Notes under the pieces: model-generated | Seen by the model: only the letters and a program-made list of their open reading frames with translations | What the model was told of the DNA's origin: nothing | Databases searched by the model: none | DNA from: Deltaproteobacteria bacterium | GTDB lineage: Bacteria; Myxococcota_A; UBA796; GCA-2862545 | NCBI GenBank assembly: GCA_007693595.1 | Contig: REDI01000043.1 | Location: 1 to 64,000 of the forward strand | Direction of reading: 5' to 3' | Length of the DNA: 64,000 bases | Made by a program: the position numbers and the translations under genes | Part shown: positions 1 through 64,000 of the stretch, piece after piece | Layout of the letters: each line of letters starts with the position of its first letter | How positions within the stretch are numbered: position 1 is the stretch's first letter

Positions 1-54
1 GACACCGACACCGACACCGACACGGACACGGACACGGACACGGACACGGACACG
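1..54 (+). repeat. Hexanucleotide repeat coding for (Asp-Thr)9
   Basis: Nine in-frame copies of GACACC or GACACG: three of the first, then six of the second. The array may extend upstream of the window. Six-base units keep the reading frame, so copy-number change would only alter linker length. Confidence 0.9.
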
Positions 55-480
55 GATCTCTGTGAGCTCGGCGCGCTCGATCCGTTGGACGGGGCAGAAG
101 TGATCGAGAACGAGGGGTTCTGGGACTGGACCGAGGCCTCGGGTCTCTTCGAGGTGAATCAAGCCGTCGTCCGCGATGCCCACGCCTACGCCGAGCTTCA
201 AGCGGATCTGAACCTCACCCTGCCCGAGGTCGACTTTGCCGAACGCGAGGTCCTCGCCGCGTGGCAGGTCGCGTGGTCGACGTGTGGGCTCTTCGTTCAC
301 TCCTGGTCGGTGGGCCGCGACTCATCGAGCGGCGCGGCGCGTCTGGATGTCACCTTCGAAGATACCAGCGCGAACTGCGACGAGGCCTGCGACATGCTCG
401 ACGAGGCGCTGCTCATCGTCTCGGTGCCTCGAAGCGATGCCGTCGGCGCGGTCTGCCGCGACCAGACGGGCGGGTGCTAG
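1..480 (+). CDS. Asp-Thr repeat secreted-type hypothetical protein, 5' truncated
   Basis: The reading frame is open from the first base, so the N-terminus lies outside the window. It begins with nine Asp-Thr pairs and continues into an acidic, otherwise unremarkable domain of about 140 residues that ends in a Cys-containing segment (CDEACDM, then QTGGC at the C-terminus). Asp-Thr runs of this kind are usual just after the lipobox in surface lipoproteins of Myxococcota, so a missing signal peptide upstream is likely (inference). The folded part matches no family I recognise. The four Cys near the end could form disulfides, which fits export. The next gene on the same strand is also a lipoprotein, but a 72-base gap separates them. 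Confidence 0.6.
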   Translation, partial: DTDTDTDTDTDTDTDTDTDLCELGALDPLDGAEVIENEGFWDWTEASGLFEVNQAVVRDAHAYAELQADLNLTLPEVDFAEREVLAAWQVAWSTCGLFVHSWSVGRDSSSGAARLDVTFEDTSANCDEACDMLDEALLIVSVPRSDAVGAVCRDQTGGC

Positions 481-552
481 ATCAGGGGTCGACACACGGC
501 GTAGGGCCCTGAGGCGTGGGAGTGGTTAGCGCCCCGTATCCCCGGAGGTCCG

Positions 553-1110
553 ATGTCGTCTCGCCTTGCCCTCGCGTTGACCAGCTCCCTCATCCTCGCC
601 TGCGCTGGAGGCGTCGATCTCGAGGAACCTCGCCCGGTCCGAGCCTCTACCCCCTCCTTCGACCGACTCTTTGATGGGATCGAGCGCGGCTGCAGCATCG
701 CTCCGGAGCTGGCCCAGCTCCTTGAGTCCCTGGCGAGCGAGACCCCCGAGGGGCGCTGGAGCCCCAGCAGCTCGGTGACAGCGCCCTCCGAGATCGCGTC
801 TTCGCTGGGAGTTCCCGAGCTCCTCACCTCCGGAGAGAGCCACACCTCGCTGCTCCTCCCCGTGACCGGCGCGACGTGGCATGGCTACGAGGTTCGAGGC
901 ATCGAGCACACCCGAGGGCACAGCAACGGCATCTATGTCTTCGCCCTGGTTCTTAGGGAGAACGCTGAGACTCTCGATAAGGAGCTGAAGCAGCGCTTCA
1001 CCATCACCGACTCCTGCGCCGGGATCGAAGACTGCGTCACCGAGCCCGCGATGATGAGGACGCTCCCTCACAGCGAGGGGGCGGCGCTGACCTGCGACCT
1101 CTCGGTCTGA
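553..1110 (+). CDS. Putative lipoprotein of unknown function
   Basis: A 185-residue protein that starts with a type II signal peptide: basic n-region MSSR, hydrophobic stretch, and lipobox ILAC with the Cys at about residue 17. The residue after the Cys is Ala and then Gly-Gly, which would favour outer-membrane sorting by the usual Gram-negative rule (inference). An upstream GGAGG lies six bases before the ATG. The mature part contains four further Cys (CSIA, DSCAGIEDC, LTCDL), possibly two disulfides. No family is recognised. The next gene is convergent. Confidence 0.65.
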   Translation: MSSRLALALTSSLILACAGGVDLEEPRPVRASTPSFDRLFDGIERGCSIAPELAQLLESLASETPEGRWSPSSSVTAPSEIASSLGVPELLTSGESHTSLLLPVTGATWHGYEVRGIEHTRGHSNGIYVFALVLRENAETLDKELKQRFTITDSCAGIEDCVTEPAMMRTLPHSEGAALTCDLSV

Positions 1111-1140
1111 GGGGGCCGACTCCCCGGCGGGCGCGAGCCG

Positions 1141-2400
1141 TCAGACGTTCCGAAGGAGCGAGATCACGACCGTCTTGTCGTTGCCGCCCATGTTGGCGGT
1201 GAGCCCGGTCGTGGGGGTGGACGCGAGCTGGTAGTCGCCGCAGAGTCCCTTCATCTGGCGGTAGATCTCGAGGATCTGCTTGACGCCGGTCGCGCCCACC
1301 GGGTGACCGAAGCCGACCAGCCCGCCGCCGGTATTCACGGGGAGGGAGCCGTCGAGGTGGGTGGTGCCATCCTTGACGAGCTCGGCGCCCTTGCCCTTGT
1401 CAGCCCAGCCGAGGGCCTCGTACATGAGCGCCTCGGTGATGGTGAAGCAGTCGTGTACCTCGGCGACGTCGATGTCGGAGGGGGAGAGGCCGGCGCCTTC
1501 GTAGGCGCGCTGGGCTGCGATGGCGGTGGTCTGCATGACGAGGGGATCGCCGTCATCGTAGAGGTTGCCGGTCGCCTGCTCGACGTGGAGGACCTCGATG
1601 CAGTCGGAGGGCTCCTTGCCGAGCTTGCGCAGGCCCTCTTCGCTGGCGACGATCAGGGCTGCGCCACCGTCGCTGACCTGGCTGCAGTCGGTGACCTTGA
1701 GGTAGGGCTGCAGATCTTCGTTCGAGAGGAACTTGGGGTTGCGCTCATTGGCTGCCGCGGCGTGCTCGAGGGTGACCGTCACCGCTCTCATGTGGGCGAG
1801 CGGGTTCTTGTTGGCGTTGGCGTACGCCTTGACCGCGAAGTGGGCGATGTCTTCTTCGGTGACGCCGTAGGCTTCGAAGTAGGCCTTCATGCGCCGAGCG
1901 AAGAGGGCGGGGAAGGTGAAGTCGTCGATCTGTCGCTGGGTGGCGTAGTGGGAAGCGCGTGCGAGGTAGTCGCCCCCGACCCGCGCCGAGGCGGTGGTCT
2001 GGACCTCCGCTCCAGCGACGAGGTTGACGTCGGTGCCGGCTTGGATGCTCTCGACGGCGCTCGAGAAGGCGAGGCCGCCCGAGGCACAGGCCCCCTCGAC
2101 GCGCATGGCCGGCTTGTAGAGCAGGCCTGGGTCCGCTCCGACGAGGGCCGCGCCCAGATGACCTTGACTGCTGAAGAGCTCGCCGACGAAGTTGCCGATC
2201 CAGGCCTTGTCGATCACCGAGGCCTCGGTGCCCGTGGCGGTCAACGCCCCCCGGACCGCGGCGGTGATGGTCTGCTCGAGGGTCGGGTTCTCGCGCCTGC
2301 CGAAGTCGGGGTGGCGCTTCCAGATGAAGTCTGGATGGTTCTTACCGATAAAGGGGGTGATGTGACCACCCACTACGAAGGTGCGGCGACGTAGACTCAT
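1141..2400 (-). CDS. Thiolase family protein (acetyl-CoA acyltransferase type)
   Basis: A 419-residue thiolase that should catalyse CoA-dependent C-C bond cleavage or condensation of acyl-CoA in fatty-acid or polyketide-like metabolism. The acyl-accepting Cys is C105 in VEGACASGG. The C-terminal half has the HDCF motif near residue 315 and NTGGGLVGFGHPVGATG near residue 365. This is the motif pattern of SCP-x-like thiolases rather than the FadA type, which carries a second Cys in a CxGxG context. Length is normal for the family. AAGGAG sits six bases upstream of the ATG. It is transcribed alone, so pathway and substrate cannot be read from context. Confidence 0.85.
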   Translation of the reverse strand: MSLRRRTFVVGGHITPFIGKNHPDFIWKRHPDFGRRENPTLEQTITAAVRGALTATGTEASVIDKAWIGNFVGELFSSQGHLGAALVGADPGLLYKPAMRVEGACASGGLAFSSAVESIQAGTDVNLVAGAEVQTTASARVGGDYLARASHYATQRQIDDFTFPALFARRMKAYFEAYGVTEEDIAHFAVKAYANANKNPLAHMRAVTVTLEHAAAANERNPKFLSNEDLQPYLKVTDCSQVSDGGAALIVASEEGLRKLGKEPSDCIEVLHVEQATGNLYDDGDPLVMQTTAIAAQRAYEGAGLSPSDIDVAEVHDCFTITEALMYEALGWADKGKGAELVKDGTTHLDGSLPVNTGGGLVGFGHPVGATGVKQILEIYRQMKGLCGDYQLASTPTTGLTANMGGNDKTVVISLLRNV

Positions 2401-2580
2401 GGCGACTCCTTGGGGGAGCGAGGGAGGGATGGAGGGGCGCTGGTGCGCCCACGGCGCGCCCTTGACGTCGGGGCTGTAACCTCCCGGCGTCGTGCACGCG
2501 GTGCGTCTCGGCCTGTCTGGGGTCGTGCCACACTGGCCGCGTCGAGGGCCGGCGCATCGCGCGGTCGCTAGCGGACCCGA

Positions 2581-2690
2581 TACCTCAGCGCCGACACCTC
2601 AGCGCCGACATCTCAGCGCCGGCAGGTCAGCGCCGACAGGTCAGCGCCGACACCTCAGCGCCGACAGGTCAGCGCCGACAGGTCAGCGGT
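2581..2690. repeat. 14-bp tandem repeat, about eight copies
   Basis: A TCAGCGCCGACA core recurs at positions 2585, 2599, 2613, 2627, 2641, 2655, 2669 and 2683, exactly every 14 bases. Units end in either ACC or AGG, which gives two alternating subtypes. The last copy is partial and supplies the stop codon (TGA on the minus strand) of the adjacent gene. The unit is not a multiple of three and there are no spacers, so it is neither a coding repeat nor CRISPR. Confidence 0.9.
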
Positions 2691-3330
2691 AGGGGTGCTG
2701 CTCGCCCGTATCTTGCAGGTGCTTCTCCCAGGAACCGTTGAGGTTGGACTCCATGCGTTCCATGTCCTGGTCCCAGTAGGTGGTCTGACGGAACTCGTTG
2801 AAGATGTTCTCTTGTTCGGCCATGAGCTCGTTGAAGTTGTGGGTCGAGGGATCGCGACGGTACTCTTGGAGGTTCTGCCGAAGGTCTCGCACGCGCTCCA
2901 TCGTGCGCTCCGCCGCGGGATCCTTGGGCTTGGTCGACATGCGTTGGAGCGCGGCCTGCCACTGGGTCGAGGACGTGCGGGCGAGCTGAATGTCGGGGCG
3001 GTTTCGTCGCTCTCGAGCGGCTTCCCGCGCTTCGGCCAAGCGGACATCCGTCGAGGACTGACGACGGGGGGCGGCGCTCTCGGAGTCGCCGGGGGTCGCG
3101 CCAGGCGGCAGCCCGGCGGGCTGGGTCGTCTCGGCAGCGGCGCCCTCGGTGCTTCGATCCCGGGTGAAGGCGGGCGCCTCGTCGGGGCGGGCCTGCTGGG
3201 CCGCCGGCGGAGGTGGCGGAGTCGGGGCGTCGGGGATGGGCTGGGTCGCGACCAGGCCCCACGGAACGAGCACCGCCGCGAGGGCGACGCCTACAACACC
3301 GATGCCTGCGAAAATGAGTACCTTCTTCAC
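2683..3330 (-). CDS. Membrane-anchored hypothetical protein
   Basis: The start is the GTG at 3330, preceded by GGAGG at four to eight bases, giving 215 residues; the open frame upstream of it has no such signal. Residues 1-25 form a single hydrophobic anchor (VKKVLIFAGIGVVGVALAAV). A Pro- and Ala-rich linker follows, then a charged helical region of about 120 residues rich in Arg, Gln and Glu (RERRNRPDIQLART; NFNELMAEQENIFNEFR) and the C-terminus HPYR. It probably sits in the inner membrane with its bulk in the periplasm. No known family. Its stop codon lies inside the 14-bp repeat array, so changes in repeat number could alter the 3' end. Confidence 0.6.
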   Translation of the reverse strand: MKKVLIFAGIGVVGVALAAVLVPWGLVATQPIPDAPTPPPPPAAQQARPDEAPAFTRDRSTEGAAAETTQPAGLPPGATPGDSESAAPRRQSSTDVRLAEAREAARERRNRPDIQLARTSSTQWQAALQRMSTKPKDPAAERTMERVRDLRQNLQEYRRDPSTHNFNELMAEQENIFNEFRQTTYWDQDMERMESNLNGSWEKHLQDTGEQHPYR

Positions 3331-3424
3331 GGTTCCTCCGAGGGTGTGCCGAGCCGATTCGCTCGGGGAGTCGTCTGATCCAGAAGAGGGCGTTAACCGG
3401 CCGGGCGACCAAGGTGGAGTCTGA

Positions 3425-4270
3425 ATGAAGCCCTTGCTGAAGTGGGCGGGCGGGAAGCGGCGGCTCGCCGAAGCCATAACCAGGGTTTTCCCAGGACCAT
3501 GCGCAGGCACGTACTTTGAGCCTTTCTGCGGAGGGGCGTCGGTCTTTCTCCGTCGCCGCGCTCTTGGCACGGTGGAGCGGGCGGTGCTCTCCGATGCCAA
3601 CCCCCGACTCATCGCGATGTACCAAGCGGTTCGCGATGACGTGGAAGGGGTTCTCGATGCGCTCCAGCGCCTGCCCAGCCTCGAGGACGGCTCTTGGCGA
3701 GATGCGTACTACGACGTTCGGAGCGCCTTTAACGCTTGTGAACCTCGCCGGGTCGACCAGGCGGCCCGGCTGATCTGGTTGAATAAGACGTGCTACAACG
3801 GCCTCTATCGCGAGAGTGTGTCCACGGGCTTCAACGTCCCTGTCGGCCGCTACAAGGCTCCTCGACTCCCCAAGCCCGAGCACGTCCGTCGGGTGTCGGA
3901 GCTGCTGCAAGGCGCCGAGCTCTACGCCGCCAGCTTCGAGCAGGTCATGGCCCGCGCGGGCGAGGGCGATCAGATCTACTGCGACCCACCTTACGTCCCC
4001 CTCGATCAGCCTTCCAACTTCACGGCCTACAGCAAGGGGGGCTTCGACCTCGACGCGCAGCGTGCTCTGGCGTCCGCCGCCAAAGGGGCAGCGGCCCGGG
4101 GTGCGGTGGTCGTCTTGTCCAACCACGACACGCGCTTCGTCCGTCGCGAGCTCTATTCCGCCGCCCATGGCTTCGAGGTGGTCTCGTCTTTCGGGGTCCG
4201 TCGCTCGATCGGACGGGATCCCGTTACCCGAAAGCCTGTCCGCGAGATCTTGTGTCGGATCGGTAGCTAA
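3425..4270 (+). CDS. dam: Dam-type DNA adenine-N6 methyltransferase
   Basis: A 281-residue D12-class methyltransferase that transfers methyl from S-adenosylmethionine to adenine N6, presumably at GATC. The SAM-binding motif is at residues 31-41 (FEPFCGGASVF), with KWAGGKRRL at the N-terminus, typical of this class. The catalytic DPPY is at residues 187-190. Length matches Dam (about 270-280). No restriction endonuclease gene lies nearby, so this looks like a solitary methylase used for replication, repair or gene regulation (inference). It is divergent from the membrane-anchored gene to its left, with 94 bases between the starts. The target site cannot be read from sequence alone. Confidence 0.85.
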   Translation: MKPLLKWAGGKRRLAEAITRVFPGPCAGTYFEPFCGGASVFLRRRALGTVERAVLSDANPRLIAMYQAVRDDVEGVLDALQRLPSLEDGSWRDAYYDVRSAFNACEPRRVDQAARLIWLNKTCYNGLYRESVSTGFNVPVGRYKAPRLPKPEHVRRVSELLQGAELYAASFEQVMARAGEGDQIYCDPPYVPLDQPSNFTAYSKGGFDLDAQRALASAAKGAAARGAVVVLSNHDTRFVRRELYSAAHGFEVVSSFGVRRSIGRDPVTRKPVREILCRIGS

Positions 4271-4426
4271 GGCGCACCGTCTCGCCGGGACTTCGGCGTA
4301 TCGTCTTGTCTTGGCCCGTCTCGATCCTCCCACGAAGCGTCATCTCGCCGCCCGCCTTGGGCTTTGGTTGGTTATGCATCGGGGCCCGCGTCCCCCCAGA
4401 GCCGTGGAGTGTGGATGTCAGGTCTC

Positions 4427-4431
4427 GGAGG
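4427..4431 (+). promoter_or_regulatory. Ribosome binding site fixing the sppA start
   Basis: GGAGG seven bases before the ATG at 4439. The upstream in-frame ATG at 4364 has no such site, and the 25 extra residues it would add are not signal-like. Confidence 0.75.
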
Positions 4432-4438
4432 AAATCGG

Positions 4439-6271
4439 ATGAGTCAAGCGAAAGATAGCCCCAAGCGCAGCGGTCGCATGGTCACCCTCGTGCTGCTGGG
4501 CGTCACCTTCACGGTCTTTGTGGTGTTCGCCGCGGCGTTCGGGGCGCTGGTGCTCTACCTTCAACGCGATGTGCCGGCCAAGGTGTCCGAGGGCAGCTTC
4601 CTCAAGATCCCCCTCTCGGGACCCATCACCGATGCGCCGGTCACGCCAGGCATCTTCTCGGATCCCTCCGAGAGCGCACCCACCGCGACCGTCGTGTCGA
4701 CGGCGATCCGAAAGGCTGCGGAGGATCAACGGATCAACGGGGTCTACATCGAGCTCAAGACCCCCATGATGGGCTGGGCGCTCACCCGCGAGATCCGCGA
4801 GGCCCTGCTCACCCTGCGCGAAGCCGACAAGCCCTGCGTGGTCTACGGCGAGACCTACACCATGCGGGACTATTACCTGGCGAGTGCCTGTGATCGGGTG
4901 CTGATCGCGCCCTCGGGTATCCCGCTCGTCACCGGGCAGGCTCTGTCGGTCACCTACTACCGCGACGCGCTCGAGTACCTGGGAATCACCCCGCGCTTCG
5001 TGCACGCGGGGGATTATAAGACCGCGGTCGAGCCCTTCGAGCGCATGGCCCCCTCCGACGCCGCCGTCGAGTCTTACGAGTTTCTCCTCGACGGACTCTG
5101 GGGTACGGTGATCGACGAGATCGCCGCCTCGCGCGGGCTGGAACCCGAACAGGTCGCCACGCTGATCGATGGGGCCTCCCTCACCCCAGCTCGCATGGTC
5201 GAGGCTGGCCTCTTCGATGGGATCGCCTACGCCGACGCCGTCGAGGCACACCTCGGCTCCGCGCGGAGCGATGACTTCTTCGACAAGCTGGGGGGCAAGC
5301 CGGTCTTGGCCTCCAAGAGCGAGCGAAAGAAGCGCTTTACCACGCTCAAGGAGTACCGAAAAGACCTCTTCCCCGCCGCACGGGGCAAGAAGGTCGCGGT
5401 GGTCTTCGCCGAAGGCGCCATCCTCTCGGGCAAGGGGTCGGGTGGGCTCTTCGGCTCCGAGGGACTCTTCGACGGGCGCTTTCGCGAGATGATGCAGAAG
5501 ATCCGCGACGATGACGAGGTCTCGGCGGTCGTGCTCCGCGTGAACAGCCCGGGGGGCTCGGCGCTGGCAGCCGACATGATGCACCGCGAGATCGAGCTGA
5601 CCAAAGCCAAGGGCAAGCCGGTGGTGGTGAGCATGGCCGATTACGCCGCTTCGGGTGGCTACATGATCAGCGCCAACGCGGACTACATCTTCGCGCATCC
5701 CAACACGATCACGGGCTCCATCGGTGTCTTCGGGCAGTTCTTCGACGTGAGCGGCTCCTACGAGAAGCTCAAGCTCGCCGAGCACGTCTACAAGCGCGGC
5801 GAGCACGCCGACCTGCTCTACCTCACCAAGCCGCACTCCGACGAAGATCGCGCGCTCCTGCAGCAGTTCGTCGACGACACCTACAACAGCTTCGTCTCGC
5901 TCGTCGCCGTAGGCCGGGCGGTCGACCCCTCCGAGATCGAGCCCGTCGCTCAGGGGCGGGTCTGGACCGGCTCCCAGGCTCTCGATGGGCGGCACCTCGT
6001 CGACGGGATCGGAGGCTATGAAGAAGCGATCGCCAAGGCGCGTGAGCTCGCCTCCTTGGGCGATGACGCGGGCGTGGTGCGCTACCCCGAGCAGAAGTCC
6101 TTCTTCGAGATCCTTCTCGAGGAGCTCTCCTCGGCCGAGCAGCCGGTCGTTCGCGTCGAGCTGCCGCTCCAAGGTGCCGAAGAGGTGCTGCGCGAGATCG
6201 AACTCCTCCGTGCCTTCAGCGAGGGCGGGGGTGTGGTCGCCTACCTGCCCGGCAAGCCCGGCTTGCGCTGA
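4439..6271 (+). CDS. sppA: Signal peptide peptidase SppA, 67-kDa tandem type
   Basis: A 610-residue membrane serine protease of family S49 that degrades signal peptides released by leader peptidase. One N-terminal transmembrane helix (about residues 15-45) precedes two related protease domains. The general-base Lys is K194 in AGDYKTAVEPF from the first domain. The nucleophile is S405 in YAASGGYMIS from the second. These match the split Lys/Ser dyad of E. coli SppA, and the length fits the long form. The gene is convergent with the caspase-like gene, with nine bases between their ends. Confidence 0.92.
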   Translation: MSQAKDSPKRSGRMVTLVLLGVTFTVFVVFAAAFGALVLYLQRDVPAKVSEGSFLKIPLSGPITDAPVTPGIFSDPSESAPTATVVSTAIRKAAEDQRINGVYIELKTPMMGWALTREIREALLTLREADKPCVVYGETYTMRDYYLASACDRVLIAPSGIPLVTGQALSVTYYRDALEYLGITPRFVHAGDYKTAVEPFERMAPSDAAVESYEFLLDGLWGTVIDEIAASRGLEPEQVATLIDGASLTPARMVEAGLFDGIAYADAVEAHLGSARSDDFFDKLGGKPVLASKSERKKRFTTLKEYRKDLFPAARGKKVAVVFAEGAILSGKGSGGLFGSEGLFDGRFREMMQKIRDDDEVSAVVLRVNSPGGSALAADMMHREIELTKAKGKPVVVSMADYAASGGYMISANADYIFAHPNTITGSIGVFGQFFDVSGSYEKLKLAEHVYKRGEHADLLYLTKPHSDEDRALLQQFVDDTYNSFVSLVAVGRAVDPSEIEPVAQGRVWTGSQALDGRHLVDGIGGYEEAIAKARELASLGDDAGVVRYPEQKSFFEILLEELSSAEQPVVRVELPLQGAEEVLREIELLRAFSEGGGVVAYLPGKPGLR

Positions 6272-6280
6272 GCGGGGGGC

Positions 6281-7489
6281 TCAGGGTCCGGAGCACACCA
6301 GCTCGCCGCCCTTGCGTGAGCAGTCGTACTTGCCGGGTCCAAGGATCATGGCGGATCCTTCGAGCTCCGCCCCTTCGAAGATCCCCTTCAGCTTGCACGG
6401 CCCGGCCAAAAACTGGCGCACGTAGCATGATGGAGCGCAAGACGTGACCGGCTTCTCACGGCACTGGACGGACTGGCTCGAGCCGGAGGCCCAGACGAAC
6501 TTGGCGGCTGAAACGGTCCAATCGGGGAGGGCGACCTTGGGCTCCGGTGGCTCTTCGGGTCGATCGAGGGGCCCGTCGGTGGGGCGACCACGCACCCCTT
6601 GTGCGACCACCATTCCGGGGTCGAACTGGCCCTCGGCGATCGGGATCTGCCCTTGGGGGCTCAGTCGGCTCAAGAGGTAGGCGTGAAGCTCTGCCCCGGT
6701 GATATAGCGGTCGCGGTTCGCATCGGCGGCGCCGGCGATCCCTTCGGCGAAGACCTTGCCGAAGGCCCCGTCGCGTCCGGGACGCTGGGGCTGGCTCGCC
6801 GAGAGGACCATCCAGTCGGGGGGCATGGTGGGCCAGTCGGCGGCGGCGGGTCCGAAGAAGCTGATACCATCGAGGGCGTTCCGGTGAACGACGTCGGTGA
6901 CGATGAGCGCGTTGCCTGCCCGGATCCAGGTCTGGAGGTCCTGGGCGAGCTGGTTGAGCTCGAAGCCGTCTTCCTGGCCGTTCTGGAGGGTCGAGTCGTG
7001 GGCGAGGAGCACCGGCAAGCCCAGGTCGGCCCCGATGCCGTGGCCGACGAAGTAGAAGAGGAAGAGGTCGTTGGCGCCGACGAGCTGGGGGATCTTGGTG
7101 TGGAGCAGCTCGGTGATACCCGCCTTGGTGGCCTCTCCGTCGCCGAGGAAGAAGACCTCGTCGAAGCCTGCCTCGTGGCGCAGAGCGTTCGCGACGGTCG
7201 CGGCGTCGGAGCGCCCGAAGTTCAGCTCGGTGGCATCGGGCAGGTTGCGGTAGGAGCTGATGCCGACGACGAGCGCGACGTAGCTCCGGCCTGAAACGGG
7301 GGTGACGGGCTCTGCCTCGGTGTCGGGCTCTTGCTCGGGGTCGAGGGGTTGGGCAGGGAGGACAGGAGAGGAGCCGTCGGCCCCGGGCTCCGTGATCTGG
7401 CCTCCGGGCTCTTCGGCCTCGTCGTCCTGTCCCCAGGCTGGGGCGGCCACCAGGGCCGTCGCGAGCAGCGCCGATCGCGCAAGGTGCAT
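6281..7489 (-). CDS. Secreted caspase-fold (C14-like) protein lacking the catalytic Cys
   Basis: The start is the ATG at 7489, with AGGAGG six bases upstream. The 402-residue product opens with a signal peptide (cleavage likely after about residue 20, APAWG) and an acidic, Pro-rich linker to about residue 66. A caspase-like domain follows: VALVVGISSY at 71-80 as the first strand, FLFYFVGHG with the expected His at 150, and then IVTDVVHRN. Active prokaryotic caspases have DACH or a close variant here; V201 replaces the Cys, so proteolysis is unlikely. After about residue 300 there is a Pro-rich stretch and a Cys-rich C-terminal region with eight Cys. It probably acts as an exported binding or scaffold protein (inference). 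Confidence 0.75.
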   Translation of the reverse strand: MHLARSALLATALVAAPAWGQDDEAEEPGGQITEPGADGSSPVLPAQPLDPEQEPDTEAEPVTPVSGRSYVALVVGISSYRNLPDATELNFGRSDAATVANALRHEAGFDEVFFLGDGEATKAGITELLHTKIPQLVGANDLFLFYFVGHGIGADLGLPVLLAHDSTLQNGQEDGFELNQLAQDLQTWIRAGNALIVTDVVHRNALDGISFFGPAAADWPTMPPDWMVLSASQPQRPGRDGAFGKVFAEGIAGAADANRDRYITGAELHAYLLSRLSPQGQIPIAEGQFDPGMVVAQGVRGRPTDGPLDRPEEPPEPKVALPDWTVSAAKFVWASGSSQSVQCREKPVTSCAPSCYVRQFLAGPCKLKGIFEGAELEGSAMILGPGKYDCSRKGGELVCSGP

Positions 7490-7495
7490 TCCGTT

Positions 7496-7501
7496 CCTCC
7501 T
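7496..7501 (-). promoter_or_regulatory. Ribosome binding site fixing the caspase-like gene start
   Basis: AGGAGG on the minus strand, six bases before the ATG at 7489. The two earlier in-frame ATGs (7513 and 7510) lack a comparable site, and using them would place Thr-Arg residues before the signal peptide. Confidence 0.75.
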
Positions 7502-7682
7502 CGTCGTCATCATACCAACCCCTGAGCCCTCGTCATCATGCCCGCTGCGGAAGGAGCTCGACCTAACGGCTTTAGGACGAGACGATCCCGACGCTGGTGT
7601 GTAAGTTGTTCGCGGCGGAGTCGTTCCATGGAGCAGGGCTTAGCCGACGCCCCGGCCGACGTCAGACCTGAAGGGAGAAAGG

Positions 7683-9440
7683 ATGAGGCAAGTCTACAAG
7701 ACCCTGGGCGCTCTCGTTCTAGGGGGTTTGGGGCTGTGGTGGGGGCTGGCCCCGCAGCCCGCGGAGCGGCACGTGCCCGTCCCGGCCGAGGTCCCCGTCC
7801 CCGATGGGGGAGGGCGCCTGATCGTGGACCTCGTCGACGGCGCAGACGAGGCCGATCTCTCCAGGGTCGGCCGGGTCATCGACACGGAGCTGCGATGGGT
7901 GCACCCTCTCAGCGTCGACGAGGCCCTCGCCATCGGTGAGGTCGAGGACCTCTCGGCGGCGATCGAGGCGCTGCGCGACCACCCCCTCGTCGAACACGCC
8001 GAGGCCGAGCAGGTCATCGACGGCGTCCCCGAGCCGACCCCGCTCGCCCTCGACGCCCTCAGCCCCCGCCGAGGCTTCCCGAACGATCCTCTCTACGACA
8101 AGCAATGGCACCTGCGTGCCATGGGGGCGGACCAGGCGTGGCGCACGACCCCTCGAGGCAGAGGGGTCGTCGTCGCGGTCCTCGACACCGGGGTCACCCA
8201 GGTCGAGGATCTCCAGGGCACGCGGGTCCTACCCGGGGTGAGCTTCGTTCCTGGGGAACCTGACGCGCGGGACCTCCAGGGGCACGGGACCCATGTCGCG
8301 GGCACCATCGCGCAGACGACCCACAACGGGATCGGGGTGGCAGGCGTCGCCCCCGAGGCGACGATCTTACCGATCAAGGTGCTCTCTCGTCATGGATCGG
8401 GCAGCTCCGCCTGGATCGCGGCGGGGATCGATCACGCCGCCGACGAAGGGGCCCAGGTGATCAACCTCTCGCTGGGCAGCGCGGCCCGATCCGCGGTCAT
8501 CGAGACGGCGATCCGAAAGGCGACCGAGCGCGGGGTCATCGTGGTGGCTGCGGCAGGCAACAGCGGGCGAAAGGGGGTGCACTACCCCGGCGCGCTGAAG
8601 GAGACGATCGGGGTCGCAGCGCTCGGACCCTCCGGCGAGCCGGCGCCCTACAGCTCGTGGGGGAAGGGGGTCGACCTCGCCGCGCCGGGCGGCGATAAGC
8701 GGCTCCCCGACGGGGGTGTGCTCCAGAACACGGTGGGTCCGCAGGGACAGGGCAGCCAGTATGCGTCCTTCCAGGGGACCTCCATGGCGACCCCCCACGT
8801 CGCCGGAGCCGCCGCTGTGCTCCTTTCGACCGGGCTGAGCCCCGACGAGGTCCGCGCGCGGCTGCTCGATGGGGCGCGCGGGAGCGGTTGGGATCCGCAC
8901 GTTGGCAACGGAGCGCTCGATCTGGTCGCATCGCTCACGGGGCTCGCCCCTCGCGGCAGTCCGTTTCGGGCCCTGCTCGGGGCGGTCATCGCCCTGCTCG
9001 TCGGTCGGCTAGCGGGGGCCTCTATCCGCTGGACGGCGGTGGGGGCGATCACCGCAGCGGTCACCGCTGGGGGACTCTTCATGCTCGCCTGGCTCCCTCT
9101 GCCTGCAGGGGCTTGGCTCACCGCGCTGTCGGTGGGTGTCCTCGACTGGCCTGCCGCCTTCGGGCTCGGCTTCATGGGCCGCTTCCCGCTCTGGCTCTCG
9201 GCGATCGTCCCTGGGTTGATCGCGCTCTTCGCTGGTGCGTTCCGGCCGACCCGCGCGCTCTCCCTCGGGCTCGCTGTGGGCGTCGGCGCCCACCTGCTCC
9301 ACGGCGCGATCACCGGATCGCTCAGCCCTTGGGCGCTGGGCAGCCTCGGGCCCATCTGGCTCGTGGCCAACGCGACGGCTTGCGTGCTCATCGGGATGGC
9401 GCTCGCGGGGGCCGAGAAGCTGGACCGGGAGGCCTCATGA
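7683..9440 (+). CDS. Subtilisin-like (S8) protease with C-terminal membrane domain
   Basis: A 585-residue protein. A hydrophobic export segment (residues 8-25) leads to an inhibitor-I9-like prodomain (about 40-115). The S8 catalytic domain has D168 in AVLDTGV, H201 in GHGTHVAGT and S367 in GTSMATPHVAG, so the triad is intact. From about residue 425 the protein turns strongly hydrophobic, with about five predicted transmembrane helices to the end (for example GAVIALLVGRLAG). A polytopic tail is unusual for secreted subtilases and should tether the protease to the inner membrane. AGGGAGAAAGG lies just upstream of the ATG. The next gene overlaps its stop (ATGA). The substrate is unknown. Confidence 0.88.
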   Translation: MRQVYKTLGALVLGGLGLWWGLAPQPAERHVPVPAEVPVPDGGGRLIVDLVDGADEADLSRVGRVIDTELRWVHPLSVDEALAIGEVEDLSAAIEALRDHPLVEHAEAEQVIDGVPEPTPLALDALSPRRGFPNDPLYDKQWHLRAMGADQAWRTTPRGRGVVVAVLDTGVTQVEDLQGTRVLPGVSFVPGEPDARDLQGHGTHVAGTIAQTTHNGIGVAGVAPEATILPIKVLSRHGSGSSAWIAAGIDHAADEGAQVINLSLGSAARSAVIETAIRKATERGVIVVAAAGNSGRKGVHYPGALKETIGVAALGPSGEPAPYSSWGKGVDLAAPGGDKRLPDGGVLQNTVGPQGQGSQYASFQGTSMATPHVAGAAAVLLSTGLSPDEVRARLLDGARGSGWDPHVGNGALDLVASLTGLAPRGSPFRALLGAVIALLVGRLAGASIRWTAVGAITAAVTAGGLFMLAWLPLPAGAWLTALSVGVLDWPAAFGLGFMGRFPLWLSAIVPGLIALFAGAFRPTRALSLGLAVGVGAHLLHGAITGSLSPWALGSLGPIWLVANATACVLIGMALAGAEKLDREAS

Positions 9441-9652
9441 GACGTGTTGAAGGTGTGATCGAAGAGCTCGACCTGGGCGCGGGGGGCCTGGCGCTCCGTA
9501 CCCCAGGGGGAGCGCGCTACCTCCTCCACGGCGAGATCTCGGCGGAGCTCGTCGGGCGAGAGGTGATCGTGGAAGGCGAGGTCGTCGAGGCGGCCGGCTT
9601 CCTCATGACGGGGGACCCCACCCTTCGCGTCACGCGCGTCGCGACGCGCTGA
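9437..9652 (+). CDS. Small hypothetical protein, OB-like
   Basis: A 71-residue protein whose ATG overlaps the stop of the subtilase gene (ATGA), implying translational coupling. The sequence alternates short strands and turns (VEGVIEEL, ARYLLHGEI, EVIVEGEVVEA, TLRVTRV). The pattern resembles small OB-type barrels, in which a ligand-binding loop follows G-x-V-x-V-x-G. No signal peptide or membrane segment is visible, so it should be cytoplasmic. The function is unknown; coupling suggests it is made with the protease in fixed ratio. Confidence 0.55.
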   Translation: MRRVEGVIEELDLGAGGLALRTPGGARYLLHGEISAELVGREVIVEGEVVEAAGFLMTGDPTLRVTRVATR

Positions 9653-10801
9653 TCAGCCGAAGGCGCCGGCCTCTTGGAGTCGATCGACCTCAGCGAAGAG
9701 GCCGATCTCACGGAGGATCTCGTCCCGATCGGCGCCGAGGTCAGGTGGAGCGCGGTGGGTCTTGAGCGTGGTGGAGGTCCGAAAGGCCGGCCCGGGCAGG
9801 TCCAGGGTGCCCAGGCGAGGGTGCTCCAGCGCGATCCGGTCCACGGCGGGGTGGGCGAGCGCTTGATCGGGGCGAAGGACGGGACCAGCGGGCACGGAAG
9901 CCTCCGCCAGCCTCTCCTCGGCCTCGGCGATCGTGAGCCGCGAGAGCGTCTGCGTCAGACACTCCGTGAGACGAGTCCGGTCCGCAACTCTGCCGGCGTT
10001 CGTGGACCACTCGGGCCGGTCTTCGAGCTGAAGCGCCGCCCGGAGCCTCCGCCAGGTCGGATCGTTCGCGCAGGCGATGACCAGCCATCCATCCAAGCAC
10101 TTGAAGACATCGTAGGGGACGATGCCAGCGTGGGCGTTGCCTCGCTGCTCGTCGAGGGTCTCGGCCGCCGCCCACCGGGTCGCGTGGTAAGCCAAGCACG
10201 TCGCTTGGGTCTGCATCATGTTCACGACGATCTTCTGCCCTTCGCCGGTCCACTCACGCTGAAGCAGCCCTTGGAGCACCGCCTGTGTGGCGTACAGGCC
10301 CGCGGTCAGGTCGGCGATGCTCGTGGGGTGCTTGGTCGGGGGATCCCCAGGCCACCCCGTGAGCGTGGTCGCGCCGCCCATGTGCTGAAGCAGGAGGTCG
10401 TACCCAGGCCGCTCCCTCCAGCCGGCCGCCCGATCCCCAAAGGCGTGGATCGCGACGTAGATGAGCTGCGGCCAGCGCGCGTGGAGGGCCTCCCAGTCGA
10501 GGCCCAGGCGCGCGGCGACGCCAGGCCGAAAGTTCTCGACCACCACGTCGCTCTGAGCGAGGAGCGCCTCGAGCACCGCGAGCCCTGCCGGAGTCTTGAG
10601 GTCCAGCGCGATCGAGCGCTTGTTGCGGTTGGCGCACAGGACGTAGGTGCTCTCCCCGTGGTGCAGGGGACCGAAGTGGCGGGTCTCGTCGCCCTGGGGC
10701 GGCTCGACCTTGATGACCTGGGCCCCTTGATCGGCGAGGTGTTGGCAGGCCCACGGGCCCGCCAGCACGCGGGTGAGGTCCAGGATCTTGATGTGCTTCA
10801 T
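9653..10801 (-). CDS. CoA-transferase family III (CaiB/BaiF) protein
   Basis: A 382-residue class III CoA-transferase that moves CoA between carboxylic acids through a mixed anhydride on an Asp. The nucleophile is D164 in SIADLTAGLYA. Other family features are LDLTRVLAGPWACQHLAD near the N-terminus, KVEPPQGDETR at 31-41, the NKRSIALDLK segment and VVVENFRPGV at 86-95. Length is normal. GGAGG sits nine bases before the ATG. It stands alone between two plus-strand genes, so the acyl donor and acceptor cannot be inferred from context. Confidence 0.88.
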   Translation of the reverse strand: MKHIKILDLTRVLAGPWACQHLADQGAQVIKVEPPQGDETRHFGPLHHGESTYVLCANRNKRSIALDLKTPAGLAVLEALLAQSDVVVENFRPGVAARLGLDWEALHARWPQLIYVAIHAFGDRAAGWRERPGYDLLLQHMGGATTLTGWPGDPPTKHPTSIADLTAGLYATQAVLQGLLQREWTGEGQKIVVNMMQTQATCLAYHATRWAAAETLDEQRGNAHAGIVPYDVFKCLDGWLVIACANDPTWRRLRAALQLEDRPEWSTNAGRVADRTRLTECLTQTLSRLTIAEAEERLAEASVPAGPVLRPDQALAHPAVDRIALEHPRLGTLDLPGPAFRTSTTLKTHRAPPDLGADRDEILREIGLFAEVDRLQEAGAFG

Positions 10802-10904
10802 CGAGCTAGCCTCCGCAGGACTCGCCTAATGCCTTGTGCGCGGCTCGCGAACCGCAGCTCGTGGCGGGGTGTCGAAACGCGATACAGAACCGAGAGGAGG
10901 CTTC

Positions 10905-13094
10905 ATGTCGTGGTTGTGGTTGGCTTGCCTGATGCTCGGATGGGCGAGTCCCGAGGAAGGGGATCCCGCTGCCCTGGTCTTGCCCGACTCGACGATCGGA
11001 GTCCAGATCGATCCCGACGCCGACGAGGCGGTCGCCCAGGCCGTCGAGCTCTTGGCTCAGGGACGATTCGAGTCGTCTGCCAGAGCTCTTTCTGCCTTGG
11101 CGGCTGCTGGAGGGGGGGCGCGGGCGCGCTACCTCGAGTCCCTCGCGTGGTACGAGGCGGGCCAGCTCAAGCGAGCGATCCGGTCGGCCAAGGCTGCGGT
11201 CGAAACCGATGCGGAGCACGGTGCGGCCTGGTCCCTCCTGGGTCTGATCCACGCTGACCGTGGCGAAGGGGATCAGGCCGAGGCTGCCCTTCGACGCGCC
11301 GAGCAGCGCGCCGAGGCGAGCCATGACCTCTCGCTGGGCGCTCGGGTTCGGGTCAACCGGGCGCTCGTGGCGCGGGATCAGGGCCAGCTCGACCGCTCCC
11401 GGCTGCTGCTGACCGAGGCCCTGGGGCTCGCGGAGGAGGCGTCGGATCCCACCGTCGTCGCGCTATCTCAGGCGAGCTTGGCCAGCCTGGGCGAGGGGGC
11501 CTCCGAGGCACATCCTGCGGACGTGCTCGGCGCGGTCGCGGCCCGCCTGCGCAAGGGCGACACCGCCGGGGCCCGCGCGGCGATCCCGACGGTCGACGAT
11601 CCGGGCCGCCGAGAAGGGGTCCGCCTCTTGCTGGCGGCAGCGGCGGTGGACCGGGCGGAGGGGCACCTCGATGCCGCCGCGCTCAAGGTCCGGGCGGCGC
11701 TGCACGAGGCCCGGACGGGAGGTCTGGTGCGCGAGACCGCGGCTGCGCTGGCGGAGCTCGGGAACCTATTGTCGTTGGCGGGACACTTCTCGGCCGCCCT
11801 CGACGCCCTGCACGAGGCCGTGGGCACGGTCTCGGGGACGAGCTTTCGGGTCCTCGAGCTGAGCTACCGGGTCGAGGCCGGGCGGGTGGCGGTGCGCCTC
11901 GGTGAGCTCACCCAGGCTCGGGATCAGCTCGCCGCTGCTGAGCGAGTGGCGAAGGAGCTCCCTGAGGATCAGGGTGGGCTCCGGCTCCTAGAGCTCAAGG
12001 CGACCATCGCTCAGGGCTCCGAAGACTTCCCAACGGCGATCCGAGTCTTCTCCGAGGTAGGGGACCGCTACGAAGCATCGGGGGATCGGGCGGACGCCGC
12101 CCGCGTCTCGGCGGCCCTGGTCACGGTGCTCGCGCAGTCTGGCGCGTCCGATCTCTCCGAGGCCGAGGCGCGGGCGCTGCGCCGCTTCGAGAGCGCCGGC
12201 ATCCAGGCTGGTCCGGCCCATCTCGCGATCGCCCGAGGTCTCGGCCTCGCTCGCTCCGGGGAGCTTGTCGAGGCGGTCGAGTCCTTTGTCGAGGCGGCGC
12301 GGCTGGCCGAGGCGGTCGGGACGGAGCGCGGCGCTCAGATCGCAGAACATGCTAGGGCCAACGCCGCTGAGGCGCTCCGCACGAAGGGCCTCTCCTCCGA
12401 AGAGAGCGCTCGCCTGGTGGCCTCGGCCGACCTGAGCGAGGCGATGGAGGCGAACGAACGCTACGTCCGGGGAGAGGAACGATACCGGGCTGCTCATGCC
12501 GCCTATGGTCGCGGCGACTACCCACAGGCGCGCGAAGCCTTCACCGAGGCCATCCGCTCCTTCGAGAAGCTGGGCGACCCTGCCCTGCTTGCGATGGCCC
12601 ATCGGGGCCGGGGGTGGGCGGCGCGCAACGCCGCGATCCGGCTTGAAGGGGCGGAAGCCTTGCGGCTGTTTATCCTCGCCTCCAAGGACGCTGAGCGCGC
12701 CCAGGATCCCGACCTCAAGGTGCGCGCGCGGGTCGGCGCGGCGCTCTCCTCGGCCTCGCTCGATCGGAGAGACGCGAACCAGCGGCTGCTCGAGGCTGCT
12801 GAACTGGCGGAAGGGGCGGGTCGCATCGACGACGCTGTGCGATGTCTCGCCGAGCTCGCCGAGCGCTTGCCAGCGCTCGATGCCCGCATCGAGATCGCGC
12901 GACGTGCGGCCTTGCTGGACCCGAGCTCGCCCTTGGTGAGCCACGCCTTGTACAGCGTCGCCGTCGACGCGTATAACTACGGCGATCACGAGCTCGCGCT
13001 CACCCTCGCCCAAGAGGTCGCGCCGAACGCCGGCTCCCTCGCCGATGCGGTGGAAGCGGTTCGGGCCGCCGCGGCCGCCGAGCTCGGGCGCTGA
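10905..13094 (+). CDS. Large exported TPR protein
   Basis: The start is the ATG at 10905 after GAGGAGG, giving 729 residues. A short signal sequence (MSWLWLACLMLGWAS) is followed by about 20 tandem helical repeats of TPR type, rich in Ala, Leu, Glu and Arg (for example ARYLESLAWYEAGQLKRAI and AAWSLLGLIHADRGEGDQAE). They run nearly to the C-terminus (NYGDHELALTLAQEVAPNAG). No enzymatic motif is visible. TPR solenoids of this length are protein-binding scaffolds, and this one likely works in the periplasm. The next plus-strand gene starts about 100 bases downstream and could be co-transcribed. Confidence 0.75.
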   Translation: MSWLWLACLMLGWASPEEGDPAALVLPDSTIGVQIDPDADEAVAQAVELLAQGRFESSARALSALAAAGGGARARYLESLAWYEAGQLKRAIRSAKAAVETDAEHGAAWSLLGLIHADRGEGDQAEAALRRAEQRAEASHDLSLGARVRVNRALVARDQGQLDRSRLLLTEALGLAEEASDPTVVALSQASLASLGEGASEAHPADVLGAVAARLRKGDTAGARAAIPTVDDPGRREGVRLLLAAAAVDRAEGHLDAAALKVRAALHEARTGGLVRETAAALAELGNLLSLAGHFSAALDALHEAVGTVSGTSFRVLELSYRVEAGRVAVRLGELTQARDQLAAAERVAKELPEDQGGLRLLELKATIAQGSEDFPTAIRVFSEVGDRYEASGDRADAARVSAALVTVLAQSGASDLSEAEARALRRFESAGIQAGPAHLAIARGLGLARSGELVEAVESFVEAARLAEAVGTERGAQIAEHARANAAEALRTKGLSSEESARLVASADLSEAMEANERYVRGEERYRAAHAAYGRGDYPQAREAFTEAIRSFEKLGDPALLAMAHRGRGWAARNAAIRLEGAEALRLFILASKDAERAQDPDLKVRARVGAALSSASLDRRDANQRLLEAAELAEGAGRIDDAVRCLAELAERLPALDARIEIARRAALLDPSSPLVSHALYSVAVDAYNYGDHELALTLAQEVAPNAGSLADAVEAVRAAAAAELGR

Positions 13095-13195
13095 GCTCGC
13101 CAGGGTCGGCCACGCTCTTGTCGCGAGCGGGCTCGTGGAGCAGCGGGGCGAGTCGCGGGTTAGGGCTCTGGGCCGAGTCGGTCTGGAGGGCGCCC

Positions 13196-14344
13196 ATGGC
13201 AGTCAGAGTCAAGAAGCTCGCCCGCGAGCTCGAGACCTCCCCCCAGCGCTTGCTCTTGCTCCTTGGAGCGGTGGGCTATGATCGCTACCGCACCGAGAAC
13301 GACATGGTCGCGGACGGCGCGGCGCGCAAGGTCCGTAGCTATGTCGCGGACCTCAGGCGAAGCGGCGAGTTCTCTCGCATGCTCGCCCCATCTCCTCCCG
13401 CCCCATCTCCTCCCGCCCCCGCCCCAGCGCCATCCGCCCAGGATCCGATCGATCAAGATCAGCTCCTGCGCCACCTCGACCGCCCCCTCGACGAAGTGAT
13501 CGAGCAGGCCCCCGAGCCCTCTTCGGATCCGCTGCTCGCCGAAGCCGCTCAGGCCCTTCGCGAAGAGCGACGCCGGATCGAGGCTCAGGCCCGGCGCCTG
13601 GCCGAGCGCCAGTCCGAGCTCGCGGAGCAGACCCGCTCTCTCGAGGCACAGCGGGCCGGGCTCCAGCAGGAGCGGGCGGAGCTGCGCGCCGAGCTCGAGG
13701 AGGCGAGACGGGAACTCCGGGCGCGCGCCGCCGATCTCGACGCCATCGAAGCCGGCGGCACCCCGCTCTCGGCCCTCCTCGAAGAGCGAGGCCTGCGAGG
13801 CCCCGACGAGCAAGGTCGTGCCCTCGCGGCCCTGGCCTCGGCACGAATGCTCGACGTCTTCCTCCCCCGCCTTCGGGTGGTCGACAGTCTCTCGGTGCGC
13901 CGGATGCTCGCCGAGCGTCTCGTCCTCGCAGGCGGCCCGCTGGACGGGATCGAGGGCCTGGCCGTCGTCCAGGTGGCCCCAGACCGCGCCGAGGTTCCTC
14001 CTCCTGACGAGATGGGGCGCCTGTGTGATCGCCTCTGGGGTGAGTTCTTGCTCTGCGGGCTGAAGAGGGTGACGTGGGTCGGCCTGAGCACGCTCGAGCA
14101 GCGCCTCCTGAAGCAAGGGCTCGATCCCCGCCTGACGGTGCGGTTCCTGCCGGCTCGGCGGCGCGAGGGGGCCACCGCCCAGAGCGATCTGAAGGACTCC
14201 GATGTTGTGCTGCTTCGGGCCGTCACCACCGAGCCCGATGCCGACGAGGTCTACGGCCAGGCCCAGATCCCTGTGTTGAACCTGGAGTCTACGACGCTCG
14301 TTGGGCTCGTCGCCGAGACGCTCGAGGCGTTGGGACAGCTGTAG
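13196..14344 (+). CDS. Coiled-coil protein with IF2_N-like N-terminal domain
   Basis: The start is the ATG at 13196, after TGGAGGG, giving 382 residues. Residues 1-55 (VRVKKLARELETSPQRLLLL) resemble the IF2_N module of bacterial initiation factor 2, a small helical domain that binds nucleic acid or ribosome. A Pro/Ala linker (about 65-82) and an acidic segment come next, then a long coiled coil (about 115-185, heavy in Glu, Arg and Ala). The C-terminal domain (about 195-382) has alternating strands and helices (LAVVQVAPDR, VTWVGLSTLEQRL, SDVVLLRAV) and is unknown to me. No membrane segment is present. Downstream lie a tandem Sm-like protein and RdgC-like genes, so a nucleic-acid role is plausible (inference). 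Confidence 0.6.
   Translation: MAVRVKKLARELETSPQRLLLLLGAVGYDRYRTENDMVADGAARKVRSYVADLRRSGEFSRMLAPSPPAPSPPAPAPAPSAQDPIDQDQLLRHLDRPLDEVIEQAPEPSSDPLLAEAAQALREERRRIEAQARRLAERQSELAEQTRSLEAQRAGLQQERAELRAELEEARRELRARAADLDAIEAGGTPLSALLEERGLRGPDEQGRALAALASARMLDVFLPRLRVVDSLSVRRMLAERLVLAGGPLDGIEGLAVVQVAPDRAEVPPPDEMGRLCDRLWGEFLLCGLKRVTWVGLSTLEQRLLKQGLDPRLTVRFLPARRREGATAQSDLKDSDVVLLRAVTTEPDADEVYGQAQIPVLNLESTTLVGLVAETLEALGQL
13387..13433 (+). repeat. Short in-frame Pro-Ala linker repeat
   Basis: CCATCTCCTCCCGCC occurs twice back to back, followed by a shorter Pro/Ala stretch. It encodes the Pro-rich linker between the IF2_N-like domain and the coiled coil. Confidence 0.6.
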
Positions 14345-14504
14345 TTTTGGTTTGACCCGGCAAATCCCTCGAAACCGCTTGACGGACAGCCAGGTGGCGT
14401 TTATCGTTGAGAGGCCCATCCTGTCTTTGAGCTCGGCCGAGCCAAGTGCGCGTCGACGCGAGTAGAAGACGAACGGACGCCGATTTCGGCGGGAGGTCCA
14501 GACG

Positions 14505-15338
14505 ATGCCACGACGCGTTCCCTATGTTCCCCCACCTGAGCTCCGATCGCCTCGGGGACCCAAGCGTGACGCGAAGGGGGGCCCGCGCGCCCCCAAGCGC
14601 CCCCCCAAGAAGCATCGCTCCGACCCGAAGGTCCGAGCTCGTGCCGAGGAGCTGGCCGAGAGCGGCATGCCCTTTCAGCTCGCGATGGCGGTCGCGTTGG
14701 GGCGGGTGAGTCTCAACGATGCCCTCGAGCGCCTCGCGCGACAGGAGCGGGTCCAAAAGATCATCGATGAGCATGATCTCTCACGGGCGCTCGCTACGCA
14801 GGTGGCCATCGGCCACGCGAGCCTCGATGCGGTCCTGGCGCGTCGGCGGATGCAAGAGCACCGCGAGCTCAACCGTCTGCGCTCCTGCCTCGACGAAGCG
14901 CTCGGACTGGAGCTGCCCCTCGTCTTTGGGCTTCACGGGCGGCGACAGGTCCAGGCCCACGTCCAGGCGGTCGAACCTTACACAGCCACCCTGCTCATCG
15001 AGGGCGCCGAGGACCCCGAAGAGGTCCACAAGCTTCAGTTCAAGTATGCCTATAAGCCTGAGTCCGCCAAGAAGGCCCGTCGGCTCATGAGCCACCATCC
15101 TGAGCTCAGCGCCGAGCCTGTCGCACCGATCAGGCGTCCCCAAGACCGCTACACTTGCTCCGACAAGCGGCTCTTCCGCTACATGGATGGCGAGCAGTCG
15201 ATCCGGGTCACCCTGCTCGAAGGCGAGGTCTTCGTCGGGGTCGTGACCTGGTTTGGGCGATACGAGTTCGGCCTTCGCTGCAAGGATGTCGACATGACCG
15301 TCTTCCGGCACAGCCTGCACGAGATCACCGAAGACTGA
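14505..15338 (+). CDS. Putative tandem Sm/Hfq-like RNA-binding protein
   Basis: A 277-residue protein. Residues 1-45 are very basic and Pro-rich (KRPPKKHRSD), suited to RNA or DNA contact. Residues 50-120 contain two copies of a helical repeat (AMAVALGRVSLNDALERL and ATQVAIGHASLDAVLARR). Two Sm-like barrels seem to follow. The first (about 130-190) has ELPLVFGLHGRRQVQAHVQA and ends KLQFKYAYK. The second (about 216-275) has VTLLEGEVFVGVVTWFGRYE and ends TVFRHSLHEI. This mirrors Hfq, where the Sm1 motif leads to a YKHA box; here FRHS takes that place. Hfq is normally a single-Sm protein of 70-100 residues, so a two-Sm fusion is odd. The assignment rests on motif resemblance only. Confidence 0.55.
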   Translation: MPRRVPYVPPPELRSPRGPKRDAKGGPRAPKRPPKKHRSDPKVRARAEELAESGMPFQLAMAVALGRVSLNDALERLARQERVQKIIDEHDLSRALATQVAIGHASLDAVLARRRMQEHRELNRLRSCLDEALGLELPLVFGLHGRRQVQAHVQAVEPYTATLLIEGAEDPEEVHKLQFKYAYKPESAKKARRLMSHHPELSAEPVAPIRRPQDRYTCSDKRLFRYMDGEQSIRVTLLEGEVFVGVVTWFGRYEFGLRCKDVDMTVFRHSLHEITED

Positions 15339-15472
15339 AGCAACGCGGATCTCACCGGGCCCAAGACCGAGGGAGGTCGCGTGTCGCTCCCCACGCGATA
15401 GGGTTCCTTCCGAAGTGGGCTCGTGTGGAGCCCGATGGCGCGTCGCGCGCCCCTTGTTGACGAGGAGTCCTC

Positions 15473-16102
15473 ATGTCGCTGATGTCTGGCGCCCTCACGG
15501 TGCGTCGCTTTCGCGTGGTCGGAGAAGACCCTGATGGGTGGCGCGAGATCTACCGCGATCGCCTCCAAGAACACGCCTTCAAAGACAGCCCGGTGGAGCC
15601 GGGCAAGGAAGAGAGGGAAGGTTGGGTCCAGGTCCACAACCTGCTCGATACCTCCTTCGAAGACTTTGATCGTTGGCTCTACAACGACTTGATCCTCGTC
15701 GGGCTGCGGGTCGACAAGAAGGTCCTGCCCGCCAAGCTCTTCAAGGCCACCCTCGCGAAGCGCATCGAGGCTTGGTCCCAAGAGAACGGCGACCAGCGTG
15801 CCCCCAAGACGGTCCGAGAGGAGCTTCGCGAGCGCCTCGAAGAAGAGTGGCTCAAGCGGGCCCTTCCGCGGGTGAGCGTCGCGGAGCTCTGTATCAACCT
15901 TACCGAGCGCTACGCCGTCATCGACTCTCTCTCCGAGTCCGTCGCCGAGCGGCTCCGCAAGCAGGTCTACCGGACCTTTGGGTTCAACCTGGTCCCCTTC
16001 AGTCCCCTCGACGCGGTGAACGATCCGAGTCTGCGCGACGCACTCGTCAACCTCTCGCCGTCCTACGTCGGGGATCCCTCGACCAGCCAGGGGGTCTCAT
16101 GA
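15473..16102 (+). CDS. RdgC-like protein, N-terminal part
   Basis: A 209-residue protein resembling the first two thirds of RdgC, the ring-forming DNA-binding protein that restrains RecA. Shared features are a GWV motif (residue 50-52), the segment KKVLPAKLFKATLAKRIEAW, then EELRERLEEEWLKRALPRVS and the end FGFNLVPFSP, in the same order as in E. coli RdgC (KILPSPVIKQAL, LLPRAFSR, PVVPL). E. coli RdgC has about 300 residues. The missing C-terminal part appears to be encoded by the next gene, whose ATG overlaps this stop. GAGGAG precedes the ATG. The two products probably form one functional protein. Confidence 0.65.
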   Translation: MSLMSGALTVRRFRVVGEDPDGWREIYRDRLQEHAFKDSPVEPGKEEREGWVQVHNLLDTSFEDFDRWLYNDLILVGLRVDKKVLPAKLFKATLAKRIEAWSQENGDQRAPKTVREELRERLEEEWLKRALPRVSVAELCINLTERYAVIDSLSESVAERLRKQVYRTFGFNLVPFSPLDAVNDPSLRDALVNLSPSYVGDPSTSQGVS

Positions 16103-16623
16103 GCACCACGGAACCCACCCCAACCCCGACGACCCTGGGCTCCGAGTTCTACCTCTGGCTGTGGTGGCGCAGCGAGGAGGAGGCCGGGCGCTTCGATGTG
16201 GGCGAGAGTGGCGAGCGCATCGAGCTCTTCGTCGACGATCGGCTCGCCTTTCGGATCCCTGGCGAGACGAAGGTGACCGCGGTGTTGACCGGCGACAACG
16301 CCTCCGAGAGCGTCGAGGCGAAGGCTGCGCTCTTCGGGGGCAAGATCCTCCAAGAACTCAGGGTTCGACTGCGACGGGACGACCGCGACTTCGTGGTGAC
16401 GCTCAAGGGCCCCGAGGTCCACCTCACCCGAGTCAAGCTGCCTCAGGTGCTAGGGGATAACGAGTTCGAAGCCATCCTCGACCGCATGTCGAGCTACGAT
16501 GAGTTGGTCTGGCTCGTGGGGGAGCTCTTCACCGCCTTCGGCCGCGAGCGGGCTTCCGACGCCTGGACCCAAGACATCGAGCCGAGGCTGCGGGCCTGGG
16601 TCGAGGGCTCTGTCCGGGGTTGA
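16099..16623 (+). CDS. RdgC-like protein, C-terminal part
   Basis: A 174-residue protein overlapping the preceding stop by ATGA. After a Pro/Thr leader, EFYLWLWWRSEEEAG matches the region around LTEWV in RdgC. Next comes a segment ending in SVEAKAALFGGKI, which aligns with the AGKVVTKLAL region. VHLTRVKLPQ corresponds to SLKRLKF, and DELVWLVGELF to the DADFILMTGEL end. The order is preserved but identity is low, so this half is less certain than the first. Coupled translation supports a two-subunit RdgC. A near-perfect -35 element for the following tRNA overlaps its stop codon. Confidence 0.5.
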   Translation: MSTTEPTPTPTTLGSEFYLWLWWRSEEEAGRFDVGESGERIELFVDDRLAFRIPGETKVTAVLTGDNASESVEAKAALFGGKILQELRVRLRRDDRDFVVTLKGPEVHLTRVKLPQVLGDNEFEAILDRMSSYDELVWLVGELFTAFGRERASDAWTQDIEPRLRAWVEGSVRG

Positions 16624-16647
16624 CACCGCATCAGGTCAGGCTAGGTA
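16620..16647 (+). promoter_or_regulatory. Candidate sigma-70 promoter for tRNA-Arg
   Basis: TTGACA at 16620-16625 matches the -35 consensus exactly and overlaps the upstream stop codon. Sixteen bases later TAGGTA (16642-16647) is a weak -10 candidate. The tRNA begins about 40 bases downstream. The -10 match is poor, so this is tentative. Confidence 0.35.
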
Positions 16648-16689
16648 GCCTGGGTCGTGGTGGGGGGCGGTCTAGGTCGTTCCCACCGG

Positions 16690-16766
<77 letters not shown>

Positions 16767-16775
16767 TCACCCAAG

Positions 16776-16810
16776 AACCCCGCCCATGCTCACGCCAGGG
16801 CGGGGTTTTT
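16776..16810 (+). terminator. Rho-independent terminator after tRNA-Arg
   Basis: A ten-base stem, AACCCCGCCC pairing with GGGCGGGGTT, around a 12-base loop, running into TTTTT. It ends the tRNA transcript and lies 25 bases before the convergent end of the PEPCK gene. Confidence 0.9.
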
Positions 16811-16834
16811 CGCTGCGTGGCCCCCCACAGCCGG

Positions 16835-18676
16835 CTAGGGCCGCTCCGGCGCGAGGCCCCAGCGCTCCGGGGAGCGCCAGAGGTTTGACAGGAGCAGCTC
16901 CCGCATGAAGAGGAACTCCTTGGGCAGCTTGTCGTACATGCGGCCGAAGAGCTCTTGGTGGGACTGGAGCTCGAGCTTGTATTGCTCACGGTCGATGTTC
17001 ATGATCTCGTCGAAGGAGCTGCGGGTGAAGTCGTCGAGCCCGCGCCAGTCGAGATCTTCGTAGCGAGGCATCCAGCCGAGCGGGCTCTCGACCGCGCCCG
17101 CTTGCCCTCGCGAGCGCTCGACCACCCACCGGAGAACGCGCATGTTGTCGCTGAAGCCGGGCCAGAGGAAGCGCCCGTCCTCGTCGACGCGGAACCAGTT
17201 CACGCTGAACATGCGAGGAGGATCGGGCAGCTCACGCCCGATCTGGAGCCAGTGGTTGAAGTAGTCCGCGACGTGGTAGCCACAGAAGGGCAGCATCGCG
17301 AAGGGATCGCGTCGGACTTTGCCGATTTCGCCGAAGGCGGCCGCGGTCATCTGCGATCCCATGGTGGCGGCCATGTAGACCCCAAAGGCCCAAGAGGTCG
17401 CTTGGAGGACGAGCGGGACGGTCTGACCTCGACGCCCCCCAAAGAGGAAGGCTTGGATCGGGACGCCGGTAGGGTCTTCCCAAGCTTCGTCCATGACGGG
17501 ACACTGGGCGGCGGGGGCGGTGAAGCGGGCGTTGGGGTGGGCCGCGGTCTTGTCGCCTTGGGGATCCCAGGGCTGACCCCGCCAGTCATGCAGACCCGCG
17601 GGAGCGGGTACGCCCATGCCCTCCCACCAGATGTCCCCGCTCTCGGTCCATCCGACGTTGGTGAAGATGCTATTGCTCGCCAGCGCCTTCATCGCGTTGG
17701 GGTTGGTCTTGTCGCTCGTGCCCGGGGCGACCCCGAAAAAGCCGCATTCGGGGTTGATCGCGTAGAGTCGGCCATCGGAGCCGGGCTTGATCCAGGCGAT
17801 GTCGTCGCCGATGCAGGTGACCTTCCAGCCCTCCATCTCGGGGGGGGGGATCAGCATGGCGAGGTTGGTCTTACCACAGGCACTCGGGAAGGCTCCCGCG
17901 ACGTAGGTCTTCTCGCCGTCAGGGGACTCGACCCCGACGATCATCATGTGTTCAGCCAGCCAGCCCTGGTCGCGGCCGATGGTCGAGGCGATCCGGAGCG
18001 CCAGGCACTTCTTGCCGAGGAGCGCGTTCCCGCCGTACCCGCTCCCGTAGGACACGATCTTGCGTTCTTCGGGATAGTGAACGATATACTTGGTGGAGGG
18101 GTTGCAGGGCCAGGAGGTGTCGGCCTGACCGGGCTCCAGCGGTGCGCCGATGGTGTGGACGCAGCGCACGAAGGGGCCGTCTCCCATGGCCTGGAGCGCA
18201 GGGGCGCCCATGCGCGTCATGATGCGCATGTTCACCACCACGTAGGCGGAGTCGGTGAGTTGGATACCGTACTGGGCGAGCGGCGATCCGATAGGCCCCA
18301 TGCAGAAGGGGATGACGTAGAGGGTGCGACCCGTCATGGCTCCGCGCATGAGCGGCGCGAGGGTGGTCTTCATCTCGTCGGGGGCCATCCAGTTGTTGGT
18401 GGGCCCCGCGTCGGCCCGTCGGCGCGAGCAGATGTAGGTTCGCCCTTCGACACGGGCGACATCGGAGGGATCGGAGAGGGCCAGGTAGCACCCCGGCCAC
18501 TTCTGGTCATCGAGCTTACGGAAGGTGCCTTGCGAGACCAGCAGGGCCTTCATGCGCTCGTCTTCTTCGGGAGAGCCGTCGCACCAGACGACCTGTTCAG
18601 GGTTAAGGATCTCGCGGTATCGTTCGACGAACTTTAGAATATCCTGGTTCTTGGTCGGGGCATCGGTAGCGGTCAT
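16835..18676 (-). CDS. pckG: Phosphoenolpyruvate carboxykinase, GTP-dependent
   Basis: A 613-residue enzyme that interconverts oxaloacetate plus GTP with PEP, CO2 and GDP, the entry step of gluconeogenesis. The P-loop with the reactive Cys is FPSACGKTN, and other GTP-type signatures are [21 protein letters not shown] and [12 protein letters not shown]. Length and motifs match the GTP class (about 600-620), not the ATP class (about 530). AGGAG precedes the ATG. It is divergent from the MBL hydrolase gene with 191 bases between. Mn2+ dependence is assumed from the family. Confidence 0.95.
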
Positions 18677-18867
18677 GAAGGCTCCTGCCGTGGGTGCGTC
18701 CCTGCAACCCCGGAGGATGGGGTGGCTCGATCACCGAGTCTTGTCAAGCACATCGAGGCCGGTAGCGGACGGAGGCGGCCCGCTTCTGATACCCTTTAGA
18801 CCGACACCGAGATCCCTTCGGGCCTCTCTGTGGCTCTTCCATCGAACACCGATAGCGAGACTAAGGA

Positions 18868-19728
18868 TTGAAGCTAACCTTCTGGGGCGTGCGTGGTTCC
18901 ATACCCGTGCCCGGGCCGACCACGCGGCGCTGGGGAGGAAACTCCTCGTGTCTCGCGGTGCACCACCAAGGCAAGCCATCCCTCATCCTCGATTGTGGCA
19001 CCGGCGCGCGTGCGCTGGGAGGGCAGCTCGTGCGTGCCCAAGGTCGGCAGCTTGGGATCCTGTTCACGCACTTTCACGTCGACCACATCATTGGCTTTCC
19101 GTTCTTCGCCCCGCTCTACACCCCTGGCTTCGACGTGCAGATCGCGGTCCCAGCGACCACGGAGCACGGGGCGCGAGAGCGCATCGAGGCCTTCCTGAAC
19201 GGGCGCAACCACCCTGTCCGCCTCAGAGACATGCCCGCGAGCATCTCGTTTTACGCCATCCGGCCCGAGGCCTCGTTCGACTTCCTTGGCTACACCGTTC
19301 GGGCGGTCTTGCTCAACCATCCGGGCGGCTCCTGTGGCTACCGGATCGAGGCCGGGGGACGGTCCATCTGCTACGTGACCGACACCGCCCCCTTCGCGAC
19401 CCCCGGAGAAGGTCTTCTCTACGATCGCGACCCGACCGCGGGGGAGAGGCGGATGCTGCGCTTTCTGGCGGGGGCCGACCTCGTGGTCTATGACACCATG
19501 TACGAGCTCCCTGAGTATCTTGAAAAGATGACCTGGGGCCACTCCTATCCAGAGTACGCGCGCGAGCTCTGTAGAGCGGCAGGGGTTCAGACCCTCTACC
19601 TCTTCCACCACGCACCCGACGCCTCCGACGATCTGCTCGACGCTCGGGCCGAGTCTTGGGCGGGCGCCTCGGAACCACGAGTGCGGCTGGCGCGTGAAGG
19701 GGACACCGTCGATCTCGGCTCGGACTGA
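18868..19728 (+). CDS. MBL-fold metallohydrolase (PhnP-like group)
   Basis: A 286-residue metallo-beta-lactamase-fold hydrolase. The start codon is TTG, with CTAAGGA just before it. The N-terminus FWGVRGSIPVPG and RRWGGNSSC is typical of the PhnP-like cyclic-phosphodiesterase group. The metal-binding motif HFHVDH is at about residues 67-72. Later metal ligands are likely the His in LLNHPGGS, the Asp in YVTDTA and the His in LFHHAPD near the C-terminus. It is probably cytoplasmic. Specificity (cyclic nucleotide, RNA or other phosphodiester) cannot be told. It is convergent with the next gene. Confidence 0.82.
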   Translation: MKLTFWGVRGSIPVPGPTTRRWGGNSSCLAVHHQGKPSLILDCGTGARALGGQLVRAQGRQLGILFTHFHVDHIIGFPFFAPLYTPGFDVQIAVPATTEHGARERIEAFLNGRNHPVRLRDMPASISFYAIRPEASFDFLGYTVRAVLLNHPGGSCGYRIEAGGRSICYVTDTAPFATPGEGLLYDRDPTAGERRMLRFLAGADLVVYDTMYELPEYLEKMTWGHSYPEYARELCRAAGVQTLYLFHHAPDASDDLLDARAESWAGASEPRVRLAREGDTVDLGSD

Positions 19729-19736
19729 GCCTGTCC

Positions 19737-19755
19737 GACCGGGTGAGAGCCGGTC
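19737..19755. terminator. Inverted repeat between convergent genes
   Basis: GACCGG pairs with CCGGTC across a seven-base loop. It lies between two convergent stop codons that are 25 bases apart. With no T-tract it may be a weak bidirectional terminator or chance. Confidence 0.35.
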
Positions 19756-20710
19756 AGAGCGCCGCGAGCTCCGCTTGGGTGCGCCGAAGGGCGGCTCTCT
19801 CTGTCGGGCTCTTCCGCAAGGCGGGCAGCACGTCTTCGAGGCGCCGGCCCGGATCGTCGGGTCGAGAGGGCAAGGTGAGCCGGGCGTAGGTGATCCGAAG
19901 GGTGCACAGGGCGTGGTCGATGTCGCGAGCGAACTCCATCTCTTGGCGGCGAGACGCCGCACGCTCCTCTCGAAGGCGGGCCAGCTCAAGGGCGAGGTGG
20001 GGATCGGTGATCTCGGCGGACTTGTCGGATCCGTCTGCCTGAAGGGCACGCGCGATGTCTTGGCGGTGCTTGAGGGTCGTGACCAGCCAGGTAGCCACGG
20101 AGACGAACTCGTCGCGAAGAGTTGGCTCCATCCTCATCATACGTCGGCAAAGATCCCGCCCCTCCAGCGCGGTTCGACGCCCCTCCCCTTCGAGAGTCCA
20201 CAGGATCCACAACCGCGAAGGCAGGCTCTCTCGACGTAGGGGCAGCCACCGGGGCGCCAGGCCGAGGGAGGCTCCTGCGCCCAGCGCGATCCAGAGGGGT
20301 AGGGAGCCCTGCCAACCGCCCACTCCGTGGCTTGGAGCGAGGAGGATCAACGCGATCCCCGTGCCGATCATGCTGAGGCATGCGCCCTGAAGGATCTGGG
20401 CGATCGGAGCCTTCGCCTCGTAGGCCACCACACCACCTACGAGGGCGGCGGCGCCGAGGAGGGGTGAGATCCCGAGGGACCCGAGCGTCGCTCCGCCCGC
20501 CAGGCTCGCGGCGATCAGTAGGGGTGTGATCGCGAAGCGCTTGGGGAAGGTCGCGACCGGACCCAGGCTCAGTGCGGCACACAGGGCCAGCTCAGGCCAG
20601 CTCGCCCACAGGCCCAGGAGCGAGCCGATCAGGGAGCTGAGCACGATGGCGGAGGTGAAGCGAGCGATCATCAGGACTCGCAGGAGGGGGAGTTTTTCAG
20701 CGCGACGCAT
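19754..20710 (-). CDS. Multi-pass membrane protein with cytoplasmic helical tail
   Basis: A 318-residue protein. Residues 15-165 contain about six transmembrane helices (for example ALCAALSLGPVATF and IALGAGASLGLAP). A charged, mainly helical tail of about 150 residues follows, rich in Arg, Glu and Leu (LARLREERAASRRQEMEFAR). No known family. It starts inside the end of the VWA gene (14-base overlap) and so is translationally coupled to it. With the PP2C-type gene upstream this makes a three-gene operon, in which it may be the membrane platform (inference). Confidence 0.6.
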   Translation of the reverse strand: MRRAEKLPLLRVLMIARFTSAIVLSSLIGSLLGLWASWPELALCAALSLGPVATFPKRFAITPLLIAASLAGGATLGSLGISPLLGAAALVGGVVAYEAKAPIAQILQGACLSMIGTGIALILLAPSHGVGGWQGSLPLWIALGAGASLGLAPRWLPLRRESLPSRLWILWTLEGEGRRTALEGRDLCRRMMRMEPTLRDEFVSVATWLVTTLKHRQDIARALQADGSDKSAEITDPHLALELARLREERAASRRQEMEFARDIDHALCTLRITYARLTLPSRPDDPGRRLEDVLPALRKSPTERAALRRTQAELAAL

Positions 20711-21464
20711 GAGAGCGCTCCGGGGTCAGACGGTTGTAGGCATCGACGAAGATCGGGGCGAGATCCCTGGGGTGCTCAGGGGAAAGCACCGGGAGCCCTG
20801 CAGCGCTCAGCCGATCGAAGAGGTAGGTGTTGCGAGAGTCCGCCCCCGGAGCGATCAGGGCGATCTTCGGCGTTGCCGAACCGAAGAACCGCGCCTGCTC
20901 CCCGCTGGACCAGGTCTGTGTACCGTCGGTCAAGACGAGGCTTCGGTCCGGCCCCATGCGCTGCAGGTGGGCGAGGAGGGTCCCGAGGTCCGACGCGCCT
21001 GCGCCGTAGAGGGGCGTGACGCGCGAGAGGGCTTCGTCCGCCTCGGTCGGGGTGCAAGAGGCGCACAGGGTCCGTGGGCCCTCCGCGAAGAGGAGCAGGG
21101 TGACCCGCTCGTGGGGCTCGAGCTGTGCCAGCAGGTGTCGGGTGGCGTGAGTCGCGTGATCCAGGCGATGACGCACGCGCATCGAGCCCGAGGTGTCGAG
21201 CGCGATGGCGAGGCTCGTCGGGGAGGGGCTCGCCTCGTGGCTTGGTTCCTCGACAACCGCGGTGCGCGAGCGCTCGTCGGGCAGCGTGAGGGGGTGCCCC
21301 GGTGTTCGGACGGGACGCCGGCCGTCCTTGACCACTGGGATCTCGTCGAAGGGGAGAGGCCGTAGCTCGACACCGGGCAGGGATGGGGGCTCAAGCCGCG
21401 GGGTGAGGATCGCGGTGAGCCCGGCGAGGGCGATCAGGCCGAGGCTGGTAAGCCAGGAATGCAT
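20697..21464 (-). CDS. Membrane-anchored VWA-domain protein
   Basis: The start is the ATG at 21464, after GGAGG, giving 255 residues. One N-terminal membrane segment (SLGLIALAGLTAIL) is followed by a linker, then a von Willebrand A domain from about residue 80. Its metal-ion-dependent adhesion site DTSGSM is intact, with Thr and Asp ligands probably in YGAGASDLGTLL and LVLTDGTQTW. VWA domains of this type bind partner proteins in a Mg2+-dependent way. It sits between the PP2C receptor gene and the multi-pass protein and is coupled to the latter, so the three products may form one envelope complex. Confidence 0.75.
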   Translation of the reverse strand: MHSWLTSLGLIALAGLTAILTPRLEPPSLPGVELRPLPFDEIPVVKDGRRPVRTPGHPLTLPDERSRTAVVEEPSHEASPSPTSLAIALDTSGSMRVRHRLDHATHATRHLLAQLEPHERVTLLLFAEGPRTLCASCTPTEADEALSRVTPLYGAGASDLGTLLAHLQRMGPDRSLVLTDGTQTWSSGEQARFFGSATPKIALIAPGADSRNTYLFDRLSAAGLPVLSPEHPRDLAPIFVDAYNRLTPERSHASR

Positions 21465-21521
21465 GGGTCCTCCGGGGAGACGTCCGGAGAACGACACGAG
21501 GGCTCGAGGGCTTACACCACG

Positions 21522-23777
21522 CTAGGGGATGCACAGGGGATCGGTGGGGTTGACCTCGCAGGGATCGCGTTTTCGTACCACGGGCTTCGGCTTCTCCGCT
21601 TCGTCGGGCTTGGCCTGGGGTCGGGTGGCGGTGGGAGGAGGGATGAGCTTGGCCCCCACGAGCACGGCCTGCGCGACCTCGACGGGGAGCCGCCGCTGCC
21701 CGGCGAGGTCTTGCCAATCGAAGCTCTCTCTCTCGGAGCCGGGGTTCTCGCTGAGCCAGTTATTTGAGGCGTTGCGATAGGTCTGCTCGAAGTCGAAGGT
21801 CGCGGCGGCCAGCACATCCCGGATCCGACGGTCGGCCGCCGGATCCAGCTCTTGCACCAGGCGCCCGACGGCTGAGTCTCGGTGCTTGCGGGTGTAGTAG
21901 ACCCGCCGCGCCCAGTCCTGGATCTGCGCGCTGGTCGGATTGGGTAGGTTCGAGAAGGCCGCGGCGTAGGCGGCGAGGGCCATCAGGTCGTAGTGGAAGC
22001 GGGACGCGATGATCTCGGGGTCGATCGCGTCGTTGATGACGTCGTGAAAGCCGTCGCGAACCCCAGCGCTCTCGTCGTAGAGGTCCATTCGTCGTTCGAT
22101 GCCATCTTGGGCCGGGAGGTACCACAAGGGCAGTGGTCGATCGGGGTTGGGCTGGACGGGCTGTCCCTCGAGGTGCGGGCGCTTGTCGATGAAGTGAATG
22201 GCGGAGGTCAGCTGCCCGCCGACGTGGGGATCGTGCAGGTCGCGGTAGCAGTTCCAAAGGTCTCGGTAGAGTGGCGAGAAGGCCGGGCTTCGTCGGAGGG
22301 AGTCCTTGATGATCTCTTCGACGCCGGCGCACCCGGATCCCCGGCCGATCTCGTTCTGTATGCTGATCCGAGGGGCGGGCGAGGGAGGGGCGTGGGTATA
22401 GATCTGGGGCGTGCGGAAGTTGCGGCGGAGCGTGGGAAAGCGGATCCGCGCGAACTCTCCGGGCGATCGGGTGATGTCGACCTCGCTGCCCGAGGGCTCA
22501 TCGAAGGAGGGCTCCGGCTCGGCGGGTTGCTCCAACTCCTGGGTCTGGGTCTGGGGCTGGGGTTCTTCAGCCTTGGGCTCTGGCTCGGGGCCGGAGCTCG
22601 AAGCGGCTTGGGCTCCCTCTTCGGGGCTCGGGTCGACCTTGGCCTGCGCCGGGGCTCTGTCGAGGACTTGCCGCGTGACCACGGCCCCAACCAAGATGAG
22701 GATGCACAGCACCAAGATCGCCGAGAGGCCGACCAGGATCAGTCGACGCTTCTTGTTGGTTCGCTTGACGGGCGGAATGGGCTCTGGCTTGGCAGGCGCT
22801 GTACGCACCACCTCGGGCATTGAGCTTACGCGGGGCGGCTGAGCGCGCGGGGTCTCGATCTGGTGAGCCAAGGGAGGCTGGTCGGTTCCGGCGGTCGCGT
22901 CGGTTCCGGCGGTGGTCTCGTCGTCGAGCGGGTAGAGCGCTGGTGGCTGCGGCTCATCGAAGAGGGCGGGGGTGTGGATCTCGTCGAGGGACATCGGGGT
23001 TGGGGCGTCGCCCGAAGACTCGGTAGAGGGCAAGGGGGTCGGCCCCATTCCAGGATCCCCCTGACCGCCGATCCTGACACCGACCAAGGTGGCGGCATCG
23101 GAGCCGCCGCGGGCATGGGCGCGCCGGATGACGCTCTTGGCAGCGCGCTCCGGGCTCGCCCAGTTGTCGCTCCAGATCTGACTCTCGTTGTCGACGTAGC
23201 GATGAACCCCGTCGGAACAGAGGATGATCACGTCGCCGTCCGCGAGGTCGACCACCTGTAGGTCGACCTCGACCTGCCGCTCTGCGCCGAGGGTTCGAGA
23301 CAGCACGTGGGCTTCGGGGTGGCTCGCCGCGTCTTCAGGGGAGAGGAGCTCGTTGTCGACGAACATGTTGACCATGGTGTGGTCGCGGGTCAAGATCTGT
23401 CCCTGCCCACCATTCGAGAGGTAGGCGCGACAGTTTCCGACATGAGCGACGTACGCTGCGCTGTCGGCGATCAGGATCGCGACGACCGAGGTGCTCATCC
23501 CCATCAAGCGATGGTTCTTTCTTGCCTCTTCATAGATGGCGCGGTTGGCGCTCAGCAGCGCTTCGGTCAGGGCCTCGCCGGGCTCAGACTGGGTGTGGCT
23601 GACGGCTTCGAGGATGGCCAAGGTCGCGATGGTCGAGGCCTGGCTGGCAGCAGAGGGGCTCCCTTGCCCGTCGCAAACGAGCAGGAGCGTCCAGTCCCCC
23701 AATCGGAAGGCACCCAGGGTGTCATTGTTCTCGCCTGTAAGGCGGTCTGCGGTACCATATCCGAAGGCGAGGTCCAA
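21522..23777 (-). CDS. Transmembrane PP2C-type protein phosphatase with extracytoplasmic domain
   Basis: A 751-residue protein starting at TTG 23777 behind a G-rich Shine-Dalgarno. Residues 1-245 form a PP2C (PPM) phosphatase domain: NNDTLGAF, metal-binding VCDGQGSP near residue 35, and ILCSDGVHRYVD near residue 180. It should remove phosphate from Ser/Thr in the cytoplasm. A Pro-rich linker leads to one transmembrane helix (about 338-362, LILVGLSAILVLCILILVGA), then a Glu/Pro linker and an external domain of about 350 residues with no family I recognise. The topology mirrors a receptor kinase, so ligand-controlled dephosphorylation is possible (inference). The VWA gene follows 57 bases downstream. 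Confidence 0.78.
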   Translation of the reverse strand: MDLAFGYGTADRLTGENNDTLGAFRLGDWTLLLVCDGQGSPSAASQASTIATLAILEAVSHTQSEPGEALTEALLSANRAIYEEARKNHRLMGMSTSVVAILIADSAAYVAHVGNCRAYLSNGGQGQILTRDHTMVNMFVDNELLSPEDAASHPEAHVLSRTLGAERQVEVDLQVVDLADGDVIILCSDGVHRYVDNESQIWSDNWASPERAAKSVIRRAHARGGSDAATLVGVRIGGQGDPGMGPTPLPSTESSGDAPTPMSLDEIHTPALFDEPQPPALYPLDDETTAGTDATAGTDQPPLAHQIETPRAQPPRVSSMPEVVRTAPAKPEPIPPVKRTNKKRRLILVGLSAILVLCILILVGAVVTRQVLDRAPAQAKVDPSPEEGAQAASSSGPEPEPKAEEPQPQTQTQELEQPAEPEPSFDEPSGSEVDITRSPGEFARIRFPTLRRNFRTPQIYTHAPPSPAPRISIQNEIGRGSGCAGVEEIIKDSLRRSPAFSPLYRDLWNCYRDLHDPHVGGQLTSAIHFIDKRPHLEGQPVQPNPDRPLPLWYLPAQDGIERRMDLYDESAGVRDGFHDVINDAIDPEIIASRFHYDLMALAAYAAAFSNLPNPTSAQIQDWARRVYYTRKHRDSAVGRLVQELDPAADRRIRDVLAAATFDFEQTYRNASNNWLSENPGSERESFDWQDLAGQRRLPVEVAQAVLVGAKLIPPPTATRPQAKPDEAEKPKPVVRKRDPCEVNPTDPLCIP

Positions 23778-23911
23778 GCGCCCCCCAAGGGCTAGTCTAG
23801 GGCTGAGGCCCGGATGTAGACACGTCGTCCAATCCTGGGGGCATCATAGCGCAAGCGGAGCGGGTGGTGTATCGGGCCAGGGACTTCCAGCTTGTGCGAA
23901 GGGAGGGTGCG

Positions 23912-25558
23912 GTGCAGCGTCTAGCCGTTTTTTTGGCCGTCACGGTATCGATCGTTGCGGGGGCAGCTTCGTTCAGACCCGTCGAAGGCGGCGCGATCGT
24001 CGCCGTGGATCACGAGCTGGCCTCGCGGGCGGGAGCGGAGATCTTGGAGCGCGGAGGGAACGCGGTCGATGCCGCTGTCGCGGCTGCGCTCTCGGCGGGG
24101 GTGGTGCAGCCGGTCAGCAGCAGCCTGGGGGGCGGTGGCTTCGCGGTCGTGGCCGGAGAGGGGCGAAGGGCTGTGCTGGACTTTCGCGAGGTAGCGCCCA
24201 GCGCGGCCCATCGCGACATGTACCGCGACCTCGAGCAGGAGCGCCCCAGCCGTCAGGGGCGGCTCGCCGTAGCGGTCCCCGGCGAGAGTCGAGGTCTGGC
24301 AAGGTTACTCCGAGACCACGGGACCATGACGCCGCAGCAGGTCGCGGCGCCGGCTCTTCGCCAGGCGAGCCGCGGCTTCGAGGTCCACCCCTTCTTGGGT
24401 CGTATGCTGGAGCGGACCTCCTATGCGCAGATCCACGAGCTCTTCACGGTGAACGATCGAGTGGCGGGCGTAGGCGATCGGGTGCGCAACCCCGCCCTTG
24501 CTTCGACCTTGCGGCGCTGGGTGCGAACCGCGGGGGAGGACCTGTACACGGGCGAGGGCGCGCGCGCCGTCGTCCGCGCGACCGGCCCCGACTGGATCTC
24601 CCCAGGCGACCTCGAGGGCTACCAGGTCAAGGAGCGAGAGCCGATCATCGTTCGCTTTCGTGACCACACCCTCGTGAGCATGCCGCCCCCCTCCTCGGGT
24701 GGCCTCGTGCTGGCGCAGGCCCTCTCGGCCCTCGAGGGTTACGATCTTGAGCGTTTGGGCCCTCGTTCCTCCGATACCTACCACCTCCTCGCCGAGGTTC
24801 TCCAGCACACCTTCGCCGATCGTGCCCATCACCTCGGCGACCCGGACTTCGTCGACGTCCCCGTCAGCCGACTGCTCTCCTCCGAGCGTACCCGAGAGAT
24901 CCGCAGCAAGATATGGCCTGGCCGAACCTTCGAGTCGAGCTGGTACGGTGAGCCGCTCGGCTCGAGCGACAACGAGGGAACCCAGCACATCTCGGTCGTC
25001 GATGGGCGGGGACTGGCGGTGGCTCTCACCACCACCAACAACACCCCCTTCGGATCCGGTGTCGTCCCTCCCGAGATCGGGACCCCCCTCAACAACGAGA
25101 TGGACGACTTCGCCATCACGCCAGGGGAACCCAACGCCTTTGGGCTGGTGGGCTCCGAGGCCAACGCCATCGCCCCGGGCAAGCGACCGCTCTCGTCCAT
25201 GACGCCCACCGTGGTGCTCAACGACGAAGGTCGGGTGGTCATGGTCCTCGGCGCATCGGGAGGCAGCACGATCATCAGCGCGACGCTCCAAGTCTACCTG
25301 AACGTCGCGGTCTTCAAGATGAACGCGCAAGAAGCGGTGGACGCGCCGCGGGTGCACCACCAATGGGTTCCCGGCCGGCTGATGATCGAGCCCGAAGTCC
25401 CGCTCGACGTACGTCGCAACTTACAGGGTCGCGGGCACGATCTCTGGGTTCGCCCCGCCTACTCCGCCGTGCAGCTCATCGTCGTGCGTGAGGACGGCAT
25501 CCTGGAGGGCGCCAGCGATCCCCGGAAGGGAGGTCGGCCGGTCGCGCTCCCCAGGTAG
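23912..25558 (+). CDS. ggt: Gamma-glutamyltransferase
   Basis: The chosen start is the GTG at 23912, just after GGGAGG, giving 548 residues; an earlier GTG at 23864 adds non-signal residues. A signal peptide (QRLAVFLAVTVSIVAGAAS) sends it to the periplasm. The enzyme cleaves gamma-glutamyl bonds of glutathione and can transfer the group to amino acids. The proenzyme cuts itself before T357 in GTQHISVVD to give large and small subunits. Substrate-site motifs include the substrate-binding Ser-Ser of PLSSMTPT and the oxyanion Gly-Gly in ASGGSTI. Length is normal. It stands alone, divergent from the PP2C operon. Confidence 0.92.
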   Translation: MQRLAVFLAVTVSIVAGAASFRPVEGGAIVAVDHELASRAGAEILERGGNAVDAAVAAALSAGVVQPVSSSLGGGGFAVVAGEGRRAVLDFREVAPSAAHRDMYRDLEQERPSRQGRLAVAVPGESRGLARLLRDHGTMTPQQVAAPALRQASRGFEVHPFLGRMLERTSYAQIHELFTVNDRVAGVGDRVRNPALASTLRRWVRTAGEDLYTGEGARAVVRATGPDWISPGDLEGYQVKEREPIIVRFRDHTLVSMPPPSSGGLVLAQALSALEGYDLERLGPRSSDTYHLLAEVLQHTFADRAHHLGDPDFVDVPVSRLLSSERTREIRSKIWPGRTFESSWYGEPLGSSDNEGTQHISVVDGRGLAVALTTTNNTPFGSGVVPPEIGTPLNNEMDDFAITPGEPNAFGLVGSEANAIAPGKRPLSSMTPTVVLNDEGRVVMVLGASGGSTIISATLQVYLNVAVFKMNAQEAVDAPRVHHQWVPGRLMIEPEVPLDVRRNLQGRGHDLWVRPAYSAVQLIVVREDGILEGASDPRKGGRPVALPR

Positions 25559-25600
25559 TCTCGCGGCGGACTCCAACGCAGGAGTCGGGCTGCTCCGTGC

Positions 25601-26599
25601 TCAGGGCGTGACCTCGCGGCGGATCTGGTCGAGGGCGATGCGATCTTTGACTACCGCCCCGATCTGCGAGACGGTCAGGCCGGCCACCGCCGAGGCCAGC
25701 GCCCCGCAGCGATCGGCTGGCCACCCCTGGCTCAGCCCGAAGAGGAAGCCGCCGGCGTAGGCGTCGCCCGCGCCGGTGGTGTCGACGGCCTGGACCGTTC
25801 GGGCGGGGACCACATAGAGATCGGCGCCCTGGCGGACCAGGCTTCCCTGGCCTCCGCGCTTGACGACGACAGTCTCGACGCCGAGACCGTCGGCTACGGT
25901 GTGTACGGCTTGTTCGGGCGCCTGATCGGTGAGCGCCCTGGCCTCCTCGGCGTTGAGGAAGACCACGTCGACGTGATCGCGAACAATCTCGCGAAGTTCT
26001 TGGGTCATCGATCGCACGACGTGCGGATCCGAGACGTCGAGCGAGACCTGGCCCCCGTGCTCATGGGCGAGCTTCATGGCGCTGACGACCATCTCGCGAC
26101 TGATGGGATCGAGCAGCATATAGCCCTCGAAGTGGCCGATCTTGGAGCTGCGGAGCAGCCCGTGGAAAGGCGCGACGTCGGAGAGCGAGATGGCGGCGCC
26201 CAGGTCGGTGACCATCGTGCGCTCCGCGTCGGACTTCGAGATGATCGACAAGCACTTCCCGGTCGACTGGCTCTTGGTGGTGAGCAGGGCGTGCTGTCCG
26301 CAGGCCTTGGTGAGCGCGTCGCCGTACATCCGCCCCATCTGGTCGTCGCCGACCTGGCCGCAGAACACGGCGCTCCCGCCGAGCAACCCGACGGTGGCCA
26401 CCGTGTTCGCGCACGAGCCGCCAGAGTCGAAGGTGACCTTGAGCTGGCGTACGTCGTTGTAGGCGCGCTCCCAGCCCTCGTGGTCGACCATGTGGGTCGT
26501 GCCGCGGTCGAGCTTGAGGCGTTTGAGAAAGGCGTCGTCTTCGACGACGACGAGAGCATCCATGAGGGCGTTGCCAAGACCGGCGACATCGTAGGACAT
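25601..26599 (-). CDS. PfkB-family kinase, adenosine-kinase-like
   Basis: A 332-residue ribokinase-fold sugar or nucleoside kinase, taking the ATG at 26599 as start (an in-frame GTG lies three codons before). The N-terminal VAGLGNALMDALV, the glycine-rich GGSCANTVATVGLLGG and the signature DTTGAGDAYAGGFL, with its catalytic Asp, are all present. The N-terminal layout, with a lid segment FLKRLKLDRGTTHMVD, is closest to the adenosine-kinase-like branch. It lies 33 bases after trxB on the same strand and is likely co-transcribed. The exact substrate (adenosine, inosine or a sugar) is not certain. Confidence 0.85.
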   Translation of the reverse strand: MSYDVAGLGNALMDALVVVEDDAFLKRLKLDRGTTHMVDHEGWERAYNDVRQLKVTFDSGGSCANTVATVGLLGGSAVFCGQVGDDQMGRMYGDALTKACGQHALLTTKSQSTGKCLSIISKSDAERTMVTDLGAAISLSDVAPFHGLLRSSKIGHFEGYMLLDPISREMVVSAMKLAHEHGGQVSLDVSDPHVVRSMTQELREIVRDHVDVVFLNAEEARALTDQAPEQAVHTVADGLGVETVVVKRGGQGSLVRQGADLYVVPARTVQAVDTTGAGDAYAGGFLFGLSQGWPADRCGALASAVAGLTVSQIGAVVKDRIALDQIRREVTP

Positions 26600-26632
26600 G
26601 TAGGACACCTTCGAGGGGGAGGGGAGAGGGGC

Positions 26633-27562
26633 TCAGTCTTCGAGGGACTCGAGCCAGCGCTCGGCTTCGAGGGCCGCCATGCAGCCGGATCCCGCAGCGG
26701 TGATCGCTTGTCGGTAGACGTGGTCCTGCACGTCGCCCGCAGCGAAGACCCCCTCGATGTTGGTGCGGGTGCTGTCGGCAGCCGTGAGGAGGTATCCGTT
26801 GTCGTCGGCTTCGAGGGCCGGGAGGAAGGGGGCGGTGTTCGGGATGTGGCCGATGGCGAGGAAGAGCCCCGCCACGGGGAGATCGGACTCCTCTCCGGTC
26901 TGGGTGTCGCGCAGGCGCACCCCTGAGACCTTCTCGTCGCCGAGGACGTCGATGACCTCGCTGTTCCAGATGAACTCGATCTTGTCGTTCTTTAAGGCCC
27001 GATCCTGCATGATCTTCGAGGCGCGCAGCGAGTCGCGCCGGTGAACCACCGAGACCTTGCTGGCGAACTTTGTAAGGAAGGTGGCTTCTTCCATGGCAGA
27101 GTCTCCGCCTCCGACGACAACCAAGGGGACGCCCTGGAAGAAGAAGCCGTCGCAGGTCGCGCAGGACGAGACCCCGCGGCCCTGAAGCCGCTTCTCGTTG
27201 TCGAGGCCCAGCCACCGCGCGGAGGCGCCGGTCGCGATGATCAAGGCGTCGGCGTGCAAGGTCTCGCCCGTGCTGGTCTTTAGGGTGAAGGGGCGCTGCG
27301 AGAGGTCGGCTTCGGTGATCTCGTCGAAGGAGAACGTGGCGCCGAAGCGCTCGCACTGGGCCTTCATGCGCTCCATGAGCTCGGGCCCCATGATGCCTTC
27401 GGGAAAGCCGGGGAAGTTGTCGACATCGGTGGTGATGGTGAGCTGGCCACCGGGCTGCATGCCCTCGAGGACGTGGGGCTCGAGGTTGGCGCGGGAGAGG
27501 TACAGGGCGGCGGTGAGACCGGCAGGGCCGGAGCCGAGGACGATGACGCGAGGCTTGGACAC
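26633..27562 (-). CDS. trxB: Thioredoxin reductase
   Basis: A 309-residue flavoprotein that passes electrons from NADPH through FAD to thioredoxin. It has an FAD-binding [16 protein letters not shown] at residues 10-25, the redox pair C134 and C137 in CATCDGFF, the NADPH-binding [13 protein letters not shown] and a second FAD motif ending in AAGDVQD. Length is typical for the low-molecular-weight bacterial enzyme. The start is GTG with GGAG upstream. A hairpin separates it from the rhomboid gene, and it is probably the first gene of a unit with the PfkB kinase. Confidence 0.95.
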
Positions 27563-27583
27563 GGGTGCTCCAGAGGGAAAGGG

Positions 27584-27599
27584 GGGGCTGACGAGCCCC
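27584..27599 (-). terminator. Hairpin downstream of the rhomboid gene
   Basis: GGGGCT pairs with AGCCCC across a four-base loop. On the minus strand it follows the rhomboid stop and precedes trxB. The tail is C-rich with only three T, so termination is plausible but weak. Confidence 0.4.
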
Positions 27600-27613
27600 G
27601 AAGCAGTCCCCTG

Positions 27614-29845
27614 CTAAGGGGCAGGGGGGGCACGGTCAACCGCGCGCACGAAGGTCGGCCCGCTGGGGCCCTGGGTTATTGTCAATCCGACAATAACTGC
27701 GTTCACTTCGCCCTGGTTGACCTGCTCGGCCGCCTCGCGGAGCTCGTCGAGCCAGTCCGGGTCGTCGGCGAGGCGTCCTTGGGCCCAGGTTGCGAGGGCG
27801 TGCGGGATGCGGCGGACCTCGATACCGCGGCTCGATAGGTCGAGTTCCTCGATCGCGCTAGTCAGGGCTGCGCCGAGGTCTTCGGGGGAGGGAAGCAGGC
27901 CATTCTGCAGCAGGAGGAGCGCCCCGAGGGCGCTGGGGTCGGAGGCTTCTGTGATGTCGCGGATGAGCGCGTCGCGCACCGAGAGGTGGTCTTCGCCCGC
28001 CTCGCGGAGGGACTCCAAGGTGATGGGCTGGGGACGAAGGCGAGGTTCCTCGAGGGGCGATCCGGTGTAGGGATCGATGAGCAAGTGTGCTGGGGTGGCG
28101 TGGTCGAGATCGACCGGCAAGCCGAGGGTGCGCCTTGCGCGGCGGAGGGATCGCTCCCCGGGGGTTGCGAGCCAAGCGAGCTCGATCAGTCCAAAGGCGA
28201 GGGCCTCTTCGCCGTGGGCGTGCATCGAGATGGCGACCTCGGCGAAGACCTGCGGAGACTCGCTCTGGGCCACGGCGCGCTCCCACAGCTCACGAGGTGC
28301 CCCGTCTTCCCCCGCTGCCCGCTCCTTGTGCCCGAGCAGTCCGATCCAACCATCGGGTAGCTCGGGGTGTTCGACGATCAGCTCCTCCCACAGCGCCTCG
28401 GCCTCGTCGTGCAGGCCCGCCGAGCTCGTGGCTTCAGCGAGCTTCTTTCGAGCGGCACGGCTCTTCGGGCGCCGCGCGACCTCGGCGCGCGCCTCGACCA
28501 GGCGGCTCGGCTCGTTCCAGTAGATGCTCTGCGTGAGTCGATGATGGAGATCCCGGAACCGTGGCGCCAGGCGCTCCTCGACGATCCACAGGGTCTCGAC
28601 GGCGGTCGTCCCGCGCAGGGCCACGCTCGCTTCGAGTCGCAGCGGCGGTTCCCCCGTGATCCGCGCGATGATCTTTCGTCCGGGTATCTCGGAGAGTGTG
28701 ATGGGCTCTTGCGTCTCGATCTCGAGGGCTGTGCCAAAGTGGCTCTCGAGATCTTCGCGCAGGAGCACGACCCGCTTGTCGAGGGTGCTGTAGGTCGTCA
28801 GCTCGCGGAGGCGAACGGACCACAGACGCTTCTTGCTGCCCTTCGAGATGAAGCCTGGTCGGCCATGGGCGGTGCCTCGCACCCACGAGGCAGGCGCGGA
28901 CCACTCGATCTCGCGGTAGTAGTCTCGGGAGGGCGGTGCGGTGCGTTGCAGCTCGATCGAGTCGACCACTCCGATGGCTCGGGGCCCGATCCACCACAGC
29001 GTGCCCAGCGTGAGAAGGCAGAGCCCCACGACCGTGGAGGGGGCGGCGATACCCCAGCCTTTCCTTCGCTCCAGCCCCGGCGGATCGAGCAGCAGGGCCA
29101 GCACGGCGCCTGCGACCAGACCGCCGGTGTGCGCCCAGTTGTCGGTGGTCTCGTTGCTCCACCCCGAGAGGTAAACCAGGGCGAGATAGGGGAAGAGCGC
29201 CCAGCCAAAGACCACCCGGGCCCGGTCGGACAACAGGTTGTGCTTGACGAAGCCGAAGACCGTCGCCGCGGCCACGACGCCGAGCACCCCGCCCGAGGCG
29301 CCCAGGCTCAGCACGCCAGGGTTGGCCAACAAGCTGAGCAAGCTGCCGCCCAAGACGGAGCCGAAGAAGATCGTTGCCAGGTTGACCCGTCCCAGCGCTC
29401 GCTCGAGGTTCCAGCCGACATAGATCAGCATCGCCAGGTTGGCCAGGATGTGCAGGGGCGCGGTGTGCAGGATCCCCATGGTGACCATGCGCCAGACCTC
29501 GCCGTCCTCGAGGACGCGTGCGTGCGACAGGATCAGGGCGTCGACCACCGGCCGGCCGTCGGCTCCGCTGGTGAAGAGCAACCACCACAGCCGGATCTGG
29601 GCCCCTGCGACCAGCGCTGTCATCCAAGGGGGGGGCCCGGCGCGATAGCGGTCGGACCACGCGCGGTTCGCGTCTGCGCGCAAGGACTGGTAGATGTCCA
29701 GCTCGCTGGCGAGCTGAAAGGCGTCTCCGGTGATGGGTTCGAACCGGATCAGAGCGGTCGAGGGCACCCGGCCCTGGCGGACCCGCTGCTCCCACTGCTC
29801 CCAGGAGAGATCTTCCTGCGTGGCACCGATCTGGATCGTGACCAA
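27614..29845 (-). CDS. Rhomboid intramembrane protease with C-terminal TPR-like domain
   Basis: The start chosen is the TTG at 29845, seven bases after GAGG (743 residues); an ATG at 29965 would add 40 low-complexity residues. A soluble N-terminal segment of about 75 residues precedes about six transmembrane helices (80-290). The rhomboid dyad is S184 in GASGG and H239 in NWAHTGG, with N136 in HILANLAM for the oxyanion. It should cut transmembrane helices of substrate proteins. After one further helix, a soluble region of about 400 residues follows, with TPR-like helices (AEALWEELIVEHPELPDGWI). Most bacterial rhomboids have 200-300 residues, so this large fusion is unusual. Confidence 0.85.
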   Translation of the reverse strand: MVTIQIGATQEDLSWEQWEQRVRQGRVPSTALIRFEPITGDAFQLASELDIYQSLRADANRAWSDRYRAGPPPWMTALVAGAQIRLWWLLFTSGADGRPVVDALILSHARVLEDGEVWRMVTMGILHTAPLHILANLAMLIYVGWNLERALGRVNLATIFFGSVLGGSLLSLLANPGVLSLGASGGVLGVVAAATVFGFVKHNLLSDRARVVFGWALFPYLALVYLSGWSNETTDNWAHTGGLVAGAVLALLLDPPGLERRKGWGIAAPSTVVGLCLLTLGTLWWIGPRAIGVVDSIELQRTAPPSRDYYREIEWSAPASWVRGTAHGRPGFISKGSKKRLWSVRLRELTTYSTLDKRVVLLREDLESHFGTALEIETQEPITLSEIPGRKIIARITGEPPLRLEASVALRGTTAVETLWIVEERLAPRFRDLHHRLTQSIYWNEPSRLVEARAEVARRPKSRAARKKLAEATSSAGLHDEAEALWEELIVEHPELPDGWIGLLGHKERAAGEDGAPRELWERAVAQSESPQVFAEVAISMHAHGEEALAFGLIELAWLATPGERSLRRARRTLGLPVDLDHATPAHLLIDPYTGSPLEEPRLRPQPITLESLREAGEDHLSVRDALIRDITEASDPSALGALLLLQNGLLPSPEDLGAALTSAIEELDLSSRGIEVRRIPHALATWAQGRLADDPDWLDELREAAEQVNQGEVNAVIVGLTITQGPSGPTFVRAVDRAPPAP

Positions 29846-30104
29846 GGACCGCCTCGGCTGGGGTGAGCCGATGGGTCGTAACCCGCCGCTTTGGTCGCGC
29901 GCGTCGCGATCTGCCACGAAGCTCGGTCGGGGACCTGCGCCCTGGCGCGCAGCCCTCACCGGCATGGGCTAGGGTGGAGGCGGACCGCCGGTCTGTACCG
30001 CTACCTTCCAACAGCCTTCGCAAACTTGGCACAGGCTGTCCTTGGATCGGTGAGCTACCCATGACACCAGGGGCGTTCCGAACCCGATCCCCGACGGAGG
30101 TTCG

Positions 30105-30755
30105 ATGATCGATGAGCAGCGAGCGCTTCGAGACGCGGTAGCTCGCTTGCCGATCTTTCCGCTTCCCCGAACGGTCCTCCTGCCGGGCTCCGTGCTCCCC
30201 CTTCATGTCTTTGAGCCTCGATACCGCGCGCTCGTGGCCTTCGCCCAGTCCGAGACCCGGGGCATCTTCGGGATCGGAACGCTGAAGCCCGGATACGAGG
30301 CCTCTTACGAAGGTCGGCCGGCGATCTGGCCCGAGGTCGGGGTGGGCCGCATCGTCGCCCACCAGCCCTTGCCCGATGGGCGCTGCAACATCATCCTCAA
30401 GGCGATCGGTCGCGGGATACTGGTTCAGGAGCACAGGCCTCGGCACGACTTTCGCGAGATAGAACTCGCCCTGCGCGAGGTCGTGCCTCCTTCCGATTCT
30501 CGTGCCTACGATCAGGTCCGCGCGCTGGTGCATCAGATCGGTCTGTACTCGGTCCAGGCCAAGTCCGAGGCGGATCGGCTCCTGGCCCTCGAGGGCTCGG
30601 AGCTCCTCGACGGTCTCGCGCGCAAGCTCTTCGACGACGTCGACACGTGCAGGAAGTATCTGAGGGAAGACCACCTTGAGGTCAGGGCAGCGATGGTTCA
30701 GGTGGCGCTGGCCGATGTGCTCGCCGCTGCGTTCACCGAGGTGGGCGAGGCCTGA
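30105..30755 (+). CDS. Lon N-terminal-domain (substrate-binding) protein
   Basis: A 216-residue protein made only of the LON substrate-binding domain. LPIFPLPRTVLLPGSVLPLH and VFEPRYRALV are the usual opening, followed by GIFGIGTL, GVGRIV and a helical bundle from about residue 125. No ATPase or protease domain is present, so it is a stand-alone homologue of the Lon N-domain, as found in many bacteria. It may bind unfolded proteins or act as an adaptor (inference). CGGAGG lies seven bases before the ATG. It is divergent from the rhomboid gene and convergent with queG, five bases away. Confidence 0.85.
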   Translation: MIDEQRALRDAVARLPIFPLPRTVLLPGSVLPLHVFEPRYRALVAFAQSETRGIFGIGTLKPGYEASYEGRPAIWPEVGVGRIVAHQPLPDGRCNIILKAIGRGILVQEHRPRHDFREIELALREVVPPSDSRAYDQVRALVHQIGLYSVQAKSEADRLLALEGSELLDGLARKLFDDVDTCRKYLREDHLEVRAAMVQVALADVLAAAFTEVGEA

Positions 30756-30760
30756 GTCGA

Positions 30761-31843
30761 TCACCCTGGACCGGCGTCGATCTCGGCTTGGACGGTGGGG
30801 GAGGGGTCTGCGTCGGGCACCCGTGCGGGCGCGAGGCGATGCAAGGCCCAGACCGCTGCGGCACGAACCCGATCGTCGGTGTGCTGTAAGGCGTAGGTCG
30901 CGGCGGGGACACCAGCCGGATCGCCGAGGTTGCCCAGGGCGAGCAGGGCGTTGCGTTTCAGCCCCGCGGCCTTGGGGCGGCGAAGGGGGGTTCCGGTGAA
31001 GCGCTCCATCAACCCCTGATCCTCGGCGAGGATCAGGGATGGCAGGTCGAGCCAGGCGTGCCGAGGCGCGAGGTCGGCGTCGGCCTCGGAGGGGGGGCGG
31101 TGGTTGTGCGGGCAGACCTCCTGGCAGACGTCGCAGCCGAAGATCCAGCGCCCGAAGTGGGGTCGCAAGGATCGCGGGGGAAGGTCGTAGGCCTCGATCG
31201 TCCAGTACGAGATGCAGCGGGTGGCATCGAGGAGGTGCGGTGAGGGGAAGGCCTGGGTGGGGCAAGCGACCAGACACCGGGTGCACCGACCGCAGTAGGA
31301 GCGCGGAAGGGGTTGGTCAGAAGGAAGCTCGGCGTCGAGGAAGAGCACGGAGAGGAAGTAGTACGAGCCCCGTGACGGGACGATGCTGAGCGTGTTCTTG
31401 CCGAGGTAGCCCAAGCCGGCGAGCTGAGCCCATGCCCGCTCCAACACCGGCGCGGTGTCGACGCCTCCCCAGGTGTTCAGGCCCCGCTCCGAGAGCGCCC
31501 GCTTGAGCTTCTTCAGCCGCTTTCCGATCAGGTTGTGGTAGTCCCTGCCCCAGGCGTAGCGAGCGACCCGTCCGGTGAGACCTCGGGGGTCGGGCGGGAC
31601 ATCGGCGTGATGGTCCGTCGCGAGCACCAGGACGGAGCGGGCGTCCGGGAGCCTAAGGGTAGGATCTCGGCGGGGCGCGAGCCCGCGGACCATCCAGTGC
31701 ATCTCTCCGTGGTAGCCCTCTTTGATCCAGGCTTGAAAGCGCTCGCTGCTCGGGGTCGGCACCGTGAGCTTGGCGACGCGGACGGCGGAGAAGCCCAAGC
31801 GTCGTGCGATCGCCTCGATCTGCGTCCGGAGGGTGTCGGACAT
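30761..31843 (-). CDS. queG: Epoxyqueuosine reductase
   Basis: The start MSDTLR at 31843 is preferred, since the earlier in-frame ATG at 31900 overlaps the divergent gene. The 360-residue enzyme reduces epoxyqueuosine to queuosine in tRNA, using cobalamin and two [4Fe-4S] clusters. Seen here are the catalytic-Asp region WGGVDTAPVLERAWA, GLGYLGKNT, the first cluster set CGRCTRCLVACP, and CDVCQEVCPHN with the Cys of RCISYW for the second. A HEAT-like C-terminal part (LGNLGDPAGVPAATYAL) is also typical. No other queuosine genes are in the window. The Shine-Dalgarno is weak. Confidence 0.93.
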   Translation of the reverse strand: MSDTLRTQIEAIARRLGFSAVRVAKLTVPTPSSERFQAWIKEGYHGEMHWMVRGLAPRRDPTLRLPDARSVLVLATDHHADVPPDPRGLTGRVARYAWGRDYHNLIGKRLKKLKRALSERGLNTWGGVDTAPVLERAWAQLAGLGYLGKNTLSIVPSRGSYYFLSVLFLDAELPSDQPLPRSYCGRCTRCLVACPTQAFPSPHLLDATRCISYWTIEAYDLPPRSLRPHFGRWIFGCDVCQEVCPHNHRPPSEADADLAPRHAWLDLPSLILAEDQGLMERFTGTPLRRPKAAGLKRNALLALGNLGDPAGVPAATYALQHTDDRVRAAAVWALHRLAPARVPDADPSPTVQAEIDAGPG

Positions 31844-31898
31844 CGGGACGGCCTGGGAAAGGGGGTGACAGGAGCGGTGGGATTCGATAATCGTGCGC

Positions 31899-32390
31899 AT
31901 GCGCTACGTCATGCTCATCGCGATCCTGGCCGGCTGTGCCCCCACCTGTCCACAGGCCAGCGTCGTCAACGGCTCCTGGGAAGTCTTCGCCAATGTGCTC
32001 ACCCGCGAAGGCGGGGACGAGCCCGACTTCCCGGTGTCGTCCACGCCGGTGAATGGCTTTTACACCTGGACGCTTGGCTGGGGCGAGAGCTCCCGGGGGC
32101 CGGTGAACTTCATCCTCGACGGCCAGCCGGCGCGCGAAGCTTCGGGGGATTGGTCCTCTGAAGTCTGCGGAACCTTTACCCTCTCGCTGCACGGTCTGTA
32201 CGAGAGCCGCGCTGGCGATGAGCACGACTATTCGGCCCTGGGAACCTTCGTCGTCTTCGAGGATCGCATCGCGGGCACCTGGGACTGGTCCGAGACCTGG
32301 ACCGCCGCAGGCGGCGAGAGCGGGGTCTTCACCGCCCGCGGCCAGATCGAAGGGGCTCGCCCGGACGAGACCGAGCCGACCGAAGACTGA
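31899..32390 (+). CDS. Putative lipoprotein of unknown function
   Basis: A protein of about 163 residues with a short type II signal peptide: MRYVMLIAILAGC, lipobox ILAGC. An in-frame GTG two codons earlier is an alternative start, and no clear Shine-Dalgarno decides between them. The mature part is predicted to be beta-rich (GFYTWTLGWGES, CGTFTLSLHGLYES, GTFVVFEDRIAGTWDWSE), in the style of small lipid-anchored beta-barrels. The tail is acidic (ETEPTED). No known family. It is divergent from queG. Confidence 0.6.
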   Translation: MRYVMLIAILAGCAPTCPQASVVNGSWEVFANVLTREGGDEPDFPVSSTPVNGFYTWTLGWGESSRGPVNFILDGQPAREASGDWSSEVCGTFTLSLHGLYESRAGDEHDYSALGTFVVFEDRIAGTWDWSETWTAAGGESGVFTARGQIEGARPDETEPTED

Positions 32391-32507
32391 TCCCACGGGA
32401 CCTCTGGGTCTGGGTTATCGACACGCGCCCCGCACCGACCCCGGATCGTTCCCGAGGTGCGTTGCTTCCGGTCCAGTTGGTTATGGGCCCGCCCCACGAG
32501 GCTCCTT

Positions 32508-33293
32508 ATGCGCACGATCGTCTTGTCTGTCCTACTCGCCCTGCTCACCGCCGCTGCGGTGTACCCGATCTTCTGGACCTGGTACGCTCCGATCCCTCCA
32601 GCGGTGCTCGTCGCGGGCCTGTCCTTTTACCTACTGACCCGATGGCGCGCGGGTCTGGTACAGCGCGAGATGCAAGCCCTCGTCCCACTGATGCAGTCCC
32701 GGCAGGTCGACAAGGCCGAGGCCCTCATCGACGAGGTCCGCCGCAAGCACGGACCCTGGGTGCTCCTCGTCAAGCAGCAGCTCGGAGTCCAGAAGGCGAT
32801 GATCCGCTACGCTCAAGGCAAGTTTGACGAAGCCGAGCCGCTGCTGCGCGAGGGGCAGTGGAACAACTGGCAGGCGCACGTCGCCCTCGCCGCGATCCAT
32901 CATCGCCGCGGTGAGCCCGACAAGGCCTGGCCCCACTTCGAGAAGGCGGCGAAGGCCTCGAGCAAAGAGGCGCTCGTCTACGTCGTGTGGGCGGTCGTCG
33001 CGACGCGGAACAAAGATCGCGACCGCGCCCTCAAGGCGGTGAACCAAGGGCTCGCGAAGATCCCAGGCAGCAAGGTCCTCTCGGACCTGCAGAGCCGCAT
33101 CGCCAACAAGAAGAAGATCGACGTGCGGCAGCTCCCGCAGACCTGGTACCACTTCTTTCCCGAAGATCTTGCCAAGCAGATGCTGGTCCGAGGTCGAAAG
33201 GGGGGGCCGCAGGCCTTGCCTGAGGGCGTGGTCCCTAAGGTGCAGCAGCCCTTTCCCGTCCCTGGCGGAAAGCGAGGAAAGCGACAACGTTGA
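32508..33293 (+). CDS. Membrane-anchored TPR protein
   Basis: The start is the ATG at 32508, behind ACGAGG, giving 261 residues. Two closely spaced transmembrane helices (residues 3-20 and 28-45) are followed by a soluble helical domain with TPR-like repeats: AEALIDEVRRKHGPWVLL, GKFDEAEPLLREGQW, and GEPDKAWPHFEKAAKAS. The C-terminal tail is Lys-, Arg- and Pro-rich (PVPGGKRGKRQR). The soluble part probably lies in the cytoplasm, because the tail is basic (inference). The function is unknown, and no tight operon partners are present. Confidence 0.65.
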   Translation: MRTIVLSVLLALLTAAAVYPIFWTWYAPIPPAVLVAGLSFYLLTRWRAGLVQREMQALVPLMQSRQVDKAEALIDEVRRKHGPWVLLVKQQLGVQKAMIRYAQGKFDEAEPLLREGQWNNWQAHVALAAIHHRRGEPDKAWPHFEKAAKASSKEALVYVVWAVVATRNKDRDRALKAVNQGLAKIPGSKVLSDLQSRIANKKKIDVRQLPQTWYHFFPEDLAKQMLVRGRKGGPQALPEGVVPKVQQPFPVPGGKRGKRQR

Positions 33294-33383
33294 CTGCTCC
33301 TGGGCGCGCCTGGGGCCTTCGGTGCTACACTGAGGGCCTATGGGAGGCGGGTCATCGATCTCTTTGAGCGACCTCTGCGCGAA

Positions 33384-34205
33384 GTGCCTATCGCGGTGCT
33401 CGACTTCGAGATGACGGGTCTTGATCCCGAGCGCGATAGGGTATGCGAGGTCGCGGTGGTTCGGGGCACGTGCAGGGGGGCAGAGCGCGAGTTTCAGTCC
33501 CTCGTGCGTCCGAAGGTCAAGGTGAGCCGAGGGGCCCGCAAGATCCACGGCCTCACCGACGCGATGCTCCAGCGCGCACCTGGATTCAAGCGGATCGCCC
33601 CGGATCTCGTCGAGATCCTCGATGGCGCGGTATTGGTCTGCCACAACGTACCGTTCGACGTGGGCTTTCTTCACCGGGAGCTCGAAGAGATCGGGATCCC
33701 TTACGCCCCCCCCGTCACCCTCGACACCCTTAGCATGGCCCGCCGCCTCTTTGCGTTCCGAAGGAACAACTTGGCGGATGTCTGCGAGAGCCTCGGGGTT
33801 CAGCTCGATCAGCACCACCGGGCCTTGAGTGATGCCAGGGCGACCTTTCAGGTCTTTCGCGCCATGGCCGAGGTCGTCGACCCCTCGGGCTCGGTCAAGG
33901 TCGGCGAGGTGCTCGAGCTGCTCGGAGCGCTCGCTCCGGACTCTCCGCTCAGGCTCCAACAGAAACGCGAGCTTCGGCGCGCCTTCAAAGAGAGGCGCAC
34001 CGTGATCATCGACTACAACGCGTCGAAGAACCCGCGCATGGGCCCCATCCGGCGCGAGATCGGGATCTGGGCCTTGGCCTTGCCCTACCTCCAGGCGTGG
34101 TGCTACCTGCGCAGCGGGGAGCGGGTGTTCCGGCTAGATCGGATCCGCAGGGTCGAGACGACGGAGCGACGGTATGACATCCCCGCCTTTGAAAAGCGGA
34201 TTTGA
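33384..34205 (+). CDS. DnaQ-like 3'-5' exonuclease fused to WYL-like domain
   Basis: A 273-residue protein starting at GTG 33384. Residues 1-165 form a DEDDh exonuclease: VLDFEMTGLD (D7, E9), CHNVPFDVGF and HHRALSDARAT, so all catalytic residues are visible. After a helical linker, residues 195-270 look like a WYL domain: RRTVIIDYNASKN, a central LQAWCYLRSGERVFRLDRI, then VETTERRYD. WYL domains bind nucleic acid or small ligands and usually regulate transcription or enzymes, so this fusion may couple ligand sensing to exonuclease activity (inference). No Shine-Dalgarno is seen before the GTG. The next gene overlaps its 3' end by 32 bases. Confidence 0.72.
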   Translation: MPIAVLDFEMTGLDPERDRVCEVAVVRGTCRGAEREFQSLVRPKVKVSRGARKIHGLTDAMLQRAPGFKRIAPDLVEILDGAVLVCHNVPFDVGFLHRELEEIGIPYAPPVTLDTLSMARRLFAFRRNNLADVCESLGVQLDQHHRALSDARATFQVFRAMAEVVDPSGSVKVGEVLELLGALAPDSPLRLQQKRELRRAFKERRTVIIDYNASKNPRMGPIRREIGIWALALPYLQAWCYLRSGERVFRLDRIRRVETTERRYDIPAFEKRI

Positions 34206-35316
34206 GCCGTCGAGGCCCCTGAACGTCGTGCACGTCTGCCGGGTCGGGTGGCCACACCGGGGGGGCATGGAGTCGGTGGTGGGCGGGCTGAGTGCCGCCC
34301 TCGCCAAGCGCGGTCACGCGGTGCGGGTCATCACGTTGGATCGGGGGCCCGATGGACGTCGCCTCGTTCCGGGGATCTGGGGCGGAGTTCCCTATGTACG
34401 TCTGCCCCGCGTTGGGCCACGGAGCTATCCGATGGCGCGCGGCCTGACCGCGCGGCTCCGAGGGGCGGACGTGGTCCACGTCCATGGGCTCGATGGGCTG
34501 CTCAAGCAAGCGATCGCGGGTCGGGCCGCGCATGGTGCGCGCGTCGGGGTCACGCCTCATGGGGGATTCCTCCACACGCATCGAAGGTGGTGGATAAAGC
34601 AGATTTGGCTTCGCACGGGCGCTTCAGCGGCGCTACGCCGGGCCGATGCCGTCTGGTTTACCTCGGCCGCAGCGCGTGAGGCCCTGCGTCCGGCGGGGGT
34701 CGAAGGCGAGATCCTTCCCGATGGCGTGGACGTCGACGCGTTCTCGAAGGTCGTGCGCAGCCCGACGCCGGGTCGTTGGGTGGTCTTCGGCCGGCTTGAC
34801 CGCCACAAGGGCCTTGAGGCCCTCATCGATCGTCTCGCAGCGGTCGCCCAGCACGACGATCGCCCCTTTCGACTGAGGATTATCGGTCCCGAGGCCGCCC
34901 CGGGCCTCCTCGAAGAGCTGCGAGCGAGGGCGGTCCACCATGGTATCGCGCATCGCCTGACCTTCTGTGGTGCGCTCCGACACGAAGACCTGCTGGTCGA
35001 GCTCGCGCGGTGTGAGCTCGCCTTCTTTCCGAGTCGCTTCGAGGCCTTCGGCGTCGCGCTCGTCGAGGCGATGGCGGCTGGCGTGCCGGTGGTCGTCAAC
35101 GCGATCCCCGCCTTTCGGGAGCTCGTGACCGATGGACGAGATGGGATCGTCCTCGACTTCTCGCGCTCTGAGGCCTCGCGAAAGATCCGCACCTTCCGGG
35201 GGCACGTCCAGCACCTCTCGGGGCCTGCGCGCGAGGTGGCCGCCGGGTTTGGCTGGGAGCGCCGTGTCCTGAGCTGGGAAGAGGCCTACCGTGCGCTGGT
35301 CTGCGGTGATGCATGA
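34174..35316 (+). CDS. Glycosyltransferase family 4
   Basis: A 380-residue GT-B fold glycosyltransferase. The N-terminal domain has VVHVCRVGWPHRGGMESVVG, the usual acceptor loop, and DVVHVHGLDG. The C-terminal, donor-binding half has VVFGRLDRHKGLEALID and FFPSRFEAFGVALVEAMAAG, whose Glu-x7-Glu pattern binds the nucleotide sugar. It should add a sugar to a lipid carrier or glycan in the cytoplasm. The start overlaps the DnaQ-like gene by 32 bases. Its stop overlaps the following Alg14-like gene by ATGA, so the three genes here form one polysaccharide unit. Confidence 0.88.
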   Translation: MTSPPLKSGFEPSRPLNVVHVCRVGWPHRGGMESVVGGLSAALAKRGHAVRVITLDRGPDGRRLVPGIWGGVPYVRLPRVGPRSYPMARGLTARLRGADVVHVHGLDGLLKQAIAGRAAHGARVGVTPHGGFLHTHRRWWIKQIWLRTGASAALRRADAVWFTSAAAREALRPAGVEGEILPDGVDVDAFSKVVRSPTPGRWVVFGRLDRHKGLEALIDRLAAVAQHDDRPFRLRIIGPEAAPGLLEELRARAVHHGIAHRLTFCGALRHEDLLVELARCELAFFPSRFEAFGVALVEAMAAGVPVVVNAIPAFRELVTDGRDGIVLDFSRSEASRKIRTFRGHVQHLSGPAREVAAGFGWERRVLSWEEAYRALVCGDA

Positions 35317-35762
35317 AGATCGCCTTCGTGTCCACTCCAGGCGGACATCTGAGTCACCTGCTCCTTCTTCGTCCCTTCTTCGAGCGACACGAGCGGGTCT
35401 GGTTCGCTCCCGTCACGGAAGACTCCCTCTTCAAGCTAAGAGATGAGCGACACATGCCCATCGAGGCAGGCGTGGCGCGCAGACCGGCCTTCGCGCTGCG
35501 GACCCTGGCTCGGGCTCGAACCCTTCTCGCGGCCGAGCGACCCGATGTGGTCGTCACCGCGGGCTCGGGCCTCGCGCTACCCTTCTTGCTCGTCGCCCGA
35601 AGTATGGGTATCGCCACGGTCTTCATCGAGGTCTACGATCGGTTCGAGCGTCCCTCGCTGACCGGGGCCCTGGTGGCGCCTTGGGTCGACGCGGTGGTCG
35701 CCCAGTGGCCGGACCAGCTCGAGGCCTATCCGAACGCGATCTTGCTTGGACCCATCTTATGA
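35313..35762 (+). CDS. Alg14/PssD-like glycosyltransferase subunit
   Basis: A 149-residue protein with STPGGHLSHLLLL at the N-terminus, the acceptor-side loop typical of Alg14, then RPDVVVTAGSGLALPFLLVA, a membrane-associating segment, and VFIEVYDRFERPSLTG. Alg14-type subunits recruit the catalytic Alg13-type partner to the membrane. In bacteria the pair, named PssD/PssE or similar, adds the second sugar of an exopolysaccharide repeat. It begins within the stop of the GT4 gene, and its own stop overlaps the next start (ATGA), so the two subunits are coupled. Confidence 0.82.
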   Translation: MKIAFVSTPGGHLSHLLLLRPFFERHERVWFAPVTEDSLFKLRDERHMPIEAGVARRPAFALRTLARARTLLAAERPDVVVTAGSGLALPFLLVARSMGIATVFIEVYDRFERPSLTGALVAPWVDAVVAQWPDQLEAYPNAILLGPIL

Positions 35763-36310
35763 TCTTCATCACGGTCGGCACCCACCACCAGCCCTTCGAC
35801 CGGCTCGTCCGCGCGGCGCGGGAGCTCGCGGAGACTCACGAGGTCCTGCTTCAGCGGGGCGTCTCGACCGAGGATGCGGGGCGATGCCGTGCGGTAGACT
35901 TCCTCCCTCCGCCCGAAATGACCGAGAACATGCGTCGCGCGCGCATCGTGGTCGCCCACGCGGGTCCAGCGACCCTCTTCGAGGCGGCTGCTCTGGGCCA
36001 GGTGCCGATCGTCGTCCCCCGCGATCCGGCGCATGGCGAACACATCGATGATCATCAGCTCCGCTTCGTCGAGCGCCTCGAGGACCGGCTGGTAATCCTT
36101 AGGGATCCTCGAGAGCTTCCACGGGCTGTCGTGGAGTGGGAGGCCCGAAAGCGCTCCCTGCTCCCCTTCGAGCCCGACCCTTCCCGTACGCGAGGTTTTG
36201 CTCTAGGGGTCGAACAGGTTTGCCAGAGGGTGGTGGCAAGTCGGCGCCGAAGCCGCCCAGGTCGTGATACGCTCCGGGCATTGATCAAGTGGATGCTGCC
36301 GCCCCTATGA
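35759..36310 (+). CDS. Alg13/PssE-like glycosyltransferase subunit
   Basis: A 183-residue protein, using the ATG at 35759. It resembles the C-terminal domain of family GT28: MIFITVGTHHQPFDRLVRA, ARIVVAHAGPATLFEAAALG (UDP-sugar binding) and PIVVPRDPAHGEHIDDHQ. This is the donor-binding, catalytic partner of the Alg14-like subunit just upstream. Its C-terminus is basic (VVASRRRSRPGRDTLRAL). The end of the gene overlaps the GTG start of the kinase gene by 22 bases, which may couple kinase expression to sugar synthesis. Confidence 0.85.
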   Translation: MIFITVGTHHQPFDRLVRAARELAETHEVLLQRGVSTEDAGRCRAVDFLPPPEMTENMRRARIVVAHAGPATLFEAAALGQVPIVVPRDPAHGEHIDDHQLRFVERLEDRLVILRDPRELPRAVVEWEARKRSLLPFEPDPSRTRGFALGVEQVCQRVVASRRRSRPGRDTLRALIKWMLPPL

Positions 36311-38052
36311 CCGAAGTACAGCCGCATACCCTGGCCGCCGGGCGTTATCTCCTCGTCGAACCGATCGGCGAAGGAGGGATGGCCATGGTCTATCGCGCCT
36401 TCGATCAGCGACTTCAGGTTTGGCGTGCCATTAAGGTTCTCAATCCAAAGTATGCGGCCAGCGCCAAGATCAAGGAGCGCTTCGACTTCGAGGCGCAGAC
36501 CATGGCTCTGCTCGAGCACCCCAATATCGTGCGAGTCTACGATGTGGGCTCGGTAGGCGACGTCTCATACATCGTGATGGAGCTGGTGCGCGGGGGATCC
36601 CTCGTCGACTGGCTCGAACAGCACGGCGCGATGCCCCCCAGGCTGGCGCTCCGGGTGACCGATCAGATCTGCCAAGGCATCGTCGCAGCGCACGCCAAGG
36701 GGGTGATCCACCGGGACATCAAGCCGCACAACGTCTTGGTCACGGTCGATGGCGTCTGTCGGATCACCGACTTCGGGATCGCCCGCGTCGGCAACGACGA
36801 CGGCAAGACCAAGACGGGCTCGGTCATGGGTACCTGGGGCTACATGGCACCCGAGCAGCGCTCCGACGCCAAGAACGTCGATGAGCGTGCCGATGTCTAT
36901 GCGATCGCAGCCACCCTCTTTACGCTGGTCGCGAACCGGATCCCCATGGATCTCTTCGCCGTCGATCGCGACGAGACCATGCTCGCCGGAGTCCCTCAGC
37001 AGCTCCTCGGGGTGCTCACGAAGGCCACCGAGTACCACCGTGAAGATCGCTTCGCGAGTGTCAAGGAGCTGCGCGATGCCCTCCTCGATGTCCGCGAGAG
37101 GCTGCCCGCCGATCCCTCCGACACGCCGCCCTTGGTCTTGACCCGGATCTCGCACCTCGGGCCTCCTGATCCCGAGCTCATCCAGCGCTCGACTCCCTTG
37201 GTCGAGGCCGAGGCGGGGATCATGGCGCAGTCCACGCTGATGCCGGCCACAGGTGGGGACCGCACGCCGATGGGGGCGATCCGAATCAACGAAGGCGCCG
37301 TGGGCGCGGCCCCCTCCGAGGAGCGAAGCTTCAAGCTCCTGCCTTGGCTCGCGGCCTTCGTCGTGCTGGCCTTTGGGGTGGGCATGTTGGTCGTCGCGAT
37401 CGGGTTAGCTTGGCCCTTACTCCTCGACGCGCCCCCAGCGACGACAGCCAAGGTCGTCGACGAAACCATGGTCGATCCGGCCGAGCCCGTGGAGCTCTCC
37501 ACCGATGGGGTCGCCGCCAGCTCCGGCATCCCCGAACCCGATGTTGAGCCGAGCGAAGGCTCCGATCCCGCCGCCGATCCCCAGGGGTCGGCCGGGCCAG
37601 ACCCCGCGCCTCGCGAAGACGACACCCGCCGAGCACCATCCCCCCCAGAGAAGCCGGACGACGCCCAGACCTCGGCGCAGCCTGAGCCCACCCCCGCGCC
37701 GAAGCCTGCGGAGCCTCCGGTCAAGCCGCCGGAGTCACCCAGGATCGTCGAACAGGCCAAGCCGGAGCCCAAACAGTGCCTCGAGGTCAAGGAAGCGCAG
37801 GGGATCCGGGTGGGCTCCAGGGCCGCGTTCGAGGCCCGATTGTGCGACGAAGACGGTAGCCCTGTCACCCTCTGGTACCGCCCGGCGGGGGCACAGACCT
37901 GGCAGTCGGTCGGTATGCCGCTGACTCTGGGCGCGCACCGAGCCGTGCTGCCCATCGACGAGCGCTTCGCCGATGGTCTCGACTTCTACATCCAGACCAC
38001 CGGCGCTTCTCATGGCTCTCGCGAGAACCCCCGGCGGGTGGGGGTGCGGTAG
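36289..38052 (+). CDS. Transmembrane Ser/Thr protein kinase (PknB-like)
   Basis: A 587-residue protein starting at GTG 36289 (ATG at 36307 is possible and would avoid most of the overlap). Residues 19-270 are a eukaryotic-type kinase: GEGGMAMVY loop, Lys K49 in RAIKVL, catalytic HRDIKPHN with D143, and DFGIA with D161. One transmembrane helix lies at about 346-368 (LAAFVVLAFGVGMLVVAIGL). A long Pro/Glu/Ala-rich linker leads to an external C-terminal domain of about 100 residues (SPVTLWYRPAGAQTWQSVG), perhaps a beta-sandwich sensor. The kinase is intact. Its targets are unknown; the polysaccharide enzymes upstream are natural candidates (inference). Confidence 0.9.
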   Translation: MDAAAPMTEVQPHTLAAGRYLLVEPIGEGGMAMVYRAFDQRLQVWRAIKVLNPKYAASAKIKERFDFEAQTMALLEHPNIVRVYDVGSVGDVSYIVMELVRGGSLVDWLEQHGAMPPRLALRVTDQICQGIVAAHAKGVIHRDIKPHNVLVTVDGVCRITDFGIARVGNDDGKTKTGSVMGTWGYMAPEQRSDAKNVDERADVYAIAATLFTLVANRIPMDLFAVDRDETMLAGVPQQLLGVLTKATEYHREDRFASVKELRDALLDVRERLPADPSDTPPLVLTRISHLGPPDPELIQRSTPLVEAEAGIMAQSTLMPATGGDRTPMGAIRINEGAVGAAPSEERSFKLLPWLAAFVVLAFGVGMLVVAIGLAWPLLLDAPPATTAKVVDETMVDPAEPVELSTDGVAASSGIPEPDVEPSEGSDPAADPQGSAGPDPAPREDDTRRAPSPPEKPDDAQTSAQPEPTPAPKPAEPPVKPPESPRIVEQAKPEPKQCLEVKEAQGIRVGSRAAFEARLCDEDGSPVTLWYRPAGAQTWQSVGMPLTLGAHRAVLPIDERFADGLDFYIQTTGASHGSRENPRRVGVR

Positions 38053-38171
38053 CCGTCCGCCCGCGGCGGCCCGCCCAGGGTTGCGGGTCCTCAGCCTCGG
38101 CCCGGACGGGCGAGCTGGCTGTCGGTGGGGTAGGGGCCCAGTCTTGGAACGCCCCCGCTTCGGAGGACCCG

Positions 38172-39485
38172 TTGGCTCGAACCCTGACTGGACCTTTCTC
38201 TCGTGCCCTAGTCGTCGAGAACCCGCATATTTCCCTCGACGCTGCCTTAGCGCGCCTCGGCATCGAGGCCGTCCGAGTCGATGCGATCCCCGACGATGCG
38301 GCGCTCATCGACGCCCTGCGGAGCACTCGGGCTCAGGTCCTCTTCAAGCGCAGCCGGGTCGAGGTGACGCGCGCGGTGCTCGAGGCCTGCCCGGACCTTC
38401 ACCTTGTCCAGCTCTGCTGCATCGGCGACGACTCGGTCGATAAAGAAGCTTGCGCCGATCACGGCGTGCTTGTCTGCAACGACCCGGTCTCCAATGGGCG
38501 CAGCGTCGTCGAGCTCGCCATCGGACACACCATCGCGTTGTGCCGCCGCCTCTACGAGACCGACGTCGCGACCCACCAGAGCCGCTGGGAGAAGACCAAC
38601 GCCGGCCGCTTCGAGGTCTTCGGCAAGGTCATGGGCATCGTGGGGCTTGGCAACATCGGGCGTGCCGTCGCCAGAGCGGCCTGTGGCTTGGGCATGAACG
38701 TGATCTTCCACGACACCCGGCAGGTGGCTGTCGAGGTGGGTCACGAGATGGGCTATACGGCAGTCGGAAGTTTGGAACATCTCTTTCGGCAGAGCGATGT
38801 CGTGAGCGTGCACATCTCCGCGACGGACGCCTGGGGACGCGACAACGCGGGCCTGCTCGACGAGGTCCTCCCGCAGCTCGGCGCGGATCGAGGGCCCAAT
38901 AGCCCGCGGATCTTCCTCAACCTCGCTCGTGGGAACATCCACAGCAGCGAGGCGCTGCTGGACGCGGTGCGTACCGGCGCGATCCGTCGGGCCGCGGTCG
39001 ATGTCTATCCGAGCGAGCCTGGTCCAGGGGCGCCGAGCTGGCACAACCCCTACGCCGAGGAGCCGGCGGTCGTGTGTACGCCACACATCGGGGCGGCCAC
39101 CCAAGAAGCCCAGCCCCGGATCGCTCGTCGGGTCGCGTCGACGGTGGAAGAGCTCTCGCTCTTCGGCGGGCTGCGCGACTGTGTCTTTGCACCGCGGGCG
39201 CACCTCTCGGTCCGAGAGGCCGCTGTGGGCGGCGCGGTTCTCGCGGTGGTGCACTCGGTCAGCCGAGGCACGAAGAAGGCGGTCGACGATGCCATCTTTC
39301 ATGCGGGAGCCAGCAACCTCGAGTCGAGCCACCGGGACTTCGAGGTCGGGATCGCCTACGATCTCTCGGTCCTCGATCGGCCCCTGACCGACGGCGAGAT
39401 CGAGGGGCTCATTCAGCGAGCCGCCGAGGTCTCCGCCGACGCCAACGCCATTCGCGCCGTCCGGCAGGTCCTCTTGCGAACCTAG
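38172..39485 (+). CDS. D-3-phosphoglycerate dehydrogenase-like 2-hydroxyacid dehydrogenase
   Basis: A 437-residue NAD-dependent dehydrogenase. The start is TTG 38172, with CGGAGG six bases upstream. The NAD fold has GIVGLGNIGRAVARAACGLGM. Catalytic residues are expected as Arg in NLARGNIH, Glu in YPSEPG, and His in CTPHIGAAT. The C-terminal 90 residues (GAVLAVVHSVSRGTKKAV onward) replace the ordinary short tail and look like a small regulatory domain of ACT type. Overall the architecture suits the first enzyme of serine synthesis. The substrate is inferred from the family only. It stands alone, 119 bases after the kinase. Confidence 0.82.
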   Translation: MARTLTGPFSRALVVENPHISLDAALARLGIEAVRVDAIPDDAALIDALRSTRAQVLFKRSRVEVTRAVLEACPDLHLVQLCCIGDDSVDKEACADHGVLVCNDPVSNGRSVVELAIGHTIALCRRLYETDVATHQSRWEKTNAGRFEVFGKVMGIVGLGNIGRAVARAACGLGMNVIFHDTRQVAVEVGHEMGYTAVGSLEHLFRQSDVVSVHISATDAWGRDNAGLLDEVLPQLGADRGPNSPRIFLNLARGNIHSSEALLDAVRTGAIRRAAVDVYPSEPGPGAPSWHNPYAEEPAVVCTPHIGAATQEAQPRIARRVASTVEELSLFGGLRDCVFAPRAHLSVREAAVGGAVLAVVHSVSRGTKKAVDDAIFHAGASNLESSHRDFEVGIAYDLSVLDRPLTDGEIEGLIQRAAEVSADANAIRAVRQVLLRT

Positions 39486-39623
39486 TTTTCGCCCCCGATT
39501 CGCCAGGGCGCGCCTCGGGTCGTGATACCTTGCCTCGCTCGAGGCGACGACTCGCTGTAAGCGCTGTATTGCACTGATTAGTTGAGAATGGGGCATTCCT
39601 GAGTTACTCTGAGCCGCTGACTT

Positions 39624-39630
39624 GAGGAGG
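39624..39630 (+). promoter_or_regulatory. Strong ribosome binding site before an ATC start
   Basis: GAGGAGG four bases before the ATC at 39635. An in-frame TGA at 39623 overlaps its 5' edge, so no start codon can lie further upstream in this frame. Confidence 0.7.
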
Positions 39631-39634
39631 CCCC

Positions 39635-40177
39635 ATCGAACCGCAAGCGACCCCTGATCCCATCCTTCGGCCCGCGACGCTCGACGACGCGGCGGACATC
39701 GTCGAGATCCTCTGTTCCTCGGCCGGCTGGTATGAAGAGCTCGTCGATCCGGATGACCTGGACCAGCACCGGGTCGATCGTTCCTGGTATGCAGAGAACT
39801 TCCGAAAGAGGCGCTTCTTTGCGCTCGAAGTTCAGGGTGAGACCGTCGGTACGCTGACCCTGCAAGACGCGGGGGACGTGCTCTACCTTGGCTATGTCTA
39901 CCTTCACGTGGACCACGTCGGTCGGGGGCTCGGGCGCAAGCTGCTCGACTTCGCACGCGCCGAGGCGGCTCGGCTCGACAAGGACGGCCTCGTCCTGCTC
40001 GCGCATCCCGAGGCGGACTGGGCGGTCAAAGCGTACCTTCGCTATGGCTTCCGGGTGCTCCACGCGGAGCGCACCAAGATCCTCTGCTGGAATGATGGAT
40101 GGATGAAACCCTACTACGAAGAAGGTTTTCACCTCTTCTTCTACGACCTCTCGATCGGGGACTTCGCTGAAGCTTGA
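39635..40177 (+). CDS. GNAT-family N-acetyltransferase, apparently with an ATC start
   Basis: The frame opens after the TGA at 39623. The first ATG, GTG or TTG is GTG at 39878, in the middle of the GNAT fold, so initiation there would remove strands 1-3. From ATC 39635 (180 residues) the fold is complete: ILRPATLDDAADIVEILCSS, RRFFALEVQGETVGTLTL, VYLHVDHVGRGLGRKLLDFA (acetyl-CoA-binding R-G-x-G-R), and AYLRYGFRV. A strong GAGGAGG precedes the ATC. A CTG at codon 42 is too late to serve. The acyl acceptor is unknown. The stop lies ten bases before the next start. Confidence 0.72.
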   Translation: MEPQATPDPILRPATLDDAADIVEILCSSAGWYEELVDPDDLDQHRVDRSWYAENFRKRRFFALEVQGETVGTLTLQDAGDVLYLGYVYLHVDHVGRGLGRKLLDFARAEAARLDKDGLVLLAHPEADWAVKAYLRYGFRVLHAERTKILCWNDGWMKPYYEEGFHLFFYDLSIGDFAEA

Positions 40178-40187
40178 TCGGATCGGC

Positions 40188-41207
<1,020 letters not shown>

Positions 41208-41219
41208 GTGCGACCCCGC

Positions 41220-42995
41220 TCAGTCTGCCGTGAGCAGGGTGTCGAGATCGGGCTCCTCGCTCGCTTTGTCTTTGGCGGGCGTGCGGCGACGGGTCCGGCG
41301 ACGCTTGGGCGGATCTTCCGACTCCTCGCTAGACTCCGCGGTGAGCTCCTCATCGACTACGTCGGCCTTCTTCTTGGGCTTGGCCTTTGCCTTGGCCTTG
41401 GCCTTTGGTTTGGGCTCGTCTTCAGAGGGCTCTGACTTGTCTGCGCTCTTCGGCTTCTTCGTATTCTTAGAAGCCTTCTTTTTTGGAGGAGCAGCGTCGG
41501 CTGGCTCCGAAGCGTTGGCGGACTGCTCGGTGACCTCAGAGAGCTCTTTGCTGGCAGTCTTCTCGCCGCGATCGAGCTCCTCGGAGGCGGGGAGCTCGTC
41601 TTCCTCCACCAGGAGGAGGTCGGGGTCGAGGTCCGGCACGTCGTCGTCTTCGTCGCCGTCGTCGTCGGCTCCCTCGCCGTCGTCATCGGTGGTCGCCTGC
41701 AGGTACGCGAGGCTCTCTTCGATGGGTCGCGACTGATCGGCTGCGCCGAAGAAGAGCTCGGCGAGCAACGGAACGCTGAGCTCCAGACCGGAGCGATGAA
41801 GCTCGTCGACGTAGATGTCGGCGAGGGTCTCGTTCAGTTCCTCGGCCGTCTTGTCGAGGGTGAAGGGGGCGGAGCCCGTGCGGACCGGCGTGCCGTCGCG
41901 GTGGATGAAGACTCCCGCGCGCATCAGGGCGTTGAAGACGTGACGGATCCCGCGGATCGGGAGATCGGGGTGGGTGCGCTTGAGGGCACGCTGGACGTCT
42001 TCTTGAACGAACTGCACGGTGACCCGACGCCGCTTGCGCGACCGCTCGGCCACGGCCTCTTCGACGGCCTGCAGGACGGTCTTACGGGTGGGGGCGGCCA
42101 GCGGGTTCAAGCCTTCCTCGGCGAGAGCCTCGATGAGGGGGCGCGCGCCCTTGGGCAGATAGGGGTCGAGCCACACGCTGTCGTCGCTTCGGTTGGCGTT
42201 TCCGCGTGGCTTTGCGCTCTTTTCGTCGTTGGACGGAGCGGAGGATGCCGACTGATCGACGCGGAAGCCGCCGGACTTTTCGTCGCGCTGCATGGTGATG
42301 ACACCTTGCTTCTGCGCCTTCTCAAGGAATCGGGTGAAGCTGGAGAAGCCCAGGTCGCCCTCGGAGAAGTCGGGGCTCTTTCGCAGCATCGCGGTCTTGA
42401 CCCGTCCGGCGAGGGGAGGCTCGGGGTGCTCGCGCTGAAGGCCCTCGACCGCGTCGAGAAGGAGGTCGAAGGCGGCTTGGAGGGTCGGGGTCTCGCTGCT
42501 GGTGGCCTTGCGCTCTTGCTTGCGACGACTTCGTCGCTGGGCGAGGTTGTCATAGAAGATGAACTCATCGCAGGCCTGGATGAGCAGGCGGCTGGTGCTC
42601 GACCGGCATCCTACCCCGATCACGCGCTTGTCGAGCTCGCGCATCTTGAGGACCATAGGGGTGAAGTCGCTGTCGCCCGAGACGATGACGAAGGTGTCGA
42701 CGTAGGGCTTGGTGAAGGCGAGCTCCATGCCTTCGACCACCATGGCGATGTCGGCACGGTTCTTGTCGTGCATACCGTGGGAGGTGAGCTCCATCATGCT
42801 CACATTGTTGGTGAGCAAGCCTTGCTTGAACCGGGCGAAACGGCCCCAGTCTGCATAGCTTCGGGAGATGAGGATGCGCCCTTTGTCGGAGAGGCGCGCG
42901 AGAACGAGTTCGACGTCGAATCGGCCGAGACCTTCTTTTTCGGTTCCGGCGGCGATGTTCTCGAAGTCGATCAGGACCGCGAGGTTGTTGTCCAC
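41220..42995 (-). CDS. NYN-domain RNase-like protein with OST-HTH/LOTUS domain and low-complexity tail
   Basis: A 591-residue protein, GTG start with GGAG upstream. Residues 1-150 are a NYN (PIN-like) domain: VLIDFENI with D9, KNRADIAMVVEGM and VIVSGDSDFTPMV carry the acidic metal-binding residues, so it is likely a metal-dependent RNase. Residues about 165-245 resemble an OST-HTH (LOTUS) domain, which binds RNA. A second helical region (about 270-420) may be another. The last 150 residues are low complexity, with acidic runs and Lys-Ala repeats near PKAKAKAKAKPKKK, ending RRRTRRRTPAKD. Related LabA/YaiI-type proteins exist in many bacteria; the targets are unknown. Confidence 0.8.
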   Translation of the reverse strand: MDNNLAVLIDFENIAAGTEKEGLGRFDVELVLARLSDKGRILISRSYADWGRFARFKQGLLTNNVSMMELTSHGMHDKNRADIAMVVEGMELAFTKPYVDTFVIVSGDSDFTPMVLKMRELDKRVIGVGCRSSTSRLLIQACDEFIFYDNLAQRRSRRKQERKATSSETPTLQAAFDLLLDAVEGLQREHPEPPLAGRVKTAMLRKSPDFSEGDLGFSSFTRFLEKAQKQGVITMQRDEKSGGFRVDQSASSAPSNDEKSAKPRGNANRSDDSVWLDPYLPKGARPLIEALAEEGLNPLAAPTRKTVLQAVEEAVAERSRKRRRVTVQFVQEDVQRALKRTHPDLPIRGIRHVFNALMRAGVFIHRDGTPVRTGSAPFTLDKTAEELNETLADIYVDELHRSGLELSVPLLAELFFGAADQSRPIEESLAYLQATTDDDGEGADDDGDEDDDVPDLDPDLLLVEEDELPASEELDRGEKTASKELSEVTEQSANASEPADAAPPKKKASKNTKKPKSADKSEPSEDEPKPKAKAKAKAKPKKKADVVDEELTAESSEESEDPPKRRRTRRRTPAKDKASEEPDLDTLLTAD

Positions 42996-43219
42996 GATGG
43001 TGGCTCCTGGAGTAGGGAGGGGTCACCCGGCGCGAAATGCGCAGGGCTCGGCGTTGTGCCGTGAGTTCCGGCGGGGTACGCTCGGGAGGGGGAGCGCGGA
43101 GGGCCGACCGGGGCGACCGTGCACCTCGCACAGTCCCGCGAGGCGTAAGCGGACAGACGGGCGAGCACAAGCCCAACGGGTAACAGTTAGAGGAGCGGGT
43201 CGGACCCGCTGGAGGATCC

Positions 43220-44053
43220 ATGCCGTCGTTTCAGCGCTTTGAAGGCGCGTCCCGCTATATTGCCGATCCGGAACTCATCGCCTCGGTCAACGCGGCCATC
43301 GCGCTTCAGCGCCCCTTGTTGATCAAAGGGGAGCCCGGCACGGGTAAGACGCTTCTCGCGCATGCGGTGGCCGAGTCGCTCGAGATGGAGCTGCTCTCGT
43401 GGCACGTCAAGTCCACGACCCGCGCGGTCGATGGTCTGTACGTCTACGACGTGGTGCAGCGGCTCAACGACAGCCGGTTCGGGGATCGAGACGTGCGTGA
43501 CCTGCGCAACTACATCCGGCTCGGTGTGTTGGGGCAGGCCTTCAAGCGAGAGCGCCAGGTCGTCGTGCTCATCGATGAGATCGACAAGGCCGATCTCGAG
43601 TTCCCCAACGACCTCCTCCGCGAGCTCGACGAGATGGCCTTTCACATCCCCGAGCTCGATGAGACGGTACGGGCGCAGCACCGACCCGTGGTCATCATTA
43701 CCTCGAACGCCGAAAAAGAGCTGCCTGACGCCTTTCTTCGCCGCTGCGTCTTTCATTATGTAGGCTTTCCCGACCGAGAGCGCATGCGTCGGATCGTCGA
43801 GGTTCACCATCCCGACTTGCAAGATAAGCTCCTCGACGCGGCCCTCGACAGGTTCTATGCCATGCGCAAGACCGCGGGTCTGCGCAAGCCTCCCTCCACG
43901 AGCGAGCTGGTGGACTGGCTGACCGTATTGGTCGCCTCAGGCTTAGATCCCGACCATGTGCGCACCCACGATCCCTTCCTCGGCGTGTTGCTCAAGCAAC
44001 AGCAGGATCTCGATCTCCTGCGTGGGCGTCGCAGCCCTCCTCGAAGTTTCTGA
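43220..44053 (+). CDS. MoxR-type AAA+ ATPase
   Basis: A 277-residue AAA+ chaperone-like ATPase. Walker A is GEPGTGKTLLA (about residue 36-46), Walker B is VVVLIDEIDKAD, sensor 1 is VIITSNAEKELPDAF, and the arginine finger is probably in LRRCVF. GGAGG lies before the ATG. MoxR proteins act with a VWA-domain partner to insert cofactors or remodel complexes. That partner is the next gene, six bases downstream. Length matches the short MoxR form. Confidence 0.9.
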   Translation: MPSFQRFEGASRYIADPELIASVNAAIALQRPLLIKGEPGTGKTLLAHAVAESLEMELLSWHVKSTTRAVDGLYVYDVVQRLNDSRFGDRDVRDLRNYIRLGVLGQAFKRERQVVVLIDEIDKADLEFPNDLLRELDEMAFHIPELDETVRAQHRPVVIITSNAEKELPDAFLRRCVFHYVGFPDRERMRRIVEVHHPDLQDKLLDAALDRFYAMRKTAGLRKPPSTSELVDWLTVLVASGLDPDHVRTHDPFLGVLLKQQQDLDLLRGRRSPPRSF

Positions 44054-44059
44054 GTTTCG

Positions 44060-45208
44060 ATGTTCCTCGACTTTCTCACAACACTTCGCGAGGAAGGCGT
44101 CCCGGTCGGAATGGGGGAGTGGCTCGCTTTTCTTCGGGGTCTCAAGCTGGGGCTCGCGACCGATCTCGAAGGCTTGTACGGCTACGGTCGGGCGGTGCTC
44201 TGCCGAACCGAGGCGGACTACGATCCTTTCGACCTCGCTTTTCGCAAGACCTTCGAGGGCTTGGTCCTGCCGGATGATCTCCGCGAACAGCTCACCGTCT
44301 GGCTCGACGAGGCCCTCGGTGGGGCCCCGGGGGCCCTCCCTCCCAAGGACTACGACAGCTTCGAGGAGCTCTGGCGAGACTTTCTCGAGCGGCTCGCGAC
44401 CCAGCGCGAGCGACACGATCGAGGCAACACCTGGATCGGAACGCGCGGCACGAGCGCCTTTGGGCACTCCGGCCAGGCTCCGCAGGGCGTCCGGGTCGGG
44501 GGGAGCGGCGGAGGGCGGAGCGCCGTCCGGGTCGCTGGAGAGCGGCGCTGGGCGAACTATCGCGCCGATCGAACCCTCGACGTGCGCGAGATCAAGGTGG
44601 CGCTCCGGGCTCTTCGAAGTCTCGCTCGCGACGGCCCGCAGGAGCTCGATCTCGACGAGACGATCCGAGAGACGGCGCAGAACGCAGGGGATATCCAGTT
44701 CGTAGAGCGTCCAGAGCGGCGGAACCGGCTTCGGGTGGTGCTGTTGATGGACGCTGGGGGTTCGATGGCGCCCCACGCCGAGCGGGTCGAGCAGCTGTTC
44801 TCGGCCCTCAAACAGCTCAGGACCTTCAAGAGCCTCGACGTCTATTTCTTTCACAACTGCGTGTATGGATGGCTCTACCGCGACATGCAAGAGCTCGATC
44901 GCGTTCCGACCGAGCAGGTGCTCGCCGAGCTCAGCCCGAAACATCGCTTGCTCTTCGTTGGCGACGCCAGCATGTCGCCTTACGAGCTCCACGCCGCCTG
45001 GGGCTGGTCCGGCAGCGAGCAGCCGAGCGGGCTTCAGTGGCTCCAACGGATCAAGGCGCGCTGCCCGGCGAGCGTCTGGCTCAACCCCGATCCTCCCCGA
45101 TGGTGGAACCACCCCACGGTCAGCGCGATCGCGGGTGTCTTTCCTATGTTCGAGCTGACAGTCGAGGGTCTGCACGACGCGGTGCGCACCTTGCGGGCGC
45201 CACACTAG
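44060..45208 (+). CDS. CoxE-like VWA-domain protein
   Basis: A 382-residue protein paired with the MoxR ATPase. The N-terminal half (FLTTLREEGVPVGMGEWLAF; YGYGRAVLCRTEADYDPFDL) matches the CoxE-like family. The C-terminal VWA domain has VVLLMDAGGSM with D231. Its adhesion site reads DAGGS, not DxSxS, so one Ser ligand is Gly, a variation I recall from this family but cannot check here. Such pairs are thought to assemble or activate enzyme complexes. No target enzyme gene is adjacent. The stop is followed by a perfect hairpin shared with the convergent DUF4476-like gene. Confidence 0.8.
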   Translation: MFLDFLTTLREEGVPVGMGEWLAFLRGLKLGLATDLEGLYGYGRAVLCRTEADYDPFDLAFRKTFEGLVLPDDLREQLTVWLDEALGGAPGALPPKDYDSFEELWRDFLERLATQRERHDRGNTWIGTRGTSAFGHSGQAPQGVRVGGSGGGRSAVRVAGERRWANYRADRTLDVREIKVALRALRSLARDGPQELDLDETIRETAQNAGDIQFVERPERRNRLRVVLLMDAGGSMAPHAERVEQLFSALKQLRTFKSLDVYFFHNCVYGWLYRDMQELDRVPTEQVLAELSPKHRLLFVGDASMSPYELHAAWGWSGSEQPSGLQWLQRIKARCPASVWLNPDPPRWWNHPTVSAIAGVFPMFELTVEGLHDAVRTLRAPH

Positions 45209-45224
45209 AGCGCGCCACCCCCTG

Positions 45225-45246
45225 CCAGCCCTCCAAGGAGGGCTGG
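45225..45246. terminator. Bidirectional terminator-like hairpin
   Basis: A perfect ten-base inverted repeat, CCAGCCCTCC and GGAGGGCTGG, around a two-base AA loop, between two convergent genes. There is no T-tract on either side, so it may act as a processing or weak terminator hairpin. Confidence 0.6.
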
Positions 45247-45262
45247 GGCGGCGGCTGGCGAC

Positions 45263-45823
45263 TCAGCCCAGCCCGAGCGTCTGCATCACGCGCTCGCGGT
45301 TGGAGCGGAAGGTGAGCGTGTCCAGGGCCATCGGGAAGCGGTGTTTGTCGACGACCGCGGGGTACAACAGGATGAGTGCGTCTGCCTTGCCGCCGTCGAA
45401 GGTGAGCTGATCGGCGAGGATGCGTGCCTCATCGGTGGTGAAGGCGCCGACGGGGACGGCCATACGAAGGGCGTCCAACCTGTCGGCGTCGAACTGGGCG
45501 GAGCGCACCATCTGGAGGGCTTCATCGAAGCTCAAGCTCGGCGGGGGAGGTGGAGGAGGCCGCTGGGGACCGGGCCGGCGGGCCTCTCGGGGGCCCTGTG
45601 CGACGAAGGCACCCGCGTCCGTCGCGCGTTGGAGCAAGCCCTCGATACGGTCGACCCTCCGGTCGAGGTGCCGCCGCAGACCGCGTGGCTCGACCTGGCG
45701 GATGTCCTGTCGAAGATCGGTGATCTCCGCGTAGGTCAGCTCGACGAGCTGTGCCGGGCGTCGCTCCGAGAGGGCGGGGCTCGAGAAGACGATCATGGCG
45801 GAGAGTGCGAGCAGCCGGGTCAT
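45263..45823 (-). CDS. Exported DUF4476-like protein
   Basis: A 186-residue protein. AAGGAGG lies six bases before the ATG. A signal peptide (LLALSAMIVFSSPALS) is followed by a charged helical segment, a Pro-rich spacer (PPPPPPP at about residue 90) and a C-terminal helical domain of about 90 residues. The latter has the repeated helix pattern of DUF4476: FDEALQMVRSAQFDADRLDAL, FTTDEARILADQLTFDGGKADAL and VVDKHRFPMALDTLTF. Such domains occur in animal-like and myxobacterial secreted proteins, and their role is unknown. Confidence 0.7.
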   Translation of the reverse strand: MTRLLALSAMIVFSSPALSERRPAQLVELTYAEITDLRQDIRQVEPRGLRRHLDRRVDRIEGLLQRATDAGAFVAQGPREARRPGPQRPPPPPPPSLSFDEALQMVRSAQFDADRLDALRMAVPVGAFTTDEARILADQLTFDGGKADALILLYPAVVDKHRFPMALDTLTFRSNRERVMQTLGLG

Positions 45824-46080
45824 CGGGGCCTCCTTGGCAGGGTTGTCCTGAAGACGCGACAGCTCGGCGGGTCATTCGAGGGAGGGTGGTCGCGACTTGT
45901 CGCCGACGTGGCCCGATGAAGTCTCTCTGGGCTTCGGACTGAGGTTGCGGGGCTGGTGGACCATGGGTAAGTCTTCCTCCTCAGCGCTGATCCGACCGGG
46001 CGGGAGTGGCGAGGGGGCTGGGGTAGCGTGCAGGTTGTACGCCCCTCTTCGTCAGGCGCTCGTCCGGTCTCGGAGTTTCG

Positions 46081-47046
46081 ATGTACGGCGAGATGGTCCT
46101 GTTCAGTGGCAATGCGAACCCCGCCTTGGCGCGAGCTATCGGTCAGAGCTTGGGCCAACCGCTCGCGCCGGCCCAGGTCGGTCGCTTCTCGGACGGTGAG
46201 AGCCGGGTCGAGCTTCAGCAGAATGTTCGAGGGCGCGATGTCTTCTTGATTCAGCCGACCTCTGCCCCTGGCAACGACAACCTCATGGAGCTGTTGATCA
46301 TGGCCGAGGCGTGCAAGCGGTCCTCGGCAGGTCGTATCACGGCGGTCATCCCTTACTTCGGCTATGCCCGGCAGGACCGTAAGGTGGCGCCGCGGGCCCC
46401 GATTACCTCGCGCCTGGTTGCGGACCTCATCCAAGCCGCAGGGGTCGAGCGAGTGCTGACCATGGACCTGCACGCCGGTCAGATCCAGGGCTTCTTCAAC
46501 ATTCCTGTCGACAACCTCTACGCTCGGGGCCTGTTCTTCCATGTTCTCCGGGAAGATGTGGCCGCTAACCCAGAGAATACGGTGATCGTGTCCCCGGACG
46601 CGGGGGGCGTGGAGCGGGCGCGTGGCTATGCCTCGCTGCTGAAATGCGGCCTGGCCATTATCGATAAGCGGCGACCTCAGGCCAACGAGACCGAAGTCAT
46701 GCACATCGTCGGCGACGTCAAGGGCAAGCGCGCTGTCCTTATCGACGACATGATCGACACCGCTGGGACCATCACCAAGGGGGCGCGGGCCTTGGTCGAG
46801 CACGGGGCGACGTCGGTCTACGCGTGCGCGACGCACGCGGTGCTCTCGGGACCGGCCATCGATCGCCTGAACGCCTCCTCCTTCGAGAAGGTACTCGTAA
46901 CCGACAGCATTCCCTTGAGCGCTCCGGGTCAGGCTTGCACCAAGCTGCGCGTGATCAGCGTCGCGCCTCTCTTCGCGGAGGCCATCCGCTCGATTCACTT
47001 CAACGACTCGATCTCGCGGCTCTTCCTCACCAGCCGGACGCGCTAG
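46081..47046 (+). CDS. prs: Ribose-phosphate pyrophosphokinase
   Basis: A 321-residue enzyme that makes PRPP from ribose 5-phosphate and ATP, for purine, pyrimidine, His and Trp synthesis. FSGNANPALARAI, RFSDGESRVELQQNVRG, the flexible loop YARQDRKVAPRAP, the metal site MDLHAGQIQGFF, and the PRPP-binding VLIDDMIDTAGT are all present. ATG 46081 or ATG 46093 could start it. It heads the prs-rplY-pth order common in bacteria, and the following rplY starts 221 bases downstream. Confidence 0.95.
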   Translation: MYGEMVLFSGNANPALARAIGQSLGQPLAPAQVGRFSDGESRVELQQNVRGRDVFLIQPTSAPGNDNLMELLIMAEACKRSSAGRITAVIPYFGYARQDRKVAPRAPITSRLVADLIQAAGVERVLTMDLHAGQIQGFFNIPVDNLYARGLFFHVLREDVAANPENTVIVSPDAGGVERARGYASLLKCGLAIIDKRRPQANETEVMHIVGDVKGKRAVLIDDMIDTAGTITKGARALVEHGATSVYACATHAVLSGPAIDRLNASSFEKVLVTDSIPLSAPGQACTKLRVISVAPLFAEAIRSIHFNDSISRLFLTSRTR

Positions 47047-47267
47047 AACGCGGGCCGCTTGACACGCCCCCGGGGTGTCGTTACTCCGGCGCCGCTTTAC
47101 GGGGCAGGTCCAGACGGGCGTGCTCAAATCCAGCAAGTTGCCAGCGTCCCGGCCTCCCGAAGGCCCTTCTGTCCAAGGGGCGACAGCGCAGCGCTCGGTC
47201 CATCCGGGTGCGGCCTGTCTTCTCGCGACCGAAGCGCCTCAGGGGCCCGACGCGAGAGGATGATCCC

Positions 47268-47921
47268 ATGCCGAGCCTCGCCGCCGAGATCCGCACCAGC
47301 GACACGGGTAAGACCACCGCCCGCAAGATCCGCAATGAGGGCAAGATCCCCGCCGTAGTCTATGGCGGAGGCCTCCCTGCCGTGTCGTTGAACATCGACC
47401 CCCAAGCCCTCGTGGACATGTTCCGCAAGTCCGCTGACCGCAACACCATCGTCCACCTCGACTTCTCTGCCGGGGATGTGCCCGAGGCCGTCAAGGCGGC
47501 CTGGGCGGCCTCTGGAGCCCTCGCGGACGACGGAACGGTCCCCTGTCTCGTGCGCGACGTGCAGCGGCACCCCCTGCGGCGCGACCTGCTGCACGTGGAC
47601 TTCTTCTGGCTCGCTCCGGGCCAAGAGGTCGAGGTCATGGTCCCGCTCCAAGGCGTCGGCCGGGCCAAGGGCATGGCCATCGGGGGTCGCTTGCGGCTCA
47701 TCCGTCGCGAGGTCAAGATCCGCTGCGCCTGGGAGAAGCTCCCCAAGACCATCCAGCACGATCTCACGCCTCTTCAGATCGGCGACATGGTCAAGGCCTC
47801 GGAGCTGCAGCTCCCCGAAGGCGCAAGCCTCGTTGCGCGGAACGACTTCAACGTGTTGACCATCTACGGCAAGCGGGTCTCGGCCCGTCCCGCCGCCAGC
47901 GCTGATGCGAAGAAGAAGTAA
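47268..47921 (+). CDS. rplY: 50S ribosomal protein L25 (CTC type)
   Basis: A 217-residue protein that binds 5S rRNA. The N-terminal domain (SLAAEIRTSDTGKTTARKIR, GKIPAVVYGGG) is the conserved L25 fold, and the C-terminal domain (VEVMVPLQGVGRAKGMAIGG) makes it the longer CTC/TL5 form. GAGAGGA precedes the ATG at 47268. The Lys-rich tail (ADAKKK) is usual. pth starts three bases after the stop, so the two are co-transcribed. Confidence 0.93.
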   Translation: MPSLAAEIRTSDTGKTTARKIRNEGKIPAVVYGGGLPAVSLNIDPQALVDMFRKSADRNTIVHLDFSAGDVPEAVKAAWAASGALADDGTVPCLVRDVQRHPLRRDLLHVDFFWLAPGQEVEVMVPLQGVGRAKGMAIGGRLRLIRREVKIRCAWEKLPKTIQHDLTPLQIGDMVKASELQLPEGASLVARNDFNVLTIYGKRVSARPAASADAKKK

Positions 47922-47924
47922 TCC

Positions 47925-48545
47925 ATGGTTCTCGTCGTCGGACTCGGCAATCCTGGCCGTAAGTACGAGCAGACCCGCCACAACGCGGGCTTCTGCGTCG
48001 TCGATCGGCTCGGTGCGCGCGCGGGTGCCGACGTGGGCCGCGGCCAGCTCGGGGCTTTGGTTGGGTCCGCGCGCATCGGAGGCCGCGCAGCGGTTCTCGC
48101 CAAGCCGCAGTCCTTCATGAACCGCTCCGGCCAACCCGCCGCGTCCCTGCGTGGCTACTACAAGGTCGTCAACGCCGATGTGGTAGTCATCCATGATGAC
48201 CTCGACATCCCCTTCGGCGATGTACGGGTCAAGGTTGGCGGGGGGCATGGGGGCCACAACGGGCTCCGCGACCTCAACCGCTGCCTGGGTCCCGACTATG
48301 TTCGGGTCCGCTTCGGGGTTGGTCGCCCTCCCCAAGGCTGGGACACGGCTGCCTACGTGCTCTCCAAGTGGTCGCCCATCGAAGCCGAAGCGCTCGACGA
48401 GGTGGTGGATCGCGCGGCGGACGCGGTCGAGATGATTCTGGCAGAAGGGTCTTCTGCCGCCATGAATAAGTATAATACACGGGCGAGGCAGGGTGGCGCA
48501 GCACCAGGCACCGCCACGCCCACCGCTCGAACCTCGGAAGCGTGA
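47925..48545 (+). CDS. pth: Peptidyl-tRNA hydrolase
   Basis: A 206-residue enzyme that recycles tRNA by cutting the ester bond of prematurely released peptidyl-tRNA. VVGLGNPGRKYEQTRHNAGF carries the catalytic His (about residue 20), and KPQSFMNRSG, VIHDDLDIPFG with the key Asp, and GGHGGHNGLRDL follow. A C-terminal extension (ARQGGAAPGTATPTART) is Ala/Thr-rich. It follows rplY with a three-base gap, the standard order. The pyrophosphatase gene starts 20 bases after its stop. Confidence 0.95.
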   Translation: MVLVVGLGNPGRKYEQTRHNAGFCVVDRLGARAGADVGRGQLGALVGSARIGGRAAVLAKPQSFMNRSGQPAASLRGYYKVVNADVVVIHDDLDIPFGDVRVKVGGGHGGHNGLRDLNRCLGPDYVRVRFGVGRPPQGWDTAAYVLSKWSPIEAEALDEVVDRAADAVEMILAEGSSAAMNKYNTRARQGGAAPGTATPTARTSEA

Positions 48546-48553
48546 GCTCTCCG

Positions 48554-48560
48554 TAGGAGG
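48554..48560 (+). promoter_or_regulatory. Ribosome binding site fixing the hppA TTG start
   Basis: TAGGAGG five bases before the TTG at 48566. No ATG or GTG at the N-terminus gives a complete first transmembrane helix, so TTG is the likely start. Confidence 0.75.
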
Positions 48561-48565
48561 ACCCC

Positions 48566-50761
<2,196 letters not shown>

Positions 50762-50816
50762 ACCTCCTCGGGGTCGGGCGAAAGCTCCGCCCCCCACCTG
50801 TCCAAGTGGAGGCACC

Positions 50817-51296
50817 GTGACTGTGCTTCATCACGAATACGAAACTGTCGTTATCGTTCGCCCCGATCTCGACGATGCAGACACCCTGGCCATCTTCGAG
50901 CGCTTCGAGAAGGTGATCACAGACAACGGCGGCCATGTGCTGCTTCGCGATGACTGGGGCAAGCGCAAGCTCGCCTACACCATCGAGAAGCAGACCAAGG
51001 GCCACTACGTCTTGCTCAACCATCTCTCGCCCGCCGAGATCATCGCCGAGCTTGAGCGGATCATCCGTAATGAAGACCGGGTCATCCGCTTCATGACGGT
51101 CCTGCTCGACCAGGCGGTCGACGTGCCCGAGCGGCTCGAGGCAGCCGAAGAGAAGCGGAAGAAGCTCGCCGCAGAGTTGGCCGCGCGTGCGGAGGCCGAG
51201 GAGCGTGCCCGGGCCGAGGCCGAGGCCGCAGGCATCCACGACGGCGACGACGACGACGATGTCGACGACGACGACGACGACAACAGCGACGACTGA
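50817..51296 (+). CDS. rpsF: 30S ribosomal protein S6
   Basis: A 159-residue S6. The core (residues 1-100) has [40 protein letters not shown] and [11 protein letters not shown], all typical. After residue 105 a charged helix of Ala/Glu/Arg leads to an acidic tail with [16 protein letters not shown] at the end, far beyond the E. coli length of about 130. Many S6 proteins carry an acidic or glutamate tail. The start is GTG 50817 with GTGGAGG upstream. rplI follows after 15 bases; rpsR, normally between them, is absent. Confidence 0.92.
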
Positions 51297-51311
51297 GCCG
51301 GGAGGTCTACC

Positions 51312-51755
51312 ATGCGCGTCATTTTGAAGAAAGAGGTTCAGAACCTCGGTGAGGCTGGCGATATCGTCAACGTCAAGCCGGGCTACGGCCGCAACTACCT
51401 CATCCCCCGAGGTCTCGCGATCCCGGCGAGCGAGGGCAGCATCAAGCAGGTCGAGCATCAGCAACGACTGGCTGAGGCGATCCGTAAGCAGCAGCTCGAG
51501 GCGGCTCGCGCCATCGGGGCCAAGCTCTCGGGCACCTCGATCACCATCCGCCGCGAGGCGGGGGATGATGACAAGCTCTTCGGTTCGGTCACCAACCGCG
51601 ACATCGCCGACGCCCTTGGGGCTGAGGGTGTCGAGGTGGATCGCCGCACGATCCTGCTCGAGGACAACATCCGTACCCTCGGCCTCTTTCAGGTGCCCGT
51701 CCGCGTTCACCGCGAGGTCACAGCCCTGGTCAAGGTCTACGTGATGAAGGCCTGA
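51312..51755 (+). CDS. rplI: 50S ribosomal protein L9
   Basis: A 147-residue ribosomal protein. The N-terminal domain has RVILKKEVQNLGEAGDIVNV and KPGYGRNYLIPRGLA, the family signature. A long connecting helix and the C-terminal domain (DKLFGSVTNRDIADAL) follow. GGGAGG lies before the ATG. It closes the rpsF-rplI pair, and the replicative helicase dnaB begins 256 bases downstream. Confidence 0.96.
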   Translation: MRVILKKEVQNLGEAGDIVNVKPGYGRNYLIPRGLAIPASEGSIKQVEHQQRLAEAIRKQQLEAARAIGAKLSGTSITIRREAGDDDKLFGSVTNRDIADALGAEGVEVDRRTILLEDNIRTLGLFQVPVRVHREVTALVKVYVMKA

Positions 51756-52011
51756 CGCCTCTCTGGATCTGTCCCGCCGCGGACTGGGCCTGACGCCCAC
51801 TCGTGTCCCGCTGGCCTCCGGCTCGCCCTCAGCGCCCCTCAGGGGTGTTGGGGGCGTTCGGCGTTCTTCCTTTGTTCTCGGAAGGTTCTTCGCTTCCTTG
51901 GCGGGATGGGGCGCGCGGGCGAAGGGACCGCGTGGCGGTTAGGTGAGGGGAGGGCGCGGTGGTCGTGGCCTGGGGGGCAGGCTGCCCCACGATCGTCTTC
52001 GCAGCGGTTGG

Positions 52012-53352
52012 ATGGATTCGATGGTGACTCCCCACAACCTCGAGGCCGAGAGGGCGCTGCTGGGGGGGCTCCTCCAAGAGCCCGCCCGTCTGCTCGACCT
52101 CGCGGACCGCCTCAAGCCCGAGGCCTTCTTTCGGCCCGATCACGCCGCGCTCTACGAGCTGCTGGTGCGTATGCATCGCGCCCAGGAGCCGGTCGATCTG
52201 GTGACCTTGCCGCAGCGTCTCGAACGCGAGGGGCTGGCGGAGCGATGCGGGGGGCTCCCCTACGTCTTGCAGCTGCCGGACCATGCGCCCTCTGTGGCGA
52301 ACCTCGAGCACTATGCCGATGTCATCGCGGAGCACGCTGGGCTTCGCCAGCTGGTCCGCTTCGCCGAGGACCTCCAGCGCAGGGCGCTCGGAAGTGTCGA
52401 TCAGGTCAGCATCCTCATCGAGCGTGCCATCAAGGACCTCTCCGAGGTGGGTCATGGCGGAAGGAGTCAGGCCTGGGGTGAGATCAGCGTCCTGGTCGAC
52501 GAAGAGATCCGGCGCATGGAGGAGGCGGCCGAGGGCACGGATGATGGACGGGCGGTGCTCACGGGCTTCCCCGATCTCGACGACAAGCTCGGTGGCCTGC
52601 GCGGGGGCCAGCTCATCGTTCTTGCGGCTCGACCGGGCATGGGCAAGACAGCGCTCGCCCTCAATATCGCCCAAAACGCATCGTTCTCCAATGACTTTCC
52701 TGGGATCGCCGTCTTCTCGCTCGAGATGACGCGGCACGAGCTGGTCGGCCGGATGCTCACGTCCCACAGTCAGCTCGATGCCCGCAAGGTGCGCGACGGG
52801 GCCCTCACCAGTCAGGAGTGGGAGGTCCTCATCGACGCGAGCGACGAGATCCGGCGTACTCAAGTCTTCATCGACGACACCCCTGCGCTGTCGATCGGCG
52901 AGCTCCGCGCGCGCACTCGAAAGCTCAAGGCGGAGTGCCCCTCGCTGAGCTTGGTGGTGGTCGACTATCTTCAACTCATGCGGGGTGACGATCCCCGCGC
53001 ACCACGCATCCAGCAGGTCGGTGAGATCTCACAGGGGCTCAAGGCGCTGGCTAAGGATGCTGGGGTGCCTGTCGTCGCGTTGTCTCAGCTCAACCGAGGT
53101 GTCGAGTCCCGCCAAGACAAGCGTCCGGTGCTCTCGGACCTGCGAGAGTCGGGTGCTATCGAGCAAGATGCAGATGTGATCCTGTTCATCTACCGAGACG
53201 ACTACTACAATAAGGACGAGAGCACCGCACCTGGTGAGGCCGAGGTGATCATCGCCAAGCAGCGCGCAGGCAACACAGGGACCATCAAGCTGGTGTGGCG
53301 AGGAGCGCAACAGCGCTTCGATAGCCTCTTCGAAGAACCCCTCTCTCTTTGA
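52012..53352 (+). CDS. dnaB: Replicative DNA helicase DnaB
   Basis: A 446-residue hexameric helicase that unwinds DNA ahead of the fork. VTPHNLEAERALLGGLLQ opens the N-terminal domain. The RecA-like domain has Walker A in AARPGMGKTALALNIA (about residue 205-220), FSLEMTRHEL, Walker B in LVVVDYLQLM, and SQLNRGVESRQDKRPVLSDL. Length is normal and there is no intein. ATG 52012 is taken as start; ATG 52021 is equally possible. The gene follows rplI in the standard order. Confidence 0.95.
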   Translation: MDSMVTPHNLEAERALLGGLLQEPARLLDLADRLKPEAFFRPDHAALYELLVRMHRAQEPVDLVTLPQRLEREGLAERCGGLPYVLQLPDHAPSVANLEHYADVIAEHAGLRQLVRFAEDLQRRALGSVDQVSILIERAIKDLSEVGHGGRSQAWGEISVLVDEEIRRMEEAAEGTDDGRAVLTGFPDLDDKLGGLRGGQLIVLAARPGMGKTALALNIAQNASFSNDFPGIAVFSLEMTRHELVGRMLTSHSQLDARKVRDGALTSQEWEVLIDASDEIRRTQVFIDDTPALSIGELRARTRKLKAECPSLSLVVVDYLQLMRGDDPRAPRIQQVGEISQGLKALAKDAGVPVVALSQLNRGVESRQDKRPVLSDLRESGAIEQDADVILFIYRDDYYNKDESTAPGEAEVIIAKQRAGNTGTIKLVWRGAQQRFDSLFEEPLSL

Positions 53353-53501
53353 TGGGCTGGAAAGGGCGCGGCCTTCCCTGTCGCTCCACGCGCCCCGAAG
53401 CGAGAGGGCTGGCAGAGCCTAGGACCGGGAACTCTTCACCTCCCCTTTGGCCCGTCCGGTAGGACATCCTATCGATATGCCTTGCAAGGTCTGGGCTGGG
53501 G

Positions 53502-53530
53502 TTGGCCTGCGGGCTCAGATGTTGTATACG
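53502..53530 (+). promoter_or_regulatory. Candidate sigma-70 promoter for the FHA gene
   Basis: TTGGCC at 53502-53507 and TATACG at 53525-53530, spaced by 17 bases. Each matches the consensus at four of six positions. It lies about 60 bases before the FHA gene start, in an otherwise GC-rich 239-base gap after dnaB. Confidence 0.4.
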
Positions 53531-53591
53531 TTCACCCCGGTCGCATGTGCGCACCGCAATGTTCCCCGCACACCAGGAGACGGCGGACCCC

Positions 53592-54779
53592 ATGGAAAAG
53601 CCTGAGCTTCTGTCCAAATTCCAGGCCAAGGTAGACGAGTTCTCGCGCTACCATGCCTTCGTCGAGAAGGCGCAGGCCCAGGCTGATCGTTTCGCCCCTG
53701 AAGTGGTCGAGAAGGTCATCTCCGAGAACAAAGAGAAGTCTCTGAAGGTGGTCGAGGATCTGATCCCGCTCACCGTCGACATCGTCGAGGCGATCGACGG
53801 TCTTCGCGCCGCTCGAGACAAGGTCGAGTCCGACAGCGCCGAGTCCTCCATGCGCATGCAAGAGCTCGAGCTCCGCCACGCCATCGGAGAGCTCGATGAA
53901 GACGGCTTCGAGAAAGAAGCCGCGGAGCTCCGGGGCGAAGTGGACTCGGCCAAGTCTCGAATCGCTGAGATCGATGAGGAGATCGAGTCCTTCACGACGG
54001 CGGTCGATGGCTGGAATGAGTTGGGAATGAAGGCGGGTGTGCTCGCTGCTCCTGTCAGCACCGAACCCGAACCCGAACCTGAACCCGAACCCGAACCTGA
54101 ACCCGAGCTTGAGCCGGTCCCTGTTCCGGCCGCCGAAGAGGACCCCCTCGTCGAGGGGTCCGATGACATCCTCTTCGGCGATCATGACGGAGCGGATATC
54201 GTCGAGATCGCGGTCGACGACGAAGGTGGCGATGACATCGCCATCGGGCCGGCCGACGACATGGGCGTCCACGCGGAACGGGTCACGATCCAAGACGACC
54301 TATCGGTCGTCTTCGACGACGCGGGCCCTTCGGATGACGCGCCCCAGGCGGACTCCGCCGACGAAGAGATCCTCCTCGGTGAAGATGTCCTCCCCGACGA
54401 CGACGACGCCGGCCTCGACATCCTCGGCGACGACGAGCCTCTTGAGCTCGATGGTGCGGAGCCCGTAAACGACATCAAGCCCCGGCGAGCGGTACTGCTC
54501 CAGTCCGAGAGCAGCCCCGATGAGCAGGTACACCCCGTGACCAAAGACGTTGTCAGCATCGGCCGAGGGCGCGATAACGACATCCAGGTCCGCAACGACT
54601 CCAAGGTTTCGCGCTATCACTGCAAGATCTATCGCCGAGGTCCCAACTACTACATCGAAGACAACAAGTCCGCGAACGGCAGTCTGGTCAACGGCGAGCT
54701 CATCACCGAGCGGCGTCTGTTCGGGGGCGAAGAGATCATCGTCGGCGAGACTTTCTTCCGCTTCCGGATCATGGACTGA
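53592..54779 (+). CDS. FHA-domain protein with N-terminal coiled coil
   Basis: The start is the ATG at 53592 (395 residues); an ATG 11 codons upstream is possible. Residues 1-140 are helical and coiled-coil forming (KVEDLIPLTVDIVEA-like heptads, ending EEIESFTTAVDG). A Glu-Pro repeat (about 157-175) and a long acidic region follow. The C-terminal FHA domain (about 310-390) has SIGRGRDNDIQVRNDSKVSR and YHCKIYRRG, then SANGSLVNG, so the Arg, Ser and Asn that bind phosphothreonine are intact. It should recognise Thr-phosphorylated partners in the cytoplasm, perhaps substrates of a PknB-like kinase (inference). A strong terminator follows. Confidence 0.85.
   Translation: MEKPELLSKFQAKVDEFSRYHAFVEKAQAQADRFAPEVVEKVISENKEKSLKVVEDLIPLTVDIVEAIDGLRAARDKVESDSAESSMRMQELELRHAIGELDEDGFEKEAAELRGEVDSAKSRIAEIDEEIESFTTAVDGWNELGMKAGVLAAPVSTEPEPEPEPEPEPEPELEPVPVPAAEEDPLVEGSDDILFGDHDGADIVEIAVDDEGGDDIAIGPADDMGVHAERVTIQDDLSVVFDDAGPSDDAPQADSADEEILLGEDVLPDDDDAGLDILGDDEPLELDGAEPVNDIKPRRAVLLQSESSPDEQVHPVTKDVVSIGRGRDNDIQVRNDSKVSRYHCKIYRRGPNYYIEDNKSANGSLVNGELITERRLFGGEEIIVGETFFRFRIMD
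54060..54107 (+). repeat. Glu-Pro coding repeat
   Basis: Tandem copies of GAACCCGAACC(C/T) encode alternating Glu-Pro residues in the FHA protein linker. Such rigid EP linkers space domains apart, and the six-base unit keeps the frame. Confidence 0.8.
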
Positions 54780-54814
54780 CGCGGAACGTCCGCTTCGTGA
54801 TCCGAAGGTTGCCT

Positions 54815-54848
54815 GCCCAGGGGTCTGAGACCTCTGGGCCCTGTTTTT
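54815..54848 (+). terminator. Rho-independent terminator after the FHA gene
   Basis: An 11-base stem with one G-T pair, GCCCAGGGGTC against GACCTCTGGGC, around a three-base loop, followed by CCTGTTTTT. The next start codon lies only about ten bases beyond the T-tract. Confidence 0.88.
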
Positions 54849-54858
54849 GGGGGACTGG

Positions 54859-55389
54859 TTGACAACGGGTCCGATCGTCTTGGCGGGCCCCGATCCCGTC
54901 TGTCCGATCTCGTTCGCGGGGCGCTGGTGCCAGCTGCCGAGTGCGGAGCCATTCGACGGCACGGTGGTGCGGGCGTGCGACGCGCTGGCTGCGGGCCCTC
55001 CTCCCGGCCCGGTGCTCTTATTGGCCGAAGGGGAGCCGCCACCCAAGCTCCCACCCCGCGTGACGGTGGCCCCGTCGGGCCCTTGGTCGCAGGTGGTCGC
55101 CGACGCCTGGATCGAGCGTCTCATCGTCGCAAAGAAGGTCGAGAAACACCTACGGCATGACATCTACAGCCCCCTTGGCGTGCTGGTGGGGCATATAGAC
55201 CTGCTCCAGGAGCCTTCGCGGGGACCGCTGAGCGCCCCGCATCGATCTTCGATCCTGGCCATGCAGCGCGCGCTCGATCGGCTCGAAGATCAGCTAGACG
55301 CCCTGGTGCGCCTCCTCGAGTCCCACGAGGGCTTGTGGGCGCGCCGTCCACCCCATAGGGTGAAGACGTCTCGCGGGGAAGATGCATGA
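54859..55389 (+). CDS. Histidine-kinase DHp-like phosphotransfer protein without ATPase domain
   Basis: Taking TTG 54859 with a GGGGGA Shine-Dalgarno gives 176 residues; TTG 54847 lies in the terminator T-tract and is unlikely. Residues 1-80 are a short alpha/beta segment with a Pro-rich loop. From about residue 85, two helices resemble a histidine-kinase dimerization and phosphotransfer domain: an H-box with H100 in LRHDIYSPLGVLVGHIDLL, and a second helix (SSILAMQRALDRLEDQLDAL). The catalytic ATP-binding domain is absent. The receiver gene that follows overlaps its stop (ATGA), so this protein is a good candidate to pass phosphate to, or remove it from, that receiver, like Spo0B-type relays (inference). 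Confidence 0.55.
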   Translation: MTTGPIVLAGPDPVCPISFAGRWCQLPSAEPFDGTVVRACDALAAGPPPGPVLLLAEGEPPPKLPPRVTVAPSGPWSQVVADAWIERLIVAKKVEKHLRHDIYSPLGVLVGHIDLLQEPSRGPLSAPHRSSILAMQRALDRLEDQLDALVRLLESHEGLWARRPPHRVKTSRGEDA

Positions 55390-56003
55390 GCAAGGGGCAT
55401 GGGAACGGAGCGAACGGCGAGGGGACGCCCAAGTTCTACACGACCCACCAAGTGTCCAAGTTGCTCGGCGTCTCGATCCCAACCGTGTGCAACTGGACCG
55501 ACAGCGGTGAGCTCAAGGCTCATCGGACCCCCGGAGGTCATCGGCGGATCGGCCATGAATCGCTGGTTCACTTCGTCGAGCAGCGTGGCCTCGACATCTC
55601 GCTGGGTCCCGAGGACGCGCGAGCCCGGATCTTGATCGTTGACGATGAGCGAGACTTCAGCGAGATGCTCCGGGACTATCTTCAGATCAAGGGCTACGAC
55701 GTCGAGATCGCGGAGTCTGGGTTTCAGGCGGGCATGACCGTCGCGCGATTCCGGCCCGATCTGATCCTGATGGATATCATGATGCCCGAGATGAATGGTT
55801 TCGAGGTGCATCGGGTGCTCCGAAGCGAACCTCAAACAAGAGATATACCAGTCATTGCGTGCACGGCTTACCGAGACGCGGATGTGGACGCTCGTGTCGT
55901 CAAGGAACGATTCGAGGGTTTTATCGAAAAGCCCATCAAGATGAGCCAGCTCTTGCTGCTCATTCAGCGCACCCTGGGATCGAGCTCAGGGGTGGCCCGC
56001 TGA
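55386..56003 (+). CDS. Excisionase-type HTH plus receiver response regulator
   Basis: A 205-residue protein. Residues 17-66 are an excisionase/MerR-like winged HTH (YTTHQVSKLLGVSIPTVCNW, then AHRTPGGHRRI). Residues 81-200 are a receiver with D86/D87 in LIVDDERD, phospho-acceptor D130 in LILMDIMMPEMNG, T160 and K182 in IEKPIK, all intact. HTH before receiver is the reverse of the usual order, though this layout is known in Myxococcota-type genomes. It is translationally coupled to the DHp-like gene, which may modulate its phosphorylation. DNA targets are unknown. Confidence 0.88.
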   Translation: MSKGHGNGANGEGTPKFYTTHQVSKLLGVSIPTVCNWTDSGELKAHRTPGGHRRIGHESLVHFVEQRGLDISLGPEDARARILIVDDERDFSEMLRDYLQIKGYDVEIAESGFQAGMTVARFRPDLILMDIMMPEMNGFEVHRVLRSEPQTRDIPVIACTAYRDADVDARVVKERFEGFIEKPIKMSQLLLLIQRTLGSSSGVAR

Positions 56004-56193
56004 GGCCTCGATCGGGCGCGGACTTCCGCTGCCCCATGCAGGCGAGGGCACGGGTTCGATGGTGTCTGCAGGGGAAGCCGGCGCGCAGATCGGCCGCGGA
56101 TCGACGGGCCTGGCTCGGTGCCGCTGGGCGTGCTCGCTGGACCTGACGCGATACACCGGGGCGGGTGGCGCGGACGCGACCTGGGAGGGCCCC

Positions 56194-57729
56194 TTGCAGC
56201 ACCAGACAATCCTGATCCTCGACTTTGGTTCTCAGTATACCCAGCTCATCGCGCGGCGCGTGCGCGAGCTGGGTGTGTACTGCGAGATCCGACCGTGTAC
56301 CGACTCGGCGCCGACCGACCTCGACGAGAGCTTTATCGGGGTGATCCTCTCCGGGGGGCCCGCGAGTGTGCTCGGCGACGACGCCCCGCTGTTCGACGCC
56401 GCTTGGATCGCTGGCGATCTGCCAGTTCTCGGGATCTGCTACGGTCTCCAACAGCTCACCCACCTGCTCGGGGGCACGGTTGAGCGTGGGAAGGCGCGCG
56501 AGTACGGCCTGGCCCGCATCCTCCTCGACGATGATCCTGGCCCCCTCTTCGCTGACTTTGCTCCTGGCGATGCCCATACCGTCTGGATGAGCCACGGCGA
56601 TCACGTCGAGCATCCCCCTCCCGGCTACCGGGTGGTCGCCCGCTCTGCCGATGTCATCGCCGCGATCATGAGCGAGGACCAGCGGAGGTTCGGGCTACAG
56701 TTTCATCCTGAGGTCACCCACACGGGTCAAGGGCGCGAGCTCATCGCTCGGTTCGTCAAGGGGGTCTGCGGGGCACGCGGTGATTGGACCCCGGGCCAGT
56801 TCGTGGACGAGAAGGTCGTGGAGCTCCGCGAGACCATCGGCTCCCATCGGGTGATCTGTGGGCTCTCGGGTGGGGTCGACAGCTCGGTCACAGCCGCGTT
56901 GCTCCACGAGGCTGTTGGCGACCAGCTCTATTGCATCTTTGTAGATAACGGTCTGCTCCGCGAGGATGAGGTCGAGGAGGTGCGGGAGGAGTTCTCGGAG
57001 TTCAACCTGACGGTCGTCGATGCAGGCGAGCGCTTCCTCGACGCGCTCGCCGGGGTCACCGAGCCAGAGCGGAAGCGAAAGATCATCGGTGAGCTCTTTA
57101 TCCGCATCTTCGAAGAAGAGGCTCGACGGATCCAAGGCGCGCCCTTCTTGGCCCAAGGGACGCTCTACCCTGACGTGATCGAGTCGGTGAGCGTCCGGGG
57201 GCCCAGCGCAGTGATCAAGTCTCACCACAACGTCGGGGGCCTGCCCGACGACATGGACTTCTCGCTGGTCGAGCCGCTGCGGGAGCTCTTCAAGGACGAG
57301 GTCCGCGCGGTTGGCGAAGCGCTCGGCATGCACGAACGTCGCGTGTGGCGGCAGCCCTTCCCGGGGCCGGGACTAGCGGTCCGCTGTCTGGGTGAGCTGC
57401 TGCCGGAGCGGCTGGCGGCCCTACGTCGTGCCGACGCGATCTTTCGCCACGAGATCGAGCGAGCGGGCTTGAGCCGAGATATTTGGCAGTTCTTCGCAGT
57501 CCTTCTGCCGGTCAAGGCGGTGGGGGTCATGGGTGACGAGCGCACTTACGAAGAGGTCTGCGTGCTGCGAGCCGTACACAGCTTCGATGGCATGACGGCC
57601 GACTGGGTCCCACTTCCTCACGAGATCCTCGGTCGGTGTAGCAATCGGATCATCAATGAGATCCCTGGTATCAACCGCGTCACCTACGACATCAGCAGCA
57701 AGCCACCCGGCACCATCGAGTGGGAGTGA
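56194..57729 (+). CDS. guaA: GMP synthase (glutamine-hydrolysing)
   Basis: A 511-residue enzyme that converts XMP to GMP with glutamine and ATP. The start is TTG 56194, behind GGGAGG; the open frame continues upstream, but the family N-terminus ILILDFGSQYTQLIARRVRE begins here. The glutaminase part has C82 in GICYGLQQL and the His/Glu of LQFHPEVTH. The synthetase part has the ATP-pyrophosphatase loop LSGGVDSSVTA and the end INRVTYDISSKPPGTIEWE. Length is normal. It is convergent with the TPR gene. Confidence 0.96.
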   Translation: MQHQTILILDFGSQYTQLIARRVRELGVYCEIRPCTDSAPTDLDESFIGVILSGGPASVLGDDAPLFDAAWIAGDLPVLGICYGLQQLTHLLGGTVERGKAREYGLARILLDDDPGPLFADFAPGDAHTVWMSHGDHVEHPPPGYRVVARSADVIAAIMSEDQRRFGLQFHPEVTHTGQGRELIARFVKGVCGARGDWTPGQFVDEKVVELRETIGSHRVICGLSGGVDSSVTAALLHEAVGDQLYCIFVDNGLLREDEVEEVREEFSEFNLTVVDAGERFLDALAGVTEPERKRKIIGELFIRIFEEEARRIQGAPFLAQGTLYPDVIESVSVRGPSAVIKSHHNVGGLPDDMDFSLVEPLRELFKDEVRAVGEALGMHERRVWRQPFPGPGLAVRCLGELLPERLAALRRADAIFRHEIERAGLSRDIWQFFAVLLPVKAVGVMGDERTYEEVCVLRAVHSFDGMTADWVPLPHEILGRCSNRIINEIPGINRVTYDISSKPPGTIEWE

Positions 57730-57746
57730 GGCGACACAGTGCTGCC

Positions 57747-58589
57747 CTACTCGTCGAGCATCTCAGGTCCCCAGGGATCTTCACCGACCCAGACGAAGGC
57801 CTCTTGCTCCAGGACCTCGGCGAGCCGCTGGATGAGGTGATCGAGGGTGGGCACGCGGAGGAGGTTCCGAGCGAAGAGGATCAGACTCTCGGGGGGGCTC
57901 AGCCAGGGATCCGCGTCTTCGGGAGGCGTACCTTGGAACATGCCGAGCACCCTGGGGCTTATCGGGGGGCTGTTGTCGGAGAGCTCCGCGAGGTTTGGGC
58001 GCTCGGGTAGCCGAACGGGCACCCCGTTCCAGAGCTCCCGTACCTCGGGGGCGACATGGAGGAGCGCGGTCTCGAGGGCCTGCTCCCACCCTTTCGGATC
58101 GAGGGTGAGGGGGAAGGGATAGGACTCGGGGGAGAGCTGGTTGGCCGCCATGAGCGCTTGGACGGACTCCGCGCTGCGGCCGGGCAGATACTCGAGCGCG
58201 AGGCCGATGACGAAGTGGGCCTCGGCTAGGGAGGGGTCTAAGCGGAGCGCCTCGCGAGCGTCGGTGATGGCTCCGTGCAGATCGCAGGTGTCGAGCCGCG
58301 CCATGGCGAGGCTGGTGAGACGATCGGCGCGCGGGGTAGGATCGAGGTGCAAGAGCTGCTGCCAGCTCAGCACCGCTCCTTCCGCATCCGCCATGCCGAG
58401 CTGGGCCTTGGCGAGCAGCTCTAGGGCGTCGAGGTGCGTGGGCTTCTCGTCGAGGAGCTCCTCGGCTTCGAGGACCGCCTCGGCCCAGGCATAGCGCTCG
58501 ACCAAGCGACGGATGTGGCGGAGGCGCAGCGAGACGTTCAGGCCGGGGTCAAGCGCCCACCCTACGGGGATCTCGTCGTCGAAATTCAT
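57747..58589 (-). CDS. TPR protein with degenerate zincin-like C-terminal domain
   Basis: A 280-residue protein. Residues 20-160 hold three to four TPR motifs (YAWAEAVLEAEELLDEKP, GDAEGAVLSWQQLLHLDP-like helices). The C-terminal part (PEVRELWNGVPVRLPERPNL, RVLGMFQGTP, PESLILFARNLLRV) resembles the DUF1025-type metallopeptidase fold, where a helix with HExxH follows. Here that position reads EQEAFVW (Q262, E263, V266): the Glu stays but both His are lost, so zinc binding is unlikely. It may be a binding protein derived from such a peptidase (inference). It lies ten bases after the next minus-strand gene and is probably co-transcribed. Confidence 0.6.
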   Translation of the reverse strand: MNFDDEIPVGWALDPGLNVSLRLRHIRRLVERYAWAEAVLEAEELLDEKPTHLDALELLAKAQLGMADAEGAVLSWQQLLHLDPTPRADRLTSLAMARLDTCDLHGAITDAREALRLDPSLAEAHFVIGLALEYLPGRSAESVQALMAANQLSPESYPFPLTLDPKGWEQALETALLHVAPEVRELWNGVPVRLPERPNLAELSDNSPPISPRVLGMFQGTPPEDADPWLSPPESLILFARNLLRVPTLDHLIQRLAEVLEQEAFVWVGEDPWGPEMLDE

Positions 58590-58599
58590 GACTTCAGGC

Positions 58600-59484
58600 C
58601 TAACTCAGCACGAAGAAGAAGGCTCCGAGCCCCGCGACGGCGAGGAGGCCGAGGAGGACGAGGACGGCGACCACGCCGACGACCAGTCCGATCTTTGAGG
58701 CTCCGCTGGCCTTCGAAGGCGCAGGCGTATGGGGTTCCCCGCCCGCGGTGTCGGGAGGCGTCTTCGCTGCGGGTGCGGGCTTGGGGGTCGAGCCGCGCGC
58801 GGGGAGTCCCCCACGCAGGGCGATGCTGAAGTGGGCGAATTCGGCGATGTCTTTGCATAGGTCGAGATCGGTGAGCATCCAGAGCTCGAACTGGGCCTCT
58901 TCGGCGGAGCTCGCCATGCGGTCCGCCTCGTAGAGGGGCAGCGGGGCGCGGTCGAGGATCGGCTTGTCAGGCACCACGTCGAACTTGACCTTGGCGTTGT
59001 CTCGGAGCCAGCGTTTGACCCGATAGCGGGCCTCGAGAATGCCGAGCGGGTTGCCCCCGAGGGGCTCGGCCAGGGCTGCGATCTGGGAGCGATCGGCTTG
59101 TGCGCCGTAGACGGCCTCAAGCAGGGTGACCTCCTCGGGGAGCTCGGCGCGTGCGCGGCGAAGCAGGCCCTTGGGGGCTTGCTTTCGGGTGTAGAGGCTC
59201 GGCTTGTCCCCGTCGGTGGCACGGCTGCCTGCGGCCTTGACCTTTTGAGTGATGATGTCGTGGGCCCAGCCCTCGACTTTCCGGCCGTCGGACACGTTGA
59301 CGATGCCCCCACCGAACTCCGCGCAGGCTTCATCGCAGGGTGCCTTGCCTCGATCTTCTCCCAATCGGGAGGTGGAGATGGCGTAGTACCAGTCGGCCAC
59401 TCGCTGGGCCATGATCTGCCCGGCTTCTGCGTCGCCGGAGCGCCACTCTTTGAAGAGCTGACGCACAGTCTTGCCACCGCTCAT
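58600..59484 (-). CDS. Tail-anchored hypothetical protein with sigma-like N-terminus
   Basis: A 294-residue protein. The first 35 residues (TVRQLFKEWRSGDAEAGQIM) resemble the start of ECF sigma-factor region 2, but no clear region 4 DNA-binding helix is seen. Residues 40-225 are a mixed helical domain of unknown family, containing two Cys close together (CDEACAEF). A Pro/Ala-rich linker (APAAKTPPD) leads to one hydrophobic C-terminal anchor (about 267-293, VVGVVAVLVLLGLLAVAGLG), so the protein should be a cytoplasmic domain tethered to the membrane. It is probably co-transcribed with the TPR gene ten bases downstream. Confidence 0.6.
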   Translation of the reverse strand: MSGGKTVRQLFKEWRSGDAEAGQIMAQRVADWYYAISTSRLGEDRGKAPCDEACAEFGGGIVNVSDGRKVEGWAHDIITQKVKAAGSRATDGDKPSLYTRKQAPKGLLRRARAELPEEVTLLEAVYGAQADRSQIAALAEPLGGNPLGILEARYRVKRWLRDNAKVKFDVVPDKPILDRAPLPLYEADRMASSAEEAQFELWMLTDLDLCKDIAEFAHFSIALRGGLPARGSTPKPAPAAKTPPDTAGGEPHTPAPSKASGASKIGLVVGVVAVLVLLGLLAVAGLGAFFFVLS

Positions 59485-59585
59485 GGGAGAACTCCTGAAG
59501 TGTAGGGGCGGTCGGGACCGACCCGTGAGATAGGTGGGATGCTACCTGTACCCGGCTGCAGGTTCAACCTCGCCGGCCGAGGCGA

Positions 59586-60287
59586 TCACGAGGAACTTGG
59601 ATGGGTAGGGGGGAGGGGGCGCATGCGGACGGAGGTCAGCAGCCTCCCATGGAGCCAGGCGTAGCGGCCTTCGACCTCGAACGGGCCCTCACCGTGCTCC
59701 AGCTTCAGCTGAATGGCGGCGAGGCCGTCGGTGCCGGGCCAGACCTCGGCTTCCTGGAAGCCGACATAGCGACGTACATGGGGGTTGATGGCCTTATAGA
59801 TACTCTCTTTGAGCGAGAAACGAAGCAGGGTGGCGATCCACTGGCGGTCGGGATCGAGCTGCTGCACCGCCTTGAGCTCTTCAGGGGTCAGGACCTTGGA
59901 GCTCACTGCCGGACGGGCGGGCCCGTACTCTTCGAGGTCGACCCCCAGCGTGGCGCCGAAGTCCTGGCTGACCAGCGCGACAGCCAGGGTGCGCTTGTGA
60001 GAGATGCTGCCGACGAGACCGTCAGGGAGGACCGGCGCGCCCAGCTCATCGACCGCGATGGCCGGGGGACGGACGCCGAGTTGTTGGGCAGCCAGCCGGA
60101 GGGCCATGCGACCCCCGACGAAGCTCATCTGGCGCAGCCCACGATGGGACGCCGCCATCGCCGCCTCGTCCGGATGGAGCTGGGAGAGCACATCGGGTGG
60201 GATGGGCTCGGGCTCTGCCGGGAGATGGACGGCGGTGACGATCCCATGCGGTGAGGCGTGATGGTAGGCAAGTCGAAATGCGTTCAC
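59586..60287 (-). CDS. 4'-Phosphopantetheinyl transferase (EntD/Sfp type)
   Basis: A 233-residue enzyme, GTG start. It moves the phosphopantetheine arm of CoA to a Ser of carrier proteins. The key pattern SISHKRTLAVAL, then GVDLEEYGPA (metal-binding Asp and Glu) and FSLKESIYKAINP (W/F-x-x-K-E-S/A-x-x-K) is complete. Length suits the EntD-like branch rather than AcpS (about 125). Carrier proteins of polyketide or peptide synthases are likely targets, but none is in the window. It is divergent from the topoisomerase gene. Confidence 0.9.
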   Translation of the reverse strand: MNAFRLAYHHASPHGIVTAVHLPAEPEPIPPDVLSQLHPDEAAMAASHRGLRQMSFVGGRMALRLAAQQLGVRPPAIAVDELGAPVLPDGLVGSISHKRTLAVALVSQDFGATLGVDLEEYGPARPAVSSKVLTPEELKAVQQLDPDRQWIATLLRFSLKESIYKAINPHVRRYVGFQEAEVWPGTDGLAAIQLKLEHGEGPFEVEGRYAWLHGRLLTSVRMRPLPPTHPSSS

Positions 60288-60484
60288 CTGTCCAGCCTAA
60301 CGCATTGCTGGGGGCCAGCGCTGCACCGCCCAGTATTGGGCAGCGAAGATCGGTCCTTAGGACCCCCGTGGTGCGATTCCCTCTTGACCGGGACGGGCTA
60401 GCCCCTTTAGCTTCCCCCCCCGCGCGCCGGTCGATGATGAAGGCTCACCCCGCTGGCGCGCCCCAGACACGCCGAGAGGGACCT

Positions 60485-63331
60485 GTGGCAAAGCGCCTGA
60501 TCATTACCGAGAAGCCCAGCGTTGCACGTGATATTGCAGAGGCTTTAGGAGGCTTCGAGAGCTTCGATGAGCACCTCGAGAGCGATGCGTTCATCGTGAC
60601 CTGGGCCGTGGGGCACCTCCTTCGGCTGGCGGATCCGGCAGCCTACGACAAGGTCTGGGCGCGGTGGACGGTCAAGAACCTACCGATCATCCCAGACTCT
60701 TTCATGGTTCAGCCTCGCGATGGGCAGAAGACCCGCATCAAGCACATCCAGAAGCTCGGCCGCCGCGCCGACGTCGAGGGGCTGGTCAACGCCTGCGACG
60801 CGGGTCGTGAAGGCGAGCTGATCTTTCGCCGGATCGTCGAATACACTGGACTCGACGAGCTACCGATCCAACGGCTTTGGCTCCAGTCGATGACGACCGA
60901 GGCCATCCACAAGGCCTTCGCGGAGCTGCGTCCGGGCCAGGATCTCGACCCCCTCGCCGACGCCGCCTGGCTGCGATCCGTCGGCGACTGGCTGGTAGGC
61001 ATCAACGCGACCCGCGCCATGACCAAGCGGCTCAGCGGGCGCTCGACGAAGGACTCTTGGTCCGTCGGTCGGGTTCAGACCCCGACCCTCAATCTCCTCG
61101 TCCAGCAGGAGCGCGAGATCCAGGCCCACGTTCCGCGACCTTACTGGGAGATCGAGGCCCACTTCACGCACCAGGAGCAGGGCTGGGTGGGCAAGTGGTT
61201 CGATCCCGATCGCTCCTCGGACGATCGCGATGTTAAGCCTACACGAATCTTCGACGAGGCTCGGGCGACCAAGATCCTGCGGGGTGTCGAAGAAGCGAGC
61301 GTCGGCGAAGCCTCAGAGAAGCGGCGCCGAGTCCAGAAGAAGCCGCCTCTTCTCTTCGATCTCACGGCCCTGCAGCGGGAAGCCAACGCCCGATTCAGCT
61401 TCTCCGCCAAGCGCACCCTCGACGCGGCGCAGCGCTTGTACGAGGGCCATAAGCTCATCACCTACCCGCGGACCGACTCCCGCTATCTGCCAGCGGACTA
61501 TGCCGAGACCGTGAACGAAGTGCTCCAAGCCCTCCAAGCCGATGTCGACTTCAAGGATCTCGCCAGCGGCATCCTGGCGCAAGGGCCGCAGAACCTCTCT
61601 CGCCTGCTCGACGGCAGCAAGGTGAGCGACCACTTCGCCATCGTGCCGACGGGCAACGAGAGCGAGCGTAGCCTATCCCCCGATGATGCGCGGATCTATG
61701 AGCTCATCGTGCGCCAGTTCCTCGCCGCCCTCATGGGGCCGGCGACGGAGGCGAAGGTCGAGCGCGTCGTGAGTTTGACCCTCGACGGTGAGCTGGCGCG
61801 CTTTCGTACCCTCGAGACCACGGTCGAGATCCCAGGCTTCCTCGCGGCGCTCAAGCCTGTCGACCCCGAGGCACCGGCGGTGGAGCGAATGCCTCCCCTC
61901 GTCCCAGGTCAGGATCGGGTCGAGGGTGTCAAGGTACAGATCGGCGACGCGGAACTCACCGCCAAAGAGACCCGCCCCCCTGGGCGGTACACCGAAGCAC
62001 GGCTGCTGGGCATGATGGAGTCGGCAGGCAAGCTCGTAGATGATGAGGATCTTGCCGAGGCGATGCGGGGCAAGGGCCTCGGCACTCCGGCGACCCGCGC
62101 GGACACCATCGAGAACCTGATCCGAAAGCAGTACGCTAGGCGAGCGCGCGGCCAGCTCGCTCCGACCCCCAAGGGCATGCGCTTGATCGACGTCATGGAC
62201 CGCCTCGATGTCGAGGCGCTGCTCCACCCTTCTCTCACGGGAGAGTGGGAGTACAAGCTGGGTCAGGTCGAGAAGGGCGCGATGAGTCGGAGCGAGGTCT
62301 TCGAGGCGATCCGTGCCTTGACCTGCGACGTAACCAAGGCGGTCGTCGACTTCGAGTATGACGAGATCTATGCCGATGAGCCTCCAATGGGGACCTGTCC
62401 TGGCTGTGGCGAGGGGCAGATCATCGAGAACGCCTGGGGATACCCCTGTAGCCGAAACATCGACAAAGATAGTCCGTGCCGCTTCATGATCTGGAAGGAC
62501 CGAGGGGGTCGCTTCATGGATCGACGTGTCGTGACGCAGCTCCTCAAGGAGCGCAAGGTTGGACCGATCGGAGGCTTCTTCGACAAGGGAGGCCGCGAGT
62601 CCGAGGCGACGCTCCATCTTGAGTTTGATGACGAGAAGGAGCAGTGGGTCGTTCGACTCGACTTCGGCAGCTCCGCCGATCAGAACGATGAGCCCGAGAA
62701 GGTGCTCGGCAAGCTCTGCCCTGATCCCGACGTTCCCGAACGGTGGATCCTCGAGACAACGCATCGCTACGTGACGGAGCGGCTCTTTCACAAGGAAGTC
62801 AAGAACGGCCCCAAGTTACCAAAAGTCGTTTGCCATCGCGAGATTGCGGCGGACGAGGCCATCGAATACTTCTCGGAGCGCGCCCGCACCCCGATGCTCG
62901 ATGACTTCGTCAGTCGGCGTGGGCGCCCCTTCCGCGCCACCCTGTACCGCCGGCCAACCGGCGGGCATGGCTTCGAGTTCCCGCCGCGCGAAGGGGCGGC
63001 CAAGAAGAAGGCTTCCACGACCAAGAAGACGACGAAGAAGGCTTCCACGACGAAGAAGGCGACGAAGAAGGCTTCCACGCCGAAGAAGGCTTCTACGACG
63101 AAGAAGGCTTCCACGACGAAGAAGGCTTCTACGACGAAGAAGGCTTCCACGCCGAAGAAGGCTTCCACGACGAAGAAGGCTTCCACGACGAAGAAGGCGG
63201 CGGCGAAGGAGACGACGGCGGCGAAGAAGAAGACGACGGCGAAGAAGAAGACGACGACGAAGGCGACGGCCGCGAAGGCGTCCTCGGCCTCCTCTAAGGC
63301 CGTTTCGAGCACCGAGGAAGCCTCTCCGTGA
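60485..63331 (+). CDS. topB: DNA topoisomerase III (type IA) with Lys-rich histone-like tail
   Basis: A 948-residue enzyme; the start is GTG 60485 after GAGAGGG. The Toprim domain has LIITEKPSVARDIAEALGG and NACDAGREGELIFRRI. The active-site Tyr is Y327 in ITYPRTDSRYL. A Cys-based segment near residue 640 (CPGCGEGQ, then YPCSR and SPCRF) may bind zinc. The last 110 residues (about 838-948) are almost entirely Lys, Ala, Ser and Thr in KKAST units, like eukaryotic H1 or bacterial HC-type tails, and should bind DNA without sequence preference. TopB cuts one DNA strand and decatenates. The next gene overlaps the stop (GTGA). Confidence 0.92.
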   Translation: MAKRLIITEKPSVARDIAEALGGFESFDEHLESDAFIVTWAVGHLLRLADPAAYDKVWARWTVKNLPIIPDSFMVQPRDGQKTRIKHIQKLGRRADVEGLVNACDAGREGELIFRRIVEYTGLDELPIQRLWLQSMTTEAIHKAFAELRPGQDLDPLADAAWLRSVGDWLVGINATRAMTKRLSGRSTKDSWSVGRVQTPTLNLLVQQEREIQAHVPRPYWEIEAHFTHQEQGWVGKWFDPDRSSDDRDVKPTRIFDEARATKILRGVEEASVGEASEKRRRVQKKPPLLFDLTALQREANARFSFSAKRTLDAAQRLYEGHKLITYPRTDSRYLPADYAETVNEVLQALQADVDFKDLASGILAQGPQNLSRLLDGSKVSDHFAIVPTGNESERSLSPDDARIYELIVRQFLAALMGPATEAKVERVVSLTLDGELARFRTLETTVEIPGFLAALKPVDPEAPAVERMPPLVPGQDRVEGVKVQIGDAELTAKETRPPGRYTEARLLGMMESAGKLVDDEDLAEAMRGKGLGTPATRADTIENLIRKQYARRARGQLAPTPKGMRLIDVMDRLDVEALLHPSLTGEWEYKLGQVEKGAMSRSEVFEAIRALTCDVTKAVVDFEYDEIYADEPPMGTCPGCGEGQIIENAWGYPCSRNIDKDSPCRFMIWKDRGGRFMDRRVVTQLLKERKVGPIGGFFDKGGRESEATLHLEFDDEKEQWVVRLDFGSSADQNDEPEKVLGKLCPDPDVPERWILETTHRYVTERLFHKEVKNGPKLPKVVCHREIAADEAIEYFSERARTPMLDDFVSRRGRPFRATLYRRPTGGHGFEFPPREGAAKKKASTTKKTTKKASTTKKATKKASTPKKASTTKKASTTKKASTTKKASTPKKASTTKKASTTKKAAAKETTAAKKKTTAKKKTTTKATAAKASSASSKAVSSTEEASP
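63001..63280 (+). repeat. 18-bp in-frame repeat coding for KKAST(T/P) units
   Basis: About nine copies of AAGAAGGCTTCCACGACG, some with a TCT or CCG variant and some shortened to 12 bases. It encodes the Lys-rich tail of the topoisomerase. Units are multiples of three or six, so the frame survives copy-number change. Confidence 0.88.
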
Positions 63332-64000
63332 AAGGGTGGTTACCGACATCCTCTTCACGTCCCGACGGGGTCCGTGTCGAGGTTGTTCACGAGGTGGAGG
63401 GCCTGGCATCGACCTCGCTCTTCCGCGCCCACGACGAGACAGGAGCGCCCATCGAGGGGCCGCGTGTTGGGCTCATCGCGCAGATGCACGGTAACGAACC
63501 TGTCGGAGCCCAAGTCTTCGAGCGCCTCGTGCGGGTCATCCCCCAGCAGCTCACGCGGGGAGAGCTCCTCCTCGTCACAGCCAACCCTCAGGCGGCCCAG
63601 CTCGATCTTCGACACACCCCCGACGGAGTAGACCTGAACCGGCTCTGGGGTGCGGAGGCCCAGGCCAGGTTGGGGGAGCTCACGCCGGAGCAGCGGTGCT
63701 ACGAGCACCAACGTGCGCTCGATCTCGCCCCTCTACTCCAGACCTGCGATGCCTTGCTCGATCTCCACTCCGCCTCGCAACCCGCACCGCCCTTCTTGGT
63801 CGTCCGAGACGATCAGCAACATGCGGCGCTGGTCCAGCGACTCGGGGTGGAGCGTGTGCTCACCGGACTTCACGAAGAGGGGATCCTCGGTGGCGCGGTC
63901 GGCCCCGATGTCGGGCTGCACCTCGGGGAGCGGAGTGTCCGGATCGGTGTGACCTTCGAGGCGGGGCAGCACCAGGACCCTGCCAATCGCGAGCGCGCCC
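63328..64000 (+). CDS. AstE/AspA-type zinc deacylase, 3' truncated by window end
   Basis: The GTG at 63328 overlaps the topB stop, and the frame is open to the last base (at least 224 residues). The zinc site is visible as H-x-x-E in AQMHGNEPVG, later DLHSASQP for the third ligand, and DLNRLWGAEA carries the conserved Asn-Arg. These are the signatures of the succinylglutamate desuccinylase/aspartoacylase family, which removes acyl groups from amino acids. The C-terminus is missing, and the exact substrate is unknown. Coupling to topB is probably a matter of compact packing. Confidence 0.82.
   Translation, partial: MKGWLPTSSSRPDGVRVEVVHEVEGLASTSLFRAHDETGAPIEGPRVGLIAQMHGNEPVGAQVFERLVRVIPQQLTRGELLLVTANPQAAQLDLRHTPDGVDLNRLWGAEAQARLGELTPEQRCYEHQRALDLAPLLQTCDALLDLHSASQPAPPFLVVRDDQQHAALVQRLGVERVLTGLHEEGILGGAVGPDVGLHLGERSVRIGVTFEAGQHQDPANRERA

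Follow-up and report, generated by a model that had tools for sequence, protein, structure and literature searches.

A candidate Hfq-family protein with two fused Sm barrels and a helical-repeat domain in Myxococcota

The gene, its parts and its closest neighbours

The gene described here lies in the window, by which we mean the whole stretch of 64,000 nucleotides that was analysed, and its features are collected in Table 1. An original prediction, made from the letters of the DNA, had called the product a candidate Hfq-like protein with two Sm domains and a helical repeat module. The reading frame named there is real, has the extent assigned to it and contains the segments that were quoted. 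The promoter-like site in front of it was observed once, against 0.2 sites expected in shuffled sequence. The N-terminus had been described as basic; in 72 of 73 homologues the tail carries a net positive charge. Two copies of a helix repeat had also been proposed, and a profile-profile comparison relates repeat 1 (residues 40-86) to repeat 2 (80-122) with P = 5.8e-8 over 43 columns. Searches of this helical domain against Pfam and PDB profiles gave no convincing relative.

Table 1. Positions of the tandem Hfq-like gene, its parts and the adjacent features in the window
Feature	Position	Strand	Details
Promoter-like site TTGACG-17-TATCGT	14379..14407	+	some 100 bases 5' of the ATG; identified by consensus match alone
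Shine-Dalgarno GGGAGG	14491..14496	+	8 bases 5' of the ATG; from sequence
Tandem Hfq-like gene, 277 aa	14505..15338	+	ATG at 14505, stop ends at 15338
Basic N-terminal tail, residues 1-40	14505..14624	+	13 K/R, 3 D/E; pLDDT 62-82 (low)
Helical repeat 1, residues 41-79, contains AMAVALGRVSLNDALERL	14625..14741	+	helices 41-52, 57-64, 70-90
Helical repeat 2, residues 80-123, contains ATQVAIGHASLDAVLARR	14742..14873	+	helices 94-102, 107-123
Sm1 barrel, residues 124-184	14874..15056	+	helix 128-135; strands 139-143, 147-156, 160-165, 172-175, 179-183
HKLQ, residues 175-178, equivalent in Sm1 to Hfq YKHA	15027..15038	+	hhalign with Hfq and family alignment
Inter-barrel linker, residues 185-215	15057..15149	+	helix 185-194; PQDR motif ends in invariant R215
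Sm2 barrel, residues 216-277	15150..15335	+	helix 220-228; strands 232-237, 241-250, 254-259, 262-267, 271-276
Short RdgC-like protein, 209 aa	15473..16102	+	Pfam RdgC 6e-15
174-aa protein, unknown family	16099..16623	+	ATGA overlap with the RdgC-like gene; no Pfam match

The RdgC-like gene has about two-thirds of the normal length, and the Pfam RdgC model is covered at positions 24-170 of 298. The 174-aa gene that overlaps it might be a split-off piece of RdgC, or a partner. On the other side of the tandem gene, the protein encoded at 13118-14344 has an N-terminus that resembles the IF2 N-terminal domain by eye, followed by a coiled coil for which Pfam returned only weak coiled-coil matches; about half of the loci of the order to which the window belongs have it upstream.

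Fold and kinship with Hfq

The AlphaFold2 model of the full-length protein, built with 55 orthologues, has a mean pLDDT of 93.4 and shows a basic tail modelled with low confidence, a helical domain at residues 41-123, Sm1, a helix-containing linker and Sm2. Each barrel consists of a helix and five strands in the Sm order, and Sm1 modelled alone with 71 sequences gave the same helix and five strands (pLDDT 92.4). Both segments thus have the N-terminal helix and the five-stranded barrel that define the Sm/LSm fold superfamily. When the whole protein was compared with the PDB using Foldseek, Hfq came first and filled 47 of the 50 best rows, with TM-scores by target mostly of 0.73-0.91; with Sm1 alone, all 50 best rows were Hfq, at an rmsd of about 1.2-2.6. 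Identity to Hfq in the aligned structures was 11-25%. With domains this small (55 residues), the Foldseek E-values stayed near 1e-3; the probability given for the Hfq rows was 1.00. A search against viral folds returned only weak and mixed matches, phage proteins annotated as Hfq-like among them.

At the level of sequence profiles, the window protein alone matches Pfam Hfq weakly (E 0.11; 12.6 bits against a cut-off of 27), and the significance comes from the family, because its members match the Hfq models. Pfam Hfq matches 31 of the 55 orthologues and Hfq_1 matches 38, the best at 2.6e-9. The NCBIfam model of Hfq, TIGR02383, matches 9 of 37 members and NF047718 matches 14; in one orthologue TIGR02383 reaches 5.3e-11 with two stretches passing. 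The HMM check against Hfq that the original prediction had proposed gave matches to family members by Pfam Hfq, Hfq_1 and TIGR02383. In the PDB, the Sm1 profile finds S. aureus Hfq first (E 4.1e-4), and its nine best matches are all Hfq. Matches of the Sm1 profile to HIV gp41 covered only its first 36-46 positions and were judged to be chance. For the Sm2 profile the best matches are archaeal Hfq-like proteins (E 7.8e-7), followed by Hfq. By PDB, Pfam and NCBIfam scans, the profile match to Hfq is better than the match to other Sm families. The two barrels are also related to each other (P 7.4e-8 in a profile comparison), and a small set of Hfq sequences matches Sm1 at P 8.1e-7 and Sm2 at P 2.2e-9.

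The two Sm-like segments of the original prediction are in this way borne out separately by structure prediction, Foldseek, HMM search and profile comparison. A different fold in both segments, or the lack of any HMM match to LSM, had been named in advance as the outcome that would overturn it; these checks were run and neither outcome occurred. We regard the Sm fold and the homology to Hfq as almost certain. In a barrel tree of 64 columns, a short alignment that we used only to ask about the separate grouping of the two barrels, the Sm1s all cluster together (99/95), and so do the Sm2s (89/68). The tandem arrangement is therefore older than the spread of the family and, as far as computation from sequence can show, the two-barrel architecture is ancestral to it.

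Residues F42, K56 and H57 of Hfq bind uridine on the proximal face. In the E. coli Hfq numbering, F42 corresponds to Y/F159 in Sm1 and to an aromatic residue, 253, in Sm2; K56 corresponds to K176 and R268, and H57 to H269. The alignment also places G240 and G245 at Hfq G29 and G34. K176, R215 and H269 are each invariant among the homologues whose sequence spans the residue, and across the phylum Y/F159 and an aromatic side chain at 253 are conserved wherever the position is covered. The Hfq motif Y-K-H-A, with its proximal lysine/histidine, is represented in Sm2 by FRHS or FRHA. The original prediction had taken FKYAYK and FRHS as the two counterparts of YKHA, and half of this was right: FRHS (residues 267-270) is the Sm2 counterpart, whereas FKYAYK (residues 179-184) is the next strand of Sm1, in which HKLQ takes the place of the motif. 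The YKHA likeness of Sm1 is nevertheless real in the distant members, because the site reads KKHD, FKHD or YKHD there and the motif histidine is present in 14 of 17 of them. In the order of the window, Sm1 mostly has L or T at 177 in place of this histidine and mostly R in place of D9. In Sm2 it is the distant members that differ: 14 of the 17 have T or F instead of R268, the K56 equivalent. With these losses some pockets may be inactive, and the residues suggest that pocket specialisation took a different course in each of the two branches.

Distribution and the search for other RNA chaperones

The tandem gene is a single-copy core gene of the order: 59 of 63 genomes carry an orthologue, and none of the 27 good-quality genomes lacks it. 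A profile search of the phylum found it in 60 of 237 genomes, or about a quarter, with full-length matches outside the class in families f17, f35, f37, f41 and f45 and partial matches in f46. The reciprocal search from a distant member found 58 of the 237 genomes and recovered the window protein at 5.5e-19. With detection limited to roughly one in four sampled genomes, the gene product is, as far as shown, not the RNA chaperone of the whole phylum. An alignment-based scan of public genome contigs gave 41 loci whose record titles read Myxococcota, Myxococcales, Deltaproteobacteria or uncultured Proteobacteria, a few of these titles being evidently misnamed; the same contigs scanned with the single window protein as query gave no matches. 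No relatives were found in plasmids, phages or viral contigs.

The f46 members (L159:2224-3552 and L160:2045-3406) are longer, at about 440 amino acids, with extra segments resembling helical repeats before the barrels, and their Sm2 ends in YHS or FHG.

A separate hfq gene was looked for, as had been recommended, and none lies above the cut-off in the genome of the window; Pfam Hfq gives the tandem reading frame and one chance-level match, and the sensitive Sm2 profile matched only the tandem reading frame. ProQ is absent from the same genome. No single-domain hfq above the cut-off was found in the 237 genomes of the phylum, where the sole match over the cut-off belongs to the tandem family. 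Among 60 genomes of the order, two matches passed the Pfam Hfq cut-off and both are orthologues of the tandem family. Two further Hfq-model matches were judged false, one (G044:C321) being in another type of reading frame and the other (G065:C445) in a reading frame that overlaps others. In the first of these genomes, an unrelated protein of 250 amino acids (L068:1330-2082) has one stretch resembling an Hfq barrel (VTIVERDGAQITGQLLAFDTSAVVLRAEGGQ) at a sub-threshold score. The outcome of the genome and phylum searches agrees with papers on myxobacteria, which are reported to be without Hfq and in which an unknown protein may be the RNA chaperone; for their sRNA Pxr, the chaperone may be a protein other than Hfq (PMC5568312, PMC5684412).

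Comparison with known systems and proposed function

With classical Hfq (PF17209, TIGR02383; E. coli, S. aureus) the tandem protein shares the barrel topology, the helix before strand 1, the aromatic residue at position 42 and, in Sm2, the basic residue at 56 and the histidine at 57. It differs in having two barrels per chain with a helical-repeat domain and a basic tail in front of them, and most members of its family fall below the curated cut-offs. Because each chain holds two Sm barrels, the homo-hexamer of single-Sm subunits that is typical of Hfq is impossible here.

The idea of a two-Sm Hfq is already known. Sections of the published report on Zymomonas mobilis (PMC2877685) describe a two-Sm-domain Hfq in that species (ZMO0347, 60% identical to E. 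coli Hfq) and in six other Sphingomonadales species, and its authors raise the question of whether three subunits form the ring. The likeness lies in two Hfq barrels on one chain; the tandem family differs from ZMO0347 in being highly divergent from Hfq, and the same sections describe no helical-repeat domain for the Zymomonas protein. The NCBIfam model NF010691 (176 positions) probably represents the Sphingomonadales two-Sm Hfq. Membership of that group would be marked by >270 bits over the 176 positions, whereas the tandem family matches with one barrel only, at 18-24 bits (best 24.2, positions 36-76). The novelty lies in how far this lineage has diverged and in its conserved helical arm, a domain that was found in no known Hfq protein in this analysis.

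The archaeal and cyanobacterial Hfq-like proteins (MJ1435, PDB 2qtx/5dy9; NF047718; the 'mobile Hfq' clade, PMC11607428) include the best PDB match of Sm2, but they are single barrels of about 70 amino acids. Calls of atypical Hfq deserve caution, because BB0268, a borrelial protein once called an 'atypical Hfq', turned out to be a misannotation, and FlgV is a 2TM protein (PMC11607428). Unlike false Hfq of this FlgV/BB0268 type, with two transmembrane segments and no Sm fold, the present protein is modelled with Sm barrels, and it passes the fold and profile tests that BB0268 failed. We estimate at roughly 0.7 the probability of our preferred explanation as a whole, in which the gene encodes a divergent Hfq-family protein, with two Sm barrels fused behind a basic tail and a two-repeat helical domain, that would work in an Hfq-like way.

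The alternative that survives best, and that we still consider unlikely, is a tandem Sm-like nucleic-acid protein acting in DNA repair or replication restart, for example at R-loops, and not in sRNA regulation. It draws on neighbours linked to DNA or R-loops: within the order, 37 of 40 loci have the RdgC-like gene and the 174-aa gene as a pair, an RNase H gene lies directly upstream in family f9, and priA lies directly downstream in f17 and f35 (L152:3717-5954, L154:3820-6015 and six further distant loci; two of the eight were confirmed by Pfam and the rest by similarity, with a gap of a few bases, or an overlap in L154). The RdgC-like gene, however, occurs in none of the distant loci, and other families have an FtsW/RodA-type (f41), RsmD-like (f45), TetR (f37) or GNAT (f46) neighbour. 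As the neighbours vary between families, no single partner is kept, and their changing identity suggests a general role; the conserved uridine-pocket residues suggest RNA.

We give slightly less weight to a monomeric double barrel of the SH3/Sm type, comparable to the RimP C-terminal domain or to Tudor/KOW proteins, with a structural or protein-binding role and no ring. The RimP C-terminal domain is itself a small Sm-like barrel whose model, DUF150_C, weakly matches 4 of 71 Sm1s (best E 0.0057), and the remaining three of the best 50 PDB rows for the whole protein are a Tudor, KOW or spliceosome protein; Hfq nevertheless ranks ahead of RimP, Tudor and KOW in every search, the RimP domain is without the Hfq motif, and the tandem protein has both the HA motif and, ahead of strand 1, a helix of the Hfq type. 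A chance resemblance of a non-Sm protein, which the Pfam score of the window protein alone might allow, is scarcely credible and, as far as computation goes, is refuted by all of the family-level evidence (structure, Foldseek, profiles, Pfam and NCBIfam).

For the divergent Hfq-family protein that we favour, we consider an RNA-binding function quite likely, and we lean with less assurance towards a ring of three subunits. Three copies would join into a closed six-barrel ring, with Sm1 and Sm2 in alternation, and such a ring would offer up to six uridine pockets on its proximal face. The aromatic residue at Hfq position 42 (Y159, Y253) and the basic residue at position 56 (K176, R268) would form these pockets, joined in Sm2 and in the distant Sm1s by the histidine at position 57. 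The basic tail and the helical repeats may add a second contact, with RNA or with a partner, that ordinary Hfq lacks. The job of the protein would be Hfq-like, that is, the protection of small RNAs and the pairing of RNA with RNA in bacteria without another Hfq, and the chances that it serves specifically as an sRNA chaperone are about even. The fullest account, offered tentatively and at odds a little short of even, is that those Myxococcota lineages which carry the gene use an anciently diverged two-barrel Hfq, equipped with a helical arm for binding RNA or partners, as their sRNA chaperone, and that this protein acts as a six-barrel ring of three chains with pockets of two kinds; the lineage would have been overlooked because the standard Hfq models leave most of its members below their cut-offs.

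The tandem protein, a hitherto unannotated relative of Hfq, is from its sequence a strong candidate for the missing RNA chaperone of a bacterial group in which the myxobacteria are the best studied. As a core, single-copy relative of Hfq in an order placed with the myxobacteria, it provides a concrete chaperone candidate and a profile with which cultured myxobacteria can be searched. If the proposal is true, a ring with two alternating barrels would make the roles of individual Hfq pockets separable by mutation, unlike a ring of identical subunits.

Follow-up and report, generated by a model that had tools for sequence, protein, structure and literature searches.

The window, by which we mean the whole stretch of 64,000 nucleotides that was analysed, belongs to a genome of 4.9 Mb in 97 contigs. 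The region considered here holds the following features:

53502..54779, + strand: FHA-domain gene, a 425 aa ORF with a probable ATG start at 53592 and a Pfam FHA match of 61 bits
54815..54839, + strand: predicted terminator-like hairpin with a T run behind it, in the gap that separates the FHA and DHp genes
54859..55389, + strand: ORF1, a putative histidine-kinase remnant without the ATPase (CA) domain; about 80 N-terminal residues without assignment, then a DHp hairpin with H100
55117..55320, + strand: DHp core (H-box and second helix), matched by the DHp-core model; predicted helices at residues 75-116 and 126-155
55386..56003, + strand: ORF2, a response regulator with an HTH_17 (excisionase/MerR-like) domain and a receiver (HTH-REC), in ATGA overlap with the DHp gene

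ORF1 encodes 176 aa from a TTG at 54859, or 180 aa from an in-frame TTG at 54847, and ORF2 encodes 205 aa from an ATG at 55386 that shares its ATGA with the end of ORF1. Both H100 and LRHDIYSPLGVLVG of the ORF1 protein were confirmed in the translation. The hairpin at 54815-54839, just 5' of the candidate TTG start, comprises 11 pairs with a TTTTT tail (−21.5 kcal/mol and z −2.0 by folding prediction) and could serve to separate or to attenuate the two-gene operon.

The original prediction described ORF1 as a DHp fragment without an ATP-binding domain and ORF2 as a complete receiver with an excisionase-like HTH, overlapping ORF1 by ATGA. Domain searches agree with both descriptions. In Pfam, ORF1 matches HisKA alone (E 1.6e-4; residues 101-154 when the 180-aa form is numbered), and the protein gives no HATPase match; ORF2 exceeds the cut-off for two families, Response_reg at 90.9 bits and HTH_17 at 42.2 bits. 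HPt (PF01627) was matched neither by the window protein (Pfam, E ≤ 1) nor by 16 members of its family (E ≤ 0.01). The HisKA score of ORF1, 22.1 bits, lies below the gathering score of 26.9, as it might if the H-box were a chance resemblance in an unrelated small helical protein. This reading is scarcely credible, and is refuted by the homologues: all 16 aligned CA-less homologues match HisKA (Pfam, E ≤ 0.01; best E 4.7e-14), none of them matches HATPase at the same threshold, and in related loci the position is taken by full kinases sharing this DHp. The DHp core of the window protein scores 86.6 bits against the A3 DHp model, which includes the window sequence itself.

Structural comparison points the same way. 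AlphaFold2, run on the single sequence, gives helices at residues 75-116 and 126-155 with the histidine in the first (pLDDT about 70-82), while residues 1-81 are poorly modelled (pLDDT below 50). Residues 85-150 would thus form, with modest confidence, a DHp hairpin and not a different fold, as the original prediction had it. The best solved matches in Foldseek are DHp-containing kinases, DivL (DHp-CA, E 0.05) and VC2136, at E values of 0.05-0.14 that are weak and stand among other helical hairpins. The DHp-core profile, searched against the PDB, finds KdpD (5.5e-9), DivL (1.3e-5) and EnvZ constructs (4e-4 and weaker). By alignment, the bare DHp proteins of family f1 stop soon after the DHp, the window protein among them about 25 residues beyond it; those of genus g20 continue for about 70 residues beyond it, with no Pfam match there.

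The same gene pair was sought in other genomes. The search covered the 63 genomes of the order to which the window belongs, its own genome counted, and a regulator profile found an ortholog of the regulator at E ≤ 1e-35 in 50 of the 63. Receivers from unrelated proteins came up when contigs were searched with the regulator, and this search was set aside. The order of genes is fixed: FHA gene, variable partner, HTH-REC regulator. Among the 50 genomes the partner is a bare DHp in 16, a full kinase in 13, a degenerate kinase in one (G045) and absent in 17; the regulators of the other three (G005, G023 and G044) are diverged, without an FHA neighbour in the stretch read, and were left out of the 47 classified loci. 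The full-kinase partners are 655-781 aa long (n=13), and all five of the 13 that were scanned with Pfam contain HisKA, HATPase_c and GGDEF, with Response_reg above cut-off in three of the five. In G045 the partner is a DHp protein whose ATPase part is not recognised by Pfam. Outside the order but within the class, the regulator of G069 is preceded by a DHp protein of 241 aa whose C-terminus is not recognised. The partner is absent in families f3, f4 and f6 and in the only congener of the window's genome, G001; in G054 and G060 the FHA gene lies about 500 bases from the regulator, and no DHp was seen in this gap, and G047, counted as partnerless, lies on a contig that starts only 235 bases before the regulator. 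The FHA gene, with its strongly conserved C-terminus, is found upstream in most loci where the stretch reaches far enough, and is the most constant neighbour of the HTH-REC regulator.

The partner DHps group as a single subfamily that stands apart from the remaining kinases of these genomes. A DHp-core model of 72 columns was built from the 16 bare DHps adjoining the regulator and searched against 60 of the 63 order genomes (G012, G061 and G062 were left out). The top 27 matches, at 61-97 bits, every one lie directly upstream of an HTH-REC ortholog; they comprise 15 bare DHps, all of which are in the model, and 12 long proteins outside it, namely 11 full kinases and the G045 partner. The next match falls to 53.7 bits (a 639-aa frame in G018), and the second-best match in the window's own genome reaches 36.5 bits at most.

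Orthologous loci and the regulator tree together support the view that the ATPase domain was lost more than once. By taxonomy code, bare DHps occur in f1, in genus g20 of f2, in genus g15 of f2 (G055) and in f5 (G028); the G055 protein stands among nine full-kinase g15 members and the G028 protein beside two full-kinase f5 members. The tree was built from 52 rows and 208 columns, excluding four of the eight phylum outgroups and four diverged HTH-REC proteins with no FHA neighbour in the stretch read (G005, G023, G044 and the second G048 regulator). On this tree, in which several branches are weak and some rows, including G055, are long, the bare-DHp label changes five times and the full-kinase label four times. 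With the 29 bare and full rows alone, four changes are needed, and a single clade of all bare-DHp rows is rejected (AU p 0.0076). Such counts carry no direction, and loss is favoured over gain of the CA domain because the f2 and f5 kinases share their compound architecture and because the G055 bare DHp, and weakly that of G007, appear to retain the kinase N-terminus. The N-terminal receiver of the G055 protein scores 77.6 bits against the N-terminus of the full kinases (200 shuffles, ≤ 7.2), and that of G007 a weak 17.1 bits (shuffles, 6.2). For the window protein the same comparison gives −1.7 bits, no link, and the N-termini of G000, G011, G020, G028 and G005 did not score clearly above shuffles as receiver relics (G028, 1.9 against a maximum of 1.8). 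The C-termini of the g20 proteins were considered as relics of a pseudo-receiver; they look alike by eye, and profile scores of 0.1-4.0 bits were no better than shuffles.

The bare DHps have been kept under a pattern of constraint that bears on whether they function at all. Seventeen were compared, the 16 beside the regulator and that of G005. The histidine, whose conservation the original prediction had made decisive, and the aspartate that follows it (D+1) are invariant in all 17, and H100, D101, L106 and G111 in the 16 that were aligned. A decaying remnant without present function and on its way to loss, a reading that we consider quite improbable, would account for the fast divergence (between G008 and G017, the bare DHps share 34 of 62 residues and the regulators 187 of 203), for the absence of the partner in G001 and in f3, f4 and f6, and for frames in three genomes that start only with CTG. 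The four invariant residues nevertheless persist among homologues that are only 21-36% identical to the window protein, the reading frame is uninterrupted in 17 of 17, and a bare DHp is kept in all four g20 loci having the regulator and in most of f1. Since dN/dS is saturated for all pairs of bare DHps, differences were counted by codon position: an excess at the third position is seen in five of five pairs (for example 11/6/32 and 15/8/35, and less clearly 21/20/38). The residue before the histidine is R in 13 of the 17 bare DHps (nine of 11 in f1, four of four in g20) and S in all 13 full kinases, an apparent parallel change in two separate losses of the CA domain.

The receiver residues, namely the acidic pair (D, D), the phospho-acceptor D, T/S and K, are intact in the window regulator and in all 31 partner-bearing loci. 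In eight of the 17 partnerless loci (f4 and f6) one or more of these residues are gone, probably through few events, and nine (f1, f3 and genus g30 of f2) have kept the receiver, with E for the first D in G054. These counts fit, without showing, a receiver that depends on the partner. In G037 (L143), G039 (L150), G046 (L204) and other f4 and f6 loci the HTH-REC gene lies directly behind the FHA gene, and the residues for phosphorylation are lost while the HTH is kept; these regulators have apparently been converted to a phosphorylation-independent form.

Two residues of the H-box bear on what the bare DHp does to phosphate. A study of CrdS and other HisKA proteins assigns T or N at the fourth position after the histidine (+4) to phosphatase activity, for which it was the only residue needed in the proteins tested, and E or D at +1 exclusively to kinase activity (PMC3510030). 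Position +4 is T or N in nine of the 17 bare DHps, S in five and G in three, and S in all 13 full kinases; the window protein has S and so lacks the phosphatase motif H-E/D-x-x-T/N. What remains after loss of the CA domain is the DHp, in which the phosphatase activity of HisKA proteins resides, and the protein could be a phosphatase or phosphate sink, with another kinase or a small-molecule donor loading the regulator and the DHp only removing phosphate. The DHp of EnvZ alone reportedly acted as a phosphatase in work by Zhu in 2000. In HEK cells, in contrast, no such activity of it was apparent (PMC8971529). That protein, EnvZ domain A, is like ours a bare HisKA DHp with an HD-type H-box, but it is a laboratory construct and has T247 at +4 where the window protein has S. 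The nine proteins with T or N fit this reading and the eight with S or G run against it; a purely phosphatase role is disfavoured because H and the kinase-assigned D+1 are invariant while +4 varies, and we regard it as unlikely.

The kinases of the window's genome were surveyed for a source of phosphate. It contains 24 HisKA domains, 22 of which have an HATPase_c match close behind in the same frame; the remaining two are the window's DHp and a 607-aa HAMP-like protein on contig C27, whose ATPase part, judged by eye, is probably degenerate. Ten of the 32 HATPase_c matches are without a listed HisKA partner, and six of these were read by eye: two are of RsbT-like/anti-sigma type, two are of gyrase B type, one is a kinase with its own H-box and one is a long TPR protein. 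A dedicated stand-alone CA protein as the obvious partner, like that of a split histidine kinase of the CheA3/CheA4 type, was set aside on these six of ten, a partial check in which no stand-alone HisKA-type CA was seen. This also weighs on a distinctly improbable alternative, that of a split kinase in which H100 receives its phosphate in trans, through DHp heterodimers, from the ATPase domain of a different, full-length histidine kinase; no other DHp of the genome is close (36.5 bits at best). The invariance of D+1, which serves autophosphorylation (PMC3510030), in proteins without a CA domain in cis would suit such an arrangement, and EnvZ split into HisKA and HATPase polypeptides is described as still active (PMC3591291). 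A split kinase would be a special case of the donor question raised by the reading that we prefer.

The data presented above have led us to propose, at a probability of about 0.5, that the DHp gene is an eroded cognate hybrid kinase that now serves as a histidine-phosphotransfer subunit for the adjacent regulator and receives its phosphate from another protein. The ancestral partner would have been a hybrid kinase composed of receiver, DHp, ATPase/CA, pseudo-receiver and GGDEF domains. On more than one occasion its ATPase and output domains would have disappeared, leaving a bare DHp hairpin. Judging from the HisKA family, two hairpins would associate as a dimer, forming a four-helix bundle on which the receiver of the HTH regulator docks. 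The invariant histidine would be phosphorylated by another protein, either by the receiver of a hybrid kinase, as in a Spo0B-like relay, or by an ATPase domain in trans, and the phosphate would move to or from the aspartate of the regulator and so set its DNA binding. Dimerisation, receiver docking and phosphotransfer are all predicted from sequence. That the stump and its histidine have outlasted what were apparently repeated losses of the ATPase domain suggests that the bare DHp still passes or controls phosphate. The minimal relay of the original prediction, with phosphate coming from elsewhere, remains plausible and is the favoured reading, and the DHp/HTH-receiver anatomy on which it was based is sound; an unrelated relay part is not what the locus suggests, because a complete hybrid kinase fills this slot in orthologous loci. 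Its comparison with Spo0B/Spo0F holds for Spo0B, a DHp dimer serving a DNA-binding regulator, and Spo0A is a better counterpart of ORF2 than Spo0F.

A stronger form of this proposal is tentative. A kinase reduced in several independent events to nothing but a dimeric DHp may have become the obligatory phosphotransfer hub of its regulator, a hub without an ATPase fold, with control passing from a dedicated sensor to the other kinases of the cell. Several observations weigh against the main proposal. Decay would also explain the fast evolution of the DHp; 17 of the 47 classified order loci, that of G001 among them, lack the partner, and the receiver is intact in nine of those 17; G005 has a DHp without HTH-REC, and G008, G012 and G017 have no ATG, GTG or TTG start; and the window protein has a HisKA score below gathering and an N-terminus without link to that of the kinases.

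The window DHp probably works, by analogy, like the phosphotransferases Spo0B, ChpT and PhyT, yet without their ATPase relic. Spo0B keeps an ATPase-like second domain. ChpT of Caulobacter keeps an atypical Bergerat-fold C-terminal domain (PMC3433190). Like both of these, the window protein has a kinase-resembling DHp hairpin with a phospho-acceptor histidine and is not expected to be an autokinase; both serve DNA-binding response regulators (Spo0A and CtrA), and the adjacent regulator here also bears an HTH. It differs in having no recognisable second domain and in that the bare state occurs beside complete kinases in the same genus. PhyT/PhyP of Sphingomonas is likewise a degenerate kinase whose gene shares a locus with that of its response regulator, and it acts as both phosphotransferase and inhibitor (PMC5898713); unlike the window protein, this is a membrane protein with an HRxxN motif of HWE/HisKA_2 type that keeps a degenerate ATPase domain. 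With the whole Spo0B/ChpT/PhyT type the window protein shares a conserved histidine and kinase ancestry, while the C-terminal degenerate Bergerat domain is missing.

HisKA proteins without a CA domain are already known from database counts. In the count of Amin et al. 2013, 1556 of 42417 HisKA proteins lack HATPase, 711 of them with HE/DxxN/T, and are called "potential split kinases" (PMC3591291); archaeal kinase-like proteins without HATPase are mentioned as possible phospho-acceptors (PMC5847659). The Amin count is a database count without locus, partner or history, whereas here the regulator, the likely parent kinase and the apparent repeated loss are visible. Several percent of HisKA entries lack the CA domain (PMC3591291), and the natural role of a lone DHp is largely untested. 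The present locus brings together a likely parent kinase, its truncated products, the apparent repeated losses and the regulator, and full-kinase and bare-DHp versions within one genus offer a natural control. No description of the locus was found in open-licence PMC papers, in searches of which several were too broad or empty.

Some loci depart from the common arrangement. In G005 (L198) a bare DHp stands behind the FHA gene with no HTH-REC after it; it is perhaps orphaned, or serves a relocated regulator. The bare-DHp ORFs of G012 (L034:1146), G017 (L037:1176) and G008 (L152:1707) have no ATG, GTG or TTG before the H-box; the first codon of each frame is a CTG in overlap with the stop of the FHA gene (CTGA). 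Either initiation at this CTG by termination-reinitiation or a frameshift fusing the FHA and DHp genes may account for this. In further families of the phylum (f31), a long kinase-like ORF lies directly upstream of HTH-REC in the four of four loci read by eye (six were fetched), and no FHA gene was found upstream in the stretch read; the f31 regulators have the same domain order as the window regulator and are about 120 aa longer at the C-terminus. The FHA protein itself (53502-54779 and orthologs) has an acidic, variable middle and an almost unchanging C-terminal FHA domain.
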